A DNA stretch of 46,694 bases from Fibrobacter sp. UWB4 (GTDB taxonomy: Bacteria > Fibrobacterota > Fibrobacteria > Fibrobacterales > Fibrobacteraceae): assembly GCF_002210345.1 (NCBI RefSeq), contig NZ_MWQI01000014.1, positions 1-46,694 of the forward strand, read 5' to 3'. Below, piece by piece: positions 1 through 46,694 of the stretch. Both the position numbers and the translations under genes were made by a program. The notes below the pieces were generated by a model. The model was not told the origin of the DNA. It saw only the letters and a program-made list of their open reading frames with translations, and did no database searches. Numbering within the stretch: position 1 is the first letter of the stretch; the number at the start of each line of letters is the position of its first letter.

Positions 1-119
1 AACTTGCAAAGAACATCGACGAAAACGAGCTCTTTACCATCCCGACGCCGATGACTCAGGACCGCTTGGAACAAATTCTCATCGACTACGGCATGATGGA
101 AAAAGACTACTCCATTTAA
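1..119 (+). CDS. C-terminal end of an unidentified protein (partial)
   Basis: An open frame enters from the left edge (codons in phase with position 3) and ends with TAA at 117-119, giving 38 residues. The readable end contains [20 protein letters not shown] and finishes EKDYSI. Codon use looks like that of the core genes in the window, and a strong stem-loop terminator follows 26 bases after the stop, so this is the true end of a real gene. I do not recognise the family from this fragment. An iron-containing alcohol dehydrogenase tail was considered but cannot be supported. Confidence 0.7.
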
Positions 120-144
120 AAACTTTTTATTGCCAACTATCTCT

Positions 145-177
145 AAAAAAATCCTGCCCAATCGGGTAGGATTTTTG
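145..177 (+). terminator. Rho-independent terminator of the leftmost gene
   Basis: The arm AATCCTGCCC pairs with GGGTAGGATT (one G-T wobble) around a 4-base loop. An A-tract precedes it and TTTTT follows it. Confidence 0.85.
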
Positions 178-193
178 CGTAAAAAGCTATCCA

Positions 194-987
194 TTATTTT
201 TTCGATTTTCTTAGCACTTCCTCTATAGTAAAATCTTCCTTGCTGAAGAAAAATGTCTTTTTGCCTAAATCCTGAAGCGATGCTCCAAAATGATACGCGG
301 TTTCGTCTATAAATAAGAATCTATCATGGACTCCATAACTGGGTAAAATTTTAATGGGACAATTCGCGTACTGCACATTGTACGTCGTCAGATCTACTTC
401 AAAAACTTTGCTTTTGTCATAGGTGTAAATAGTAACTGATACATCTTTACTGCGCTTGAGCATCATCGCCAATGTTTTCTCGTTCACATAGTTGTCTACA
501 AGAACGATTTTCTTTTTTGCTTGACGAATCAAATTGCAGACGAATACATATGCATCGAATTCTTGGTTGTTGTAGAATAGCCCCTTTGATTTCAATTCAT
601 TTCGGTCCATTGCCTCAAAAACTTCGTCTAGCCTGCGGTCGTATTCGGCATTTTTGCGGTCTTGCTCTAAAACTTTTGCCTCGACATTGGAAAGACGATT
701 GATACATATGGCTTAAATCTGTCTCCACCCCAACTTGAAATCACATTTTGTGATTTCAAGTTTTGTAGTTCATCTGCTGTTAATTGAAAGCAATATCTTT
801 CGGGGAATCGTTCTGCATTTCGTTTTACGGCTTGATTTATGGCTCTGGTTTCCACCCCATAAAGTGTTGCTAAATCGCGATCAAGTAATACTTGTTTGCC
901 TCGAACGATTTGAATCATACGTTCGACACCGGATGTTGTGAGTGGGCTAGAGATGGCAACATCTGTATTTTCATTGTTTTTCTTCAT
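194..987 (-). pseudogene. ORF6N-domain (KilA-N-like) DNA-binding protein, broken by an internal deletion
   Basis: The upstream half (987 down to about 708) encodes an ORF6N domain: QIVRGKQVLLDRDLATLYGV, then ETRAINQAVKRN and ERFPERYCFQL, ending at WGGDRFKPY. The downstream half, in another frame, resumes at about 700 with INRLSNVEAKVLEQDRKNAE and runs through FYNNQEFDAYVFVCNLI, VDNYVNEKTL and HDRFLFIDETAYHFGASL to a stop at 194. Those are the usual C-terminal parts of the same family. The stretch normally joining them (the TEQGVAML region and following helix, roughly 50 residues) is missing, and the junction at about 700-708 shifts frame. A good ribosome site (AAGGAG) lies upstream. ORF6N proteins are common in prophages and accessory DNA, so this is probably a decayed accessory gene. 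Two separately expressed fragments are possible but unlikely. Confidence 0.8.
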
Positions 988-1002
988 TTTTTTCTCCTTA
1001 TA

Positions 1003-1045
1003 ACAAAAAAAAGCCGTGCTCCTTTAGATATAAAGAACACGGCTT
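1003..1045 (-). terminator. Terminator downstream of mnmA (minus strand)
   Basis: AAGCCGTG and CACGGCTT pair at the ends of a 35-base hairpin with further pairing inside. Read on the minus strand it is followed by eight T. It lies 100 bases after the mnmA stop and just upstream of the broken ORF6N gene. Confidence 0.75.
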
Positions 1046-1144
1046 GTTGCAGGTGTATCCTGCGACTATAGCTTAACTATGGTTAATATAAAAAAAATAA
1101 ATGAAATAGCAAGTCTTCGTATATGTTTCAAGAATTCTCGCCTT

Positions 1145-2245
1145 TTACTTCCCGATGATTCCGCTGGCGACCACGCCTTTGTCTGCATAGAGCACGAGCA
1201 CTTGTCCCGGAGCAGATGCGAATTGCGGTTCGTCAAATTTCACGCTGATGGTGCCTGCGGCGGTGTCCAAAGCTGTAATTTTTGCTGTTGCGCCTTTATG
1301 CCCGAGACGAATGTGTGCTGTGAGCGGTTCCTTCAGCAAAGGCGATGTTTCCGAAACCATCAAGTTCAAGTCAACGGCAGAAACTTCGGTACAGCTCAAT
1401 GCGCTTCGCGGTCCGAGAATCACCTGGTTGTGGTGCGCGTCAATTGCTACAACATAAAGCGGTTCCGCTTGCCCGCCGATGTTGAGTCCCTTGCGTTGCC
1501 CAATCGTGTAATGCACAATGCCCTTGTGCTTCCCGAGAACCTTTCCATTCACATCGATAAAATCTCCGGGAACGTTGTCGCTCTCGTCAAACAGCACCGA
1601 GTAATCGCCGCACTCGATAAAATCCTGGCTCTCACGCTTTGTTGCAAAATCGTCCCAGCCGATTTCCTTGGCGAGCGCTTTCACGTCTGCTTTCTGCATT
1701 CCGCCGAGCGGGAAAATCACAGTGGAAAGTTGCTCTGCCGAGAGTCTTGATAAAAAGTATGTCTGGTCTTTATGCTCGTCTAGCGCTTCGTACAAGAACG
1801 GAACATCGGGATTCTTAAAATCGAGTCGTGCGTAATGCCCTGTCGCAAAATAATCGAAATCAATCCCGAGCTTGCGTGCCGCATGCTGTAGCGCTCCAAA
1901 CTTGATGCTCTGATTGCAACGGACGCACGGATTCGGCGTTCGCCCTGCGCGGTATTCTGCACGGAAATAGTCGAGAACTTCGCGCTTGTAATCTTCGGCG
2001 ACAGGAACAACGTAATGCGGAATTCCGAGACGCTCGGCAACAAGCTTTGCTTCCTCGATATTTTTGTCTTCGCTAGGGCCGTAGCAGCCTTCGCGGCCTT
2101 CAACCGCAGGCATTTTTACGGAGCCGTCCCATGTCGCCATCGTCATGCCGACAACTTCGTAACCTTGCTTTTTCAGTAAATACGCCGAAAGGGCGGAATC
2201 CACACCGCCCGACAATCCTACAGCGACACGTTTTTTTTCAGACAT
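1145..2245 (-). CDS. mnmA: tRNA-specific 2-thiouridylase MnmA
   Basis: 366 residues, the normal length. It activates U34 of Glu, Gln and Lys tRNAs with ATP and transfers sulfur to make 2-thiouridine. The PP-loop SGGVDS is at residues 12-17. The catalytic region TPNPCVRCN carries Cys107 and Cys110, and the later conserved region reads ESQDFIECGDY with Cys212. In the classic enzyme the second catalytic cysteine sits directly in SQDICF; here it is displaced two residues and the first site is CxxC, so the cysteine layout (107/110/212) also fits an iron-sulfur type of enzyme. YTIGQRKGL is the usual C-terminal motif. The start has AAGGA upstream. A cysteine desulfurase that could supply sulfur is encoded at 15178-16401. 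Confidence 0.95.
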   Translation of the reverse strand: MSEKKRVAVGLSGGVDSALSAYLLKKQGYEVVGMTMATWDGSVKMPAVEGREGCYGPSEDKNIEEAKLVAERLGIPHYVVPVAEDYKREVLDYFRAEYRAGRTPNPCVRCNQSIKFGALQHAARKLGIDFDYFATGHYARLDFKNPDVPFLYEALDEHKDQTYFLSRLSAEQLSTVIFPLGGMQKADVKALAKEIGWDDFATKRESQDFIECGDYSVLFDESDNVPGDFIDVNGKVLGKHKGIVHYTIGQRKGLNIGGQAEPLYVVAIDAHHNQVILGPRSALSCTEVSAVDLNLMVSETSPLLKEPLTAHIRLGHKGATAKITALDTAAGTISVKFDEPQFASAPGQVLVLYADKGVVASGIIGK

Positions 2246-2268
2246 TTTTGCATCCTTTAAAACACAAA

Positions 2269-2307
2269 TAAACGCTAGAGAGGCGAATGGAACCTTCTAG
2301 CGTTTTT
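2269..2307 (-). terminator. Stem-loop between cysK and mnmA, probable cysK terminator
   Basis: A 9-bp perfect stem AACGCTAGA/TCTAGCGTT (2271-2279 with 2296-2304) holds GAGGCGAATGGAACC plus one T as its loop. T-rich sequence follows on both strands. The same 15-base loop sequence recurs at 2353-2367. Confidence 0.6.
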
Positions 2308-2337
2308 CACTCAATAATGAATCATCTTAATGTTTTT

Positions 2338-2384
2338 TTCGGTTTCTACTGCGAGGCGAATGGAACCGCGAAGCACTTACCGAA
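2338..2384. repeat. Second copy of the GAGGCGAATGGAACC hairpin-loop element
   Basis: The 15-mer at 2353-2367 is identical to the loop at 2280-2294. It is enclosed by GCG/CGC and, further out, by TTCGGT/ACCGAA, so it again sits in a stem-loop, but with unrelated stems. Confidence 0.5.
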
Positions 2385-2406
2385 CAAATTTCAAATTAAT
2401 TTACCA

Positions 2407-2446
2407 CTTCCTACCGTCTACTTCCTACTGCCTACTTATTATTAGT
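2407..2446. repeat. Heptanucleotide repeat overlapping the cysK stop codon
   Basis: On the minus strand, just after the cysK TAA, come 7-base units TAGGCAG, TAGGAAG and TAGACGG, then TAGGAAG. The spacing of TAG is exactly 7, so successive units put a stop in successive frames. Confidence 0.75.
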
Positions 2447-3374
2447 CAGCGAAGAGCGGAGTGGAGAGGTAACGGTCACCGCTATCCGGGAGGAGTGCGA
2501 CAATCGTCTTGCCCTTGTTTTCCGGACGCTTTGCAAGTTCGATTGCGGCATGCAAAGCAGCGCCAGAAGAGATACCCACGAGAATGCCTTCAGCCTTGGC
2601 AATTGCCTTGCCGGCGGCGAATGCGTCTTCGTTCTTGACCGGGAGAACTTCGTCGTAGACGGAAGTGCTCAAAGTATCCGGGATAAAGCCTGCGCCAATA
2701 CCCTGGATCTTATGCGGACCTGCAACGCCCTTGGAGAGCACCGGAGAGGATTCCGGTTCGACAGCGACAACCTTCACGTCAGAATTCTTGGACTTGAGGT
2801 ATTCGCCAACGCCCGTGATCGTACCACCGGTACCGACACCTGCGACAAAAATATCAACCTTACCGTCCGTGTCTTCCCAGATTTCCGGACCCGTTGTAGC
2901 CTTGTGAGCAGCCGGGTTTGCCGGGTTCACAAACTGTCCCGGAATGAAGCTATCCTTGATTTCGGCAGCGAGTTCGTTAGCGCGGGCGATAGCGCCCTTC
3001 ATGCCCTTAGCACCTTCAGTGAGAACGATTTCTGCACCGTAGGCCTTGATGAGCTGGCGACGTTCAACACTCATGGTTTCCGGCATCACGATGATGATGC
3101 GGTAGCCGCGAGCGGCAGCGACAGAAGCAAGACCGATACCCGTGTTACCAGAAGTCGGTTCGATAATCACGGAACCCGGTTTGAGCTTGCCGGCAGCTTC
3201 GGCGTCGTCGATCATAGCCTTGGCAATACGATCCTTGACAGAACCTGCGGGGTTGAAGTATTCGAGCTTTGCCACAATCTTAGCCTGGAGATTGTTTTCC
3301 TTTTCGATGTGGGAGAGTTCGAGGAGCGGGGTATGACCGATAAGCTGGTCAGCAGATGCGTAAATTTTAGACAT
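2442..3374 (-). CDS. cysK: Cysteine synthase A (O-acetylserine sulfhydrylase)
   Basis: 310 residues. It makes cysteine from O-acetylserine and sulfide in the cytoplasm with pyridoxal phosphate. The PLP lysine is Lys47 in [11 protein letters not shown]. The phosphate-binding loop follows as [11 protein letters not shown], and [18 protein letters not shown] and [11 protein letters not shown] are the usual later motifs. The start has AAGGA about 8 bases upstream. The gene lies downstream of metY on the same strand, separated by 118 bases filled largely by inverted heptanucleotide repeats, so the two sulfur-assimilation genes may share a transcript. The stop codon lies inside another heptanucleotide repeat block. 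Confidence 0.96.
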
Positions 3375-3391
3375 TGTAGAATCCTTTTTTT

Positions 3392-3426
3392 AGTTAAAAG
3401 TTAGAAGTAGGAAGTAGGAAGTTTTT
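3392..3426. repeat. Heptanucleotide repeat in the cysK leader
   Basis: Five 7-base units in register: AGTTAAA, AGTTAGA, two AGTAGGA, then AGTTTTT. They are inverted relative to the block at 3455-3489, with which 3405-3423 can form a stem (16 of 19 positions pair with 3454-3472). Confidence 0.75.
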
Positions 3427-3454
3427 GCTTGCGGTGAAGTTTATTTTTGCTATA

Positions 3455-3489
3455 ACTTCCTACCGTCTACTTCCTACTGTCTACTGTTA
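3455..3489. repeat. Heptanucleotide repeat just after the metY stop codon
   Basis: Plus-strand units ACTTCCT, ACCGTCT, ACTTCCT, ACTGTCT and ACTGTTA are in register. On the coding (minus) strand these read as TAG-containing heptads beginning three bases after the metY stop. Confidence 0.75.
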
Positions 3490-3492
3490 TTG

Positions 3493-4779
3493 TTAAATCT
3501 GGTCAAGAGCCTGTGCGAGGTCGTTGATGATGTCTTCGTAGTGTTCCGTACCGATGGAGAGACGGATCGTTGCAGGAGAGATACCAGCTTCGGCAAGTTC
3601 AGCCGGAGTGAGTTCGGAGTGGGTCGTTGTATACGGGTGAACAACGAGGCTCTTCACGTCGGCAACGTTAGCGAGCAAGCTGAAAATCTTGAGCCCGTCG
3701 ATGAACTTGAAGGCTTCTGCCTGGCCGCCCTTCACATCGAATGTGAAGATGGAACCTGCACCGTTCGGGAAGTACTTCTGGTAGAGAGCGTGCTGCGGAT
3801 GATCTGCAAAGCTCGGGTGGTTGACCTTAGCGACCTTCGGGTGCTTCGAGAGGAATTCGAGAACCTTCTTGGTATTTTCCACATGACGGTCGAGGCGGAG
3901 CGAAAGCGTTTCAGTGCCCTGCAAGAGGAGGAATGCATTGAACGGAGAAATTGCTGCACCTTCGTCGCGGAGAAGAATAGCGCGGATGTAAACGATGTAA
4001 GCTGCAGCGCCAGCTGCTGCGGTGAAAGGCACACCGTAGCTCGGGTTCGTTTCGGTGAACTGCGGGAACTTGCCAGATGCAGCCCAATCAAACTTGCCAC
4101 CGTCAACAATCACGCCGCCGAGAGTCGTACCGTGACCGCCGATGAACTTCGTTGCAGAATGCACGACGATATCAGCACCGTGTTCGAGCGGACGAATCAA
4201 GTACGGAGTACCGAAGGTGTTGTCGATCACGACCGGAATCTTGTTCTTGTGAGCGAGTTCGGAGATGGCCTCGATATCCGGGATGTCGGAGTTCGGGTTG
4301 CCGAGAGTTTCGATAAAGACGAGCTTCGTGTTGGACTTGATGGCGCCTTCGACTTCTTTGAGGTTGTGGATGTCAACGAAAGTCGTTTCAATGCCGAACT
4401 TGCTGAGCGTATGTTCCAAGAGGTTGTAGGTGCCGCCGTAGATGGAGCGCTGAGCGACCACGTGGTCCCCCTTGCGGGCGAGAGCCGTGATGGCGTAGGT
4501 AAGAGCTGCTGCACCAGAAGCGACTGCGAGACCTGCGATACCGCCTTCGAGAGCTGCGATGCGCTTTTCAAAAACGTCCTGCGTGGTGTTGGTGAGGCGA
4601 CCGTAAATGTTGCCTGCATCCTTCAGGTGGAAACGGTCAGAAGCGTGCTGGGCGCTGTGGAACACGTAAGAAGTGGTCTGATATATAGGAACTGCGCGGG
4701 AATCGGTTGCCGGGTCTGCCTGTTCCTGACCAACGTGGAGCTGAAGAGTTTCGAAATGGAGCTTGTTCTGAGTCGTCAT
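3493..4779 (-). CDS. metY: O-acetylhomoserine sulfhydrylase (MetY-type)
   Basis: 428 residues from the ATG at 4779, chosen because AGAGG lies 10-14 bases upstream; the frame is open 11 codons further with no ribosome site. It is a Cys/Met-metabolism PLP enzyme making homocysteine from O-acetylhomoserine and sulfide. The opening [39 protein letters not shown] and the PLP lysine in [13 protein letters not shown] are characteristic. The length (about 430 rather than about 385) and the long insert before the C-terminal part favour MetY over MetB/MetZ. It sits upstream of cysK on the same strand. The long structured leader (4780-5172) could carry regulation, but no known SAM riboswitch could be matched. 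Confidence 0.93.
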
Positions 4780-5142
4780 ATTATTTAAATCCTCTTGTGC
4801 GCTTTTGCGCAAATTTTCGCGTTCGCCCGATCGTTTTGTAACTGTTGGCGTCGGGCGACGCGATTGTTAATGGGTTTGCTCAATCCTGAGCGTTAAAATT
4901 TTGCGGTATTAGGCCCGCCTGCCTTCGGCTAGATTATACATTCGACATCGCATAGCGAAATCCTCCAGGCTTTTCCCTTGCGGGGTGCCTCGTTCGTTTG
5001 ACGTGCATAATTTAAAAACTTAATCCTACTAGTCCAATAGGAAAGTAGGGTGAATTATAAAAATTTTTAAGAAAAGTTGCTTATCTATAAGCAAAAACTA
5101 TAACAAGACCGCAATTTTGGTAATAACGAGGGGAATTTTGCT
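4780..5142 (-). other. Leader region upstream of metY with strong hairpins
   Basis: There is no gene in this 360-base gap. A long stem at 4818-4862 (CGCGTTCGCCCGA against TCGGGCGACGCG, one bulge) lies 39 bases upstream of the metY start. Further up is a GC-rich, possibly structured segment (about 4905-5005), then AT-rich sequence with the short inverted repeat CCTACT/AGTAGG near 5025-5048. I looked for SAM-I, SAM-II and cobalamin riboswitch cores on the minus strand and found no convincing match. Confidence 0.45.
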
Positions 5143-5174
5143 GTCATTCCCGCCTCCGAGCGGGAATCTCCCTT
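5143..5174. repeat. Dispersed palindromic repeat, GTCATTCCCGC type
   Basis: GTCATTCCCGC pairs with GCGGGAAT, followed by CTCCCTT. It lies at the 3' end of the WYL gene and overlaps its stop codon. Confidence 0.8.
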
Positions 5175-6189
5175 ATCTTTCGTACTTATTTACGAGAGCC
5201 TTCGCCGTTTCCAGTATCATCTGCCTCAACTTTTTCGGCTGTTCGACCGTCGCGATGTTCCCATAATACATAATCCACTGCTTGAGTAGCTCGTTTACCT
5301 CGACCTTCATTGTCACGCGGATCTCGTCGCCTGGCGCATCTTCCATTTTCATGGAGCGGTGGTACGGGCGTTCCTTCAAAAAGTTCTTGGCGTATTTCGG
5401 GAAGTAAATGACAACCTTTTCTTCTTGCGGATTTTGATCGCCCAAAAGCAGTGCCCCCGTGCGGATGCGCTTGCGCAACGATTCGACCACCTTCGAGTCT
5501 TCTTCAAAAGTTTCCTTCAGCAATTTTACCGACTCGATGCGCTGCAATTTTAACGCGTAAGTTTTGTCGGGGTGGTGCTGCGAAACGCAACCGATATAAA
5601 TGTCTCCATGACTTATAGCGACCATCAGCGGAACGCGTGGCTTATCCGATGGCGTTCCCCAGTTGTCTGTGTATTTTATCTGTACTTTCCGCTTTTGACG
5701 AATCGCGTTCAGAATAGTCGGCAGGTTCTTGCTCACGTCTTCGTCGTAATTTGGCGGAGTCCCCATAAAGAGAATGCGGCCGTTCAATTCTTTCGAATAG
5801 CTCTTCAGAACGTCTTGCTGCTTCGCAGGCAAATCCTGCGTGATTCTCTTGGTGAGGTCTTCGATAAGGCTTGATGTTGTCGGGTACAAGTTCGCGATGC
5901 GCTGCAAAAAGACAAAATGCAAAACCATGTCGCCAAAATCCGGGAATATGAGCTTGTTCGCACGTTCAAGCGCTGCCTGGTAATAAGTCTTGCCGCTGTC
6001 AGTAATGCGTTGGATGTAACGGCTTTCGAGATTTGTCAATGCCTGCATATCGCGCTGCACACTTCGCAATTCATTTGCGGGAATATCCAAATGCTGCATG
6101 ATATCCGTAACGCTATAACGATTGTTATAGTGTGCCATCAGGTACACAAAAATTCGCACCATGCGTTCGCCGCGACCCGGATTTTCCAT
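5173..6189 (-). CDS. WYL-domain transcriptional regulator
   Basis: 338 residues from the ATG at 6189, preferred because GAGGT lies just upstream; the in-frame ATG at 6207 sits inside a dispersed repeat. An N-terminal winged-helix region (about 1-65: RMVRIFVYLMAHYNNRYSVT, then ELRSVQRDMQAL) precedes a WYL-like domain (about 155-240: IRQKRKVQIKYTDNWGTPS, then GDIYIGCVSQHHPDKTYALK) and a C-terminal WCX-like part. The signature W-Y-L tripeptide is not literally present (DIYIG instead). WYL regulators sense ligands, often nucleotides or DNA ends, and frequently sit next to phage-defence genes; here a PLD-fold gene and a GmrSD-like gene follow on the other strand. A 10-bp perfect inverted repeat at 6249-6270 upstream could be its operator. 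Confidence 0.8.
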   Translation of the reverse strand: MENPGRGERMVRIFVYLMAHYNNRYSVTDIMQHLDIPANELRSVQRDMQALTNLESRYIQRITDSGKTYYQAALERANKLIFPDFGDMVLHFVFLQRIANLYPTTSSLIEDLTKRITQDLPAKQQDVLKSYSKELNGRILFMGTPPNYDEDVSKNLPTILNAIRQKRKVQIKYTDNWGTPSDKPRVPLMVAISHGDIYIGCVSQHHPDKTYALKLQRIESVKLLKETFEEDSKVVESLRKRIRTGALLLGDQNPQEEKVVIYFPKYAKNFLKERPYHRSMKMEDAPGDEIRVTMKVEVNELLKQWIMYYGNIATVEQPKKLRQMILETAKALVNKYER

Positions 6190-6206
6190 AAGACCTCGCT
6201 TAAACA

Positions 6207-6230
6207 TGTCATTCCCCTAACGGGGCCTGA
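6207..6230. repeat. Short palindromic repeat with CCCC-TAA-CGGGG core
   Basis: TCATTCCCCTAACGGGGCC is a variant of the dispersed repeat. It begins at the alternative upstream ATG of the WYL gene, an argument against that start. Confidence 0.55.
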
Positions 6231-6248
6231 CTAGTTCGCCTCGGATAT

Positions 6249-6270
6249 AGAAACATGCAAGCATGTTTCT
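6249..6270. promoter_or_regulatory. Perfect inverted repeat upstream of the WYL regulator (possible operator)
   Basis: AGAAACATGC and GCATGTTTCT form a 10-bp perfect inverted repeat around AA, 60 bases upstream of the WYL start and 110 bases upstream of the divergent PLD gene. There is no T run, so a terminator is less likely. Confidence 0.45.
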
Positions 6271-6288
6271 GCATCACTCGGCTCCTTT

Positions 6289-6320
6289 GTCATTCCCGCC
6301 TCTGAGCGGGAATCTCCCTT
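6289..6320. repeat. Dispersed palindromic repeat, GTCATTCCCGC type
   Basis: GTCATTCCCGCCTCTGAGCG then GGAATCTCCCTT. It is one base different in the core from the copy at 5143-5174, so the WYL gene is flanked by two near-identical copies in the same orientation. Confidence 0.8.
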
Positions 6321-6370
6321 TCCTTTCAATATAAATAAATCCGACGACATCTATTGTCGCCTGACAATAC

Positions 6371-6383
6371 TATATTTCTTTCT
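6371..6383 (+). promoter_or_regulatory. -10 box 7 nt before the PLD gene start (leaderless)
   Basis: TATATT at 6371-6376 is followed by 7 bases and then ATG at 6384. No ribosome-binding sequence is present. A small inverted repeat ATTGTC/GACAAT (6353-6368) lies just upstream. Confidence 0.6.
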
Positions 6384-6905
6384 ATGCCGACCTTCACTAA
6401 GTACATCCAAAACGAAGAACACTATTCCGAAGTCATTTCCCGTATCGCAACAGTCCGCGAAACGCTCTGGATCGGTACCGCCGACATCAAGGATGTTTAC
6501 GTCAAACAGAACGGTGAATCAATTCCGCTGCTTGGACAACTCGCAGGACTCCTCAAGCGTGGCGTGGGCGTGCGGCTCATTCACGCCAAGGAACCCGGCC
6601 CGAACTTCCGCGAAGATTTCGACCGCTATAAGATTCTCGCGACCGATCTCGAACGCGTCATGTGTCCGAGGGTCCATTTCAAGATGATGATTTTCGATCT
6701 AGAAACCGCCTACATCGGCTCCGCAAACTTGACAGGCGCTGGCATTGGCTTGAAAAGTTCCCTCCGCCGCAACTTTGAGGCGGGAATCCTCACGAACGAC
6801 CCGCAAATCGTCGAACCCGCCATTGAACAATTCGATACGCTTTGGATGGGCGCCCACTGCGAAAAGTGTGGCCGCCAAGAATTCTGCGGAGATAGAATCA
6901 AGTAG
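6384..6905 (+). CDS. Phospholipase D-fold (HKD) protein
   Basis: 173 residues from the ATG at 6384, which lacks a Shine-Dalgarno site but has TATATT 7 bases upstream. A single HKD motif reads HFKMMIFDLETAYIGSANLT (H-x-K-x4-D followed by GSAN), and the fold start is visible as ETLWIGTADIKDVYV. The C-terminus has CEKCGRQEFC, a possible four-Cys metal site. Single-HKD proteins normally dimerise to build one active site and are nucleases or lipid hydrolases. The lack of any signal peptide and the defence-like neighbourhood (WYL regulator, GmrSD-like protein) favour a cytoplasmic nuclease, but this is inference. Confidence 0.82.
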   Translation: MPTFTKYIQNEEHYSEVISRIATVRETLWIGTADIKDVYVKQNGESIPLLGQLAGLLKRGVGVRLIHAKEPGPNFREDFDRYKILATDLERVMCPRVHFKMMIFDLETAYIGSANLTGAGIGLKSSLRRNFEAGILTNDPQIVEPAIEQFDTLWMGAHCEKCGRQEFCGDRIK

Positions 6906-7224
6906 CATCTTGAACGAAAAAAACATATTTCCGTTCATTTCGATGAAGGTTCTGAAAAAGTGCTATGTGTTTTTTGAGGCTTTTGAGTAACATTGCAACT
7001 TGGAACAGTTAAAAATGGATTTTATGGATTTTTTTTTACCCTTCTTTTATTTTGAGGTTAATTTTATACCGGGTGCAATAATTGAGGCTCTGTTTTGAAA
7101 TGGTGAGCGGGAGGGACGATAAAGTAAAAAAATGCTGGTTTGACGATGATGCAGATTTGTCTTTTCTCAATAAGACAATTCTTATAAAAGGATGAAAAAC
7201 ACGAAATCAATTGGAGGAAGGTCA
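6906..7224 (+). other. Gap upstream of the DUF262 gene
   Basis: AT-rich, with a long T run near 7027-7036 that may end the PLD transcript, although no clear stem precedes it. It contains one small open frame (7100-7195). I see no other gene here. Confidence 0.5.
7100..7195 (+). CDS. Possible small ORF ahead of the DUF262 gene
   Basis: An ATG at 7100 opens 31 codons, containing DDKVKKCWFDDDADLSFLNK, ending in a TGA that overlaps an in-frame ATG of the next gene at 7192 (ATGA). A GAGG lies about 12 bases upstream, too far for a good ribosome site. It may be a leader peptide or chance; no family recognised. Confidence 0.25.
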   Translation: MVSGRDDKVKKCWFDDDADLSFLNKTILIKG

Positions 7225-9426
7225 ATGACGGTATGGAAAGTTGGTTGCCGTTGGAGTAAAAATGGAAACGAAAATTCCAAAATTATTTCTGTTTTTAGGC
7301 GTAATGGATTAATTTTTGTTGGGGAGCAGAAAGACGAATTTAAGAAAATAAGGAAAGGTGACTTAATTGCCATAGCCGATGGTTATAAGGTTGTCTCTGT
7401 TGCTAAGGCAACTTGTAATGCCGTATTTTTAAAGGATCTCAATCCGATAATCCGAATACGCGGCAATGAATGGAATATTATCGATAAGGATTGGGCTCTT
7501 GAAAACGCTATTGGTGTAACAGCAAAGATATTTGATCTTCAGGAACCAAATGAATCGTTAAATGAAACATCTGATAATCAACAAATTTTGTACAAAAAAC
7601 GAGGATCCTGTTGTAGGGCTATTCAAATAGCAGACAAAGTTGAGAATCTATATGAAATGTGCGCAACTTCTTCTGAAAAATTCGATATTGATTGTAAAAG
7701 GTGCTCTCTGAAAGATTTGCTTGATTCCAAGACTCATTATGTAATCCCTGTTTATCAGCGTGAATATTCCTGGGGTGAACCGCAGATTACTAAGTTCGTG
7801 CGGGATTTGTTGCTAGGTTTTTGTGGCGTTTCCGGTTTTGATGAAGATGAGAATGGTAAGAAGAAACTTCTACCAAAAGTAAATCCTGCACCAATGTTTA
7901 TTGGTACGATGCAGTTGTCTTGTCGCAAGTATATTACAAAGAAAGAGCATGAACAAGATGTGATTGACGGTCAGCAACGTTTCAGTACGCTTTTATGTTT
8001 ATTGAAATACCTATCATTTCTTTGTGACGCTTCAGATATTCGATTCACCGATATTCTTGAATCTAGAGTAAATAAAGGCAAGGAAGATGAATTTTTAAGC
8101 GAAGCGATGTCTTTTGATTCTTTAGAGATTTTGAATAATGATTGTTCTAGTAACAAATATTTAGAAAATATTAAGCTAATTAAAGAAACATTTGAGGAAT
8201 TAGATTTCCCATTCGAATGTTATGCGGATTTGCTGAAATATATTAAGGATAATATTTGGTTTGTTGTAATAACTACAAAGGCAGGTATTTCTAAAACATT
8301 GGAAATTTTCAATACGATTAATACCGCTGGTCTTGACTTGAATGGTGGTGATTTATTTAAGGTGAGATTGTATGAATACCTTAAAGACAAAAGGGGAGAA
8401 AATCAATTTGATGGCATAGATAGTTTATACAATCAGATAAAAGAGTCAAATCTAGAATGGCGAATTAATCATAATTTCGACTTAGTGAATGTTGACATGG
8501 TTCGTGATGTCTATAAAACATATTTGATTACTAAGTTTGATTTGCCCAAATCTATGTACGAATGGGGAACCGACCGTTTTTATGACACGCTATTTGATGT
8601 TTGTCTAGATGTTGCTCCACATCAGGAATTAAACACCAATAAGGCACACGGGGTTGTTCTTTGTTTAGAGGATTTGCAAAAAGTTAAAGATGCCATTATT
8701 CGTTGGAATAAAAGAAATGTTGATTCGCAAGAAAAGATGATTGCCGACCTATTGGTTTGCAAGTCGCGGTATGGAAGATATTGGCAATATCCTATCCTCT
8801 ATTTACTGTTTATGAATGAAAATAATGTAGAGAATGTCTATGAAACATGGCAATTGCTTGCAAGAATTTTCTTTGCGTATAGTATTTATTATGCGAAGAT
8901 TGTAAACGAAGGAAAAAATTTTATGTATGGTATTTACAAAATGCTGTGCAATAAAGATGCTGCAAATCTTGTGAAAAATTTAGAAGAACGAAAAATAGGA
9001 TTGCAATGGATGGTGAATAATGTATTAACTGGCTCCATCACGGATAATCAAAAAAAGAAGGATTTAATCTGCATTGTGTCTGCATTCCTCAAAGAACCCT
9101 CTATATCGGATGAACTTGGTATAGAGCAACTGAGAAACCGACTTTCTTGGGGTTTTGATGTGGAACATATTCATGCCACAGGAGATGGAGCTGTAGAAGT
9201 AGACTGGATTCTTCAAAATAGCATTGGTAATTTAATGCTGCTAGAATATGATATTAATCGTTCTATAAAGGATAAGCCGTTTGAAGAAAAGGTAAAACGC
9301 TATCGGAAAAGTAAATATGCTGTTGCTCAACAAATGGCGGAAATGAAATGTTGGGAAAAACAACAAATTCAGGGGCGAAAAGAATCAGAGAAAAAAGCGA
9401 TATTGAATTTTTATAATCAAACTTGA
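7225..9426 (+). CDS. DUF262/DUF1524 (GmrSD-like) protein with an N-terminal PUA/EVE-like region
   Basis: 733 residues from ATG 7225, chosen because GGAGG lies 7 bases upstream; the ATG at 7192 has no spaced ribosome site. Residues about 1-130 look like a small beta domain (TVWKVGCRW, KKIRKGDLIAIADGYKVVSV), possibly PUA/EVE-like. DUF262 begins near 165 with IPVYQREYSWG at about 173 and VIDGQQRFSTLL at about 245. The DUF1524 nuclease part near the C-terminus has DVEHIHATGDG at about 645 and NSIGNLMLLEYDINRS. This is the architecture of single-chain GmrSD-type modification-dependent restriction enzymes, where DUF262 hydrolyses nucleotides and DUF1524 cleaves DNA. The gene is clearly AT-richer than core neighbours, suggesting transfer. 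A terminator separates it from the AAA gene downstream. Confidence 0.88.
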   Translation: MTVWKVGCRWSKNGNENSKIISVFRRNGLIFVGEQKDEFKKIRKGDLIAIADGYKVVSVAKATCNAVFLKDLNPIIRIRGNEWNIIDKDWALENAIGVTAKIFDLQEPNESLNETSDNQQILYKKRGSCCRAIQIADKVENLYEMCATSSEKFDIDCKRCSLKDLLDSKTHYVIPVYQREYSWGEPQITKFVRDLLLGFCGVSGFDEDENGKKKLLPKVNPAPMFIGTMQLSCRKYITKKEHEQDVIDGQQRFSTLLCLLKYLSFLCDASDIRFTDILESRVNKGKEDEFLSEAMSFDSLEILNNDCSSNKYLENIKLIKETFEELDFPFECYADLLKYIKDNIWFVVITTKAGISKTLEIFNTINTAGLDLNGGDLFKVRLYEYLKDKRGENQFDGIDSLYNQIKESNLEWRINHNFDLVNVDMVRDVYKTYLITKFDLPKSMYEWGTDRFYDTLFDVCLDVAPHQELNTNKAHGVVLCLEDLQKVKDAIIRWNKRNVDSQEKMIADLLVCKSRYGRYWQYPILYLLFMNENNVENVYETWQLLARIFFAYSIYYAKIVNEGKNFMYGIYKMLCNKDAANLVKNLEERKIGLQWMVNNVLTGSITDNQKKKDLICIVSAFLKEPSISDELGIEQLRNRLSWGFDVEHIHATGDGAVEVDWILQNSIGNLMLLEYDINRSIKDKPFEEKVKRYRKSKYAVAQQMAEMKCWEKQQIQGRKESEKKAILNFYNQT

Positions 9427-9462
9427 TAAATCTTATGCTTGTAGATAATTAAACTAATTTCT

Positions 9463-9493
9463 CGCACGACATTAATTGTCGTGCGTTTCTTTT
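9463..9493 (+). terminator. Terminator of the DUF262/DUF1524 gene
   Basis: CGCACGACA pairs perfectly with TGTCGTGCG around a 5-base loop, followed by TTTCTTTT. Confidence 0.85.
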
Positions 9494-9525
9494 ATATTGC
9501 ATGGTGCAAAATTGAGGTTAAAACC

Positions 9526-11829
9526 ATGCAGTTACATTACGAAAATACAACCGAAAATTACTTTAAAAATAAGCGCGAAATGCTTGGTAAAGAGGGTGTC
9601 TCTGAAAAGTCTCTGAGCGGTCAGCCGACTTTTATAGACTTGAAAATTATGGAATTTTGGAGCCGCTTTATGCGGTATTATCCAGATGGGGATTGTCGGG
9701 TCTTTTGCGACAAGTATATGACGGATGAATGCGTTGCGGCTTTTTTGGATAGAGTGTGTGAAGCCCGTGAATGCATTGAACTTCCTACTGGAATTACGAC
9801 GGAGATTGAGGATAAGTGGTACAAGTCGAAGGACCTTCTCGAAGAATTCCATAAAAGCCGAAGAATCATTTTTGCTAGGCATTTCCTGGACTTTGTTGCT
9901 CATTGGGGCGATGGTGATGCTTATACACGTCAGTTGCTTTCTCGGTCAATTCAAGAGTGTTCCGCAAATTGGCTTGCTGGTGGATGCGATGAAAGTGATG
10001 TGTCGATGCAGAGGACTTTTGAATTGAAGCGTCTTTTCCATCTTTCTGATGAAGCCTTGGATCTTGTGCTGTATTTATGGCTGCGCGATCATCATAACAT
10101 GTTTTTTAAGGTTGAAAAAATCTCGAAGATGTTCGATTACTTTGACTCGTCTGAGCGGGGGTCGTTTAGGCGAATTTCTTTGATTGCGGGGCTGGAGCCG
10201 GCGACATTGCATGAACTCTGTTCAAAGGAGAGCGCGCTTATCAAGTTCCAGTTGGTGCGTGTGGAGGAAACGAATCGAAATGCAGATTTGAAAATCAAGC
10301 GGTGTGAACTGTATTTGGCGAGCGAGGTAAGCGATTTTCTGTATGGATTTTCGGATATGTCAAGGATTATGGATTTGAAAACGGCGCCAAAGCCTTGCGT
10401 CAATTATGCCCAGATTTCCAAGACGAATCCGCAGGCGTCCTTTGTTTTGCAGATGCTGAAAACTCATCAGAAGGGCTCGCCACTCAATATCCTTTTTTAC
10501 GGTCGTGAAGGAACGGGAAAAACGGAACTTGCGAAAGCGCTTGCTCAGGAGTTGAATGTTCCTTTGTTTGCCGTGGGCTTGGGTGACGAATCTATGGATA
10601 AGGAATCCCTTTTGCAGACTCGTTTGCGTTCCATGTTGCTTGCCGATTGGGAATGTGAACGGAGTGGTGGCGTAATCCTGATGGATGAGGCTGATTTGGT
10701 TTTGAATCAGGCGGAGAAAGGTTTGCTGAATATCATTTTTGAAAATCTGAAAACGCCTGTCATTTGGATTACGAATAATATTGCGTGTATTGAAAATAGT
10801 ACTCGTCGCCGGTTTGACTATTCTCTGGAATTCTTCACGTTCAGTAATAAGGAACGCGTTGCAATTTGGCAGTCTGTTCTTGAAGCGCAACAAGCGGAAT
10901 CGATTTTGTGCAACGACGAAATAGAAAGTATTGCGAAGGAGATTCCCGTGATGGCGGGGAGCATTACTTTGGCGGTTCGTCAGGCGCAGCGGATGCTGGC
11001 GGCGGATTTTTCCCCGTTGAACGTGGTTCGTGAAATTGCGTCGTCTCATGCCAAACTTTTGGGCATATCGATGGGCTCGCAAGAGGCTAAAGGAAACGAG
11101 TATAATATGGAATGTGTCCGCATTTCTAGCGGGGATGTAAAGAATATTGATTATGTCGTTCCGATGCTCAAAAATTTCGATGCGCAATGGCGTGCTTCAA
11201 AATTGAATGGACGCAGAGAAAACTTGAACATCTTTTTGTACGGTCCTCCGGGAACAGGGAAGTCGGCTTATGCAAAGCATATTGCTCAAGATATTCTTGG
11301 TCGTGATTTGCTTGTGAAGCGTACAAGCGATATCCTTGGTGGAATTGTGGGCGATACGGAACGCAACATTCGTGAAATGTTCAGAGAAGCTGAACAGAGT
11401 GATGCTATTCTTTTCATTGACGAGGCTGATAGTTTCTTTGAAAATCGAGGCAATGCAAAAAATCACTGGGAAGTGACTTTGGTAAATGAGTTTATATGCC
11501 AAATGGATTCGTTCAACGGAATGCTTATTGCAGCCACGAATTACGAGAACGTTTTGGATTGGGCAATCCGTCGGCGTTTTCAGCTGAAGCTGGCGTTTGA
11601 CTATATGGACTCTAAGCAGGTTTCGAAAACATGGACATCGTTTTTTGGGGATAAATGTCCAAGAGAAGTTCTTGCTTGCGATAATGTGTCCATTAGCGAT
11701 TTTCAGAATGTTCGCCGTAAACTAGCGTATGTTCCCGCCGACTTGCGCACGCGAGAACTGATTACGCAGAACATGCTCGAAGAAATCGCCAACAAAGATG
11801 ACCATCAAGGACGCAGATTGGGGCTGTAA
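9526..11829 (+). CDS. Tandem AAA+ ATPase, Ycf46/Vps4-like
   Basis: 767 residues from ATG 9526, chosen for GAGG upstream. The first 300 residues are helical and unrecognised. AAA domain 1 has Walker A YGREGTGKTELA near 325, Walker B VILMDEADLVL near 383, sensor WITNN and arginine finger STRRRFDY. Domain 2 has Walker A YGPPGTGKSAYAKH near 572, Walker B ILFIDEADSFF near 628, sensor AATNY and arginine finger AIRRRFQLK near 681. Both sites look catalytically complete. Proteins of this type remodel or unfold other proteins; the target is unknown. It follows the GmrSD-like gene by 100 bases but behind a terminator, with its own TATATT at about 9493-9498. No transmembrane segments or nuclease domain are visible. 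A role with its defence-like neighbours is inference. Confidence 0.8.
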   Translation: MQLHYENTTENYFKNKREMLGKEGVSEKSLSGQPTFIDLKIMEFWSRFMRYYPDGDCRVFCDKYMTDECVAAFLDRVCEARECIELPTGITTEIEDKWYKSKDLLEEFHKSRRIIFARHFLDFVAHWGDGDAYTRQLLSRSIQECSANWLAGGCDESDVSMQRTFELKRLFHLSDEALDLVLYLWLRDHHNMFFKVEKISKMFDYFDSSERGSFRRISLIAGLEPATLHELCSKESALIKFQLVRVEETNRNADLKIKRCELYLASEVSDFLYGFSDMSRIMDLKTAPKPCVNYAQISKTNPQASFVLQMLKTHQKGSPLNILFYGREGTGKTELAKALAQELNVPLFAVGLGDESMDKESLLQTRLRSMLLADWECERSGGVILMDEADLVLNQAEKGLLNIIFENLKTPVIWITNNIACIENSTRRRFDYSLEFFTFSNKERVAIWQSVLEAQQAESILCNDEIESIAKEIPVMAGSITLAVRQAQRMLAADFSPLNVVREIASSHAKLLGISMGSQEAKGNEYNMECVRISSGDVKNIDYVVPMLKNFDAQWRASKLNGRRENLNIFLYGPPGTGKSAYAKHIAQDILGRDLLVKRTSDILGGIVGDTERNIREMFREAEQSDAILFIDEADSFFENRGNAKNHWEVTLVNEFICQMDSFNGMLIAATNYENVLDWAIRRRFQLKLAFDYMDSKQVSKTWTSFFGDKCPREVLACDNVSISDFQNVRRKLAYVPADLRTRELITQNMLEEIANKDDHQGRRLGL

Positions 11830-11914
11830 TTTATTTTACAGTAAAGTTACAAAACGTCGCTTGCCACTATATTCAAATATTGATTCATTAATGCATGACC
11901 CTTGAAAAGGCCTC

Positions 11915-11952
11915 AGGCATCCGAAAAAAAATCGGATGCTTTTCTTTTTTCA
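11915..11952 (+). terminator. Terminator downstream of the tandem AAA gene
   Basis: GCATCCGA pairs with TCGGATGC around a loop of A, followed by TTTTCTTTTTT. Confidence 0.85.
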
Positions 11953-11967
11953 AAACTAGGAGGCTGA

Positions 11968-12078
11968 ATGAGTCAGGAAAAACGCGGCCGTATTGCTTTT
12001 GTGATGCTGTTGCAGTTATGTCTAGAATTGCAAATCGAAACGGTAAAATGTATATTAGGAGAACAAATATGGCCTTAG
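11968..12078 (+). CDS. Possible small ORF upstream of the antitoxin gene
   Basis: ATG at 11968 has a strong AGGAGG five bases upstream and opens 36 codons (beginning SQEKRGRIAFVMLLQLC), overlapping the start of the next gene in another frame. It could be a leader peptide, a truncated gene remnant or chance. TTGCAA and TATATT, 17 bases apart, lie within its 3' part and could be a promoter for the antitoxin. Confidence 0.3.
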   Translation: MSQEKRGRIAFVMLLQLCLELQIETVKCILGEQIWP

Positions 12079-12263
12079 CAATTAGCAATATCCCGATTTT
12101 GACGGATGCGGTGGCGGAATCTTTCGTGAAAAATGCGGAAGAGGCCGAACGTAACTGCGGATCCATTGACTTTACTCGGCAACATTCCGAGTGGAGTGGG
12201 TTTGATATGCGCAATGCTGCACGAATTGATAAACTAAGGGCTGAAGGAAAATGGCCTTTTTAG
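12069..12263 (+). CDS. Small antitoxin-like protein paired with a GNAT toxin remnant
   Basis: 64 residues. ATG at 12069 has AGGAG seven bases upstream. The sequence opens ALAISNIPILTDAVAESFVK and continues KNAEEAERNCGSIDF. Its end overlaps the start of the GNAT gene by 13 bases, the usual layout of toxin-antitoxin pairs with the antitoxin first and translational coupling. I identify it as an antitoxin by this arrangement and by its resemblance to short alpha-helical antitoxins, not by a named family. Since the toxin next door is broken, this may be an orphan antitoxin that still counters related toxins elsewhere. Confidence 0.6.
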   Translation: MALAISNIPILTDAVAESFVKNAEEAERNCGSIDFTRQHSEWSGFDMRNAARIDKLRAEGKWPF

Positions 12264-12559
12264 AATCTAATTGCATTCGCACGGCTCTGACTCTATCAGT
12301 TTTAAATCGTTGTAATACTTTTTCTTGTGGTAACGAAGACCTTGATTCGTTCTTTTCTAGGGATGCCGTTAAGTATAGCCAACAGCTGATGGGTAAAAAG
12401 AAACAGATAGGCAAAAATCTACCTTGGGAAAAACGGGATTTGATATATCCTGCGGTGTTGATAGGTCGACTTGGTGTAGGTGTACCTTTTAAGAAACTAA
12501 AGTTGCAAGAGCTGATTCTATTTTATAGCCCCTTCAAATACTCTTCTACATTCAAATAA
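12251..12559 (+). pseudogene. GNAT-family acetyltransferase toxin, internally deleted and 3'-truncated
   Basis: The start ATG at 12251 overlaps the antitoxin end and has AAGGA upstream. The N-terminus TFSCGNEDLDSFFSRDAVKY is the typical opening of GNAT toxins (TacT/AtaT type). The frame then jumps from SQQLMGK straight to KQIGKNLPWEKRDLIYPAVL and IGRLGV. The roughly 45 residues normally between are gone. After IGRLGV the acetyl-CoA binding loop and the C-terminal half do not appear; the frame runs on through unrelated sequence into the 3' end of the convergent ATPase gene and stops at 12557-12559. The protein cannot bind acetyl-CoA, so the toxin is presumably dead. Recombination that brought in the ATPase gene may have removed its tail. 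Confidence 0.75.
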
Positions 12560-14259
12560 TTGATATCCCCAAAGCGGTCTTTTGCTCCGCGGTAGATGAC
12601 GTTCTTGCTTAAGATTTTCCCGTAGCGAAATTCCGTCTCGGCGCATTTCTTGGGGTCAAGCAAGTGGCGACATTGCTCTTTGGCGATTTTGTCGCTATGC
12701 TTGATTTCGTAAATTTCGGAACAGGCGCTTTGCGGGTCGAAAACCACCATGTCGAACTCGCCAACGGCGAATTGCAATTGGAAAACTTGCTTTGTGGGGT
12801 TTGCAATTTTGGTCTCCAGGAGTACAATCTCTTCCATCATACGTCCGCGGATTTCGTCGAGAATTCGTTTCTCGATTGCCATACGCTCAGTAATCGGAAC
12901 TTGTTTGAAAGTCTCGTCTAGCAAAAGGCTCTTGATGAGTGCTGATGCTTGGGCGTAACGGAGTCCTGGTTGCGAAAGAACTGTACGTGTGCGGTGCTCA
13001 TTCAGGTTGGACATATTGACAATATCGATGTCGCAAGTTAAATCTAGTAAGTCAAGGTATTCCTTGATTTCTATGCGGTGTGGCTCGCTAATTTCTACAG
13101 ATTGTTCTGCATTGTCCTTGATAAGCAAGAGATGTTTTAGTTGCTTGGTAAAAGCGTTAATGTCGATGCGGTCGAGAATGTCGGTGGGCTTGTTTCTGTC
13201 GCGACGCAGATTCGATGCCGATATTCTTAAATCGTTTGACTTAAATTTTTTAGTCAGTACGTCTATGGTGAATCTGTGGTTGACGTCTTCTACGATGCGG
13301 TTGATGGCGCTTGTCAATTCGCCTGCATTGTATAGATCTTGCAATGCACGGAAGTGCCCTTCGTGCTGGTAGCATTTGAGGGAATGTTGAATGTTGCGTG
13401 CAATGGCGGAATCCACGTAATCGTTTGCGCTTTTTTGTGTGGCGAAAGTAAACTTGTCTGTGTTGTAGTTGCTCCCGCCCATGCTCATCGTTCCGCCGAA
13501 TTCGATAAATTTATCAATGCCTGCAATTCCAAGAACGTTTTCAAATTCACGATAGGGGATGAATGTTGTGTGCAATAAAATGCAACGGTCGTAAAGTTGC
13601 TCGTCTTCAGAAAAAACAAATCCCAAAGAATCAGTCCCGGATAAAACCACTTTCATGCCGCCGGCGGCGAAAATATCGGAGAATAATGCGGCACCTTCGA
13701 TGAAATCGTTTAGCAAGGTCACTTCGTCAATGAATACGTAACGAAAACCAAGCAATTCTAATTGTTTCAGGTCGTGGTTGACGTCAGCGAGCGAATGTCT
13801 AGAGCTCAGCTGAATAAACGCCGTTTTCTGTTGCATGTCGGCAGGCATTTCGCCAATAAGTTGGCGGATGAGCGTCGTTTTGCCTGTGCGACGTAGCCCG
13901 TATAGGATGAGAACTCGGTCGTTGTTTTCTCCGTAAATGTAATTGTGGAGCGTGCTAAAGCTTTCGCGTTTTTCCCATTTCATGACGGGTTCGAAAAAAC
14001 GGGTGAGTTGTGCTCCAATTTTTATGTCGGTTTTGAGTTCGGGTTTTGCAGAATATGGAGCGATGTTTTCAGCAACCATCAGTTGCTGAATGTTTTTCGA
14101 TGAATTCTTTTTCGCTTTTTCTGTCGCAATTTTTGCAGCGAGTTCCGCAAATTCATCATCCTTGACTCGGCGACTGTGCTGCTTGCCGTTTTCGGTCCAT
14201 TGATAGTAAGCGTAACGCTTGCCGTTGATGGTCTTGAATGTAATTCCGCCGATGCTCAT
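12523..14259 (-). CDS. AAA ATPase of the AAA_14/DUF4143-like class
   Basis: 578 residues. An N-terminal small domain (about 1-45: FKTINGKRYAYYQWTENGKQ, then HSRRVKDDEF) precedes a P-loop ATPase with Walker A ILYGLRRTGKTTLI near 118 and Walker B YVFIDEVTLL near 171, followed by LSGTDSLGFVF as sensor region. The C-terminal part contains FDMVVFDPQS and IYEIKHS, the D...ExK layout of a PD-(D/E)xK nuclease-like fold seen in DUF4143 proteins. Such ATPases are abundant accessory genes of unclear function, suspected in mobile-element or conflict biology. The start at 14259 has GGAGAG upstream. Repeated TTTAACTT/AAGTTAAA sequences lie directly upstream. Its 3' end overlaps the truncated GNAT remnant, suggesting later insertion. 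Confidence 0.82.
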   Translation of the reverse strand: MSIGGITFKTINGKRYAYYQWTENGKQHSRRVKDDEFAELAAKIATEKAKKNSSKNIQQLMVAENIAPYSAKPELKTDIKIGAQLTRFFEPVMKWEKRESFSTLHNYIYGENNDRVLILYGLRRTGKTTLIRQLIGEMPADMQQKTAFIQLSSRHSLADVNHDLKQLELLGFRYVFIDEVTLLNDFIEGAALFSDIFAAGGMKVVLSGTDSLGFVFSEDEQLYDRCILLHTTFIPYREFENVLGIAGIDKFIEFGGTMSMGGSNYNTDKFTFATQKSANDYVDSAIARNIQHSLKCYQHEGHFRALQDLYNAGELTSAINRIVEDVNHRFTIDVLTKKFKSNDLRISASNLRRDRNKPTDILDRIDINAFTKQLKHLLLIKDNAEQSVEISEPHRIEIKEYLDLLDLTCDIDIVNMSNLNEHRTRTVLSQPGLRYAQASALIKSLLLDETFKQVPITERMAIEKRILDEIRGRMMEEIVLLETKIANPTKQVFQLQFAVGEFDMVVFDPQSACSEIYEIKHSDKIAKEQCRHLLDPKKCAETEFRYGKILSKNVIYRGAKDRFGDINYLNVEEYLKGL

Positions 14260-14269
14260 GCTCTCTCCT

Positions 14270-14318
14270 TTTAACTTTAATTTAACTTATTAAGTTAAAA
14301 AAGTCAAGAGCAAGTTAA
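14270..14318. promoter_or_regulatory. Cluster of TTTAACTT direct and inverted repeats upstream of the ATPase gene
   Basis: TTTAACTT occurs at 14271-14278 and 14281-14288; its inverted form AAGTTAAA occurs at 14292-14299 and again at 14312-14319 (offset slightly). The inner pair forms an 8-bp inverted repeat around ATT. Arrangement and position suggest an operator for the ATPase gene. Confidence 0.4.
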
Positions 14319-14319
14319 A

Positions 14320-15153
14320 TCACTCAGCTTGCGTTAATGCTTTCTGATAAATGTCGTTCATCACGAGGCCCGCAATCATAAACCCGAAAATGGCGGTGGC
14401 GTGAGCCATGGTGCCATTGATTTGGGCTTTGCTGCTGCACCATTCGTGATCGACGAGTTCGGCGTTCTTGAGTTCCGCTTCGCTACGTTCCTGACGGACT
14501 TTAGGACACATGCAAGCGGCGGTTCCGCAAGAAGAATTTTGACCGCGGTTTTTTAAGAGTTCGTCGCTGTAGACACACAACACTTTTTTGGCGAGCTTTT
14601 TCTTTTTGCGTTTGAACTTGTCGCGCAGTGCTCGGGCGAGCGGGCATCCGGCAACTTTCCAGAATTCGGCAACCTTGATTCGCGTCGGGTCCATCTTGAG
14701 GGCGGCGCCCATCGAAGAGAAAACGATGGCCTTGGTGCGTGTGGCGTGCCAAAGCAACTGCATCTTGTTTTCGAGACTGTCGATAGCGTCAATGATGTAG
14801 TCAAAAGTGTCCAGCTGGAATTTCTCGGTGTTCGCTTCTTCGTAGATGTCTTGCAACGCAATGATGTTTGCATGCGGGTTGATTTCTAACAAGCGATTCT
14901 TGAGAACTTCGACCTTGACTTGGCCCACGGTTTTTGTAGTGGCCATCAACTGTCGGTTCACGTTGGTAACGCATACGCGGTCAGAATCAACAAGGACGAG
15001 TTCCTTGATGCCGGAGCGGACCAAGCTCTCGGCACACCAGCTGCCGACTCCGCCGAGTCCAAAAATGATGACGCGTTTTTGATAGATACAGTCCATAACA
15101 TCGTTCCCGAGAAGGAGCGATGTACGGTTGAAAATCCCTTTTTCAATTCCCAT
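14320..15153 (-). CDS. tcdA: tRNA threonylcarbamoyladenosine dehydratase TcdA
   Basis: 277 residues of the E1-like ThiF/MoeB superfamily. It dehydrates t6A37 in ANN-decoding tRNAs to the cyclic form ct6A with ATP. The nucleotide-binding loop IIFGLGGVGSWCAESLVRSG is at about 28-47, followed by LVDSDRVCVTNVNRQ, DYIIDAIDS and the later SSMGAALKMDPTRI. A lysine-rich stretch (KFKRKKKKLAKK) and a CGTAACMCP segment follow. The start has AGGA upstream. It lies 24 bases downstream of the cysteine desulfurase gene on the same strand, matching the csdA/tcdA association known in enterobacteria, where the desulfurase supports the dehydratase system. Confidence 0.92.
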   Translation of the reverse strand: MGIEKGIFNRTSLLLGNDVMDCIYQKRVIIFGLGGVGSWCAESLVRSGIKELVLVDSDRVCVTNVNRQLMATTKTVGQVKVEVLKNRLLEINPHANIIALQDIYEEANTEKFQLDTFDYIIDAIDSLENKMQLLWHATRTKAIVFSSMGAALKMDPTRIKVAEFWKVAGCPLARALRDKFKRKKKKLAKKVLCVYSDELLKNRGQNSSCGTAACMCPKVRQERSEAELKNAELVDHEWCSSKAQINGTMAHATAIFGFMIAGLVMNDIYQKALTQAE

Positions 15154-15177
15154 GAGAATCCTGCAAACTAGCGGAAT

Positions 15178-16401
15178 TTACCCGAACAAACGCAAAACGC
15201 GTTTGATGCCAGCAACAAAACGGTCGATGTCGCGTTCAAGCGTGTACACGCCGAAGCTCAAACGGAGCGTGGCGTCCAGCCCAAAGCGGTCCATCACCGG
15301 TTGCGCGCAATGGTGTCCGCTGCGCACGGCGACGTTTTCTTCGTCAAGAATCATGGCCGCATCACCGACGGCGATTCCGTCCAACGTAATGCTGATAAGC
15401 GCTCCGCGTTCCTTCGGGTTGCCGAGGACTTTCACTTGCGGGATTTCTGCGAGCTGTTTCAGAGCGTACTGCGTAATTTGTTCTTCGTGCTTGCGGATGT
15501 TGTCGAGGCCGACGTTATTCAGCCATTCGATGGCTTTCCCAAGTCCGATGACTTCGGCAATGGCGGGCGTACCTGCTTCAAAGCGAGCCGGGACATCTGC
15601 GTAAGTTGTCTTTTCGAACGTGACGTTCTTGATCATTTCGCCACCGCCATGCCATGGCGGCATGCTGTCGAGCACGTCGTACTTGCCGTAAAGAACGCCG
15701 ATGCCAGTCGGGCCGTACATCTTGTGGCCGCTGAAAGCGAGGAAATCGCAGTCGAGCTTCTGCACGTCAATTTTGATGTGGCTAGAACTCTGGGCGGCGT
15801 CAATCAAAATTTTTGCTTGCGGGGCGAGCTTACGGACGGTCGCAATGATTTCTGCAATCGGGTTCACGGTGCCGACGGAGTTGCTCACGTGGGCGACGGC
15901 GACCATCTTGGTGCGCGGTGTCAAAAGTTCCGGGAGCTTGGTTAAATCTAAATCGCCGTCATCGCGGACGGGAATGACCTTGATTTTTGCGCCCTTCATT
16001 TCGGCGACGAGCTGCCAGCTCACAATGTTCGCGTGGTGTTCCAAACCGCTGATTAAAATTTCATCGCCCGCTTCAAAGAACTTGCGTCCGTAGCTCCAAG
16101 CAACGAGATTGATGCTTTCGGTGGTGCCGCGCGTAAAGACGATTTCGTCTTCGGATTTTGCGTTGATGAATTTCGCAACGTCTTTGCGGGTCTTTTCAAA
16201 GGCTTCGGTCGTGCGTGCGCTGAGGCGGTAAACCCCGCGCTTTACGGAGCTATAGTGCTCGCGGTAAAAATCGTCCATCGCGTCGATGACGCTTGCGGGC
16301 TTCTGGGTCGTGGCGGTGCTGTCCAAAAAGGCGAGTGGCTTTGATTCTTTGTCGCCTGCGACCAACATCGGGAATTCATTGCGTAAGACTTCTGCGTTCA
16401 T
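15178..16401 (-). CDS. sufS: Cysteine desulfurase, SufS/CsdA type (group II)
   Basis: 407 residues. A PLP enzyme that takes sulfur from cysteine for Fe-S clusters and thiolated tRNAs. The PLP lysine is Lys227 in SGHKMYGPTG, and the persulfide cysteine is Cys365 in VRSGHHCAQP, the short-loop arrangement of SufS/CsdA. The usual opening LDNAATTQKP reads LDSTATTQKP here. No suf genes flank it; the partner downstream is tcdA, so csdA is an equally good name. There is no ribosome site: TATCTT (minus strand, 16409-16414) ends 7 bases before the ATG, suggesting leaderless translation. Confidence 0.93.
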   Translation of the reverse strand: MNAEVLRNEFPMLVAGDKESKPLAFLDSTATTQKPASVIDAMDDFYREHYSSVKRGVYRLSARTTEAFEKTRKDVAKFINAKSEDEIVFTRGTTESINLVAWSYGRKFFEAGDEILISGLEHHANIVSWQLVAEMKGAKIKVIPVRDDGDLDLTKLPELLTPRTKMVAVAHVSNSVGTVNPIAEIIATVRKLAPQAKILIDAAQSSSHIKIDVQKLDCDFLAFSGHKMYGPTGIGVLYGKYDVLDSMPPWHGGGEMIKNVTFEKTTYADVPARFEAGTPAIAEVIGLGKAIEWLNNVGLDNIRKHEEQITQYALKQLAEIPQVKVLGNPKERGALISITLDGIAVGDAAMILDEENVAVRSGHHCAQPVMDRFGLDATLRLSFGVYTLERDIDRFVAGIKRVLRLFG

Positions 16402-16414
16402 GCCCCAAAAGATA
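16402..16414 (-). promoter_or_regulatory. -10 box 7 nt before the sufS start (leaderless)
   Basis: On the minus strand TATCTT is followed by 7 bases and then ATG. Confidence 0.55.
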
Positions 16415-16474
16415 GAAATCCTCTATAGCCGGAGTCAAATTCAAGTAAAATATTATTAGAGTTCAAGATTTTTT

Positions 16475-16503
16475 TTGATTATTCGTTAGGGATTGTTTAT
16501 AAT
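16475..16503 (+). promoter_or_regulatory. Promoter of the FISUMP-epmA pair
   Basis: TTGATT (16475-16480) and TATAAT (16498-16503) are separated by exactly 17 bases. The transcript would start near 16510 and include a dispersed repeat in its leader. Confidence 0.7.
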
Positions 16504-16529
16504 TCGTTATATATTAAAACTATTCATGT

Positions 16530-16580
16530 ATCATCCCGACTTAGGATTTGTCATCCCGAGCGAAGTCGAGGGATCCAGTT
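16530..16580. repeat. Dispersed repeat, TCATCCCGA...GGGATCC type, with a partial second copy
   Basis: TCATCCCGAGCGAAGTCGAG with GGATCCAGTT forms an imperfect palindrome; TCATCCCGACTTAGGATTTG just before it looks like a partial copy. It lies inside the predicted 5' leader of the FISUMP gene, 20 bases before its start codon. Confidence 0.7.
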
Positions 16581-16600
16581 AAGTTTCAAAAGAGGAAAAA

Positions 16601-17980
16601 ATGAAAAAGTTTTTTGTGGCAAGTTTGATTTGTTCTGCAATTTTGGCGCAGGGTGGTTTTGCCCAGGAAGCGCTCCGCAATGCCGTTGATTCCAATAATT
16701 GGAAAAAGGTTAAAAAGATTGTCAATTCCGGCGAACTTGAAGAAATCTATTGCGGCAAGATGTCTGCAAAGAATGCGGCGAACATTTATGGCAAGCATTT
16801 TAAGCAGATGCCGGATGAAGCGTTTGCCGCCTGCCCGTCCCAGTTTGCGTATGGTTTTGGCCCGAAGGTGTGCTCGATGGCAAACGCCGCGAATGCCTGT
16901 TCGGGTGTCATCAAGTATTTGCTCGCTGATGGTGAAAAGGGAAGTGCAAAGGCTCTCAAGACGCTTGACGAGGTGGCTAAGGCGGCAACGAAGACAAAGG
17001 CTTTTGGAAAGCAGTCTCTCGTGAGTGTCGATACGACGGTCTGGAAACCGTGTCCCAAGAAAGGTGCTGCACGAACAAAGTGCATTGCCCAGTGCAAGGT
17101 GGATGCAAATTCCCTGATGGCGATTGACCACGATGTGAACTGCAAGACGAAACCTGAACAGATGGTGGACAAGACGATTAAGGTCTACAAGCCGTCCCCG
17201 GTTTTTGCAAGCTTGCGCGAAGGTCTTTTCGAAGGTTTCTGGAAGGCTCCGATGTCTGTTGCCGGGACGTATGCTGCACTCGCAGGCAAGTATGCCAAGG
17301 TGCTCTCGATTCCCGATACCGCAGTGACGGGTCTCCATTACGTGAAGACTTGGGCTGCCAAGCATAAGGGCGCTTCGCTCCCGGGCGGTCAGCTGTTCCG
17401 CTTCTGCACGGCCTGGAAGGGCAAGGTCGATCCAATTCTTTCTGAAGCTGGCTTCAGTACGCGCTGCCCGGTTTTCAAGAATTTTGTGGACAAGCGTGAC
17501 AAACAAGTTTACAAGGTCAAGGAAATCGGTGGCGTGGACTGGTTCGTCGAGAACTTGAACTACAACGATCCTGATGGCTCGATTTGCTACGACCGCGACG
17601 ATGCAAACTGCAAGACGTTCGGCCGTCTCTACACGCAAGAAGCCGCCAAGAAAGCTTGCCCGGCGGGCTACCATCTCGCCACAGATGCGGACTGGAAAAA
17701 GCTTGAAGAATACGCCGGTGGCGCACGCTCTGCGGCACTCAAGCTCAAGAGCAACGGCAGCGACGATTATGCCTTCACGGCCATGTTCGGTGGCTACGCT
17801 AACAAGACCGGCGTCTGCACGACGATGGGCGAGGGTGCTTACTTCTGGACTGCCGATTCCGAAGAGGATTCTCGTGGCAAGGCCCGCACAATGTTCAGCT
17901 CCGATAAGGATGTCGGCTCCATCTCCGTGGACCCGAGTTTCTATCTTGCGGTCCGTTGTGTAGCCGGAGCTAACGAGTGA
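16601..17980 (+). CDS. Secreted FISUMP-domain protein (TIGR02145)
   Basis: 459 residues. AGAGG lies upstream of the ATG. A signal peptide (KKFFVASLICSAILAQGGFA, cleavage about residue 21) is followed by a Cys-rich, unrecognised middle region (about 25-300; motifs such as WKPCPKKGAARTKCIAQC). The C-terminal FISUMP domain starts near 300: VYKVKEIGGVDWFVENLNY, GRLYTQEAAKKACPAGYHLA and, at the very end, FYLAVRCVAG. FISUMP is a domain expanded in Fibrobacter surface proteins; its function is unknown, and the fold resembles C-type-lectin-like surface domains. The stop TGA overlaps the epmA ATG by one base, so the two are translated from one mRNA although their roles appear unrelated. Confidence 0.9.
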   Translation: MKKFFVASLICSAILAQGGFAQEALRNAVDSNNWKKVKKIVNSGELEEIYCGKMSAKNAANIYGKHFKQMPDEAFAACPSQFAYGFGPKVCSMANAANACSGVIKYLLADGEKGSAKALKTLDEVAKAATKTKAFGKQSLVSVDTTVWKPCPKKGAARTKCIAQCKVDANSLMAIDHDVNCKTKPEQMVDKTIKVYKPSPVFASLREGLFEGFWKAPMSVAGTYAALAGKYAKVLSIPDTAVTGLHYVKTWAAKHKGASLPGGQLFRFCTAWKGKVDPILSEAGFSTRCPVFKNFVDKRDKQVYKVKEIGGVDWFVENLNYNDPDGSICYDRDDANCKTFGRLYTQEAAKKACPAGYHLATDADWKKLEEYAGGARSAALKLKSNGSDDYAFTAMFGGYANKTGVCTTMGEGAYFWTADSEEDSRGKARTMFSSDKDVGSISVDPSFYLAVRCVAGANE

Positions 17981-18951
17981 TGGAAAATTTGAACTCGGGC
18001 GCGTTTGCGCCCACTTGCACACGTGAAACTTGGGTCAAGCGCCAGGCGCTGATGGCCCGCGTCCGTGATTTCTTTGTTCGTCGTAATGCGCTCGAAGTCG
18101 AGACGCCTGTGCTTTCTGCATACGGCGGAACGGACCCGCAGCTCGATTACTTTGAGATCGAAGATCCGAAGCGGTTCATGATGACGAGCCCGGAATTTCA
18201 CATGAAGCGCTTGCTTGCTGCAAAGTTCGGTGACATTTTCCAGATTACAAAGTCGTTCCGCAAGGATGAATTTGGCGGTCACCACAATAACGAGTTCTCG
18301 ATGGTGGAATGGTACCGTGTGGGTATGATTCAAGACAAACTCATGGATGAAGTCGAAGACCTCGTGAGTGAAATCATTGGGACTAAACTAAACGCCCGCC
18401 GCACCCGCTGGATTGATGCTTTCAAGAACTACGCTGGCGTGAATCCGTTTTGCGAAAAGCTCACGGACTTTGCGGATGCTTGTAGCGCCCGCGAGATTCC
18501 TGTGCCCGAAAAGAGTGAGACGCTCACGCGCGAAGACTGGTGGGACTACCTCATGGTCTTCCTCGTGGAACCTGCACTCGCTAGTAACGGTCCCGAGTTC
18601 ATCTTGGATTACCCGCCGTCGCAGGCGGCTCTGGCGCAGACGTACGTGGATGATGATGGTTACACGTGGGCCCGCCGCTTTGAGCTTTTTGTGAATCAAG
18701 TGGAACTTTGCAATGGTTACACGGAGCTTACGGATCCTGTGGAACAGCGTCGCCGTTTTTATGCTGATTTGGAAATCCGCAAGGGGATGAATAAGCCCTT
18801 ACCGCCTATCGACGAACGGTTCCTTGCTGCTCTTGAATCGGGAATGCCAGCTTGCTCTGGTGTGGCGCTTGGGCTCGACCGCCTGTTCATGCTCGCTCTC
18901 GGTAAAGAAGAAATCGCCGACGTAATCCTCTTCCCAAGTCCTATTGCTTAA
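17980..18951 (+). CDS. epmA: Elongation factor P (R)-beta-lysine ligase EpmA
   Basis: 323 residues, the family length. A class II lysyl-tRNA-synthetase-like enzyme without anticodon domain that attaches (R)-beta-lysine to EF-P, relieving ribosome stalling at prolines. Motif 1 region ARVRDFFVRRNALEVETPVL, motif 2 FRKDEFGGHHNNEFSMVEWY and motif 3 SGVALGLDRLFMLALG are all present, and the N-terminal anticodon-binding OB-fold of LysRS is absent. ATG at 17980 shares its first base with the stop of the FISUMP gene (TGATG). The aminomutase EpmB and EF-P are not in this window. Confidence 0.94.
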   Translation: MENLNSGAFAPTCTRETWVKRQALMARVRDFFVRRNALEVETPVLSAYGGTDPQLDYFEIEDPKRFMMTSPEFHMKRLLAAKFGDIFQITKSFRKDEFGGHHNNEFSMVEWYRVGMIQDKLMDEVEDLVSEIIGTKLNARRTRWIDAFKNYAGVNPFCEKLTDFADACSAREIPVPEKSETLTREDWWDYLMVFLVEPALASNGPEFILDYPPSQAALAQTYVDDDGYTWARRFELFVNQVELCNGYTELTDPVEQRRRFYADLEIRKGMNKPLPPIDERFLAALESGMPACSGVALGLDRLFMLALGKEEIADVILFPSPIA

Positions 18952-18961
18952 CGCACACTCT

Positions 18962-19000
18962 CGTCATCCTGAGAGCGAATGCCCGAAGGATCCAGTTATT
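18962..19000. repeat. Dispersed repeat, TCATCCTGA...GAAGGATCC type
   Basis: CGTCATCCTGAGAGCGAATG followed by CCCGAAGGATCCAGTTATT. It lies between the convergent ends of epmA and the thioredoxin gene. Confidence 0.75.
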
Positions 19001-19007
19001 TTTCGTA

Positions 19008-19526
19008 TTACAATCCCAGCAGTCTCTTTAGCTCGTGCCGGACTTTGAGTTCGTTGAGTGTCCCGACATCGACATGCTGGATCTTGTCGTCCTTATCGAC
19101 CACGAAACTCACGGGAATCACGCCTGGGTTCCCTAGCGCCTTGAGCGCGTCGTAGTTCCAGTGGAGCATCGTCCACGGAATTTCCATGCTCTTCTTGTAC
19201 TTGCGGGCGACCTTCTTGGAATCGTCTTCGTCGATCATCAGGATCCTGAGGCCCTTCGGGCCAAAATCTTCGTGGAATTTCTTAAGAATCGGCAGTTCCG
19301 CCCGGCATGATGGGCACCACGATGCGGTCAGCACAATGAGCGTTGCGGTTCCCTTTTCGCTCAGGTAGTCCGATTTGCCTCCCATCACATCGTCTGCCGT
19401 GAAGTTCACGACAGTCTCCGGGAAGTTCAGTTTGTAGCGGGACTTCGCCTCGATCGCATAAAACGCGAAGCCGAGGAAAATGACTGCCCCTACCCATGCG
19501 AGTATTTTATAAGTGGATGAACGCAT
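19008..19526 (-). CDS. Membrane-anchored TlpA-like thioredoxin
   Basis: 172 residues. One N-terminal transmembrane segment (YKILAWVGAVIFLGFAFYAI, about 6-25) anchors a periplasmic thioredoxin fold. The active site is ASWCPSCRAELP (CPSC) near residue 70, followed by LRILMIDEDDSKKVARKYKK and the cis-proline region GVIPVSFVVDKDD. Such proteins reduce or shuffle disulfides in exported proteins or in cytochrome biogenesis; the specific partner is not evident. The gene diverges from pilT with a 51-base gap that must hold both promoters. No clear ribosome site precedes the ATG. Confidence 0.87.
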   Translation of the reverse strand: MRSSTYKILAWVGAVIFLGFAFYAIEAKSRYKLNFPETVVNFTADDVMGGKSDYLSEKGTATLIVLTASWCPSCRAELPILKKFHEDFGPKGLRILMIDEDDSKKVARKYKKSMEIPWTMLHWNYDALKALGNPGVIPVSFVVDKDDKIQHVDVGTLNELKVRHELKRLLGL

Positions 19527-19564
19527 TGCATAAAGAATTTATGAAATTTTTGGGCTTTTTAAAT

Positions 19565-19577
19565 TATATTCTAGTGC
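19565..19577 (+). promoter_or_regulatory. -10 box 7 nt before the pilT start (leaderless)
   Basis: TATATT (19565-19570) then 7 bases then ATG at 19578; no ribosome-binding site. Confidence 0.6.
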
Positions 19578-20645
19578 ATGGCATATAACATTCAAGATCT
19601 TTTAGCAGAAATGGTCAAACGTGGGGCCTCCGACTTGCACATTACGGCCGGTGCACCCCCTCTTATTCGTCTTTCCGGCAAGCTAACCCCCATCGGGGAG
19701 AATAAGCTCAAGCCCGACGAAACCATGCGTATGACTTACAGCTTGATGAATGAAGCCCAGAAAAAGACTTTTGAACAGCAAAAGGAATGCGACTTTTCAT
19801 TCGGTATTGCAAATCTTGCGCGTTTCCGTGCGAACGCCTACTTGCAGCGTGGCTGCGTGGCGCTTGCCCTCCGTATTATTCCGCTTGATATCAAGACGTT
19901 TAAGGATCTCGGCCTCCCGAAGATCATGGCCGAATTTACGACCCGCCCTTCTGGCCTCGTGCTTGTGACGGGCGCTACCGGTTCTGGTAAGTCCACGACT
20001 CTCGCTGCCATGATCGACAAGATCAACAAGGAACGTCACGACCACATCTTGACGGTCGAAGACCCGATCGAATTCTTGCACAAGCATCAGGGATGCATGA
20101 TCAACCAGCGCGAAGTCGGTAGCGATACGCACAGCTTTGCCCAGGCGTTGAAGATGGCCCTCCGTCAGGACCCGGACGTGGTGCTCATCGGCGAAATGCG
20201 TGACTTGGAAACGATCCGCTCGGCACTTACGATTGCAGAAACGGGTCACTTGACTTTTGCAACGCTTCATACAAACTCTTGCGTCCAGACGATTAACCGT
20301 GTGGTTGACGCCTTCCCGAAGGGTGAACAGCAGACCGTGCGTACACAGCTCTCGTTTGTGCTCCAAGGCGTCATCTGCCAGACCCTTTTGCCAAAGATTG
20401 GCGGTGGTCGCGTGATGGCGTACGAAGTCATGAACGTGACGCCGGGTATCCGCGCTTTGATTCGCGATGACAAGGTGCACCAGATTGAATCCATGATTGA
20501 AATTGGTCAGAAGTTCGGCATGAATACGATGAACATGTGCTTGTGCGACCTCGTCAAGAACCATAAGGTTGACCGTTTTGATGCGCTTGCTCGTTCGTCG
20601 AGTCCGGATCAGTTGGAACAGTTGTTTGTAAAGGAAGGGGTGTAA
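19578..20645 (+). CDS. pilT: Type IV pilus retraction ATPase PilT
   Basis: 355 residues. A cytoplasmic hexameric motor that depolymerises type IV pili for twitching and adhesion. The N-terminal GASDLHITAGAPPLIRLSGK is diagnostic. Walker A GATGSGKSTTLAAM is near 135, the Asp box ILTVEDPIEFLH near 157, Walker B VVLIGEMRDLETI near 200 and the His box GHLTFATLHTNS near 225. ATG at 19578 follows TATATT by 7 bases and has no ribosome site, so the mRNA is probably leaderless. pilC follows after 3 bases, forming an operon. Confidence 0.95.
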   Translation: MAYNIQDLLAEMVKRGASDLHITAGAPPLIRLSGKLTPIGENKLKPDETMRMTYSLMNEAQKKTFEQQKECDFSFGIANLARFRANAYLQRGCVALALRIIPLDIKTFKDLGLPKIMAEFTTRPSGLVLVTGATGSGKSTTLAAMIDKINKERHDHILTVEDPIEFLHKHQGCMINQREVGSDTHSFAQALKMALRQDPDVVLIGEMRDLETIRSALTIAETGHLTFATLHTNSCVQTINRVVDAFPKGEQQTVRTQLSFVLQGVICQTLLPKIGGGRVMAYEVMNVTPGIRALIRDDKVHQIESMIEIGQKFGMNTMNMCLCDLVKNHKVDRFDALARSSSPDQLEQLFVKEGV

Positions 20646-20648
20646 TCG

Positions 20649-21851
20649 ATGGCAGAATTTTTGTACAAGGCTCAAAACTCTCAGGGCAACAGCTTTGAAG
20701 GTACGCTTGAAGCAAAGGACAAGGCCGAAGCCGAAGCACTCCTGCTCCGTCGTCGCTTGGTCATTACAAGCCTCAAAAAGAAGCCGACCGAAATCAAGAT
20801 CAAGATTGGTTCTGGCATCAAGACCGAAGACATCACCCGTTTTACGCGTATGTTCTCGTCTATGTGCTCGGCAGGTCTTCCGATGTTGCAGTGTTTGAAC
20901 ATTCTCGAAGCCCAGTGCGAAAACCCGGAACTCAAGAACGTTGTGCATAAACTCACTCAGTCGATTAACGGTGGTTCTTCTCTCGCTGATGCTCTAGCGC
21001 AGCATCCGAAAGTTTTTGATTCCCTGTATTGCAACATGGTGGCTGCCGGTGAAGCGGGCGGTATTCTTGAAGGCATCTTGGCTCGTCTGGCAGAAACGCT
21101 CGAAAACAACCAGCGCCTCAAACGCAAGGTGAAAAAAGCTTTGACGTACCCGGTGATGGTTATCATTGTGGGTATTGTCGTCGTGATTGCCCTTATGACG
21201 TTCGTGGTGCCGACATTTGCTGAACAGTTCGCCGCCCTTGATGCAGAACTCCCGGCTCCGACGCAAGTCGTGATGGATATTTCTGATTTTGTACGAAATA
21301 ATGGTGCGTTTTTGTTTATCGCACTTATTATTGTCATATTTGCCTATAAGATGATAATGCGAATACCGCAAGCGCAATTTGCAATGGACAAGTTTACGCT
21401 AAAGGTCCCAAAACTAGGTGATTTGCAGATTAAGTCCGCAACAGCTGGCTTTGCGCGTACGCTCGGAACGCTTTTGAATGCTGGTGTTTCTGTGATGGAT
21501 GCCTTGAAGGTGGTTGCTTCAACGGCTGGTAACAAGGTTGTTGAAAAGGCTATTTATAAAATATCGATTGGCATTGCAGGCGGTAAGTCGATTGCCGAGC
21601 CGATGGAAGAAGTGGGCATTTTCCCGCCCATGGTGATCCAGATGACTGGAGTCGGTGAAAAAACTGGTAACCTAGGCGGTATGCTTTTGAAACTCGCTGA
21701 CTTCTACGATGAAGAAGTGGATGCCGCAGTCGATGCCGTCGTGAGTATGATTGAACCGCTCATTATCGTGTTCTTGGGCGGCGCCGTCGGTGGCCTTTTG
21801 ATTGCTATGTATATGCCGATGTTTAGCATGGGCGACGCCATCAAGGGTTAA
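20649..21851 (+). CDS. pilC: Type IV pilus inner-membrane platform protein PilC
   Basis: 400 residues, T2SS GspF/PilC family. The N-terminal AEFLYKAQNSQGNSFEGTLE, then two GspF domains: TRMFSSMCSAGLPMLQCLNI near 63-82 and GFARTLGTLLNAGVSVMDAL near 265-284. There are three hydrophobic segments: YPVMVIIVGIVVVIALMTFV (about 170), GAFLFIALIIVIFAYKMIM (about 220) and IEPLIIVFLGGAVGGLLIAM near the C-terminus. It forms the platform on which PilT and the extension ATPase act. Start 3 bases after the pilT stop; a stem-loop terminator lies about 145 bases downstream. Confidence 0.94.
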   Translation: MAEFLYKAQNSQGNSFEGTLEAKDKAEAEALLLRRRLVITSLKKKPTEIKIKIGSGIKTEDITRFTRMFSSMCSAGLPMLQCLNILEAQCENPELKNVVHKLTQSINGGSSLADALAQHPKVFDSLYCNMVAAGEAGGILEGILARLAETLENNQRLKRKVKKALTYPVMVIIVGIVVVIALMTFVVPTFAEQFAALDAELPAPTQVVMDISDFVRNNGAFLFIALIIVIFAYKMIMRIPQAQFAMDKFTLKVPKLGDLQIKSATAGFARTLGTLLNAGVSVMDALKVVASTAGNKVVEKAIYKISIGIAGGKSIAEPMEEVGIFPPMVIQMTGVGEKTGNLGGMLLKLADFYDEEVDAAVDAVVSMIEPLIIVFLGGAVGGLLIAMYMPMFSMGDAIKG

Positions 21852-21994
21852 AATTTCGCTGAAAACACATCGCGATACGGTATCACGCTTTGGCTCACGT
21901 ATTATTATACGCTACGCCAAAGCGTTCTTTGTCTCGCTCGGTTTTGAGCAAAATTTGGAAAGAATGGCTTTAGGCAAAATCTCATTTAAATTTT

Positions 21995-22026
21995 AAAGAC
22001 GGGGATTCGACGTCTCGTCTTTTTGC
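21995..22026 (+). terminator. Terminator of pilT-pilC
   Basis: AAAGACG pairs with CGTCTTT (21995-22001 with 22016-22022), ending in a run of T. Confidence 0.65.
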
Positions 22027-22029
22027 ATT

Positions 22030-22059
22030 GTCATGCCCGCCGCTGAGCGGGCATCTCCT
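22030..22059. repeat. Dispersed palindromic repeat, GTCATGCCCGC type
   Basis: GTCATGCCCGCCGCTGAGCG with GGCATCTCCT. ATGCCCGC pairs with GCGGGCAT; relative to the GTCATTCCCGC form both arms carry the compensating change. Confidence 0.8.
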
Positions 22060-22069
22060 ATTTTGCTCT

Positions 22070-22121
22070 GTCATCCCGGCCTTGCGATGCGCTGAGCTTG
22101 CCGAAGTGTGCCGGGATCACC
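22070..22121. repeat. Longer dispersed repeat, TCATCCCGGC...GCCGGGATCACC type
   Basis: ATCCCGGC (22072-22079) pairs with GCCGGGAT; the interior CTTGCGATGCGCTGAGCTTG is partly self-complementary. Confidence 0.7.
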
Positions 22122-22138
22122 TTCTCGTATAACAAACC

Positions 22139-22172
22139 CTTCCTACTTCCTACCGCCTACGGTCTACTGCTT
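22139..22172. repeat. Heptanucleotide repeat carrying the pflA stop codon
   Basis: Plus-strand units CTTCCTA, CTTCCTA, CCGCCTA and CGGTCTA are in register. On the coding strand they supply the last residues and the TAG stop of pflA, followed by further TAG at 7-base spacing. Confidence 0.75.
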
Positions 22173-22942
22173 TCCCAGCCTGTGTATTTCGCGGTTTCGA
22201 GAATTTCGTTGGCGTTCTTGACGCGTTCTGCGGAAGGTGTTTGCGTGTCTTTAAGGGCGTAGTCGATGCCGAGTTCTTGGTACTTGCTAAGGGCAAATGC
22301 GTGGTAGGGGAGGACTTCGACGCGTTTGACGTTACTCAGCGTACGGATGAAGTCGCGGGTACGCGTGAGGGCTTCGTCATTGTCGCTGATGCCTGGCACG
22401 AGCACGTGGCGGATCCAGATGGGCTTTTGGATGCGGTCAAGGTAGCGGAAAAACTCGATGATGTTTTCGTTACTGTGGCCCGTGAGTTCCTTGTGCGCGT
22501 CGGCGTCGATGTGCTTGATGTCCACGAGCAAGAGGTCGGTGGATTTCATCAGCCGTTCGAACTTTGCAAACTGTTCGCCTGTGCTCCTGAACGTGACTCC
22601 GCTCGTGTCGATGCATGTGTGGACTCCCGCCGCTTTTGCCGCTTCGAAGAATTCAATCATGAAGTCGATTTGTGCGAGTGGTTCGCCGCCGCTTACGGTG
22701 ATGCCGCCGTCGGTTCCCCAGTAGGGCTTGTAGCGTACGGCTTTTTTCAGCAGGTCTTCGGCGCTCATTTCGAACGATCCGTTCTCTGTCCCGTTTACAC
22801 TTTTCGTCCCGAAATCCCATGTTTCCGGGTTGTGGCAGAACTTGCAGCGCATGGGACAGCCCTGCAAAAATACGACAAAGCGGATTCCCGGTCCATCGAC
22901 CGATCCGAACGTTTCGAGCTTGTTGATTCTTCCGAGAGTCAT
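22157..22942 (-). CDS. pflA: Pyruvate formate-lyase activating enzyme
   Basis: 261 residues. A radical SAM enzyme that installs the glycyl radical on PflB. The [4Fe-4S] cysteines are 29, 33 and 36 in GCPMRCKFCHNPETWD (CxxxCxxC), preceded by ETFGSVDGPGIRFVVFLQG. The SAM-binding GGITVSGGEPLAQIDF and the later DLLLVDIKHIDADAHKELTG are typical. The C-terminal residues SSRP and the TAG stop are encoded by a heptanucleotide repeat, so the end of the protein may vary between strains. Its substrate gene pflB lies 1.8 kb upstream on the same strand with two plus-strand genes between, so they are separate transcripts. Confidence 0.94.
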   Translation of the reverse strand: MTLGRINKLETFGSVDGPGIRFVVFLQGCPMRCKFCHNPETWDFGTKSVNGTENGSFEMSAEDLLKKAVRYKPYWGTDGGITVSGGEPLAQIDFMIEFFEAAKAAGVHTCIDTSGVTFRSTGEQFAKFERLMKSTDLLLVDIKHIDADAHKELTGHSNENIIEFFRYLDRIQKPIWIRHVLVPGISDNDEALTRTRDFIRTLSNVKRVEVLPYHAFALSKYQELGIDYALKDTQTPSAERVKNANEILETAKYTGWESSRP

Positions 22943-23393
22943 GCTGTAAAAATAAAAAAGTCTTGCTCCGCATTAAAGTGATATTTCGTATTACAGAATA
23001 AAGTCTGTGATTTTATGCATAGGTCTAAACAATGCGAGATAAATAGTCAAATAATTTGAGGAAAATGATTGTTCGTCGTGAGAATGAAGGCGTCGGCCAA
23101 GGTGTATTCTTCGCAGTAGTGTGCAAAACGAGTGTTGCGACGGGCTGCTTGCAGACCGGCATAACCGAGTGAAGCCGCTGACGCCGTAGGCGTCAACTCC
23201 GAGCTGGGACCCCGCCCGCATGACGTGCTTTTTGCATTAAAAAAGAATCCTGGCGGTGAGCCGTATTCTCTATATAATACAAACCTCGAAAAAAATCCAA
23301 TCATAGCGCGTCAGTACGCTATATTGCTTGAAAATTATTCGTTTTTAATTGAAAGTTCATTTATATTTAAAGGAGTGATAAGGAGGAATCTTT
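22943..23393. other. Intergenic region with an unexplained GC-rich island
   Basis: The outer parts are AT-rich. About 23079-23228 is GC-rich and contains the perfect 7-bp inverted repeat TGACGCC/GGCGTCA around GTA (23178-23194). On the minus strand it can be read as GYAGLQAARRNTRFAHYCEE, without a start or ribosome site. It may be a repeat or a decayed gene fragment. The stretch 23230-23393 looks like the promoter region and leader of the next lipoprotein gene. Confidence 0.4.
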
Positions 23394-23882
23394 ATGAAAA
23401 AATATTTGCTCGCTTTGATGGCTGTTGCAGCGGCCTTTGCAATGCTTACAGCTTGTTCCGATGAATCAGGCGTTAATAATGGCGTTGGCGGTTCTGCAAG
23501 TTTAAACACGGGATCTCAAAAATCCTCAGATTATGAAGTGGGGATTGGTTCGTGCGGTGGCGGGCATTTGGCAAAAAGAGCTGAATTTGGGGATGAATCC
23601 ATTGATTTCGTTATGAACGAGGACGGTTCTGCTGTTTTTTTCTTGAATACGATTTCAGGTTGTGCCGAATATGGACATGTAACAGATGTTAAGTTGGAAC
23701 GTCATGACGATACTTTATTGGTTCATGATGTTTTTGAATATTACCCAGATTATGATAGTCGCCCCATACATAATTGCCTTTGTTTTGCCGATTATAGAGT
23801 GAAAGTCCCTGTAGAGTATATTGGCGTCAAGTACCTAGAATTTCACGATGTTTACACCATCGTTTATAAGGATAAAGAGTAA
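23394..23882 (+). CDS. Lipoprotein of unknown function
   Basis: 162 residues with AAGGAGG upstream. A lipoprotein signal KKYLLALMAVAAAFAMLTAC ends in lipobox LTAC, Cys at about residue 20, followed by a low-complexity linker rich in Ser, Gly and Asn. The mature part has several cysteines (IGSCGGGH, ISGCAEYGH, HNCLCFADY) and a beta-rich look with no recognisable family. The last codons overlap nothing; the MBL-fold gene starts 24 bases after its stop but has its own -10 box. Probably an outer-membrane or periplasmic surface lipoprotein. Confidence 0.8.
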   Translation: MKKYLLALMAVAAAFAMLTACSDESGVNNGVGGSASLNTGSQKSSDYEVGIGSCGGGHLAKRAEFGDESIDFVMNEDGSAVFFLNTISGCAEYGHVTDVKLERHDDTLLVHDVFEYYPDYDSRPIHNCLCFADYRVKVPVEYIGVKYLEFHDVYTIVYKDKE

Positions 23883-23893
23883 GCGAAATTTTC

Positions 23894-23906
23894 TATCTTT
23901 GGCACC
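23894..23906 (+). promoter_or_regulatory. -10 box 7 nt before the MBL-fold gene start (leaderless)
   Basis: TATCTT (23894-23899) then 7 bases then GTG at 23907; no ribosome site. Confidence 0.55.
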
Positions 23907-24629
23907 GTGCCAAGAATCATTAAGCTCACCGATAGAATCCAGTATTTACAGATGTCGAATGACCCGCTGAGTGCGGATGTCATCGCTGTGCGCGGCGATC
24001 GCGCGTGGTGGATTTTTGACGTAGGCGCGTGTGATGAGGCGGCGCAGTTTATCAACGCGCTGCCGCGCATTCCTGTAGAAGAAGCGGCGATTCCCGTTGA
24101 TGAGAATGGGGCGAATCTTGCGGCATGTAACAATGCCGCGCGTCTTGCGAAAAATGTCGTCATTTCGCATTTCCATCGTGACCACTTGCTGAATGTACAG
24201 CGCATGTGCGGTGGCGAGATTTCGCTAGACATTGATGCGCTTTATGTGGGCGCCTACACTTCAAAAACATTCGGTGAAATTGAAGGCGTTGCAAAGAACG
24301 TCGTGATGGAATCGCTTTCGTTTGACGATGGTGTGCAGATCCAAATTTTACCGATGCCCAATAGCCATGCCAAGGGTTCGCTTGCGCTCATCGTGGATGA
24401 TTTCGTTTTCTTGGGCGATGCGACTTACCCGATGGTGGGGCATGGCGCACCTGACGTTTATAACGTGCAGATTCTTGGCGAACAGATTAAGCTCTTGAAG
24501 TCTCTCACGCCGTCTCGTTTTTGCTTGAGTCATAAGCGTGGACTCGTACGCGATAAGACTTCCGTGATTCAGTTCCTCGAATCAGTTTACGCTCGCCGCC
24601 AGAAAAACGAAAATTACATCGTGGCATAG
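23907..24629 (+). CDS. Metallo-beta-lactamase-fold hydrolase
   Basis: 240 residues starting at GTG 23907. The zinc-binding motif VVISHFHRDHLLNVQ (HxHxDH) is near 83-97; later metal ligands are plausible at MPNSHAKGSL, the Asp in VFLGDATYP and the His in FCLSHKRGLV. The spacing fits the MBL superfamily (glyoxalase II-like or lactonase-like enzymes); the substrate cannot be read from the sequence. No signal peptide, so cytoplasmic. The start has no Shine-Dalgarno site but follows TATCTT by 7 bases. A bidirectional terminator follows, shared with convergent pflB. Confidence 0.85.
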   Translation: MPRIIKLTDRIQYLQMSNDPLSADVIAVRGDRAWWIFDVGACDEAAQFINALPRIPVEEAAIPVDENGANLAACNNAARLAKNVVISHFHRDHLLNVQRMCGGEISLDIDALYVGAYTSKTFGEIEGVAKNVVMESLSFDDGVQIQILPMPNSHAKGSLALIVDDFVFLGDATYPMVGHGAPDVYNVQILGEQIKLLKSLTPSRFCLSHKRGLVRDKTSVIQFLESVYARRQKNENYIVA

Positions 24630-24684
24630 TTTTCGCGGCTTTTCAAAGCCTGCGTTCCCCAAAAATTTGCGGCATTCCCTAAAA

Positions 24685-24714
24685 CAAAAAAGGTTCCCTT
24701 TCGGGAACCTTTTT
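24685..24714. terminator. Bidirectional terminator between the MBL-fold gene and pflB
   Basis: AAAAAGGTTCCC pairs with GGGAACCTTTTT around TTTC, giving an A-tract before and a T-tract after on both strands. Confidence 0.9.
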
Positions 24715-24784
24715 AAGCTTTGTGGCTTCTCGCGAACGTTTGTTGCCTTGCGGCGTTGAGCGCTCGCGGCGCTTTTCAAAGCGA

Positions 24785-27040
24785 TTAGAGCACACCGTGT
24801 GCCTGGCGGGCAATCACGTCGAGCTGCTGTTCGCGAGTGAGCTTGATGAAGCGCACAGCGTAGCCGGAAACGCGGATCGTGAAGTTCTGGTATTCTTCCT
24901 TTTCCGGATGTTCCATAGCGTCCTTGAGCTTTTCGACACCGAACACGTTCACGTTCAAGTGGTGGCTGCTCTGGCCGAAGTAGCCGTCGAGCACCTGCAC
25001 GAGCTTGTTGGAACGTTCTTCGTCGTTGTGGCCGAGTGCATCCGGGTTGATCGTCTGCGTATTGCTGATGCCGTCCAAGGAGTATTCGTACGGGAGCTTT
25101 GCCACAGAGTTGAGCGATGCGAGGAGACCGTTCTTTTCAGCACCGTAGCTCGGGCTTGCACCAGGAGAGAACGGTTCGCCAGCCTTGCGGCCGTCCGGAA
25201 GGGTACCGGTAGCCTTACCGTAAACAACGTTACTCGTGATGGTAAGAATACTTGTGGTAGCTTCAGAATTGCGGTAAGTCGGAGTCTGCTTGATCTTGGC
25301 CATGAACGTCTTGAGGAGCCAAACAGCGATATCGTCGGCACGGTCGTCATCGTTTCCATAGCGCGGGAAGTCGCCGACAATCTGGAAGTCTTCAGCAAGG
25401 CCTGTAGCCGGATCGCGGATGACCTTGACCTTAGCGTACTTGATGGCAGAAAGGGAGTCGACAACGTGGCTGAAGCCTGCGATACCCGTAGCAAACGTGC
25501 GGCGGACATCCGTATCGATGAGGGCCATTTCGGCAGCTTCGTAGTAGTACTTATCGTGCATGTAGTGAATCAAGTTCAAGGTATTCACGTACAAGTGGGC
25601 AAGCCAGTCCATGTAAAGTTCGAACTTGTGGACAACTTCATCGTAGTCGAGGTATTCGCTAGAAATCGGCGGATATTCCGGGCCGACCTGCTGACCCTTC
25701 ACGAGGCATTCATCCTTACCGCCGTTGATGGCGTAGAGGAGAGCCTTGGCGAGGTTTGCGCGGGCGCCGAAGAACTGCATTTCCTTACCGGTCTGGGTTG
25801 CAGAAACGCAGCAGCAGATGCTGTAGTCATCGCCCCAAATCGGACGCATCGTGTCATCGTTTTCGTACTGGATGGCGCTGGTCTTTACGGAGATTTCAGC
25901 AGCGAACTTCTTGAAGTTGTACGGAAGACGCGGGCTGTAGAGAATCGTGAGGTTCGGTTCCGGAGACGGACCCATGTTCACGAGAGTGTGCAAGAAACGG
26001 TAGTCGTTCTTGGTCACCTGATGGCGACCGTCCTGGCCGAGGCCAGCAACTTCGAGCGTAGCCCACACCGGGTCGCCGCTGAAGAGTTCATTGTAGCTTG
26101 TGATACGTGCGAACTTCACCATGCGAAGCTTCATCACGAAATGGTCGATGATTTCCTGAGCTTCGATTTCGGTGAGTGTGCCGTTCTGCAAGTCACGGGT
26201 CATGTAAATGTCGATGAAGGTCGAGACGCGGCCAACGCTCATGGCGGCACCGTTCTGCGTCTTGATGGCGGCGAGGTAGCCGAAGTAGAGCCACTGTACA
26301 GCTTCGTGAGCGTTCGTGGCCGGCTTCGAAATGTCGTAGCCGTAAATCTTTGCCATGGCCTTCATGCCTTCGAGAGCCTTGATCTGTTCGGCAAGTTCTT
26401 CGCGTTCACGAACAACGTGTTCGGTCATGTCCTTCTTGTCGGAGAGAGCCTTGTCGGCCTTCTTCTGTTCGATAAGATAGTCAACACCATAAAGGGCAAC
26501 GCGGCGGTAGTCGCCGACGATACGGCCACGGCCGTAAGTATCCGGAAGACCCGTGATGATGTGGGCCTTGCGGGCCATACGCATATCCGGCGTGTAGGCA
26601 TCGAATACGCCCTGGTTGTGAGTCTTGTGGAATTCCGTGAAGATGCGGTGGAGTTCTGCGCTCGGCGTGTAGCCGTAGTTCTTGCAGGATTCTTCCGCCA
26701 TCTTGATACCGCCAAACGGCATGAATGCGCGCTTGAGCGGCTTGTCGGTCTGGAGACCTACGATCTTTTCGAGATCCTTGGTTTCATCGGCAATGTAGCC
26801 TGCCGGGTGGCTTGTGAGAGTGGAGACAACGTCCGTGTCCATGTCAAGGACGCCGCCCTTTGCGATTTCCTTCTTCTGAAGGTCTTGCAGTTCTGCCCAG
26901 AGCTTATTTGTTGCTTCGGTCGGACCCTGCAAGAAAGATTTGTCGCCGTCGTATGGGGTATAGTTCTTCTGGATGAAGTCGCGGACATTGATTTCTTCCT
27001 GCCAGCGACCGCCTCTAAAGCCAAGCCATGCTTCCTGCAT
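24785..27040 (-). CDS. pflB: Formate C-acetyltransferase (pyruvate formate-lyase)
   Basis: 751 residues from the ATG at 27040, chosen for AGAGG just upstream and because [13 protein letters not shown] is the natural family start; the frame is open 51 codons further. It cleaves pyruvate with CoA to acetyl-CoA and formate under anaerobiosis, using a glycyl radical. The catalytic pair lies in [20 protein letters not shown] near residue 406, with three consecutive cysteines instead of two. The radical glycine is Gly726 in [12 protein letters not shown]. The 150-base leader to a TATATT at about 27167 (minus strand) is transcribed divergently from the GH16 gene. Confidence 0.96.
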
Positions 27041-27410
27041 AGTAACCTCTTTTGTCTCGGATCCGGCTGTAAATACAATTAAAAAGTTGTTTAACTTTTC
27101 AGCGTTGTAGAAAAAGATGGACCCGAATTTGTGCTTTTTTCTATCAATCTTTTTTGTAAAACGCAATATACATATTAAAAAAGGGGTGGGCAAGGTATAA
27201 AATGAGCCTTTTCAGCCGAAATAGGCGTTCCAAAAAGCTTACGGAAAGCTTATGTGGTCAATTTTTGAAAAAGTCGGTTTTTTTATGTAAAAGTGCTTCA
27301 AAAATATGTAAAATACGGTTGATACAGTTGGTTTTAAAATGCCTCTCGCTGGGCATACGATGCGAAAAAACAGAATCTATCTTATAGAAAAAGAAATTAA
27401 GAGGTCAACA

Positions 27411-28457
27411 ATGAAAAAGATTCTTATCCCGATGGCTGCTGTGGCATTCTTCGCTGCCTGCTCCGAAGTAAATGATTCGTTTATCCCGGTTAATCCCGGT
27501 CAATCTGAAGTTTCTTCCAGCTCTGAAGCACAGCTCCCGCCTGCAGGTGAATCTTCCAGTTCCGAGGCTCTGATCGGAGATCAGTCTTCGAGTTCTGAAG
27601 CTCTTTTTCCGGAACTTTCTTCTAGTTCCACTGTGCTTCCTGAACTCTCTTCCAGCGCAGGTTCTCCGGCTGATCCGCAGTTCACCTACAAGGTTCCGTA
27701 TTTGACAGAACTCGATCCGACCAAGACGTACACCTTCTACGGTGCAGAACTCACTGGTCTCGATCAGTTTAAGTATGGCCGTTACGAAGCTCGTATGAAG
27801 ATGGCTGCCCTTTCCGGTTCTGTAAGCTCTATGTTCCTTTACTACGATGACTCCTGGAAAAAGGATGTTGAGCCGTGGAACGAAATTGATATTGAAGTCC
27901 TTGGAAAGGCTCCGGGTTCCTGGCAGTCTAACATCATTACCCGTGAAGGGGATCCGTCCATCAAGTCGAATACCGCTTCCGAAAGCAAGCCGCTTCATGA
28001 CTTTGGTTTTGATGCCACCCAGGGTTTCCACCTGTTCGCGATTGTCTGGACGCCGGAATACGTGTCCTGGGAAATCGACAGTGTTGAAGTCCGTCGCGAT
28101 ACGCTTGGCATGAGCCGTGGCAAGCATGCCGATGCTGACCAGGTCGCTTTCTTGACCGAAAACCAGTCTCTTCGCTTTAACCTTTGGGCTTCCAAGAGCA
28201 CTGCATGGACGGGTAAGTGGGCAGGAGGCGTTGGCCTTCCGATTGAACAGCAGATTGATTACGTCCGTGTCTACGCTTATGATGTAGCGACCAAGACCTT
28301 TACGCTTTCCTGGCAGGATGACTTCGATGGTGAAGATATCGATCCGCAGCGTTGGAGCAGGGGCGATTGGGAAATGGAACGCGTGAACCTTCGCCCGGAC
28401 AATGTGATTGTCGAAAATGGTGTTTGCCGTCTTATCTTGGACTACGAAGCAAACTAA
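27411..28457 (+). CDS. Circularly permuted GH16 beta-1,3-1,4-glucanase (lichenase-type) lipoprotein
   Basis: 348 residues from ATG 27411 with GAGGT upstream. A lipoprotein signal ends in FFAAC (Cys17). Residues about 35-83 are a linker with repeated SSSSEA-type poly-serine units, typical of Fibrobacter. The catalytic domain starts near 107 with TFYGAELTG and YGRYEARMKMAALSGSVSSM, and carries the GH16 active site NEIDIEVLGK with Glu158, Asp160 and Glu162. RFNLWASKSTAWTGKW and IDYVRVYAY follow, then the strand block FTLSWQDDFDGEDIDPQRWS that is N-terminal in ordinary GH16 enzymes. This order is that of the circularly permuted F. succinogenes glucanase. It lacks that enzyme's C-terminal extension and is lipid-anchored instead of secreted. 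Likely substrate: mixed-linkage beta-glucan. Confidence 0.92.
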   Translation: MKKILIPMAAVAFFAACSEVNDSFIPVNPGQSEVSSSSEAQLPPAGESSSSEALIGDQSSSSEALFPELSSSSTVLPELSSSAGSPADPQFTYKVPYLTELDPTKTYTFYGAELTGLDQFKYGRYEARMKMAALSGSVSSMFLYYDDSWKKDVEPWNEIDIEVLGKAPGSWQSNIITREGDPSIKSNTASESKPLHDFGFDATQGFHLFAIVWTPEYVSWEIDSVEVRRDTLGMSRGKHADADQVAFLTENQSLRFNLWASKSTAWTGKWAGGVGLPIEQQIDYVRVYAYDVATKTFTLSWQDDFDGEDIDPQRWSRGDWEMERVNLRPDNVIVENGVCRLILDYEAN

Positions 28458-28478
28458 AAAAGTTTGGTGTATAGACGT

Positions 28479-28510
28479 AAGCCTCCCAGAGAAATCTGGG
28501 GGGCTTTTTG
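28479..28510 (+). terminator. Terminator of the GH16 gene
   Basis: AAGCCTCCCAGA pairs with TCTGGGGGGCTT (wobble inside) around GAAA, then TTTTT. Confidence 0.85.
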
Positions 28511-28513
28511 TGT

Positions 28514-28542
28514 GTCATTCCCGCTTTGAGCGGGAATCTCCT
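28514..28542. repeat. Dispersed palindromic repeat, GTCATTCCCGC type
   Basis: GTCATTCCCGCTTTGAGCGG then GAATCTCCT, directly after the GH16 terminator. Confidence 0.8.
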
Positions 28543-28600
28543 TTATAAAACATTTTTTGCTTTTCTCAAAATGTAAATGATTGTATATTGAATTCTAATC

Positions 28601-28663
28601 ATTGGTCGTTAGTCATTAGTCGTTACTGTTTACTGCCTACTTCCTACTGATAACTAATACAGA
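28601..28663. repeat. Heptanucleotide repeat in the leader of the small lipoprotein gene
   Basis: Nine units in 7-base register, including ATTGGTC, GTTAGTC, ATTAGTC, GTTACTG, TTTACTG, CCTACTT and CCTACTG. It joins the TTAGTCA-type and CTACTTC-type variants in one tract. A possible -10 TATATT lies upstream at about 28585. Confidence 0.75.
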
Positions 28664-28670
28664 GGTAATC

Positions 28671-29156
28671 ATGAAAAAAATTTTCCTTACGGCTCTTGCC
28701 GCAATTTCGCTTGCTTTTATGGCTTGCGCCCCCTCCAAGCTAGACATTCAAGAGGCTTCGATTACAAGCGATGTGTTGATCGAAGTTCGTCAGGTGTTGA
28801 ATGATTCTATTAGTTTGTATGTCGGAAACGTTTTCTATCTGAATTCGAAACAGATCGTGGCCGACGACATGTACCCGCTGCATGCAAGTACGCGTGACCC
28901 TGCTGAATTCGAAAAGCTCACGCCGACAGATGTGCTCAATAGCGATGAAGAGTTCCTGAATTACTTGCGCCGCAAGGCCCCGGACATGATGAACGTGGGC
29001 ATCGTGATTGGCGAGACGGCGTACAACGAAGTTGGCTTTGACGAGACTGCTGCCGTCGAAAAGCTCACCAAGATTTTCCAGAAGATTCAGGGCGGTTCGC
29101 TCAAGCTTTTCCACGAAAAGAACGGTGAACTCACCGACATGAAGAAACTGTACTAG
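28671..29156 (+). CDS. Small lipoprotein of unknown function
   Basis: 161 residues, AGAGGT upstream. A signal KKIFLTALAAISLAFMAC ends in lipobox FMAC (Cys about 19). The mature region, ITSDVLIEVRQVLNDSISLY and RRKAPDMMNVGIVIGETAYN, is mixed alpha/beta and fits no family I recognise. The gene is bracketed by heptanucleotide repeats: one in its leader and one starting precisely at its stop codon TAG (29154-29156). It lies upstream of alaS but separated from it by a dispersed palindromic repeat. Confidence 0.8.
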   Translation: MKKIFLTALAAISLAFMACAPSKLDIQEASITSDVLIEVRQVLNDSISLYVGNVFYLNSKQIVADDMYPLHASTRDPAEFEKLTPTDVLNSDEEFLNYLRRKAPDMMNVGIVIGETAYNEVGFDETAAVEKLTKIFQKIQGGSLKLFHEKNGELTDMKKLY

Positions 29157-29188
29157 TTATTAGTCAATAGTCATTAGTTATTGGTACA
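29154..29188. repeat. Heptanucleotide repeat starting at a stop codon
   Basis: Units TAGTTAT, TAGTCAA, TAGTCAT and TAGTTAT follow each other exactly from the stop codon of the lipoprotein gene, placing TAG in all three frames. Confidence 0.8.
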
Positions 29189-29190
29189 TT

Positions 29191-29220
29191 GTCATGCCCG
29201 CCTCCGTGCGGGCATCTCCT
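29191..29220. repeat. Dispersed palindromic repeat, GTCATGCCCGC type
   Basis: GTCATGCCCGCCTCCGTGCG then GGCATCTCCT, about 40 bases upstream of alaS. Confidence 0.8.
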
Positions 29221-29263
29221 TTTTTTTCTAAATTCGTGCCCGTAAAAAATCAAAGGAATAGCT

Positions 29264-31918
29264 ATGTCCGAAAAAATGACTTCTGCGCAAGTGCGCGAAT
29301 CCTTTATCAAGTTCTTCGAATCCAAGGGCCACCTCTTCGTGCGTTCTTCGCCGGTGGTTCCGCATGACGACCCGACGCTCATGTTCACGAACGCGGGCAT
29401 GAACCAGTTCAAGGCCATCTTCCTTGGCGACAATCCGAAGGGTTGGAAGCGCGTATGCAACAGCCAGAAGTGCCTCCGTGTGTCCGGTAAGCACAACGAC
29501 CTCGACGTCGTGGGCCGCGACAACTACCACCACACCTTCTTCGAAATGCTCGGTAACTGGAGCTTCGGTGACTATTATAAGAAGGAAGCTATTGCTTGGG
29601 CATGGGAACTCCTCACCGAAGTTTGGAAGCTCCCGAAGGAACGCCTCTTTGCTACGGTCTATCAGGACGATGACGAAGCCTGGCAGATTTGGAAGGACGT
29701 GTCCGGCCTCCCGGATGACCGCATCATGCGCTTCGATGCTCACTCCAACTTCTGGGAAATGGGCGACACCGGTCCGTGCGGCCCGTGCTCCGAAATCCAT
29801 TACGACCGTGGCGACCTCGCTACGCAGGCCGAAACGTTCAAGGACCCGATCAAGGGCGTGAACGGCGAAAACGACCGCTACATTGAAATCTGGAATAACG
29901 TGTTCATGCAGTACGAACGCGTGAGCGACGGCTCCCTCATTCCGCTCAAGGCCAAGAACGTCGATACCGGTATGGGCTTCGAACGTATCTGCGCTATTCT
30001 TCAGGGCAAGACCAGCAACTATGATACCGACGTGTTCACCCCGATTATCGCAAAGATCGCTGAACTCTCCGGCGTTCCGTACAACGATGGCGAAGCTGGC
30101 ACCCCGCACCGCGTGATTGCCGACCACATCCGCGCTATTTCGTTTGCAATTGCTGACGGCGCACTCCCGTCTAACGAAGGCCGTGGCTACGTGCTCCGTC
30201 GAATCCTCCGCCGTGCTAGCCGCTTTGCTCGCCTGCTCGGTCAGAAGAAGCCGTTCATTTGCCAGCTCGTTCAGGTGCTTGCCGACACGATGGGCGATGC
30301 CTTCCCGGAAATTCGCGAGCGCAAGGAATTCGTCGCTTCTGTCATCAAGAGCGAAGAAGAAAGCTTTATTCGTACGCTTGACGCTGGTCTCGAACGCTTT
30401 GCCGCCATCTCCGCCGAACTCAAGAAGGGCGACAAGATTCCGGGCGACAAGGTGTTCCTCCTCTATGATACTTATGGATTCCCGCCGGACCTCACTGGCA
30501 TTCTCGCCGAAGAAAAGGGCCTCCTCATTGATGAAGAAGGCTACGAAAAGTGCATGAATGAACAGAAGGAACGTGCCCGTGCCAACATGAAGCAGGGCAT
30601 CAACACGATGGGTACCGAAGGCTGGACGCAGTACAGCGAAGCTAGCACGAACTTTGTCGGTTATGAACTCTCCGCTTGCGAAACGAAGGTTGTCCGCTGG
30701 CGCGAAGACAAGGGTGTTTTGAGCATCGTTCTCGAAACTTCTCCGTTCTACGCCGAAATGGGTGGCCAGGTTGGTGACAAGGGAACGCTCGTTTCCGCCG
30801 ACCTCGAAATCCAGGTGTTCGACACCGTGAAGGTGAACGATACGGCCCTTTGCCGTGGTAAGGTTGTGAAGGGTACGGCTGACGAAAAGACGATGGGCGC
30901 CGTGTTCATGGCTACGGTCGATAACGATCGTCGCGCTGACATCCGCAAGAACCACTCCGCAACGCACTTGCTCCAGGCCGCTCTCCGCGAAGTGCTCGGC
31001 ACTCACGTGCAGCAGCAGGGTAGCTTCGTTTCGAACGAACTCCTCCGCTTTGACTTCAGCCACTTTAATGCTATGACTGCTGAAGAAATCCAGAAGGTCG
31101 AAGACATCGTGAACGCGAAGGTCATGGAATGCTTGCCGGTCCACACCGACGTGATGGACGTCGATGAAGCTAAGGCTAGCGGTGCTATGGCTCTGTTCGG
31201 CGAAAAGTATGGCGACAAGGTCCGCGTCGTGAAGATGGGTGACGCTGGCGTCGAATTCTCCCGCGAACTTTGCGGTGGCTTGCATGTGCAGAACACCGGT
31301 AACATCGGTCTCGTGAAGATCGTTTCTGAATCTAGCGTGTCTGCTGGCGTACGCCGTATCGAAGCAGTCTCTGGCCGTGGCGCTCTCTCGCTGCTCCGCG
31401 CCGGTACGCAGATTCTCACGGCTCTCCGCGAACAGCTCCGCTGCAAGGATGCCGAAGTTCTCGACCGCATCCAGCAGGCGTTTGCCAAGACGCAGAACCT
31501 CGAAAAGAGCCTCCAGTCCGTGAAGCTCGAACTCGCAACGCTCGCTGCTGCCGAACTCTTGAACGGTGGCATCAACGTGATGGGCGTGAACCTCTACGTG
31601 CGCGAACTCTCCTTGCCGGATGAAAAGTACAAGAACTTGCTCGACGGTGTTCAGAACAAGCTTGATGTTGATAGCGTTGCCGTGATTGCAAACAAGGACA
31701 ATGGTTCTGGTAGCATCGCCGTGATGGTTGGCAAGAACGTTCAGGCCAAGGGCATCAAGGCTGGCGACATCGTCAAGGATCTCGCCAAGGCTTGCAACGG
31801 TAAGGGCGGTGGCCGTCCGGACCGTGCTCAGGCTGGTACTCGCGAACCGGAAAAGATTGCCGAAGCTATCGCTAACGCTAACAACTGGATTCGAGCTAAA
31901 CTGACCGCTCAGCCCTAA
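29264..31918 (+). CDS. alaS: Alanyl-tRNA synthetase
   Basis: 884 residues, the usual length, with AAGGA before the ATG. The class II catalytic domain starts REFSIKFFES-like (here VRESFIKFFESKGHLFVRSS) with TLMFTNAGMNQFK, KCLRVSGKHNDLDVVGRDNY and HHTFFEMLGNWSFGDY. The editing domain has HSATHLLQAALREVLG near residue 564 and the zinc ligand region ELCGGLHVQNTG near 670. The C-terminal oligomerisation domain ends with GKGGGRPDRAQAGT. It charges tRNA-Ala and clears Ser-tRNA-Ala. Monocistronic, followed by a terminator. Confidence 0.97.
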   Translation: MSEKMTSAQVRESFIKFFESKGHLFVRSSPVVPHDDPTLMFTNAGMNQFKAIFLGDNPKGWKRVCNSQKCLRVSGKHNDLDVVGRDNYHHTFFEMLGNWSFGDYYKKEAIAWAWELLTEVWKLPKERLFATVYQDDDEAWQIWKDVSGLPDDRIMRFDAHSNFWEMGDTGPCGPCSEIHYDRGDLATQAETFKDPIKGVNGENDRYIEIWNNVFMQYERVSDGSLIPLKAKNVDTGMGFERICAILQGKTSNYDTDVFTPIIAKIAELSGVPYNDGEAGTPHRVIADHIRAISFAIADGALPSNEGRGYVLRRILRRASRFARLLGQKKPFICQLVQVLADTMGDAFPEIRERKEFVASVIKSEEESFIRTLDAGLERFAAISAELKKGDKIPGDKVFLLYDTYGFPPDLTGILAEEKGLLIDEEGYEKCMNEQKERARANMKQGINTMGTEGWTQYSEASTNFVGYELSACETKVVRWREDKGVLSIVLETSPFYAEMGGQVGDKGTLVSADLEIQVFDTVKVNDTALCRGKVVKGTADEKTMGAVFMATVDNDRRADIRKNHSATHLLQAALREVLGTHVQQQGSFVSNELLRFDFSHFNAMTAEEIQKVEDIVNAKVMECLPVHTDVMDVDEAKASGAMALFGEKYGDKVRVVKMGDAGVEFSRELCGGLHVQNTGNIGLVKIVSESSVSAGVRRIEAVSGRGALSLLRAGTQILTALREQLRCKDAEVLDRIQQAFAKTQNLEKSLQSVKLELATLAAAELLNGGINVMGVNLYVRELSLPDEKYKNLLDGVQNKLDVDSVAVIANKDNGSGSIAVMVGKNVQAKGIKAGDIVKDLAKACNGKGGGRPDRAQAGTREPEKIAEAIANANNWIRAKLTAQP

Positions 31919-32009
31919 GTTCAAAAAAGAACGTGTGATTGGGCATCGCTCTCGCCACCACGGCTTGTTAATACAAGTCGCTTGTGGCTCACAATGCTCG
32001 GTGCATAAT

Positions 32010-32039
32010 GTCATTCCCGCCTCCGAGCGGGAATCTCCT
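32010..32039. repeat. Dispersed palindromic repeat, GTCATTCCCGC type
   Basis: GTCATTCCCGCCTCCGAGCG then GGAATCTCCT, same core as the copy at 5143-5174. Confidence 0.8.
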
Positions 32040-32044
32040 CCTAT

Positions 32045-32084
32045 AAAAGGTGTTCCTCGCATTTATGCGTGGCGCCTTTTTTTT
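32045..32084 (+). terminator. Terminator of alaS
   Basis: AAAAGGTG pairs with CGCCTTTT (one wobble), with an inner CGCAT/ATGCG stem, followed by a run of T. Confidence 0.8.
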
Positions 32085-32283
32085 GTTTGTGGACCTGGGG
32101 CCGCGCGCTTCTCAATCTCGCGGCATTAAAACGCACTCGGCTCCTGCGCGCTTCTCGGTTGCGCGTCTCTCGTAAAAAAGCAACAGCCTGTTGCTTGCTT
32201 TTGCTATAGCTTGGTTCTATATTATACTCGTCAAAAGAAATGATAAACGATCAAAAATATTTTATTTGCAAAAGGAGAGTATT

Positions 32284-32733
32284 ATGGAAGTACGAGAAGT
32301 TTTGCTTAAGTTGCGCTCGAATCAAAACCTGACCCAGGACCAGATGGCCGAACGCTTGCATGTAACGCGCCAAGCTGTGAGCCGCTGGGAAACTGGCGAA
32401 ACCCAGCCGAATACCGAAATGCTCAAAGTCATCTCCCGTGAATTCGACGTGTCCATCAACACGTTGCTCGGCGCTCCGCGCCAACTCTTCTGCCAATGCT
32501 GCGGAATGCCTCTCAGCGAAGATTCCATGATCAGCCGTGAACCCAGCGGCGAATTCAACGAAGATTATTGCAAGTGGTGCTATACTGACGGTAAGTTTGT
32601 TTACAACGACAAGTCGGTCCTCCTCGATTTTCTGCTTTCGCACATGCCCAATCCCGACAATACTCCCGACGCAGAACGCCGCGCCTTTTTCGACAAACAC
32701 CTCTCGCAACTAAAGCATTGGAAACAAGCGTAA
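32284..32733 (+). CDS. HTH (XRE) regulator with a C-terminal zinc-ribbon domain
   Basis: 149 residues from ATG 32284, chosen because GGAG lies about 8 bases upstream. The N-terminal Cro/C1-type HTH covers about 3-58 (LLKLRSNQNLTQDQMAERLH, VTRQAVSRWETGETQPN). After the linker SINTLLGAPRQ a putative zinc ribbon follows, FCQCCGMPLSED and DYCKWCYTDG, with two Cys pairs for one metal (Putative zinc ribbon, PF12674-like). This fusion is common in anaerobes, but its ligand and targets are unknown. It lies 115 bases upstream of metQNI on the same strand and could regulate it, although nothing in the sequence proves this. Confidence 0.85.
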   Translation: MEVREVLLKLRSNQNLTQDQMAERLHVTRQAVSRWETGETQPNTEMLKVISREFDVSINTLLGAPRQLFCQCCGMPLSEDSMISREPSGEFNEDYCKWCYTDGKFVYNDKSVLLDFLLSHMPNPDNTPDAERRAFFDKHLSQLKHWKQA

Positions 32734-32848
32734 AGCGTTTTGCACAAAATACGTATAGAAAAATCCTATAAAACGCTATAGTTAAATATATCTTGCTGAT
32801 AACTCTTGCTAATCTTATCTTTTGTGCGAAAAAAATAGGAGAGTAAAA

Positions 32849-33643
32849 ATGAATATCAGTAAGATTATTTTGTCTGTTGCTTTTGCCGCTATTGCTGCGT
32901 TTTCTGCCGAAGTCATCAAGGTTGGTGCGACTCCGGAGCCGCATGCTTCTATCTTGAACCTGGTAAAAGAGGACCTCGCCAAGGCGGGTTATGAACTCAA
33001 GGTTGTTGAGTTCACAGATTACGTGACTCCGAACGAGACGCTGGAATCTGGCGAATTAGATGCCAATTACTTCCAGCATTTGCCTTACCTCGAAAGTTTC
33101 AATAAAGAAAAGGGAACGCATCTTGTGAATGCGGGCGGCATTCATGTGGAACCTTTCGCACTTTATCCGTCGAAGAATTCCAAGAAAAAGGTCAAATCGC
33201 TTGCGGATTTGAAGAAAGGTGCAACGATTGCGATTCCGAACGACCCGACCAACGAAGGGCGCGCCTTGCTTTTGTTGCAGGCTGCTGGCCTTATTAAGCT
33301 TGATCCAAAGTCTGGCATCACTGCAACTCCCATTGATATTACCGAGAATCCGAAAAAGCTGAAGTTCAAGGAACTGGAGGCTGCTTCGCTCCCGCGCATT
33401 TTGCAGGATGTGGATGCGGCAGCCATCAACGGCAACTATGCGATTCCGGCAGGTCTTAATGCATCGTCTCATGGTTTGTTTGTTGAAAATGCGAGTTCGC
33501 CTTACGTGAATGTTATTGCGGTCAAGGCGGGTAACGAGAAGTCTGCAAAGATTCAGGCCTTGGTGAACGCCCTCAAGAGCGAAAAGGTCAAGAATTGGAT
33601 TAAGGGCAAGTACACCAAGGGCGAAGTGGTTCCCGTTTTTTAG
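32849..33643 (+). CDS. metQ: Methionine ABC transporter substrate-binding protein MetQ
   Basis: 264 residues from ATG 32849 with GGAGAG upstream. NlpA/MetQ family: VIKVGATPEPHASILNLVKE, DYVTPNETLESGELDANYFQ, HLPYLESFNKEKGTHLV, SLADLKKGATIAIPNDPTNE and AAINGNYAIPAGL. It binds methionine in the periplasm and delivers it to MetNI. The signal peptide (SKIILSVAFAAIAAFSA) ends in AFSA-EV without a lipobox cysteine, so unlike most MetQ it seems to be a soluble periplasmic protein. First gene of metQ-metN-metI, with 9 bases to metN. Confidence 0.93.
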   Translation: MNISKIILSVAFAAIAAFSAEVIKVGATPEPHASILNLVKEDLAKAGYELKVVEFTDYVTPNETLESGELDANYFQHLPYLESFNKEKGTHLVNAGGIHVEPFALYPSKNSKKKVKSLADLKKGATIAIPNDPTNEGRALLLLQAAGLIKLDPKSGITATPIDITENPKKLKFKELEAASLPRILQDVDAAAINGNYAIPAGLNASSHGLFVENASSPYVNVIAVKAGNEKSAKIQALVNALKSEKVKNWIKGKYTKGEVVPVF

Positions 33644-33652
33644 ATTGCGTCA

Positions 33653-34462
33653 ATGCAGCTTAGGCTCGAGCATCTCAATAAAACATACACGACAAAACGC
33701 GCAAGCGTCACGGCAGTCAAGGATGTTTCCCTTGATTTTCCTGATAATTCCATCATCGGCATTATCGGCAAGAGCGGGGCTGGCAAATCTTCGCTGTTGC
33801 GGCTTGCGAGTTTGTTAGAAACTCCCGATAGGGGCGAGGTCTATTACGATGGCGTTCGTGTGGACCATTTGCCAAAAAAAGAGCTGAACCGCCGTAGGCT
33901 CGAAATCGGAATGATTTTCCAGAATTTTAATTTGTTCAGTTCTCGCACGGCAGGCAAGAATGTGGCGTTCCCGCTGGAACTTGCAGGTTGGAACCGCCGC
34001 GATATCGACGCTCGCGTCAAAGAGATGCTTGCGCTTGTGGGCCTTGAAGACTGCGAGAAGTCGCCGATTACAACACTTTCGGGCGGTCAAAAACAGCGCG
34101 TGGCGATTGCACGTGCCTTGGCGCCGCGGCCGAACATTCTTTTTTGCGACGAAGCGACGAGTGCGCTCGACCCGCAGACGACTCACGAAATTCTGGACTT
34201 GATTAAGAAAATCCATGCAGGAATGAATCTCACAGTGGTGATGATTACGCACCAGATGGAAGTGGTGCGCGATGCATGCCAATATGTCGCTGTTGTAGAC
34301 AAAGGTTATGTTATCGAGACGGGTGCGGTGTCGGATGTTTTCCGTTCGCCCAGGCACGAAATCACTCGTGAATTTTTATCGAACATCCGTCGCGAAGAAA
34401 TCACAGTGGATTCCGCTATCGCTTATTTGCAGGCTCAAGGTTACGAGGTGAACAAAAGATGA
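33653..34462 (+). CDS. metN: Methionine ABC transporter ATPase MetN, short form
   Basis: 269 residues. Walker A IGKSGAGKSSLLRL near 39-52, Q-loop FQNFNLFSSRTAGKNVAFPL, signature TTLSGGQKQRVAIARAL near 141-157, Walker B ILFCDEATSALD and switch His in MITHQMEVV. The family identity comes from these motifs and the metQ/metI neighbours. Typical MetN is about 340 residues with a C-terminal NIL (ACT-like) domain that binds methionine and shuts transport off; this protein ends after the ATPase core and a short helix, so that trans-inhibition domain is absent. Start 9 bases after metQ; stop overlaps metI (ATGA). Confidence 0.92.
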   Translation: MQLRLEHLNKTYTTKRASVTAVKDVSLDFPDNSIIGIIGKSGAGKSSLLRLASLLETPDRGEVYYDGVRVDHLPKKELNRRRLEIGMIFQNFNLFSSRTAGKNVAFPLELAGWNRRDIDARVKEMLALVGLEDCEKSPITTLSGGQKQRVAIARALAPRPNILFCDEATSALDPQTTHEILDLIKKIHAGMNLTVVMITHQMEVVRDACQYVAVVDKGYVIETGAVSDVFRSPRHEITREFLSNIRREEITVDSAIAYLQAQGYEVNKR

Positions 34463-35145
34463 GTCCTATAACAGAACTGGTTTTGCAATCGACTTGGGAA
34501 ACTGTCGTCATGGTTTTCTTTTCGACGTTGTTCGCGATTCTTCTCGGATTTCCTCTTGGAATTTTCTTATTTGTCACATCTCCGCGCGGTATCGCTCCCA
34601 AAATTATTCCGTATCAATTAATTAGCCGTATCGTGAATGTGCTGCGTTCGTTCCCGTTCGTGATTTTGATGATTGTGCTGTTCCCGCTTTCCCGTGTGGT
34701 GTTGGGTACGGCGATTGGAACTGAGGCAACGATTATTCCGCTATCCATTGCGGCGGCTCCTTTTATTGCGCGCTTGACCGAAACGGCGTTGAACGAGGTG
34801 GACAAGGGCGTAATCCAGGCGGCTGTTGCCATGGGCGCATCCAAACGTCAGGTGGTGCGAAAAGTGTTGATTCCCGAAGCGCTTCCATCGATTATTTCTG
34901 GTGTTACTTTGACTATAATCACGCTGATTGGCTATTCGGCGATGGCGGGGGCAATCGGCGGGGGAGGTCTTGGTGATCTAGCCATCCGTTATGGCTACCA
35001 GCGTTTCCGTACTGACGTAATGATCGAATCGGTCGTTATCATCGTTGCGATGGTGGAGGTTATCCAGTTCCTCGGCAACAAGGCGGCAACTTTGGTGGTG
35101 AAATACCCTATCGGGAGTTTTGGACGCCAGAAAAGTCCTAAATAA
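34459..35145 (+). CDS. metI: Methionine ABC transporter permease MetI
   Basis: 228 residues of the BPD_transp_1 family. About five membrane segments, beginning TVVMVFFSTLFAILLGFPLG and continuing VILMIVLFPL, IIPLSIAAAPFIA and VTLTIITLIGYSAMAGAIGG. The EAA coupling loop is AAVAMGASKRQVVRKVLIPE, and GGGGLGDLAIRYGYQRF is typical of MetI. It forms the membrane channel with MetN. The ATG overlaps the metN stop (ATGA), so translation is coupled. No clear stem-loop terminator is seen downstream, only a T-rich stretch near 35158-35169. Confidence 0.94.
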   Translation: MSPITELVLQSTWETVVMVFFSTLFAILLGFPLGIFLFVTSPRGIAPKIIPYQLISRIVNVLRSFPFVILMIVLFPLSRVVLGTAIGTEATIIPLSIAAAPFIARLTETALNEVDKGVIQAAVAMGASKRQVVRKVLIPEALPSIISGVTLTIITLIGYSAMAGAIGGGGLGDLAIRYGYQRFRTDVMIESVVIIVAMVEVIQFLGNKAATLVVKYPIGSFGRQKSPK

Positions 35146-35212
35146 TTTCTTGAAACTTCTTTTTTTTTGTTGCAAAAAGCGTTTTTCTGCGGAACCCTTA
35201 TTGCCAAGATTG

Positions 35213-35235
35213 CCTAATTATAATGTATAATTAGG
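35213..35235. promoter_or_regulatory. Perfect 10-bp inverted repeat upstream of the GGDEF gene
   Basis: CCTAATTATA and TATAATTAGG surround ATG. It contains TATAAT-like -10 sequence on both strands and ends 15 bases before the start codon at 35251, so it may be promoter and operator combined. Confidence 0.5.
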
Positions 35236-35250
35236 GAGCAGGTTGGAAAT

Positions 35251-36408
35251 ATGGAGCCGTTATTTAATCTAGAAAGCATTTATGTTACAAACGTAATCGG
35301 GATAGTTCTGATTGCTGTCATGATTGTTTGTAATTTATGGCGTTTCCAGACGCGCAGCCGTGCGGACCGGAATTTGCTATTGATGATGTTCCTTGCTCTC
35401 ACGAGCTGCATTGCCGACCCGATTTCCTATTCGATGAAGGGCGTGCCGGGAATTCTCCCCAAGATTTCGGTCTACGTGACTAGCTCTTGGCTTTTTGCGG
35501 CGAATATGCTTGCGAGCTTTTTTTGGGTACGCTTCCTGTCGTTTCATCTGAACGGTGGAATCCCGCGCCGTACAAGGATCGTGCTGGATTCTATTGTTGC
35601 CTTTGGTCTTATTTTACTCGTAATTAACCTTTTTGTTCCGATTGTGTTTTTTATCGATGAAAACAACCTCTACTCTAGAAGTTATCTGTATGTTGTTTAT
35701 TTGATGATTGATTACTTGCTCGTTCTATATAGCTTGGTGACGTATTTTAAAGCGAGAGCAAATGGCGGATTCCTGAAATTTTTCCCGATTTGGGTCTATA
35801 TTGTACCGATACTTATTGGAGGCGTTGTCCAGTCGCTTTACTATGGCATTTCGGTTATTCCCACAAGTATTGCAGTTTCGATTGCGGGTGTTCTTGCGAG
35901 CCTTCAGAACGAGATGATTTACCATGATCAGCTGACTGGTCTTTTTAACCGTTCTTATCTGCACTACATGCTGGAAAAATGTATGGTTCGTCCGAAAATC
36001 AAAATTTCGGGCATCATGATTGACCTGAACGGTTTTAAGCATATCAATGACAAATTTGGGCATGCCATGGGAGACGATGCGCTAGTGATGTCTGCGCGTC
36101 TCCTGAAATCGGCTGTGGGAAACGCCGGAAGTGTTATCCGCTATGCGGGCGATGAATTTATTATTTTGTTAAATACGCAGGATGACGAAGCGATAGAAAA
36201 ATGCATAACAAAAATTCGGAATTTGTTTGATGATTTCAATAAGAACGCTTCTAAACCGTATGAATTGTCCGTTTCTGTCGGATCGCACAAGTTTGATATG
36301 AAGATGGAAAGTGTCGATACCTTCATCAATATTGCCGATGCCCGCATGTACGAAGACAAGAAGGCTTTCTATGCCTCTCATGCCAGGATGGATCGCCGTA
36401 AGCGATAG
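35251..36408 (+). CDS. Membrane-bound GGDEF diguanylate cyclase
   Basis: 385 residues. The first 220 residues hold about six to seven hydrophobic segments (for example NVIGIVLIAVMIVCNLW, VAFGLILLVINLFVPIVFFI, YVVYLMIDYLLVLYSLV), a membrane sensor region of unknown ligand. The GGDEF domain follows from about 225: YHDQLTGLFNRSYLHYMLEK, MIDLNGFKHINDKFGHAMGD and the active-site loop IRYAGDEFIILL near 297 (AGDEF variant, still compatible with activity). An RxxD-type inhibitory site is not obvious. It would make c-di-GMP from GTP. Single gene with a palindrome upstream and GGGAG in its leader. Confidence 0.92.
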   Translation: MEPLFNLESIYVTNVIGIVLIAVMIVCNLWRFQTRSRADRNLLLMMFLALTSCIADPISYSMKGVPGILPKISVYVTSSWLFAANMLASFFWVRFLSFHLNGGIPRRTRIVLDSIVAFGLILLVINLFVPIVFFIDENNLYSRSYLYVVYLMIDYLLVLYSLVTYFKARANGGFLKFFPIWVYIVPILIGGVVQSLYYGISVIPTSIAVSIAGVLASLQNEMIYHDQLTGLFNRSYLHYMLEKCMVRPKIKISGIMIDLNGFKHINDKFGHAMGDDALVMSARLLKSAVGNAGSVIRYAGDEFIILLNTQDDEAIEKCITKIRNLFDDFNKNASKPYELSVSVGSHKFDMKMESVDTFINIADARMYEDKKAFYASHARMDRRKR

Positions 36409-36561
36409 CTACCAATGTGGCGTGTGTTTTTGTTGAGATAAATTAGATTCAACCTGTAAACCTTGTATTCGTTTTTGCTAAATTTTGACTGTAAATTTTA
36501 AAATAAGGTATTGCCTTTAAAATTAAGGCTTTATCCAAAAATTACGGGTGGAATTTGAGAT

Positions 36562-39500
36562 ATGAACGATAATAGATCGTACAAGGAAATCCCTTTTCAA
36601 AATTTGGCGCCGATCGATAATGTCAAGGATGAGGTGTCTTTTAAAGCACTTGACTATGCGCTGTCCGAAAAGAAAATTCATAATGTGGCTCTGACAGGAA
36701 ACTATGGCTCTGGAAAAAGCTCTGTCTTGGCGAGCTATATTAAGCAACAGAAGGATAAACATCAATTTCTTAATGTTTCATTAGCGACTTTTGCTGTTGA
36801 AAAAAAAGATGAAAAGACTTTAAGTAGCCAGAAAAAGCTTCCTAAAACAACAATCCATGCAATAGAAAAGAGCATATTGCAACAGATTTTTTATACAAAA
36901 TCTGGTGAATGTTTTCCGTTTTCGCGATTTAATCGTGTGAAGAACATTGATAAAGCGAAAAGAATTTGGATTTCGATTTTTATCCTTATTATATCCATTG
37001 CGTCGATTGTCGTTGCAAAAACGAATTTTGAACAGATTAAGTTAGAAAATGTTACGCAGTTGAGTGGTTGGTCAATCGGGCTGCTTATTGTTGCTGTTGT
37101 TGGAATTATTGTTGCATTTATTGGCCTTTATCAAATCATCCCGTATATAAGCAGAATTGGATTTACAAAAATATTTGTTCCAAAAGCTGAAATAGAACTC
37201 GGAAAAAAGGATTCGGAATCCTTGCTGAATAAGCATCTGGACGAAATCTTGTATTTCTTTGAGGTTACAGATTATGATGTCGTTATCTTTGAAGACCTGG
37301 ATCGGTTTAAAAATACGGAAATATTTATAAAGCTTCGTGAATTGAATACGCTTCTTAATAACTATGAGAATGTTAAACGTAAGCGAAAAATTGTTTTTAT
37401 TTATGCGTTGCGCGATGAAGTGTTTAGGGATAGTTCCCGTACCAAGTTTTTTGACTTTATAATTCCTGTTATTCCTGTAATTAGTAACCAAAATTCTGGT
37501 GACGTTTTGGTTAATCTCAGAAAGCAAAATAAGGAAAGTGTGTTGAAGGAAATAGATGAAAATTTCCTTGAAGATATAGGCCTGTACGTAGATGATATGC
37601 GATTGTTGAAAAACAGCGTGAATGAATTTAAAATATATGACCAGAAAATAAATGTCGAAGATTATAAAACTAATGAGCAGGCTGATACTACCAAATTTCA
37701 CGATAAAACAAGCCGTGATCGGAATAAAATTTTTGCCTTGGTGCTGTACAAAAATCTGTATCCTAAAGATTTTGCAGATCTAATTTGTAACAAAGGCGAA
37801 CTGTATGAAGTGTTTAAAGAGAAAAAGCAATTGGCGGGTAAAAAAATACAGGAAATACAGAAAAAAATTCCTCCGTTGGAGGCGCAAATAGAAGTACTGG
37901 AAAAACAGGCTTTGAAAAATGTGAAAGAATTGCGTGTTTTATATGTTGCGACCGTATTTTCGAAAAGTTCGCGATATTCCTATGATATTGAAGATTTGTA
38001 TGATTATGTTTCGGATGAAAAATTTGAAGAATTTTGGAAACAAGGCTTGTCAAGTCATGTTGCTTTTTTAAGTGCTCAAGAAGAAATTGATCCGCAATAT
38101 ACGTATGATCAACGTGAAAAAATGATAAAGGATAAATCGAATGAAGAAATTGCTAAAATAAAAAAGCAAATTGACGAATGTCGAAATGCGATTTCTGATA
38201 TGGAACAGAAATCTATAAAAGATATGTTGCTGGATTTCCCTGAGATGGATTTTGTTTCTAAAATTAAATCCCCTCAAAAAAAGGAATTTGTTGATTATCT
38301 TTTGCGCCATGGATATATAGATGAAAATTATTCTCGCTATATCTCGTATTTTTATGGAAATTCATTAAGTGAAAATGATACGCGTTATTTACGGTTGATT
38401 AAGAATAACCAAGCTCCAAATGATGTCTTTCTGGAATTGAGCAATTTTGGAAAAGTTGTTAAGCGCATTCAGAAGCATGAGTGGAAATATTTTGCTGTTT
38501 TAAACCTTTCTTTATTGAAATATCTTTTGCAAATAAAAGACCGCCATTTAGATTATTTCTTAAATACGCTTTGGAAATATAAGCAGCAAAATTCAGATTG
38601 TACATTCTTAAGTGCATTGAATGTTGATTATGGTCTTACCCCAACTTTGTACAATAAGGTATATAAACTTTTTAATGATAAGAATAACTGGTTGCAAGTT
38701 CTTTTTGAAAAAGAAAGTAATAGTGTACGTTATAAATTCTTTAGATATACGGATTTTGAAGAGAAAAAAGATGATGTTGTAAATTTTCTGTCTAAGGATG
38801 TGTCTTTTTTGTATGATCCTGATGTGGAAGACGATAAAGAATTTGTTGCGGAAAAATTTGACACGTTAAATCTAAAGTTTAATCTTTTGAACGATACTCC
38901 TGAATATCCGATATATGATATTTTGTTGGAACAAAATGCGTATGTGATTTCAAAACAAAATTTTGATATAATTGTCAATCATGCTTTAGGGAATGATTTT
39001 AATCACCCCATTAATGATTATTATACACAAGTGTCCAAGATGCCGAATAAAAAGGTAAAGGCGTATGTAGACGAAAATATTGAAGATTTCGTTGATAAAG
39101 TTATGCTGTCGAGCGGTAAAAACATCGCAGAAAACGAAGATGCTTTTGTAGAATTGCTGAATATGGAGAACTTATCACGAGATACTAAAGCGGAACTAAT
39201 TAAAAAGAACGATTGTGAAATATCTGATTTGACAAAAGTATCACTTGATAAATTGAAATCTACAGACGCAAAACAGATGGATTTATGTGAATTACTTTTT
39301 GCTCGTAGACGGGTAAAACTGTCTTGGAAGAATGTTTTTGAAAGTTTCAAACATAATGGCAATACTTTGAAGGAATACCTGAAAGATTACTTGCGCGATA
39401 AAAAGATTGTAGGTGAAATCGTTGAAAGTGTACTTTTGACACCGGATGATTTGAATAATGGAAATAATGAGATTGCACACATTTTCTATCAAAGTCTTTT

Positions 39501-40203
39501 AACTATTGATAAAATGCCATTGGAATGCTTTTCTTCATTAATAAGCATGTGCCCTTGGAAAGTTGATGATTTTGAATTGACCCGGTTTTCACAAGAAAAA
39601 ATGAATTATTTGATAGAGTCGGGAATTCTAAAATTTACAGCTAAAAATTATGAACTTGTTAGAAGTCAGTTTTTAAGCCTGATTCCCAAATATGTTGGCT
39701 TGAACTTCGATGAGTTTATTGCGGCTTGTAAAAATTTATACGTGTCATTTGAGATATTAAGATTGTTGCTAGATAGTAGTGAGTTGGATAATGAACAAAA
39801 GAAAATCTTGCTGTCAACAGAATTTAATGCATGGCAAGATTTATGGAGGCTTGGTACTAATTGTGACTGGCTTGGCAAAAAGGTCATTGAATTGGGATAT
39901 ACTGGAAAAATATTTGTGCCTTTAAATTATATTGTCCGAAATTTGGATAATGCGTTAGATGTGAAGAAATTTATTTCGCTGCAAGAAGAGTATCTGAAAA
40001 ACAACGAAATTGCGGATTTTATATATTCTAAAGGCCTTGATCTTTATAGATCCTGCATTTCAAAGAATGGAAAAAATGTGAAAGTTCCTAATACTCCTGA
40101 AGATTTGGCGTTTGTGAAAGTGCTGAAGAAAAAGGGTTTAATTGCTGGTTTTGACGTAGAAAAGGATAGTATTGTGGTTACTCAGCTTTCTCCTAATCAA
40201 TAG
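36562..40203 (+). CDS. Large membrane-associated P-loop NTPase, YobI-like
   Basis: 1213 residues. The opening YKEIPFQNLAPIDNVKDEVS leads to Walker A ALTGNYGSGKSSVLASYI near 45-60. Two transmembrane segments lie inside the NTPase region (IWISIFILIISIASIVVA about 135-152; IGLLIVAVVGIIVAFIGLYQ about 172-191), then Walker B DVVIFEDLDRFKN near 240 and IVFIYALRDEVFRD as sensor region. This is the layout of YobI-like (KAP-related) NTPases. Residues about 415-460 and 520-555 look coiled-coil; the C-terminal 650 residues are probably alpha-helical repeats without a known domain. The gene is strikingly AT-rich against its neighbours, pointing to transfer. Such NTPases are suspected anti-phage sensors; that is inference here. 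Confidence 0.82.
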   Translation: MNDNRSYKEIPFQNLAPIDNVKDEVSFKALDYALSEKKIHNVALTGNYGSGKSSVLASYIKQQKDKHQFLNVSLATFAVEKKDEKTLSSQKKLPKTTIHAIEKSILQQIFYTKSGECFPFSRFNRVKNIDKAKRIWISIFILIISIASIVVAKTNFEQIKLENVTQLSGWSIGLLIVAVVGIIVAFIGLYQIIPYISRIGFTKIFVPKAEIELGKKDSESLLNKHLDEILYFFEVTDYDVVIFEDLDRFKNTEIFIKLRELNTLLNNYENVKRKRKIVFIYALRDEVFRDSSRTKFFDFIIPVIPVISNQNSGDVLVNLRKQNKESVLKEIDENFLEDIGLYVDDMRLLKNSVNEFKIYDQKINVEDYKTNEQADTTKFHDKTSRDRNKIFALVLYKNLYPKDFADLICNKGELYEVFKEKKQLAGKKIQEIQKKIPPLEAQIEVLEKQALKNVKELRVLYVATVFSKSSRYSYDIEDLYDYVSDEKFEEFWKQGLSSHVAFLSAQEEIDPQYTYDQREKMIKDKSNEEIAKIKKQIDECRNAISDMEQKSIKDMLLDFPEMDFVSKIKSPQKKEFVDYLLRHGYIDENYSRYISYFYGNSLSENDTRYLRLIKNNQAPNDVFLELSNFGKVVKRIQKHEWKYFAVLNLSLLKYLLQIKDRHLDYFLNTLWKYKQQNSDCTFLSALNVDYGLTPTLYNKVYKLFNDKNNWLQVLFEKESNSVRYKFFRYTDFEEKKDDVVNFLSKDVSFLYDPDVEDDKEFVAEKFDTLNLKFNLLNDTPEYPIYDILLEQNAYVISKQNFDIIVNHALGNDFNHPINDYYTQVSKMPNKKVKAYVDENIEDFVDKVMLSSGKNIAENEDAFVELLNMENLSRDTKAELIKKNDCEISDLTKVSLDKLKSTDAKQMDLCELLFARRRVKLSWKNVFESFKHNGNTLKEYLKDYLRDKKIVGEIVESVLLTPDDLNNGNNEIAHIFYQSLLTIDKMPLECFSSLISMCPWKVDDFELTRFSQEKMNYLIESGILKFTAKNYELVRSQFLSLIPKYVGLNFDEFIAACKNLYVSFEILRLLLDSSELDNEQKKILLSTEFNAWQDLWRLGTNCDWLGKKVIELGYTGKIFVPLNYIVRNLDNALDVKKFISLQEEYLKNNEIADFIYSKGLDLYRSCISKNGKNVKVPNTPEDLAFVKVLKKKGLIAGFDVEKDSIVVTQLSPNQ

Positions 40204-40216
40204 TTCTCTCTTTTTC

Positions 40217-40230
40217 TATCTTTGCGCAGT
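40217..40230 (+). promoter_or_regulatory. -10 box 8 nt before the helicase start (leaderless)
   Basis: TATCTT (40217-40222) then 8 bases then ATG at 40231; no ribosome site. Confidence 0.5.
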
Positions 40231-41784
40231 ATGAAATTTGAAGAACTTCCTTTGGCAAATCCATTGCAGCGGGCCGTCCGCGCTGTTGGTTACGAAACCC
40301 CGACCCCGATTCAAGAACGTTCCATCCCGAGTCTTCTCGAAGGCAAGGATCTCTTGGGAATTGCTCAGACGGGAACCGGTAAGACGGCAGCATTTGCACT
40401 CCCGATTTTGCAACGCTTGCTCGACTCCGGGAAGTTCCGTTCTCCCAAAACTTGCCGTGCATTGATTTTGTTGCCGACACGTGAACTCGCCATCCAGGTA
40501 GAAGACTGCTTCAAGGATTATGCGCAGTTCACGGCGATTTCGACGGCATGTATTTTTGGTGGCGTGAATGACAATCCGCAAAAGCAAAAGCTTGTTCGCG
40601 GTGTCGATGTGCTTGTCGCCACTCCGGGACGCTTGCTTGACTTGATTGGTCAAAAGGCGATATCGCTCAAGAAACTTGAATTCTTTGTGCTTGACGAGGC
40701 GGACCGCATGCTCGATATGGGCTTTATCCATGACATTCGCAAGGTTGTGGCGATGCTCCCGCAAGACCGACAGAATTTGTTCTTTAGCGCCACGATGCCG
40801 GAAGAAATTTCGAAACTTGCCGCGACGATTCTGCGCCCGAATCCGGTGCGTGTTGAAGTGGCGCCGCAGAGCACTCCGATTGAACGCATCCGTCAGGAGC
40901 TTTACCGCATTGACAAGCGCCGCAAGGGCGCGCTCCTCAAGGAACTCTTGGCGGAACATCCTGAAATGAAAAAGGTGCTCGTGTTCTGCCGTACCAAGCA
41001 TGGTGCCGATAAAATTGTGCGCGTTCTTGAAAAGGCGGGCATCAAGTGTGCCGCTATTCATGGGAACAAGAGCCAGAACCGTCGTCAAGAAGCTCTCGGA
41101 AATTTCAAGTGCGAACAAATTCGAGTGCTTGTGGCAACAGATATTGCGGCGCGTGGCATTGATGTGGACGATGTGAGCCATGTGTTCAATTACGACTTGC
41201 CGAATGAGCATGAAACGTTCGTGCATCGCATTGGTCGTACAGCCCGTGCAGGGAAGGAAGGCGTTGCCATTTCGTTCTGCTCTCCGGACGAAGAATCCGA
41301 TTTGCGCGGGATTGAAAAGCTTACACGCGTGAAAATCCCGGAAGGCGATCAGAGCATTTACGAGAAGCTCCCGCCTCCGCAAAAAGAGACTGCTGAAAGC
41401 ATGATGCGTAATTCTCGCGGGCGCATGTCTCGCGAAGAAGCGCAGGCCCGCGCTGCTGAAACCCGCAACAATCGCGGTCCTCGCGGTCGCAAGGACAATC
41501 GCAATGAAAATCGCGAGAATGCCCGTAATGCAAATGCTGAAAATGCGCAGACGCGTCAGAATTCTCAACCGCACGATAAAAAGCCGCAGCGTAACAATGC
41601 TCCGCGCAATCACGAACAGAACTCTCGCAATGAATCTCGCAATCCTGCCCAGAATGTGAATGCGCAAAACGCTCCGACCGACAACACCCCGAATCCGCAA
41701 AACGGCGGTCGCCGTCATCGCCGTAACCGCCCGGGTTCCCGCGCTCGCCGCCGCATGCGCGAATCGCAATCCCAACAACAGTAA
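40231..41784 (+). CDS. DEAD-box RNA helicase, RhlE type
   Basis: 517 residues from ATG 40231. Q motif YETPTPIQERSIPSLLEGKD, motif I AQTGTGKTAAF (about 46), Ia PTRELAIQ, II LDEADRMLDMGF (about 155), III FFSATMP, V ATDIAARGIDVDDV and VI HRIGRTARAG are complete. From about residue 385 the tail is low complexity and rich in Asn, Arg and Gln (NRGPRGRKDNRNENREN and later GGRRHRRNRPGSRARRRMRE), an RNA-binding extension usual in RhlE helicases. It unwinds RNA in ribosome assembly or mRNA decay. No ribosome site; TATCTT lies 8 bases upstream of the ATG. A TTG in frame three codons earlier is less likely to be the start. Confidence 0.94.
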   Translation: MKFEELPLANPLQRAVRAVGYETPTPIQERSIPSLLEGKDLLGIAQTGTGKTAAFALPILQRLLDSGKFRSPKTCRALILLPTRELAIQVEDCFKDYAQFTAISTACIFGGVNDNPQKQKLVRGVDVLVATPGRLLDLIGQKAISLKKLEFFVLDEADRMLDMGFIHDIRKVVAMLPQDRQNLFFSATMPEEISKLAATILRPNPVRVEVAPQSTPIERIRQELYRIDKRRKGALLKELLAEHPEMKKVLVFCRTKHGADKIVRVLEKAGIKCAAIHGNKSQNRRQEALGNFKCEQIRVLVATDIAARGIDVDDVSHVFNYDLPNEHETFVHRIGRTARAGKEGVAISFCSPDEESDLRGIEKLTRVKIPEGDQSIYEKLPPPQKETAESMMRNSRGRMSREEAQARAAETRNNRGPRGRKDNRNENRENARNANAENAQTRQNSQPHDKKPQRNNAPRNHEQNSRNESRNPAQNVNAQNAPTDNTPNPQNGGRRHRRNRPGSRARRRMRESQSQQQ

Positions 41785-41824
41785 GAATCCCGCTCGCGGG
41801 CAACGCCCGCGCATCTTGTCATCT

Positions 41825-41854
41825 CGTCGTCCTGAGCGACGCGAAGGACCCAGT
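41825..41854. repeat. Dispersed repeat, TCGTCCTGA...GAAGGACCC type
   Basis: CGTCGTCCTGAGCGACGCGA followed by AGGACCCAGT. Confidence 0.7.
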
Positions 41855-41894
41855 GAAGTCTTGAATTGCATTGTCGCCTCCGCCGGAGCCTCCA

Positions 41895-41939
41895 TCTCGT
41901 CGTCCTGAGGGCGTAAGCCTGAAGGACCCAGTTATTTCT
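41895..41939. repeat. Dispersed repeat, TCGTCCTGAGGGCGTAAGCC type
   Basis: CGTCGTCCTGAGGGCGTAAG followed by CCTGAAGGACCCAGTTATTT. GGGCGTAAGCCTGA shares its plan with the copy at 45012-45052. Confidence 0.75.
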
Positions 41940-42011
41940 TGATCAAGCATCTCCTTTTACGTTGTCACCCCGTACGCGTTACGGGAGCGCCATTCTCTAC
42001 TGAAATAAAAT

Positions 42012-42029
42012 ACAATACGTTTGTATTGT
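42012..42029. promoter_or_regulatory. Conserved inverted repeat upstream of the first TIGR02147 gene
   Basis: ACAATAC/GTATTGT, 7 bp around GTTT, 80 bases upstream of the -35 box. Its counterpart at 46133-46151 has the same spacing and a compensating base-pair change. Confidence 0.6.
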
Positions 42030-42109
42030 GAAAATTGCTTAAATTTTTATAAAATTTTCTAAAAACTTTAAAATTTTTATAAAAATCAATATTTTGTGTT
42101 GTAAATCTA

Positions 42110-42138
42110 TTGCATTTTTAAAAAATAAGTTGTATATT
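42110..42138 (+). promoter_or_regulatory. Promoter of the TIGR02147-FISUMP operon
   Basis: TTGCAT (42110-42115), 17 bases, TATATT (42133-42138). Transcription would start near 42145, giving a leader of about 83 bases. The layout matches 46230-46258 exactly. Confidence 0.75.
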
Positions 42139-42227
42139 TGATTTCAAGAACGAAACGGACAAAAGAGCCGCAATTCGTTTGTTTTTACGGACCCTAAAAA
42201 ATTTAGGGATTGTCGTAAGGAGGAAAA

Positions 42228-43058
42228 ATGAAAGAAATACTAGAATATACGAGCTATCGCCAGTATATTGCGGACTACTATGCCGATAAAAAGGCGAGTT
42301 CTGCGTTTACCTGGCAAACGTTCGCTACCGAAGCTGGCTTTTCTTCACGCGTTTATCTAAAATACGTGAGTGAAGGCCGTTTTAACTTAAGCGATTCGGC
42401 GACCGCTCGCGTGGCAGATGCCATGCGATTGGTGGATTACGAACGCGAATATTTCACCGAAATGGTCAAGTTCGACCATGCAAAAACGGATGATGAAAAG
42501 AAGGCCGCTTTCAATAAAATGCTTGCGATTGCGGATGCCCACAAGGCGAAAATCTTGGAAGGCGATGCGTTCCGCTTTTTCGAAAGCTGGAAAAATCCGG
42601 TCATCCGTGAACTTGCTCCATCGATGCCTGGCGCAAAGCCACTTGCGCTTGCACATGCATGCCGCCCGGAAATTACGGCAGCCGAAGTCAGCGATGTGCT
42701 GAATTTCCTTGTCAAAGGCGGGTTCCTAAAAAAAGATGACGATGGCAATTACGTACAAACGGACAAGTCCTTGACGACGGGACCTATGGGTGTGACGCCG
42801 GTCGCTGTCCGTACGATGCACCGCCAAATGGGCGAACTTGCGCTTGAGGCAATCGAAGGTGTCGCTCAGGACAAGCGAAATTTTTCGGGTGTCACGTTCG
42901 GCATCACGAAAGAAGGCTACGATGAAATCGTGCAAGAAATCGCCGATTGCCGTAAAAAAGTTATTGCCATTGCTCGGAAAAACGCCGCCACGGACGAAGT
43001 CTACCGTCTGAACATGCAGCTTTTTCCGCTGACAAATAAACAGGAATTAAAAAAATAG
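42228..43058 (+). CDS. TIGR02147 family regulator (Fibrobacter-type)
   Basis: 276 residues, with AAGGAGG four bases before the ATG. The start EILEYTSYRQYIADYYADKK and the segment FSSRVYLKYVSEGRFNLSDS (an HTH-like stretch) are the hallmark of TIGR02147, a family described from Fibrobacter with many paralogs. The C-terminal half (about 140-276) has VSDVLNFLVKGGFLKKDDDG, resembling a winged-helix part, then TMHRQMGELALEAIE. It is presumably a DNA-binding regulator of the surface lipoprotein gene 14 bases downstream; direct proof is lacking. A paralog about three-quarters identical in its first 128 residues begins at 46310. Confidence 0.88.
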   Translation: MKEILEYTSYRQYIADYYADKKASSAFTWQTFATEAGFSSRVYLKYVSEGRFNLSDSATARVADAMRLVDYEREYFTEMVKFDHAKTDDEKKAAFNKMLAIADAHKAKILEGDAFRFFESWKNPVIRELAPSMPGAKPLALAHACRPEITAAEVSDVLNFLVKGGFLKKDDDGNYVQTDKSLTTGPMGVTPVAVRTMHRQMGELALEAIEGVAQDKRNFSGVTFGITKEGYDEIVQEIADCRKKVIAIARKNAATDEVYRLNMQLFPLTNKQELKK

Positions 43059-43072
43059 AGTTGGAGGAAACT

Positions 43073-44878
43073 ATGAGTTTCTCGAAATTTAGCGGACAAT
43101 TTGTCTGCACGATGGCGATGCTGCTCGCCTTTGTGTTCGCAGCGTGTTCTGAAAATTTAGCCGGCGGCACCGTCGAAGAAACAGGTGTGTATGCAAATCT
43201 TGAAAATATTACGATTCTCGGGAAGACGCACATGACAAAAACATTGGGCGGAGAAGGTTCCTATGTTGGGCGGATTGTTGTTGCGGGGCTTGAAAAAGGT
43301 TCAGTTGTTTCTCTTTATCAGTTGGATCCTAAATCGTTCGCAGTATCTGATTCTTCGATTACTGTGGTTGTTGATGACGAAGGTGTATTTGCCTTCCAAA
43401 ATGTAACGCTTGAAAGTCCTTATGTTTTGATATCTGTGGTAAGGCCGGGTTCCGTAAGCATGTATCCTTATACCGTTCTTGCGGATGTGCGTGATTCGGA
43501 TGGAGTGAATGTCGATATTTTGACGCATCTTGAAGCCTTGCGGGGGCTTTATCTCGTGCAGTCGGGAACGCCGTTTGTCCAGGCGAAAAAGCAGGCGCGA
43601 GCCGATGTGCTGTCGGCGTTCGGAATGTCCGGAGTTGCCGATGATATTAGGGACACGGATGCTCTGGAATATGCGGCGATGATTTCTGCGCTTACTAATG
43701 TTTTGCCTGCAAGTGCAATAAGTATTTACGCCATTAATATGCCTTCGGAAAATTCCAATATGAATAAGTTGTTTGAAGCGATTGCTGAGCGGGGAACTTT
43801 CTTGAATGTTGATTCTGCGTTGGATGAGGACTTTATTGATATTGTTTTTAGGCAAACTGATGGGCTGAGGGAGTATTTCAGCGTTCCTGCCATAGCGTAT
43901 CAGAAGTTGAGTGATGAATGGGCTCGTGACTATCAAATAAGGTTGCGCGTGGTGGATTTCTATGCCGGAATGCTTGCGACTGCATTTGGTGCTGGACCGT
44001 GTGATCAGGGCCATGAAGGAAATGTCTTTGAGGCTCCGAGAGGGGGCGAGGATGGCGTTTTTGTGCCGGCCTATAATTTGGTCTGTCGTTCTGGGAAATG
44101 GAATTTGGTTCATAAGGAGATTGAGCATTCGATGGGTTCCATGGTGGACGACCGCGATGGACAAGTTTACAAGACGACTACAATTGATATTAATGGTGTG
44201 ACGCAGACATGGATGGCCGAAAACTTGCGCTATGATGGAGCCGAAGGTGCGTCTTGCGGTGATGATGGCTGTAACTATAATTTTCTTGATGCGATGGGCT
44301 TGGATAGTTCCTATTTCATTTTTACTTATGCATATGAATCCTATGAGGCTTGTGTGGATTCTTTCCGAAATGTTGTTCAGGAGCCTTATGGTGGTACTGA
44401 AGTCTATTGTGCGAAGATTATGGCCGATCCGTGGGTCGAGCTTGATACGACCAAAGTGGATGTGAGCGATACTGCAAGGCTTCAAGGTGTGTGTCCAGTT
44501 GGATGGAGGCTCTCGAATCCTCGTGATTGGAAAAATCTGCTGTCGTTTGTTCAGGCTGAATTTGGCACGGATGATAATTCAAGTACACTTTATCTGTATG
44601 ACCTTGCACCGTTTGGCAATCCCACAGGTGTCGGGTTGACTGCGCGTTATTCTATCATGTGGCTAGGGCATACTTCTGATTTTGTGCCGGATCCTTCTTC
44701 GGGGCTTCTTTCGGTGTATGGAACTGATCTTGCAACGGCTCCGGGGTACGCTGATATTTATGACGATTATGGTTATGTTAAGTGGGAGGATTTAGTAAAT
44801 AGTGTCTATATAGGAAATAAGGGGATGAATTTTGCATCTGGAAATTCGCAAAATCTTGTCCGTTGCATCAAGAATTAA
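43073..44878 (+). CDS. FISUMP-domain lipoprotein (TIGR02145)
   Basis: 601 residues from ATG 43073 with GGAGG five bases upstream. A lipoprotein signal ends in LLAFVFAAC (Cys about 25). Residues about 40-150 form a carboxypeptidase-regulatory-like or Ig-like beta domain (GGEGSYVGRIVVAGLEKGSV, then VFAFQNVTLESPYVLISVV), 150-330 are helical, and the C-terminal FISUMP domain starts near 360: VDDRDGQVYKTTTIDINGVT, QTWMAENLRYDG, GVCPVGWRLSNPRDWKNLL and the end QNLVRCIKN. Probably displayed on the outer membrane. Function unknown. It forms an operon with the TIGR02147 regulator and is closed by a terminator. Confidence 0.88.
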   Translation: MSFSKFSGQFVCTMAMLLAFVFAACSENLAGGTVEETGVYANLENITILGKTHMTKTLGGEGSYVGRIVVAGLEKGSVVSLYQLDPKSFAVSDSSITVVVDDEGVFAFQNVTLESPYVLISVVRPGSVSMYPYTVLADVRDSDGVNVDILTHLEALRGLYLVQSGTPFVQAKKQARADVLSAFGMSGVADDIRDTDALEYAAMISALTNVLPASAISIYAINMPSENSNMNKLFEAIAERGTFLNVDSALDEDFIDIVFRQTDGLREYFSVPAIAYQKLSDEWARDYQIRLRVVDFYAGMLATAFGAGPCDQGHEGNVFEAPRGGEDGVFVPAYNLVCRSGKWNLVHKEIEHSMGSMVDDRDGQVYKTTTIDINGVTQTWMAENLRYDGAEGASCGDDGCNYNFLDAMGLDSSYFIFTYAYESYEACVDSFRNVVQEPYGGTEVYCAKIMADPWVELDTTKVDVSDTARLQGVCPVGWRLSNPRDWKNLLSFVQAEFGTDDNSSTLYLYDLAPFGNPTGVGLTARYSIMWLGHTSDFVPDPSSGLLSVYGTDLATAPGYADIYDDYGYVKWEDLVNSVYIGNKGMNFASGNSQNLVRCIKN

Positions 44879-44921
44879 TCGTTCTCGTTGAGCTGGAATG
44901 ATTGGTGAAAAAGGAGGAAAA

Positions 44922-44953
44922 GGGAAGGCGAGCTGCGGCCCGCCTTCTTTTAT
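44922..44953 (+). terminator. Terminator of the TIGR02147-FISUMP operon
   Basis: GAAGGCG pairs with CGCCTTC (44924-44930 with 44941-44947), followed by TTTTAT. Confidence 0.75.
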
Positions 44954-44979
44954 ATTACAATGAAATTTTGATTGACGTT

Positions 44980-45010
44980 GTCATGCCCGACTTGATCGGG
45001 AATCTCCCTT
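44980..45010. repeat. Dispersed palindromic repeat, GTCATGCCCGA type
   Basis: GTCATGCCCGACTTGATCGG then GAATCTCCCTT. Confidence 0.75.
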
Positions 45011-45011
45011 T

Positions 45012-45052
45012 CGTCATCCTGAGGGCGTAAGCCCGAAGGATCCAGTTATTTC
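45012..45052. repeat. Dispersed repeat overlapping the GSCFA stop codon
   Basis: CGTCATCCTGAGGGCGTAAG followed by CCCGAAGGATCCAGTTATTT. The TTA at 45046-45048 is the GSCFA stop (TAA on the minus strand), so the repeat supplies it. Confidence 0.75.
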
Positions 45053-46107
45053 TCATTATTGAGTTTCAGCCCAGCAATTTCTTTCTCGAGTTCTGCGGCT
45101 TGTGCGGCGAGTTTCTGTGCGAATTCTCGTGAAGCGGGCGCCTGCGAATCGACAATACGGTGGTTCGCCATTTTCATGAACTTTTCTACCTTGCGGATAT
45201 CTTCGTGCGTTTTCTCGTTGCAGTACGTTCCCGCCATGCGCTCGAAAATGTATTCTTCCGCCTTTTTTGACAAATGAATCATGTCGTCATTGTAAAAGCG
45301 GTAGTCGCGCAGCTCGTCCATCACAATCTCGTAACTCGGGAAGTAGGTGACGGTTGCTGCAGATTCCGTGGCGCACTCCCTTATGACCTTTTCTATAGCA
45401 AGTTGCAAAGTCGCTTTCGAGAGCGTGTTCTCGTGTGCGCCATCGCTCAAGTGCCGTAACGGCGAAACCGTAAAGACAGTGTGTAGTTCGCGATTCTTGC
45501 CGAGTTCGTCATTGCGAACCGAAGGCGAAGCAATCCGGTCACGTTTTATTTTCTGCAAATCATGCACGATGCTTTTCAGCGCTTCGGCTGCGTGGTCCAC
45601 GGAAATCATCTTGCGGATGAACAAGTTTGGATTTTGCCTATGGCAATTTGAAACGGCGATCCCGCTCTCTTTCAAAAAATACACGAACGCAGTTCCGAGC
45701 GTAATAAATACGACGTCGGCTTTTTGCAAAAACTCTCGCGCCTCGTGAGTGGCCGCATTCAGCTTTTCGATGCATTCCTCGCGAGTCGCCGCCGAAAGTG
45801 AACTGTGCGCATTCCAGCAGTGCCAAGGGCCGCAAATCTCGTTACGGTTCTCCGAAACGCCCAATCGCATGTCCTGGAAAACATCCGCTTCGCCAAATTT
45901 TTTCCCGTTTGCAATCGCCTTGATCTGCATCGCTGCCGAAAGCGGGTTGTAAACTGTTCCGAACGGATTTGCCAAAACATTGAATTTCCGCGCCCTAAAC
46001 TGCGCCGAGATGTTGTCGGCAAAGCACGACCCGAAAAATGCGAGTCTGGATTTGTAGTCAATCTGCCAATCTGCTGCCGGAATATCGATTTTCGTAAAAA
46101 AGTCCAT
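45046..46107 (-). CDS. GSCFA-domain protein carrying an in-frame repeat insertion
   Basis: 353 residues. The name-giving motif is FFGSCFADNISAQ near residue 26, followed by NVLANPFGTVYNPLS, FITLGTAFVYF, TVFTVSPLRHLSDGAHENTL and YFPSYEIVMDELRDYRFYND. GSCFA proteins are SGNH/GDSL-hydrolase-like and probably act on carbohydrate esters; substrates are unknown. Just before TVFTVSPLRH, residues IASPSVRNDELGKNREL are encoded by a CATTGCGA...GAAGCAATC palindromic repeat (45509-45541), an insertion compared with the family pattern. A coiled-coil-like tail ends the protein, whose stop lies in another repeat. TATATT is 6 bases upstream of the ATG. Confidence 0.86.
   Translation of the reverse strand: MDFFTKIDIPAADWQIDYKSRLAFFGSCFADNISAQFRARKFNVLANPFGTVYNPLSAAMQIKAIANGKKFGEADVFQDMRLGVSENRNEICGPWHCWNAHSSLSAATREECIEKLNAATHEAREFLQKADVVFITLGTAFVYFLKESGIAVSNCHRQNPNLFIRKMISVDHAAEALKSIVHDLQKIKRDRIASPSVRNDELGKNRELHTVFTVSPLRHLSDGAHENTLSKATLQLAIEKVIRECATESAATVTYFPSYEIVMDELRDYRFYNDDMIHLSKKAEEYIFERMAGTYCNEKTHEDIRKVEKFMKMANHRIVDSQAPASREFAQKLAAQAAELEKEIAGLKLNNEK
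45509..45541. repeat. Palindromic repeat inserted in frame inside the GSCFA gene
   Basis: TCATTGCGAACCGAAGGCGA with AGCAATCC forms an imperfect palindrome ATTGC...GCAAT. It is of the general CATTGCGA/GAAGCAATC type widespread in bacterial intergenic regions, here translated. Confidence 0.75.
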
Positions 46108-46119
46108 GAAGTAAATATA
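46108..46119 (-). promoter_or_regulatory. -10 box 6 nt before the GSCFA gene start
   Basis: On the minus strand TATATT (46114-46119) then 6 bases then ATG at 46107. The inverted repeat at 46133-46151 lies where the -35 region would be. Confidence 0.45.
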
Positions 46120-46132
46120 GTAGGATAATTCT

Positions 46133-46151
46133 ACAATATTCTTTATATTGT
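46133..46151. promoter_or_regulatory. Conserved inverted repeat upstream of the second TIGR02147 gene
   Basis: ACAATAT/ATATTGT, 7 bp around TCTTT, 78 bases upstream of the -35 box, between divergent GSCFA and TIGR02147 genes. Confidence 0.6.
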
Positions 46152-46229
46152 GAAAATCTTAAATTTTCTAATCATTATTCAAAATCATTAAAATTCTTTT
46201 AAAAATCAATAAAATATATTGTAAAACTA

Positions 46230-46258
46230 TTGATTTTTAAAAATTAAAGAGCTATATT
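46230..46258 (+). promoter_or_regulatory. Promoter of the second TIGR02147 gene
   Basis: TTGATT (46230-46235), 17 bases, TATATT (46253-46258). The AT-rich surroundings align with 42080-42138. Confidence 0.75.
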
Positions 46259-46309
46259 TAAAATATCAAACAATCAGCCTGAGAAAGAGACTGAGTGTAG
46301 GGAGGAAAA

Positions 46310-46694
46310 ATGAAAGATATACTTGAATATAGGGACTACCGCCAGTATATCGCAGACTACTACGCCGATCGAAAGGCGAAGTCGGCGTTTTCTTGGCAGG
46401 AGTTCGCCAAAACGGCGGGGTTTTCGTCGCCGGTTTATTTGAAATACGTGAGTGAAGGCCGCTTCAATTTGAGCGAAGAGGCTGCAACCCGCACAGCGCG
46501 GGCTATGCATCTTGCTGATTTCGAGTGCGAGTTCTTTGTCGAAATGGTCAAATTCGATCATGCGAAAAACGACACCGAAAAGCGAGCCGCATTCAGCAAA
46601 ATGATTTCGATTGCGGATGCGAATAAGGCTAAAATCCTGGAAGGCGAGTCGTTCCGCTTTTTTGAAGACTGGAAAAATCCGGTGCTCCGTGAAC
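46310..46694 (+). CDS. TIGR02147 family regulator, N-terminal part (runs off the window)
   Basis: 128 residues are visible, open to the right edge. GGAGG precedes the ATG. It begins DILEYRDYRQYIADYYADRK and contains FSSPVYLKYVSEGRFNLSEE. It differs from the copy at 42228 at about 33 of the first 128 positions. Its upstream region keeps the same inverted repeat, promoter layout and a hairpin just before the ribosome site (TCAGCCT/AGACTGA, one mismatch). A FISUMP lipoprotein gene would be expected beyond the window. Confidence 0.88.
   Translation, partial: MKDILEYRDYRQYIADYYADRKAKSAFSWQEFAKTAGFSSPVYLKYVSEGRFNLSEEAATRTARAMHLADFECEFFVEMVKFDHAKNDTEKRAAFSKMISIADANKAKILEGESFRFFEDWKNPVLRE

Follow-up and report, generated by a model that had tools for sequence, protein, structure and literature searches.

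Two regulator-lipoprotein units at a contig end

The window analysed here is a stretch of 46,694 nucleotides that forms the end of one contig in a 3.58 Mb Fibrobacter genome of 18 contigs. It carries two forward-strand genes for proteins of the TIGR02147 family. The first (positions 42228 to 43058) encodes regulator 1, a protein of 276 amino acids with an N-terminal helix-turn-helix (HTH) domain and a C-terminal DUF4423 winged-helix fold. This protein scores 305.1 bits against the NCBIfam model TIGR02147 (curated cut-off 50), and its residues 103-268 score 107.8 bits against PF14394 (DUF4423; gathering score 30). A gene for a lipoprotein with a probable FISUMP domain (43061 to 44878, forward strand, with its start ATG probably at 43073) begins 2 bp past regulator 1, and the two make up one operon. 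The lipoprotein scores 62.4 bits against TIGR02145, above the cut-off of 41.65, and 28.8 bits against PF09603, below the cut-off of 33.9.

The second gene (46310 to 46694, forward strand) supplies the first 128 amino acids of regulator 2, which score 139 bits against TIGR02147 (cut-off 50) and thus also belong to the family. Its reading frame runs past the end of the contig into contig C3, with which there is an exact overlap of 55 bp. The DUF4423 part of regulator 2 is curtailed by the contig end. A third unit (L010) comes after regulator 2 on contig C3.

An AlphaFold2 model of regulator 1 has a pLDDT of 87.7 overall and of at least 90 in residues 1-90. These N-terminal residues include a lambda-repressor-like HTH with predicted helices at 29-36, 43-48 and 56-65, and the C-terminal part of the model is the winged-helix region. 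In the model, helix 43-48 is the recognition helix, and residue 52 lies in the loop just after it. Regulator 1 has R41 and F52; regulator 2 has P41 and F52. The HTH superimposes on DNA-bound HigA with a Z score of 10.0 and on the P22 c2-DNA complex with 8.7, and many other XRE proteins give values of 7-9. None of the curated HTH sequence models scored over its cut-off; the only match, to CYNS_N for the N-terminal HTH of cyanase, reached 18.8 bits where 27.1 are required. Foldseek returned domain-level HTH and winged-helix matches only, none at E<0.001, and a sequence search for a relative with a solved structure found none (best E 0.3).

Promoters and half-sites of the two genes

Both regulators are preceded by promoters of the form TTGxxT-N17-TATATT, which a preliminary description of this DNA had given correctly to the base. 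For gene 1 (42110 to 42138, forward strand) the -35 box TTGCAT occupies 42110-42115 and the -10 box TATATT 42133-42138, an arrangement that aligns in orthologs. For gene 2 (46230 to 46258, forward strand) the boxes are TTGATT at 46230-46235 and TATATT at 46253-46258. The inverted repeats farther upstream are also as first described. ACAATAC-GTTT-GTATTGT (42012 to 42029) ends 81 bp before the start of the gene 1 -35 box, and ACAATAT-TCTTT-ATATTGT (46133 to 46151) ends 79 bp before that of gene 2. Each of these two sequences is unique in the genome.

Absent from that description is that the half-site recurs a third time, directly oriented, beside the -35 box of each promoter. In gene 1, the palindrome consists of an optional inverted arm (42012-42018) and, as its right part, the distal half-site TGTATTGT (42022-42029). 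An A/T-rich linker (42030 to 42094) separates it from the proximal half-site TGTGTTGT (42095 to 42102), a direct repeat 73 bp downstream. In gene 2, the inverted arm (46133-46139) and distal half-site TATATTGT (46144-46151) are followed by a similarly A/T-rich linker (46152 to 46214) and by an exact direct repeat of TATATTGT at 46215 to 46222, 71 bp downstream of the distal copy. All half-sites and arms are given on the forward strand. Linkers of this kind are phased, with AA/TT steps recurring about every 9.75 bp, a property tested over sets of linkers and not on single ones.

Pattern searches of the whole genome find ACAATAY-N3-5-RTATTGT in these two promoters only (reversed-pattern control, 0), and the same holds for the direct repeat TATTGTRAA-N58-70-TRTTGTRAA. 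In equivalent searches, the operator patterns of two further paralogs gave one extra genome match and one control match besides their own.

The palindrome had been proposed as a selected feature because a C-G pair in one gene is replaced by T-A in both arms of the other. The difference is real, but it separates paralogs whose half-sites differ in sequence. Orthologs of gene 1 mostly have GTGTTGT as their right arm, and the palindrome is imperfect there. Nor was ACAATAY-N-RTATTGT found upstream of other TIGR02147 genes in the same genome, since the half-site sequence is particular to each paralog.

A direct repeat shared by paralogs

The genome contains 35 TIGR02147 matches, corresponding to roughly 33-34 genes. 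When the regions upstream of these genes were compared, 17 could be aligned on the half-site beside the -35 box. The conserved core is a half-site of the xTGTAnnnn type, present in two copies of the same orientation. One copy lies just upstream of the -35 box and the other 70-73 bp higher, or about seven helical turns, in all 17 except L016 (75 bp) and L019 (60 bp). Many of the 17 carry a third, inverted copy 82-86 bp upstream. About half of the TIGR02147 genes in this genome, those outside class A, do not have the two-half-site layout.

The copies within a promoter resemble each other far more than they resemble those of other promoters. With proximal sites placed by eye, the two copies agree at 7.59 of 9 positions across the 17 paralogs, against 5.78 (s.d. 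0.25) when promoters are permuted; none of 100,000 permutations attained the observed value. The inverted left arm likewise follows the right arm of its own promoter (0 of 100,000). In a test blind to site position, 70 bp was the most enriched direct-repeat distance of all those from 9 to 140 bp, occurring in 11 of 33 promoters where 3.5 were expected. A naive scan for triple matches (direct and inverted 8-mers) was set aside; it did not separate this spacing from others because of the A/T linker. Composition-weighted scoring that required a -10 box did so. Composite scores of at least 16 were obtained for 53% of 174 TIGR02147 promoters of the class, for 1.1% of block-shuffled sequences and for none of 104 other genes. 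The automatic scan demands a -10 box and a spacing of 59-61 or 68-76 bp, and its spacing distribution is partly a product of this construction.

Other Fibrobacter genomes carry arrays of several related units. The direct repeat is general among the tandem-array units of 20 genomes, where its sequence shifts by subfamily in both copies together (ATATTGT, GTGTTGT, TATCACA, ATGTCGT, TATTGC and others). Agreement between the two copies is weaker in some subfamilies, such as the TATGATA group. Other genera of the bacterial family have the same layout: TGTATCAT, for example, occurs twice, 72-75 bp apart, beside genes with A or S at residue 52, and TGTATTCT occurs with K at this residue. The inverted arm, at six or more of eight matching positions, is found in 53 of 139 promoters, compared to three in a shifted control, chiefly in the window genes' orthologs and several of the dispersed paralogs. 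It is therefore optional, and the palindrome, rejected here as the conserved unit, builds on an operator of two half-sites that is more general.

AA/TT steps in the linkers recur every 9.5-10 bp (for 14 linkers from this genome, z 8.9), and their phasing power is 1.08, compared to 0.39 in 127 AT-rich control stretches. This phasing suggests that the linker DNA is intrinsically curved.

Half-sites co-vary with the adjacent HTH

Of all protein columns, residue 52 shares the most mutual information with the half-site (residual z 4.95) and follows its bases 5-6 most closely. Owing to clade structure, other protein columns are also informative, and for this reason joint changes of residue and base were counted per branch on a tree built from residues 75-270 only, in the C-terminal part. 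Residue 52 and base 5 changed together on eight branches (p=2.9e-7), the first rank among approximately 270 columns. The same test puts residue 43 in third place for base 5 and in second place for bases 5-6; for base 6, residue 46 comes first.

Tabulated, the pairings resemble a code. F52 accompanies TG in 122 of 126 cases and K52 accompanies TC in 60 of 68. A52 occurs with CA (4 of 4), S52 mostly with CA, L52 mostly with GA, and Y52 with CG or TG. For base 3, tabulation points to residue 41: P41 pairs with A (143 of 148), D41 with G (18 of 18) and R41 with G (22 of 28), although this residue is not at the top in the tree-based test. The window genes are examples, with R41 of regulator 1 matched to GTGTTGT/GTATTGT and P41 of regulator 2 to ATATTGT. 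In genera held out of the analysis, residue 52 predicts 23 of 32 dinucleotides, a count that includes two visible register slips left uncorrected (L220 and L227) and comes from a small set in which residue 52 is mostly A, S or K; 129 of 20,000 label shuffles do as well.

The duplicated half-sites private to each promoter thus evolve together with the adjacent HTH. Because HTH residues co-vary with bases of the element, TIGR02147 proteins very probably bind the element upstream of their own genes. This supports an earlier proposal that they are its ligands, but the bound unit would be the half-site and not the palindrome.

Proposed mechanism and alternatives

A gene with a lipoprotein signal follows 32 of the 33 TIGR02147 genes examined, at distances from -32 (overlap) to +51 bp, and the two genes often overlap by 4 bp. 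Each unit may thus be a self-regulated operon for a DNA-binding protein and a surface lipoprotein. Since the operators are unique in the genome, the simplest regulon would be the operon itself. The suggestion that each regulator controls its own surface operon agrees with this, as the element is private to the operon that also carries the lipoprotein gene. The accompanying idea of phase control finds no support in the aligned promoters, which give no hint of an invertible element, a slipped-strand repeat or a similar switch.

The reading favoured here, with a probability of about 0.75 judged from sequence comparisons, is that of private autoregulatory operators whose half-sites have diverged jointly with their regulators. 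Each regulator would recognize, through its N-terminal HTH, two direct half-sites of its own, one just upstream of the -35 box and one at about -120; an extra inverted half-site, often present, would turn the distal one into a palindrome. After duplication, the HTH (residues 41, 43, 46 and 52) and all half-sites of a unit may have diverged together, which would prevent cross-talk among paralogs in one genome. The geometry of the half-sites and the phasing of the linker suggest that a dimer or tetramer may bridge them over pre-curved A-tract DNA in a very small loop. Such bridging would keep the promoter low until a signal sensed by the C-terminal DUF4423 part alters this state. Repression is slightly favoured as the sign of control, because most array units have a near-consensus promoter, TTGACT-N17-TATATT.

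The same private operator might instead serve positive autoregulation. A proximally bound protein would contact sigma or the alpha-CTD in a class II-like manner, and the distal site and curved DNA would wrap back onto RNA polymerase. We regard this as a serious possibility, if somewhat short of an even chance. The proximal half-site stops only a few bp short of the -35 box, and L007, L009 and L019, which have no -35 hexamer and carry a half-site in its place, approximately 25-26 bp above the -10 box, fit activation better than repression. Against it, the near-consensus promoters of most array units should need no activator. Other explanations do without an operator specific to the adjacent protein. 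That the layout and linker are common to paralogs could mean that the repeats are bound by some other protein common to all of them, a regulator or a nucleoid protein, and that TIGR02147 genes are mere targets, which is improbable given operators that are unique in the genome and half-sites that differ by paralog and track the HTH residues of the neighbouring protein.

Duplication alone might also account for matching arms, as unselected remnants of an ancestral gene and promoter: the two window genes are paralogs with alignable linkers, and arrays originate by tandem duplication. Inheritance, however, cannot make agreement within promoters exceed agreement between them, nor yield tree branches on which half-site and residue 52 change jointly, and we consider such an origin highly improbable. 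The slightest chance of all is given to an RNA hairpin or a terminator of the upstream gene. An inverted repeat sited between genes would fit one, but an RNA stem was rejected: the arms are 7 bp long and A/T-rich, most homologous promoters keep the direct repeat and lack the inverted arm, and unit 2 has its upstream neighbour on the other strand.

Comparison with known systems

AraC bridges distant half-sites. As in the arabinose operon (araO2-araI), TIGR02147 promoters have two widely separated half-sites on the same face of the helix, one of them beside the -35 box, that a single regulator could bridge. In contrast to that operon, the half-sites here lie 70-73 bp apart (71 bp in gene 2) across an A-tract-phased linker, the HTH is N-terminal and of the lambda type, and the regulator sits in the operon it would control. 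A Pfam scan of regulator 1 found no AraC-type DNA-binding domain, only DUF4423 and the weak CYNS_N match. Lambda and P22 repressors, HigA and other XRE-type autoregulators share the N-terminal HTH fold (Z 8.7-10), operators at their own promoters and one specificity per paralog. Unlike these, TIGR02147 proteins have a DUF4423 winged-helix part after the HTH, spaced direct half-sites, and a lipoprotein gene as partner in place of toxin or phage genes. Paralogous ECF sigma factors also form many orthogonal self-regulated circuits per genome with co-diverged DNA sites; TIGR02147 proteins differ as DNA-binding regulators with no anti-sigma gene.

Autoregulators with co-evolved operators are an already known kind. 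What appears new is an operator for TIGR02147/DUF4423, for which no earlier assignment was found, together with the curved two-half-site layout, a candidate recognition code and the scale of the system. The open PMC literature yielded no DNA target, operator or mechanism for TIGR02147 (Fsuc_second) or DUF4423, and nothing on the function or control of TIGR02147 or the control of FISUMP proteins. No paper there matched TIGR02147 or FISUMP, and the sole mention of DUF4423 was in a Bdellovibrio proteome table (PMC12546842). The principal papers on the genome and envelope of F. succinogenes (PMC3079729, PMC4619616, PMC6851124) contain no discussion of TIGR02147 in the passages searched.

Of 151 genomes sampled from across the phylum, 141 have the family, some of them in dozens of copies. 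Few paralogous families of this major fibre-degrading phylum are larger. Tentatively, Fibrobacterota may maintain up to several dozen orthogonal regulator-operator pairs per genome, each with bridged half-sites, a code in residues 41, 43, 46 and 52, and one lipoprotein. If so, the repertoire of surface proteins would be switched one by one. Natural orthogonal pairs of this kind would serve synthetic gene circuits, and the candidate operator, code and lipoprotein partner make Fibrobacter's choice of surface proteins testable.

Continuation of the TIGR02147 array

The assembly break falls inside the second TIGR02147 regulator gene of the window, which begins at 46310 and runs past the contig end. 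The last 55 bp of the window (46640-46694) and the start of contig C3, which carries the remainder of the gene, share an exact overlap. Therefore, the TIGR02147 array goes on in C3.

A near-identical intergenic element, TCGTCATCCTGAGGGCGTAAGCCYGAAGGAYCCAGTT, is interspersed at window positions ~41827-41870, ~41899-41935 and ~45013-45050, and is also present near further loci of the same genome. A 1213-aa protein encoded at 36562-40203 contains a P-loop NTPase domain of the YobI-like type (PF20693, E-value 1.4e-113).

FISUMP, the probable domain of the lipoprotein encoded after the first regulator, has 63 matches genome-wide, many of them in genes without an adjoining TIGR02147 gene. The name Fib_succ_major appears in a paper on diversity-generating retroelements (PMC4159848).

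Variation among TIGR02147 promoters

At locus L019, the proximal and distal half-sites are 60 bp apart, about one helical turn less than in other paralogs, and helical phase is retained. At five loci (L007, L009, L016, L021 and L022) the half-site occurs a fourth time, as a direct repeat 91-94 bp upstream of the proximal copy. A TIGR02147 pseudogene with an in-frame TAG (L061 ~1560-2220; G000:C1:810698-811219) still has an operator-like GAGTCATATAC, with a linker resembling that of L019.

Repeated motifs of other kinds lie upstream of six TIGR02147 paralogs outside the paired half-site class (L026, L027, L003, L002, L024 and L028). These include TGTGGACAAAAATGTCCAC at L026, two copies of TGTGGAC at L003, AAGTGTTCTCGAAGTGTTC at L002 and two copies of TTTACAACGC at L028. 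Such motifs could possibly be additional private operators with a different layout.
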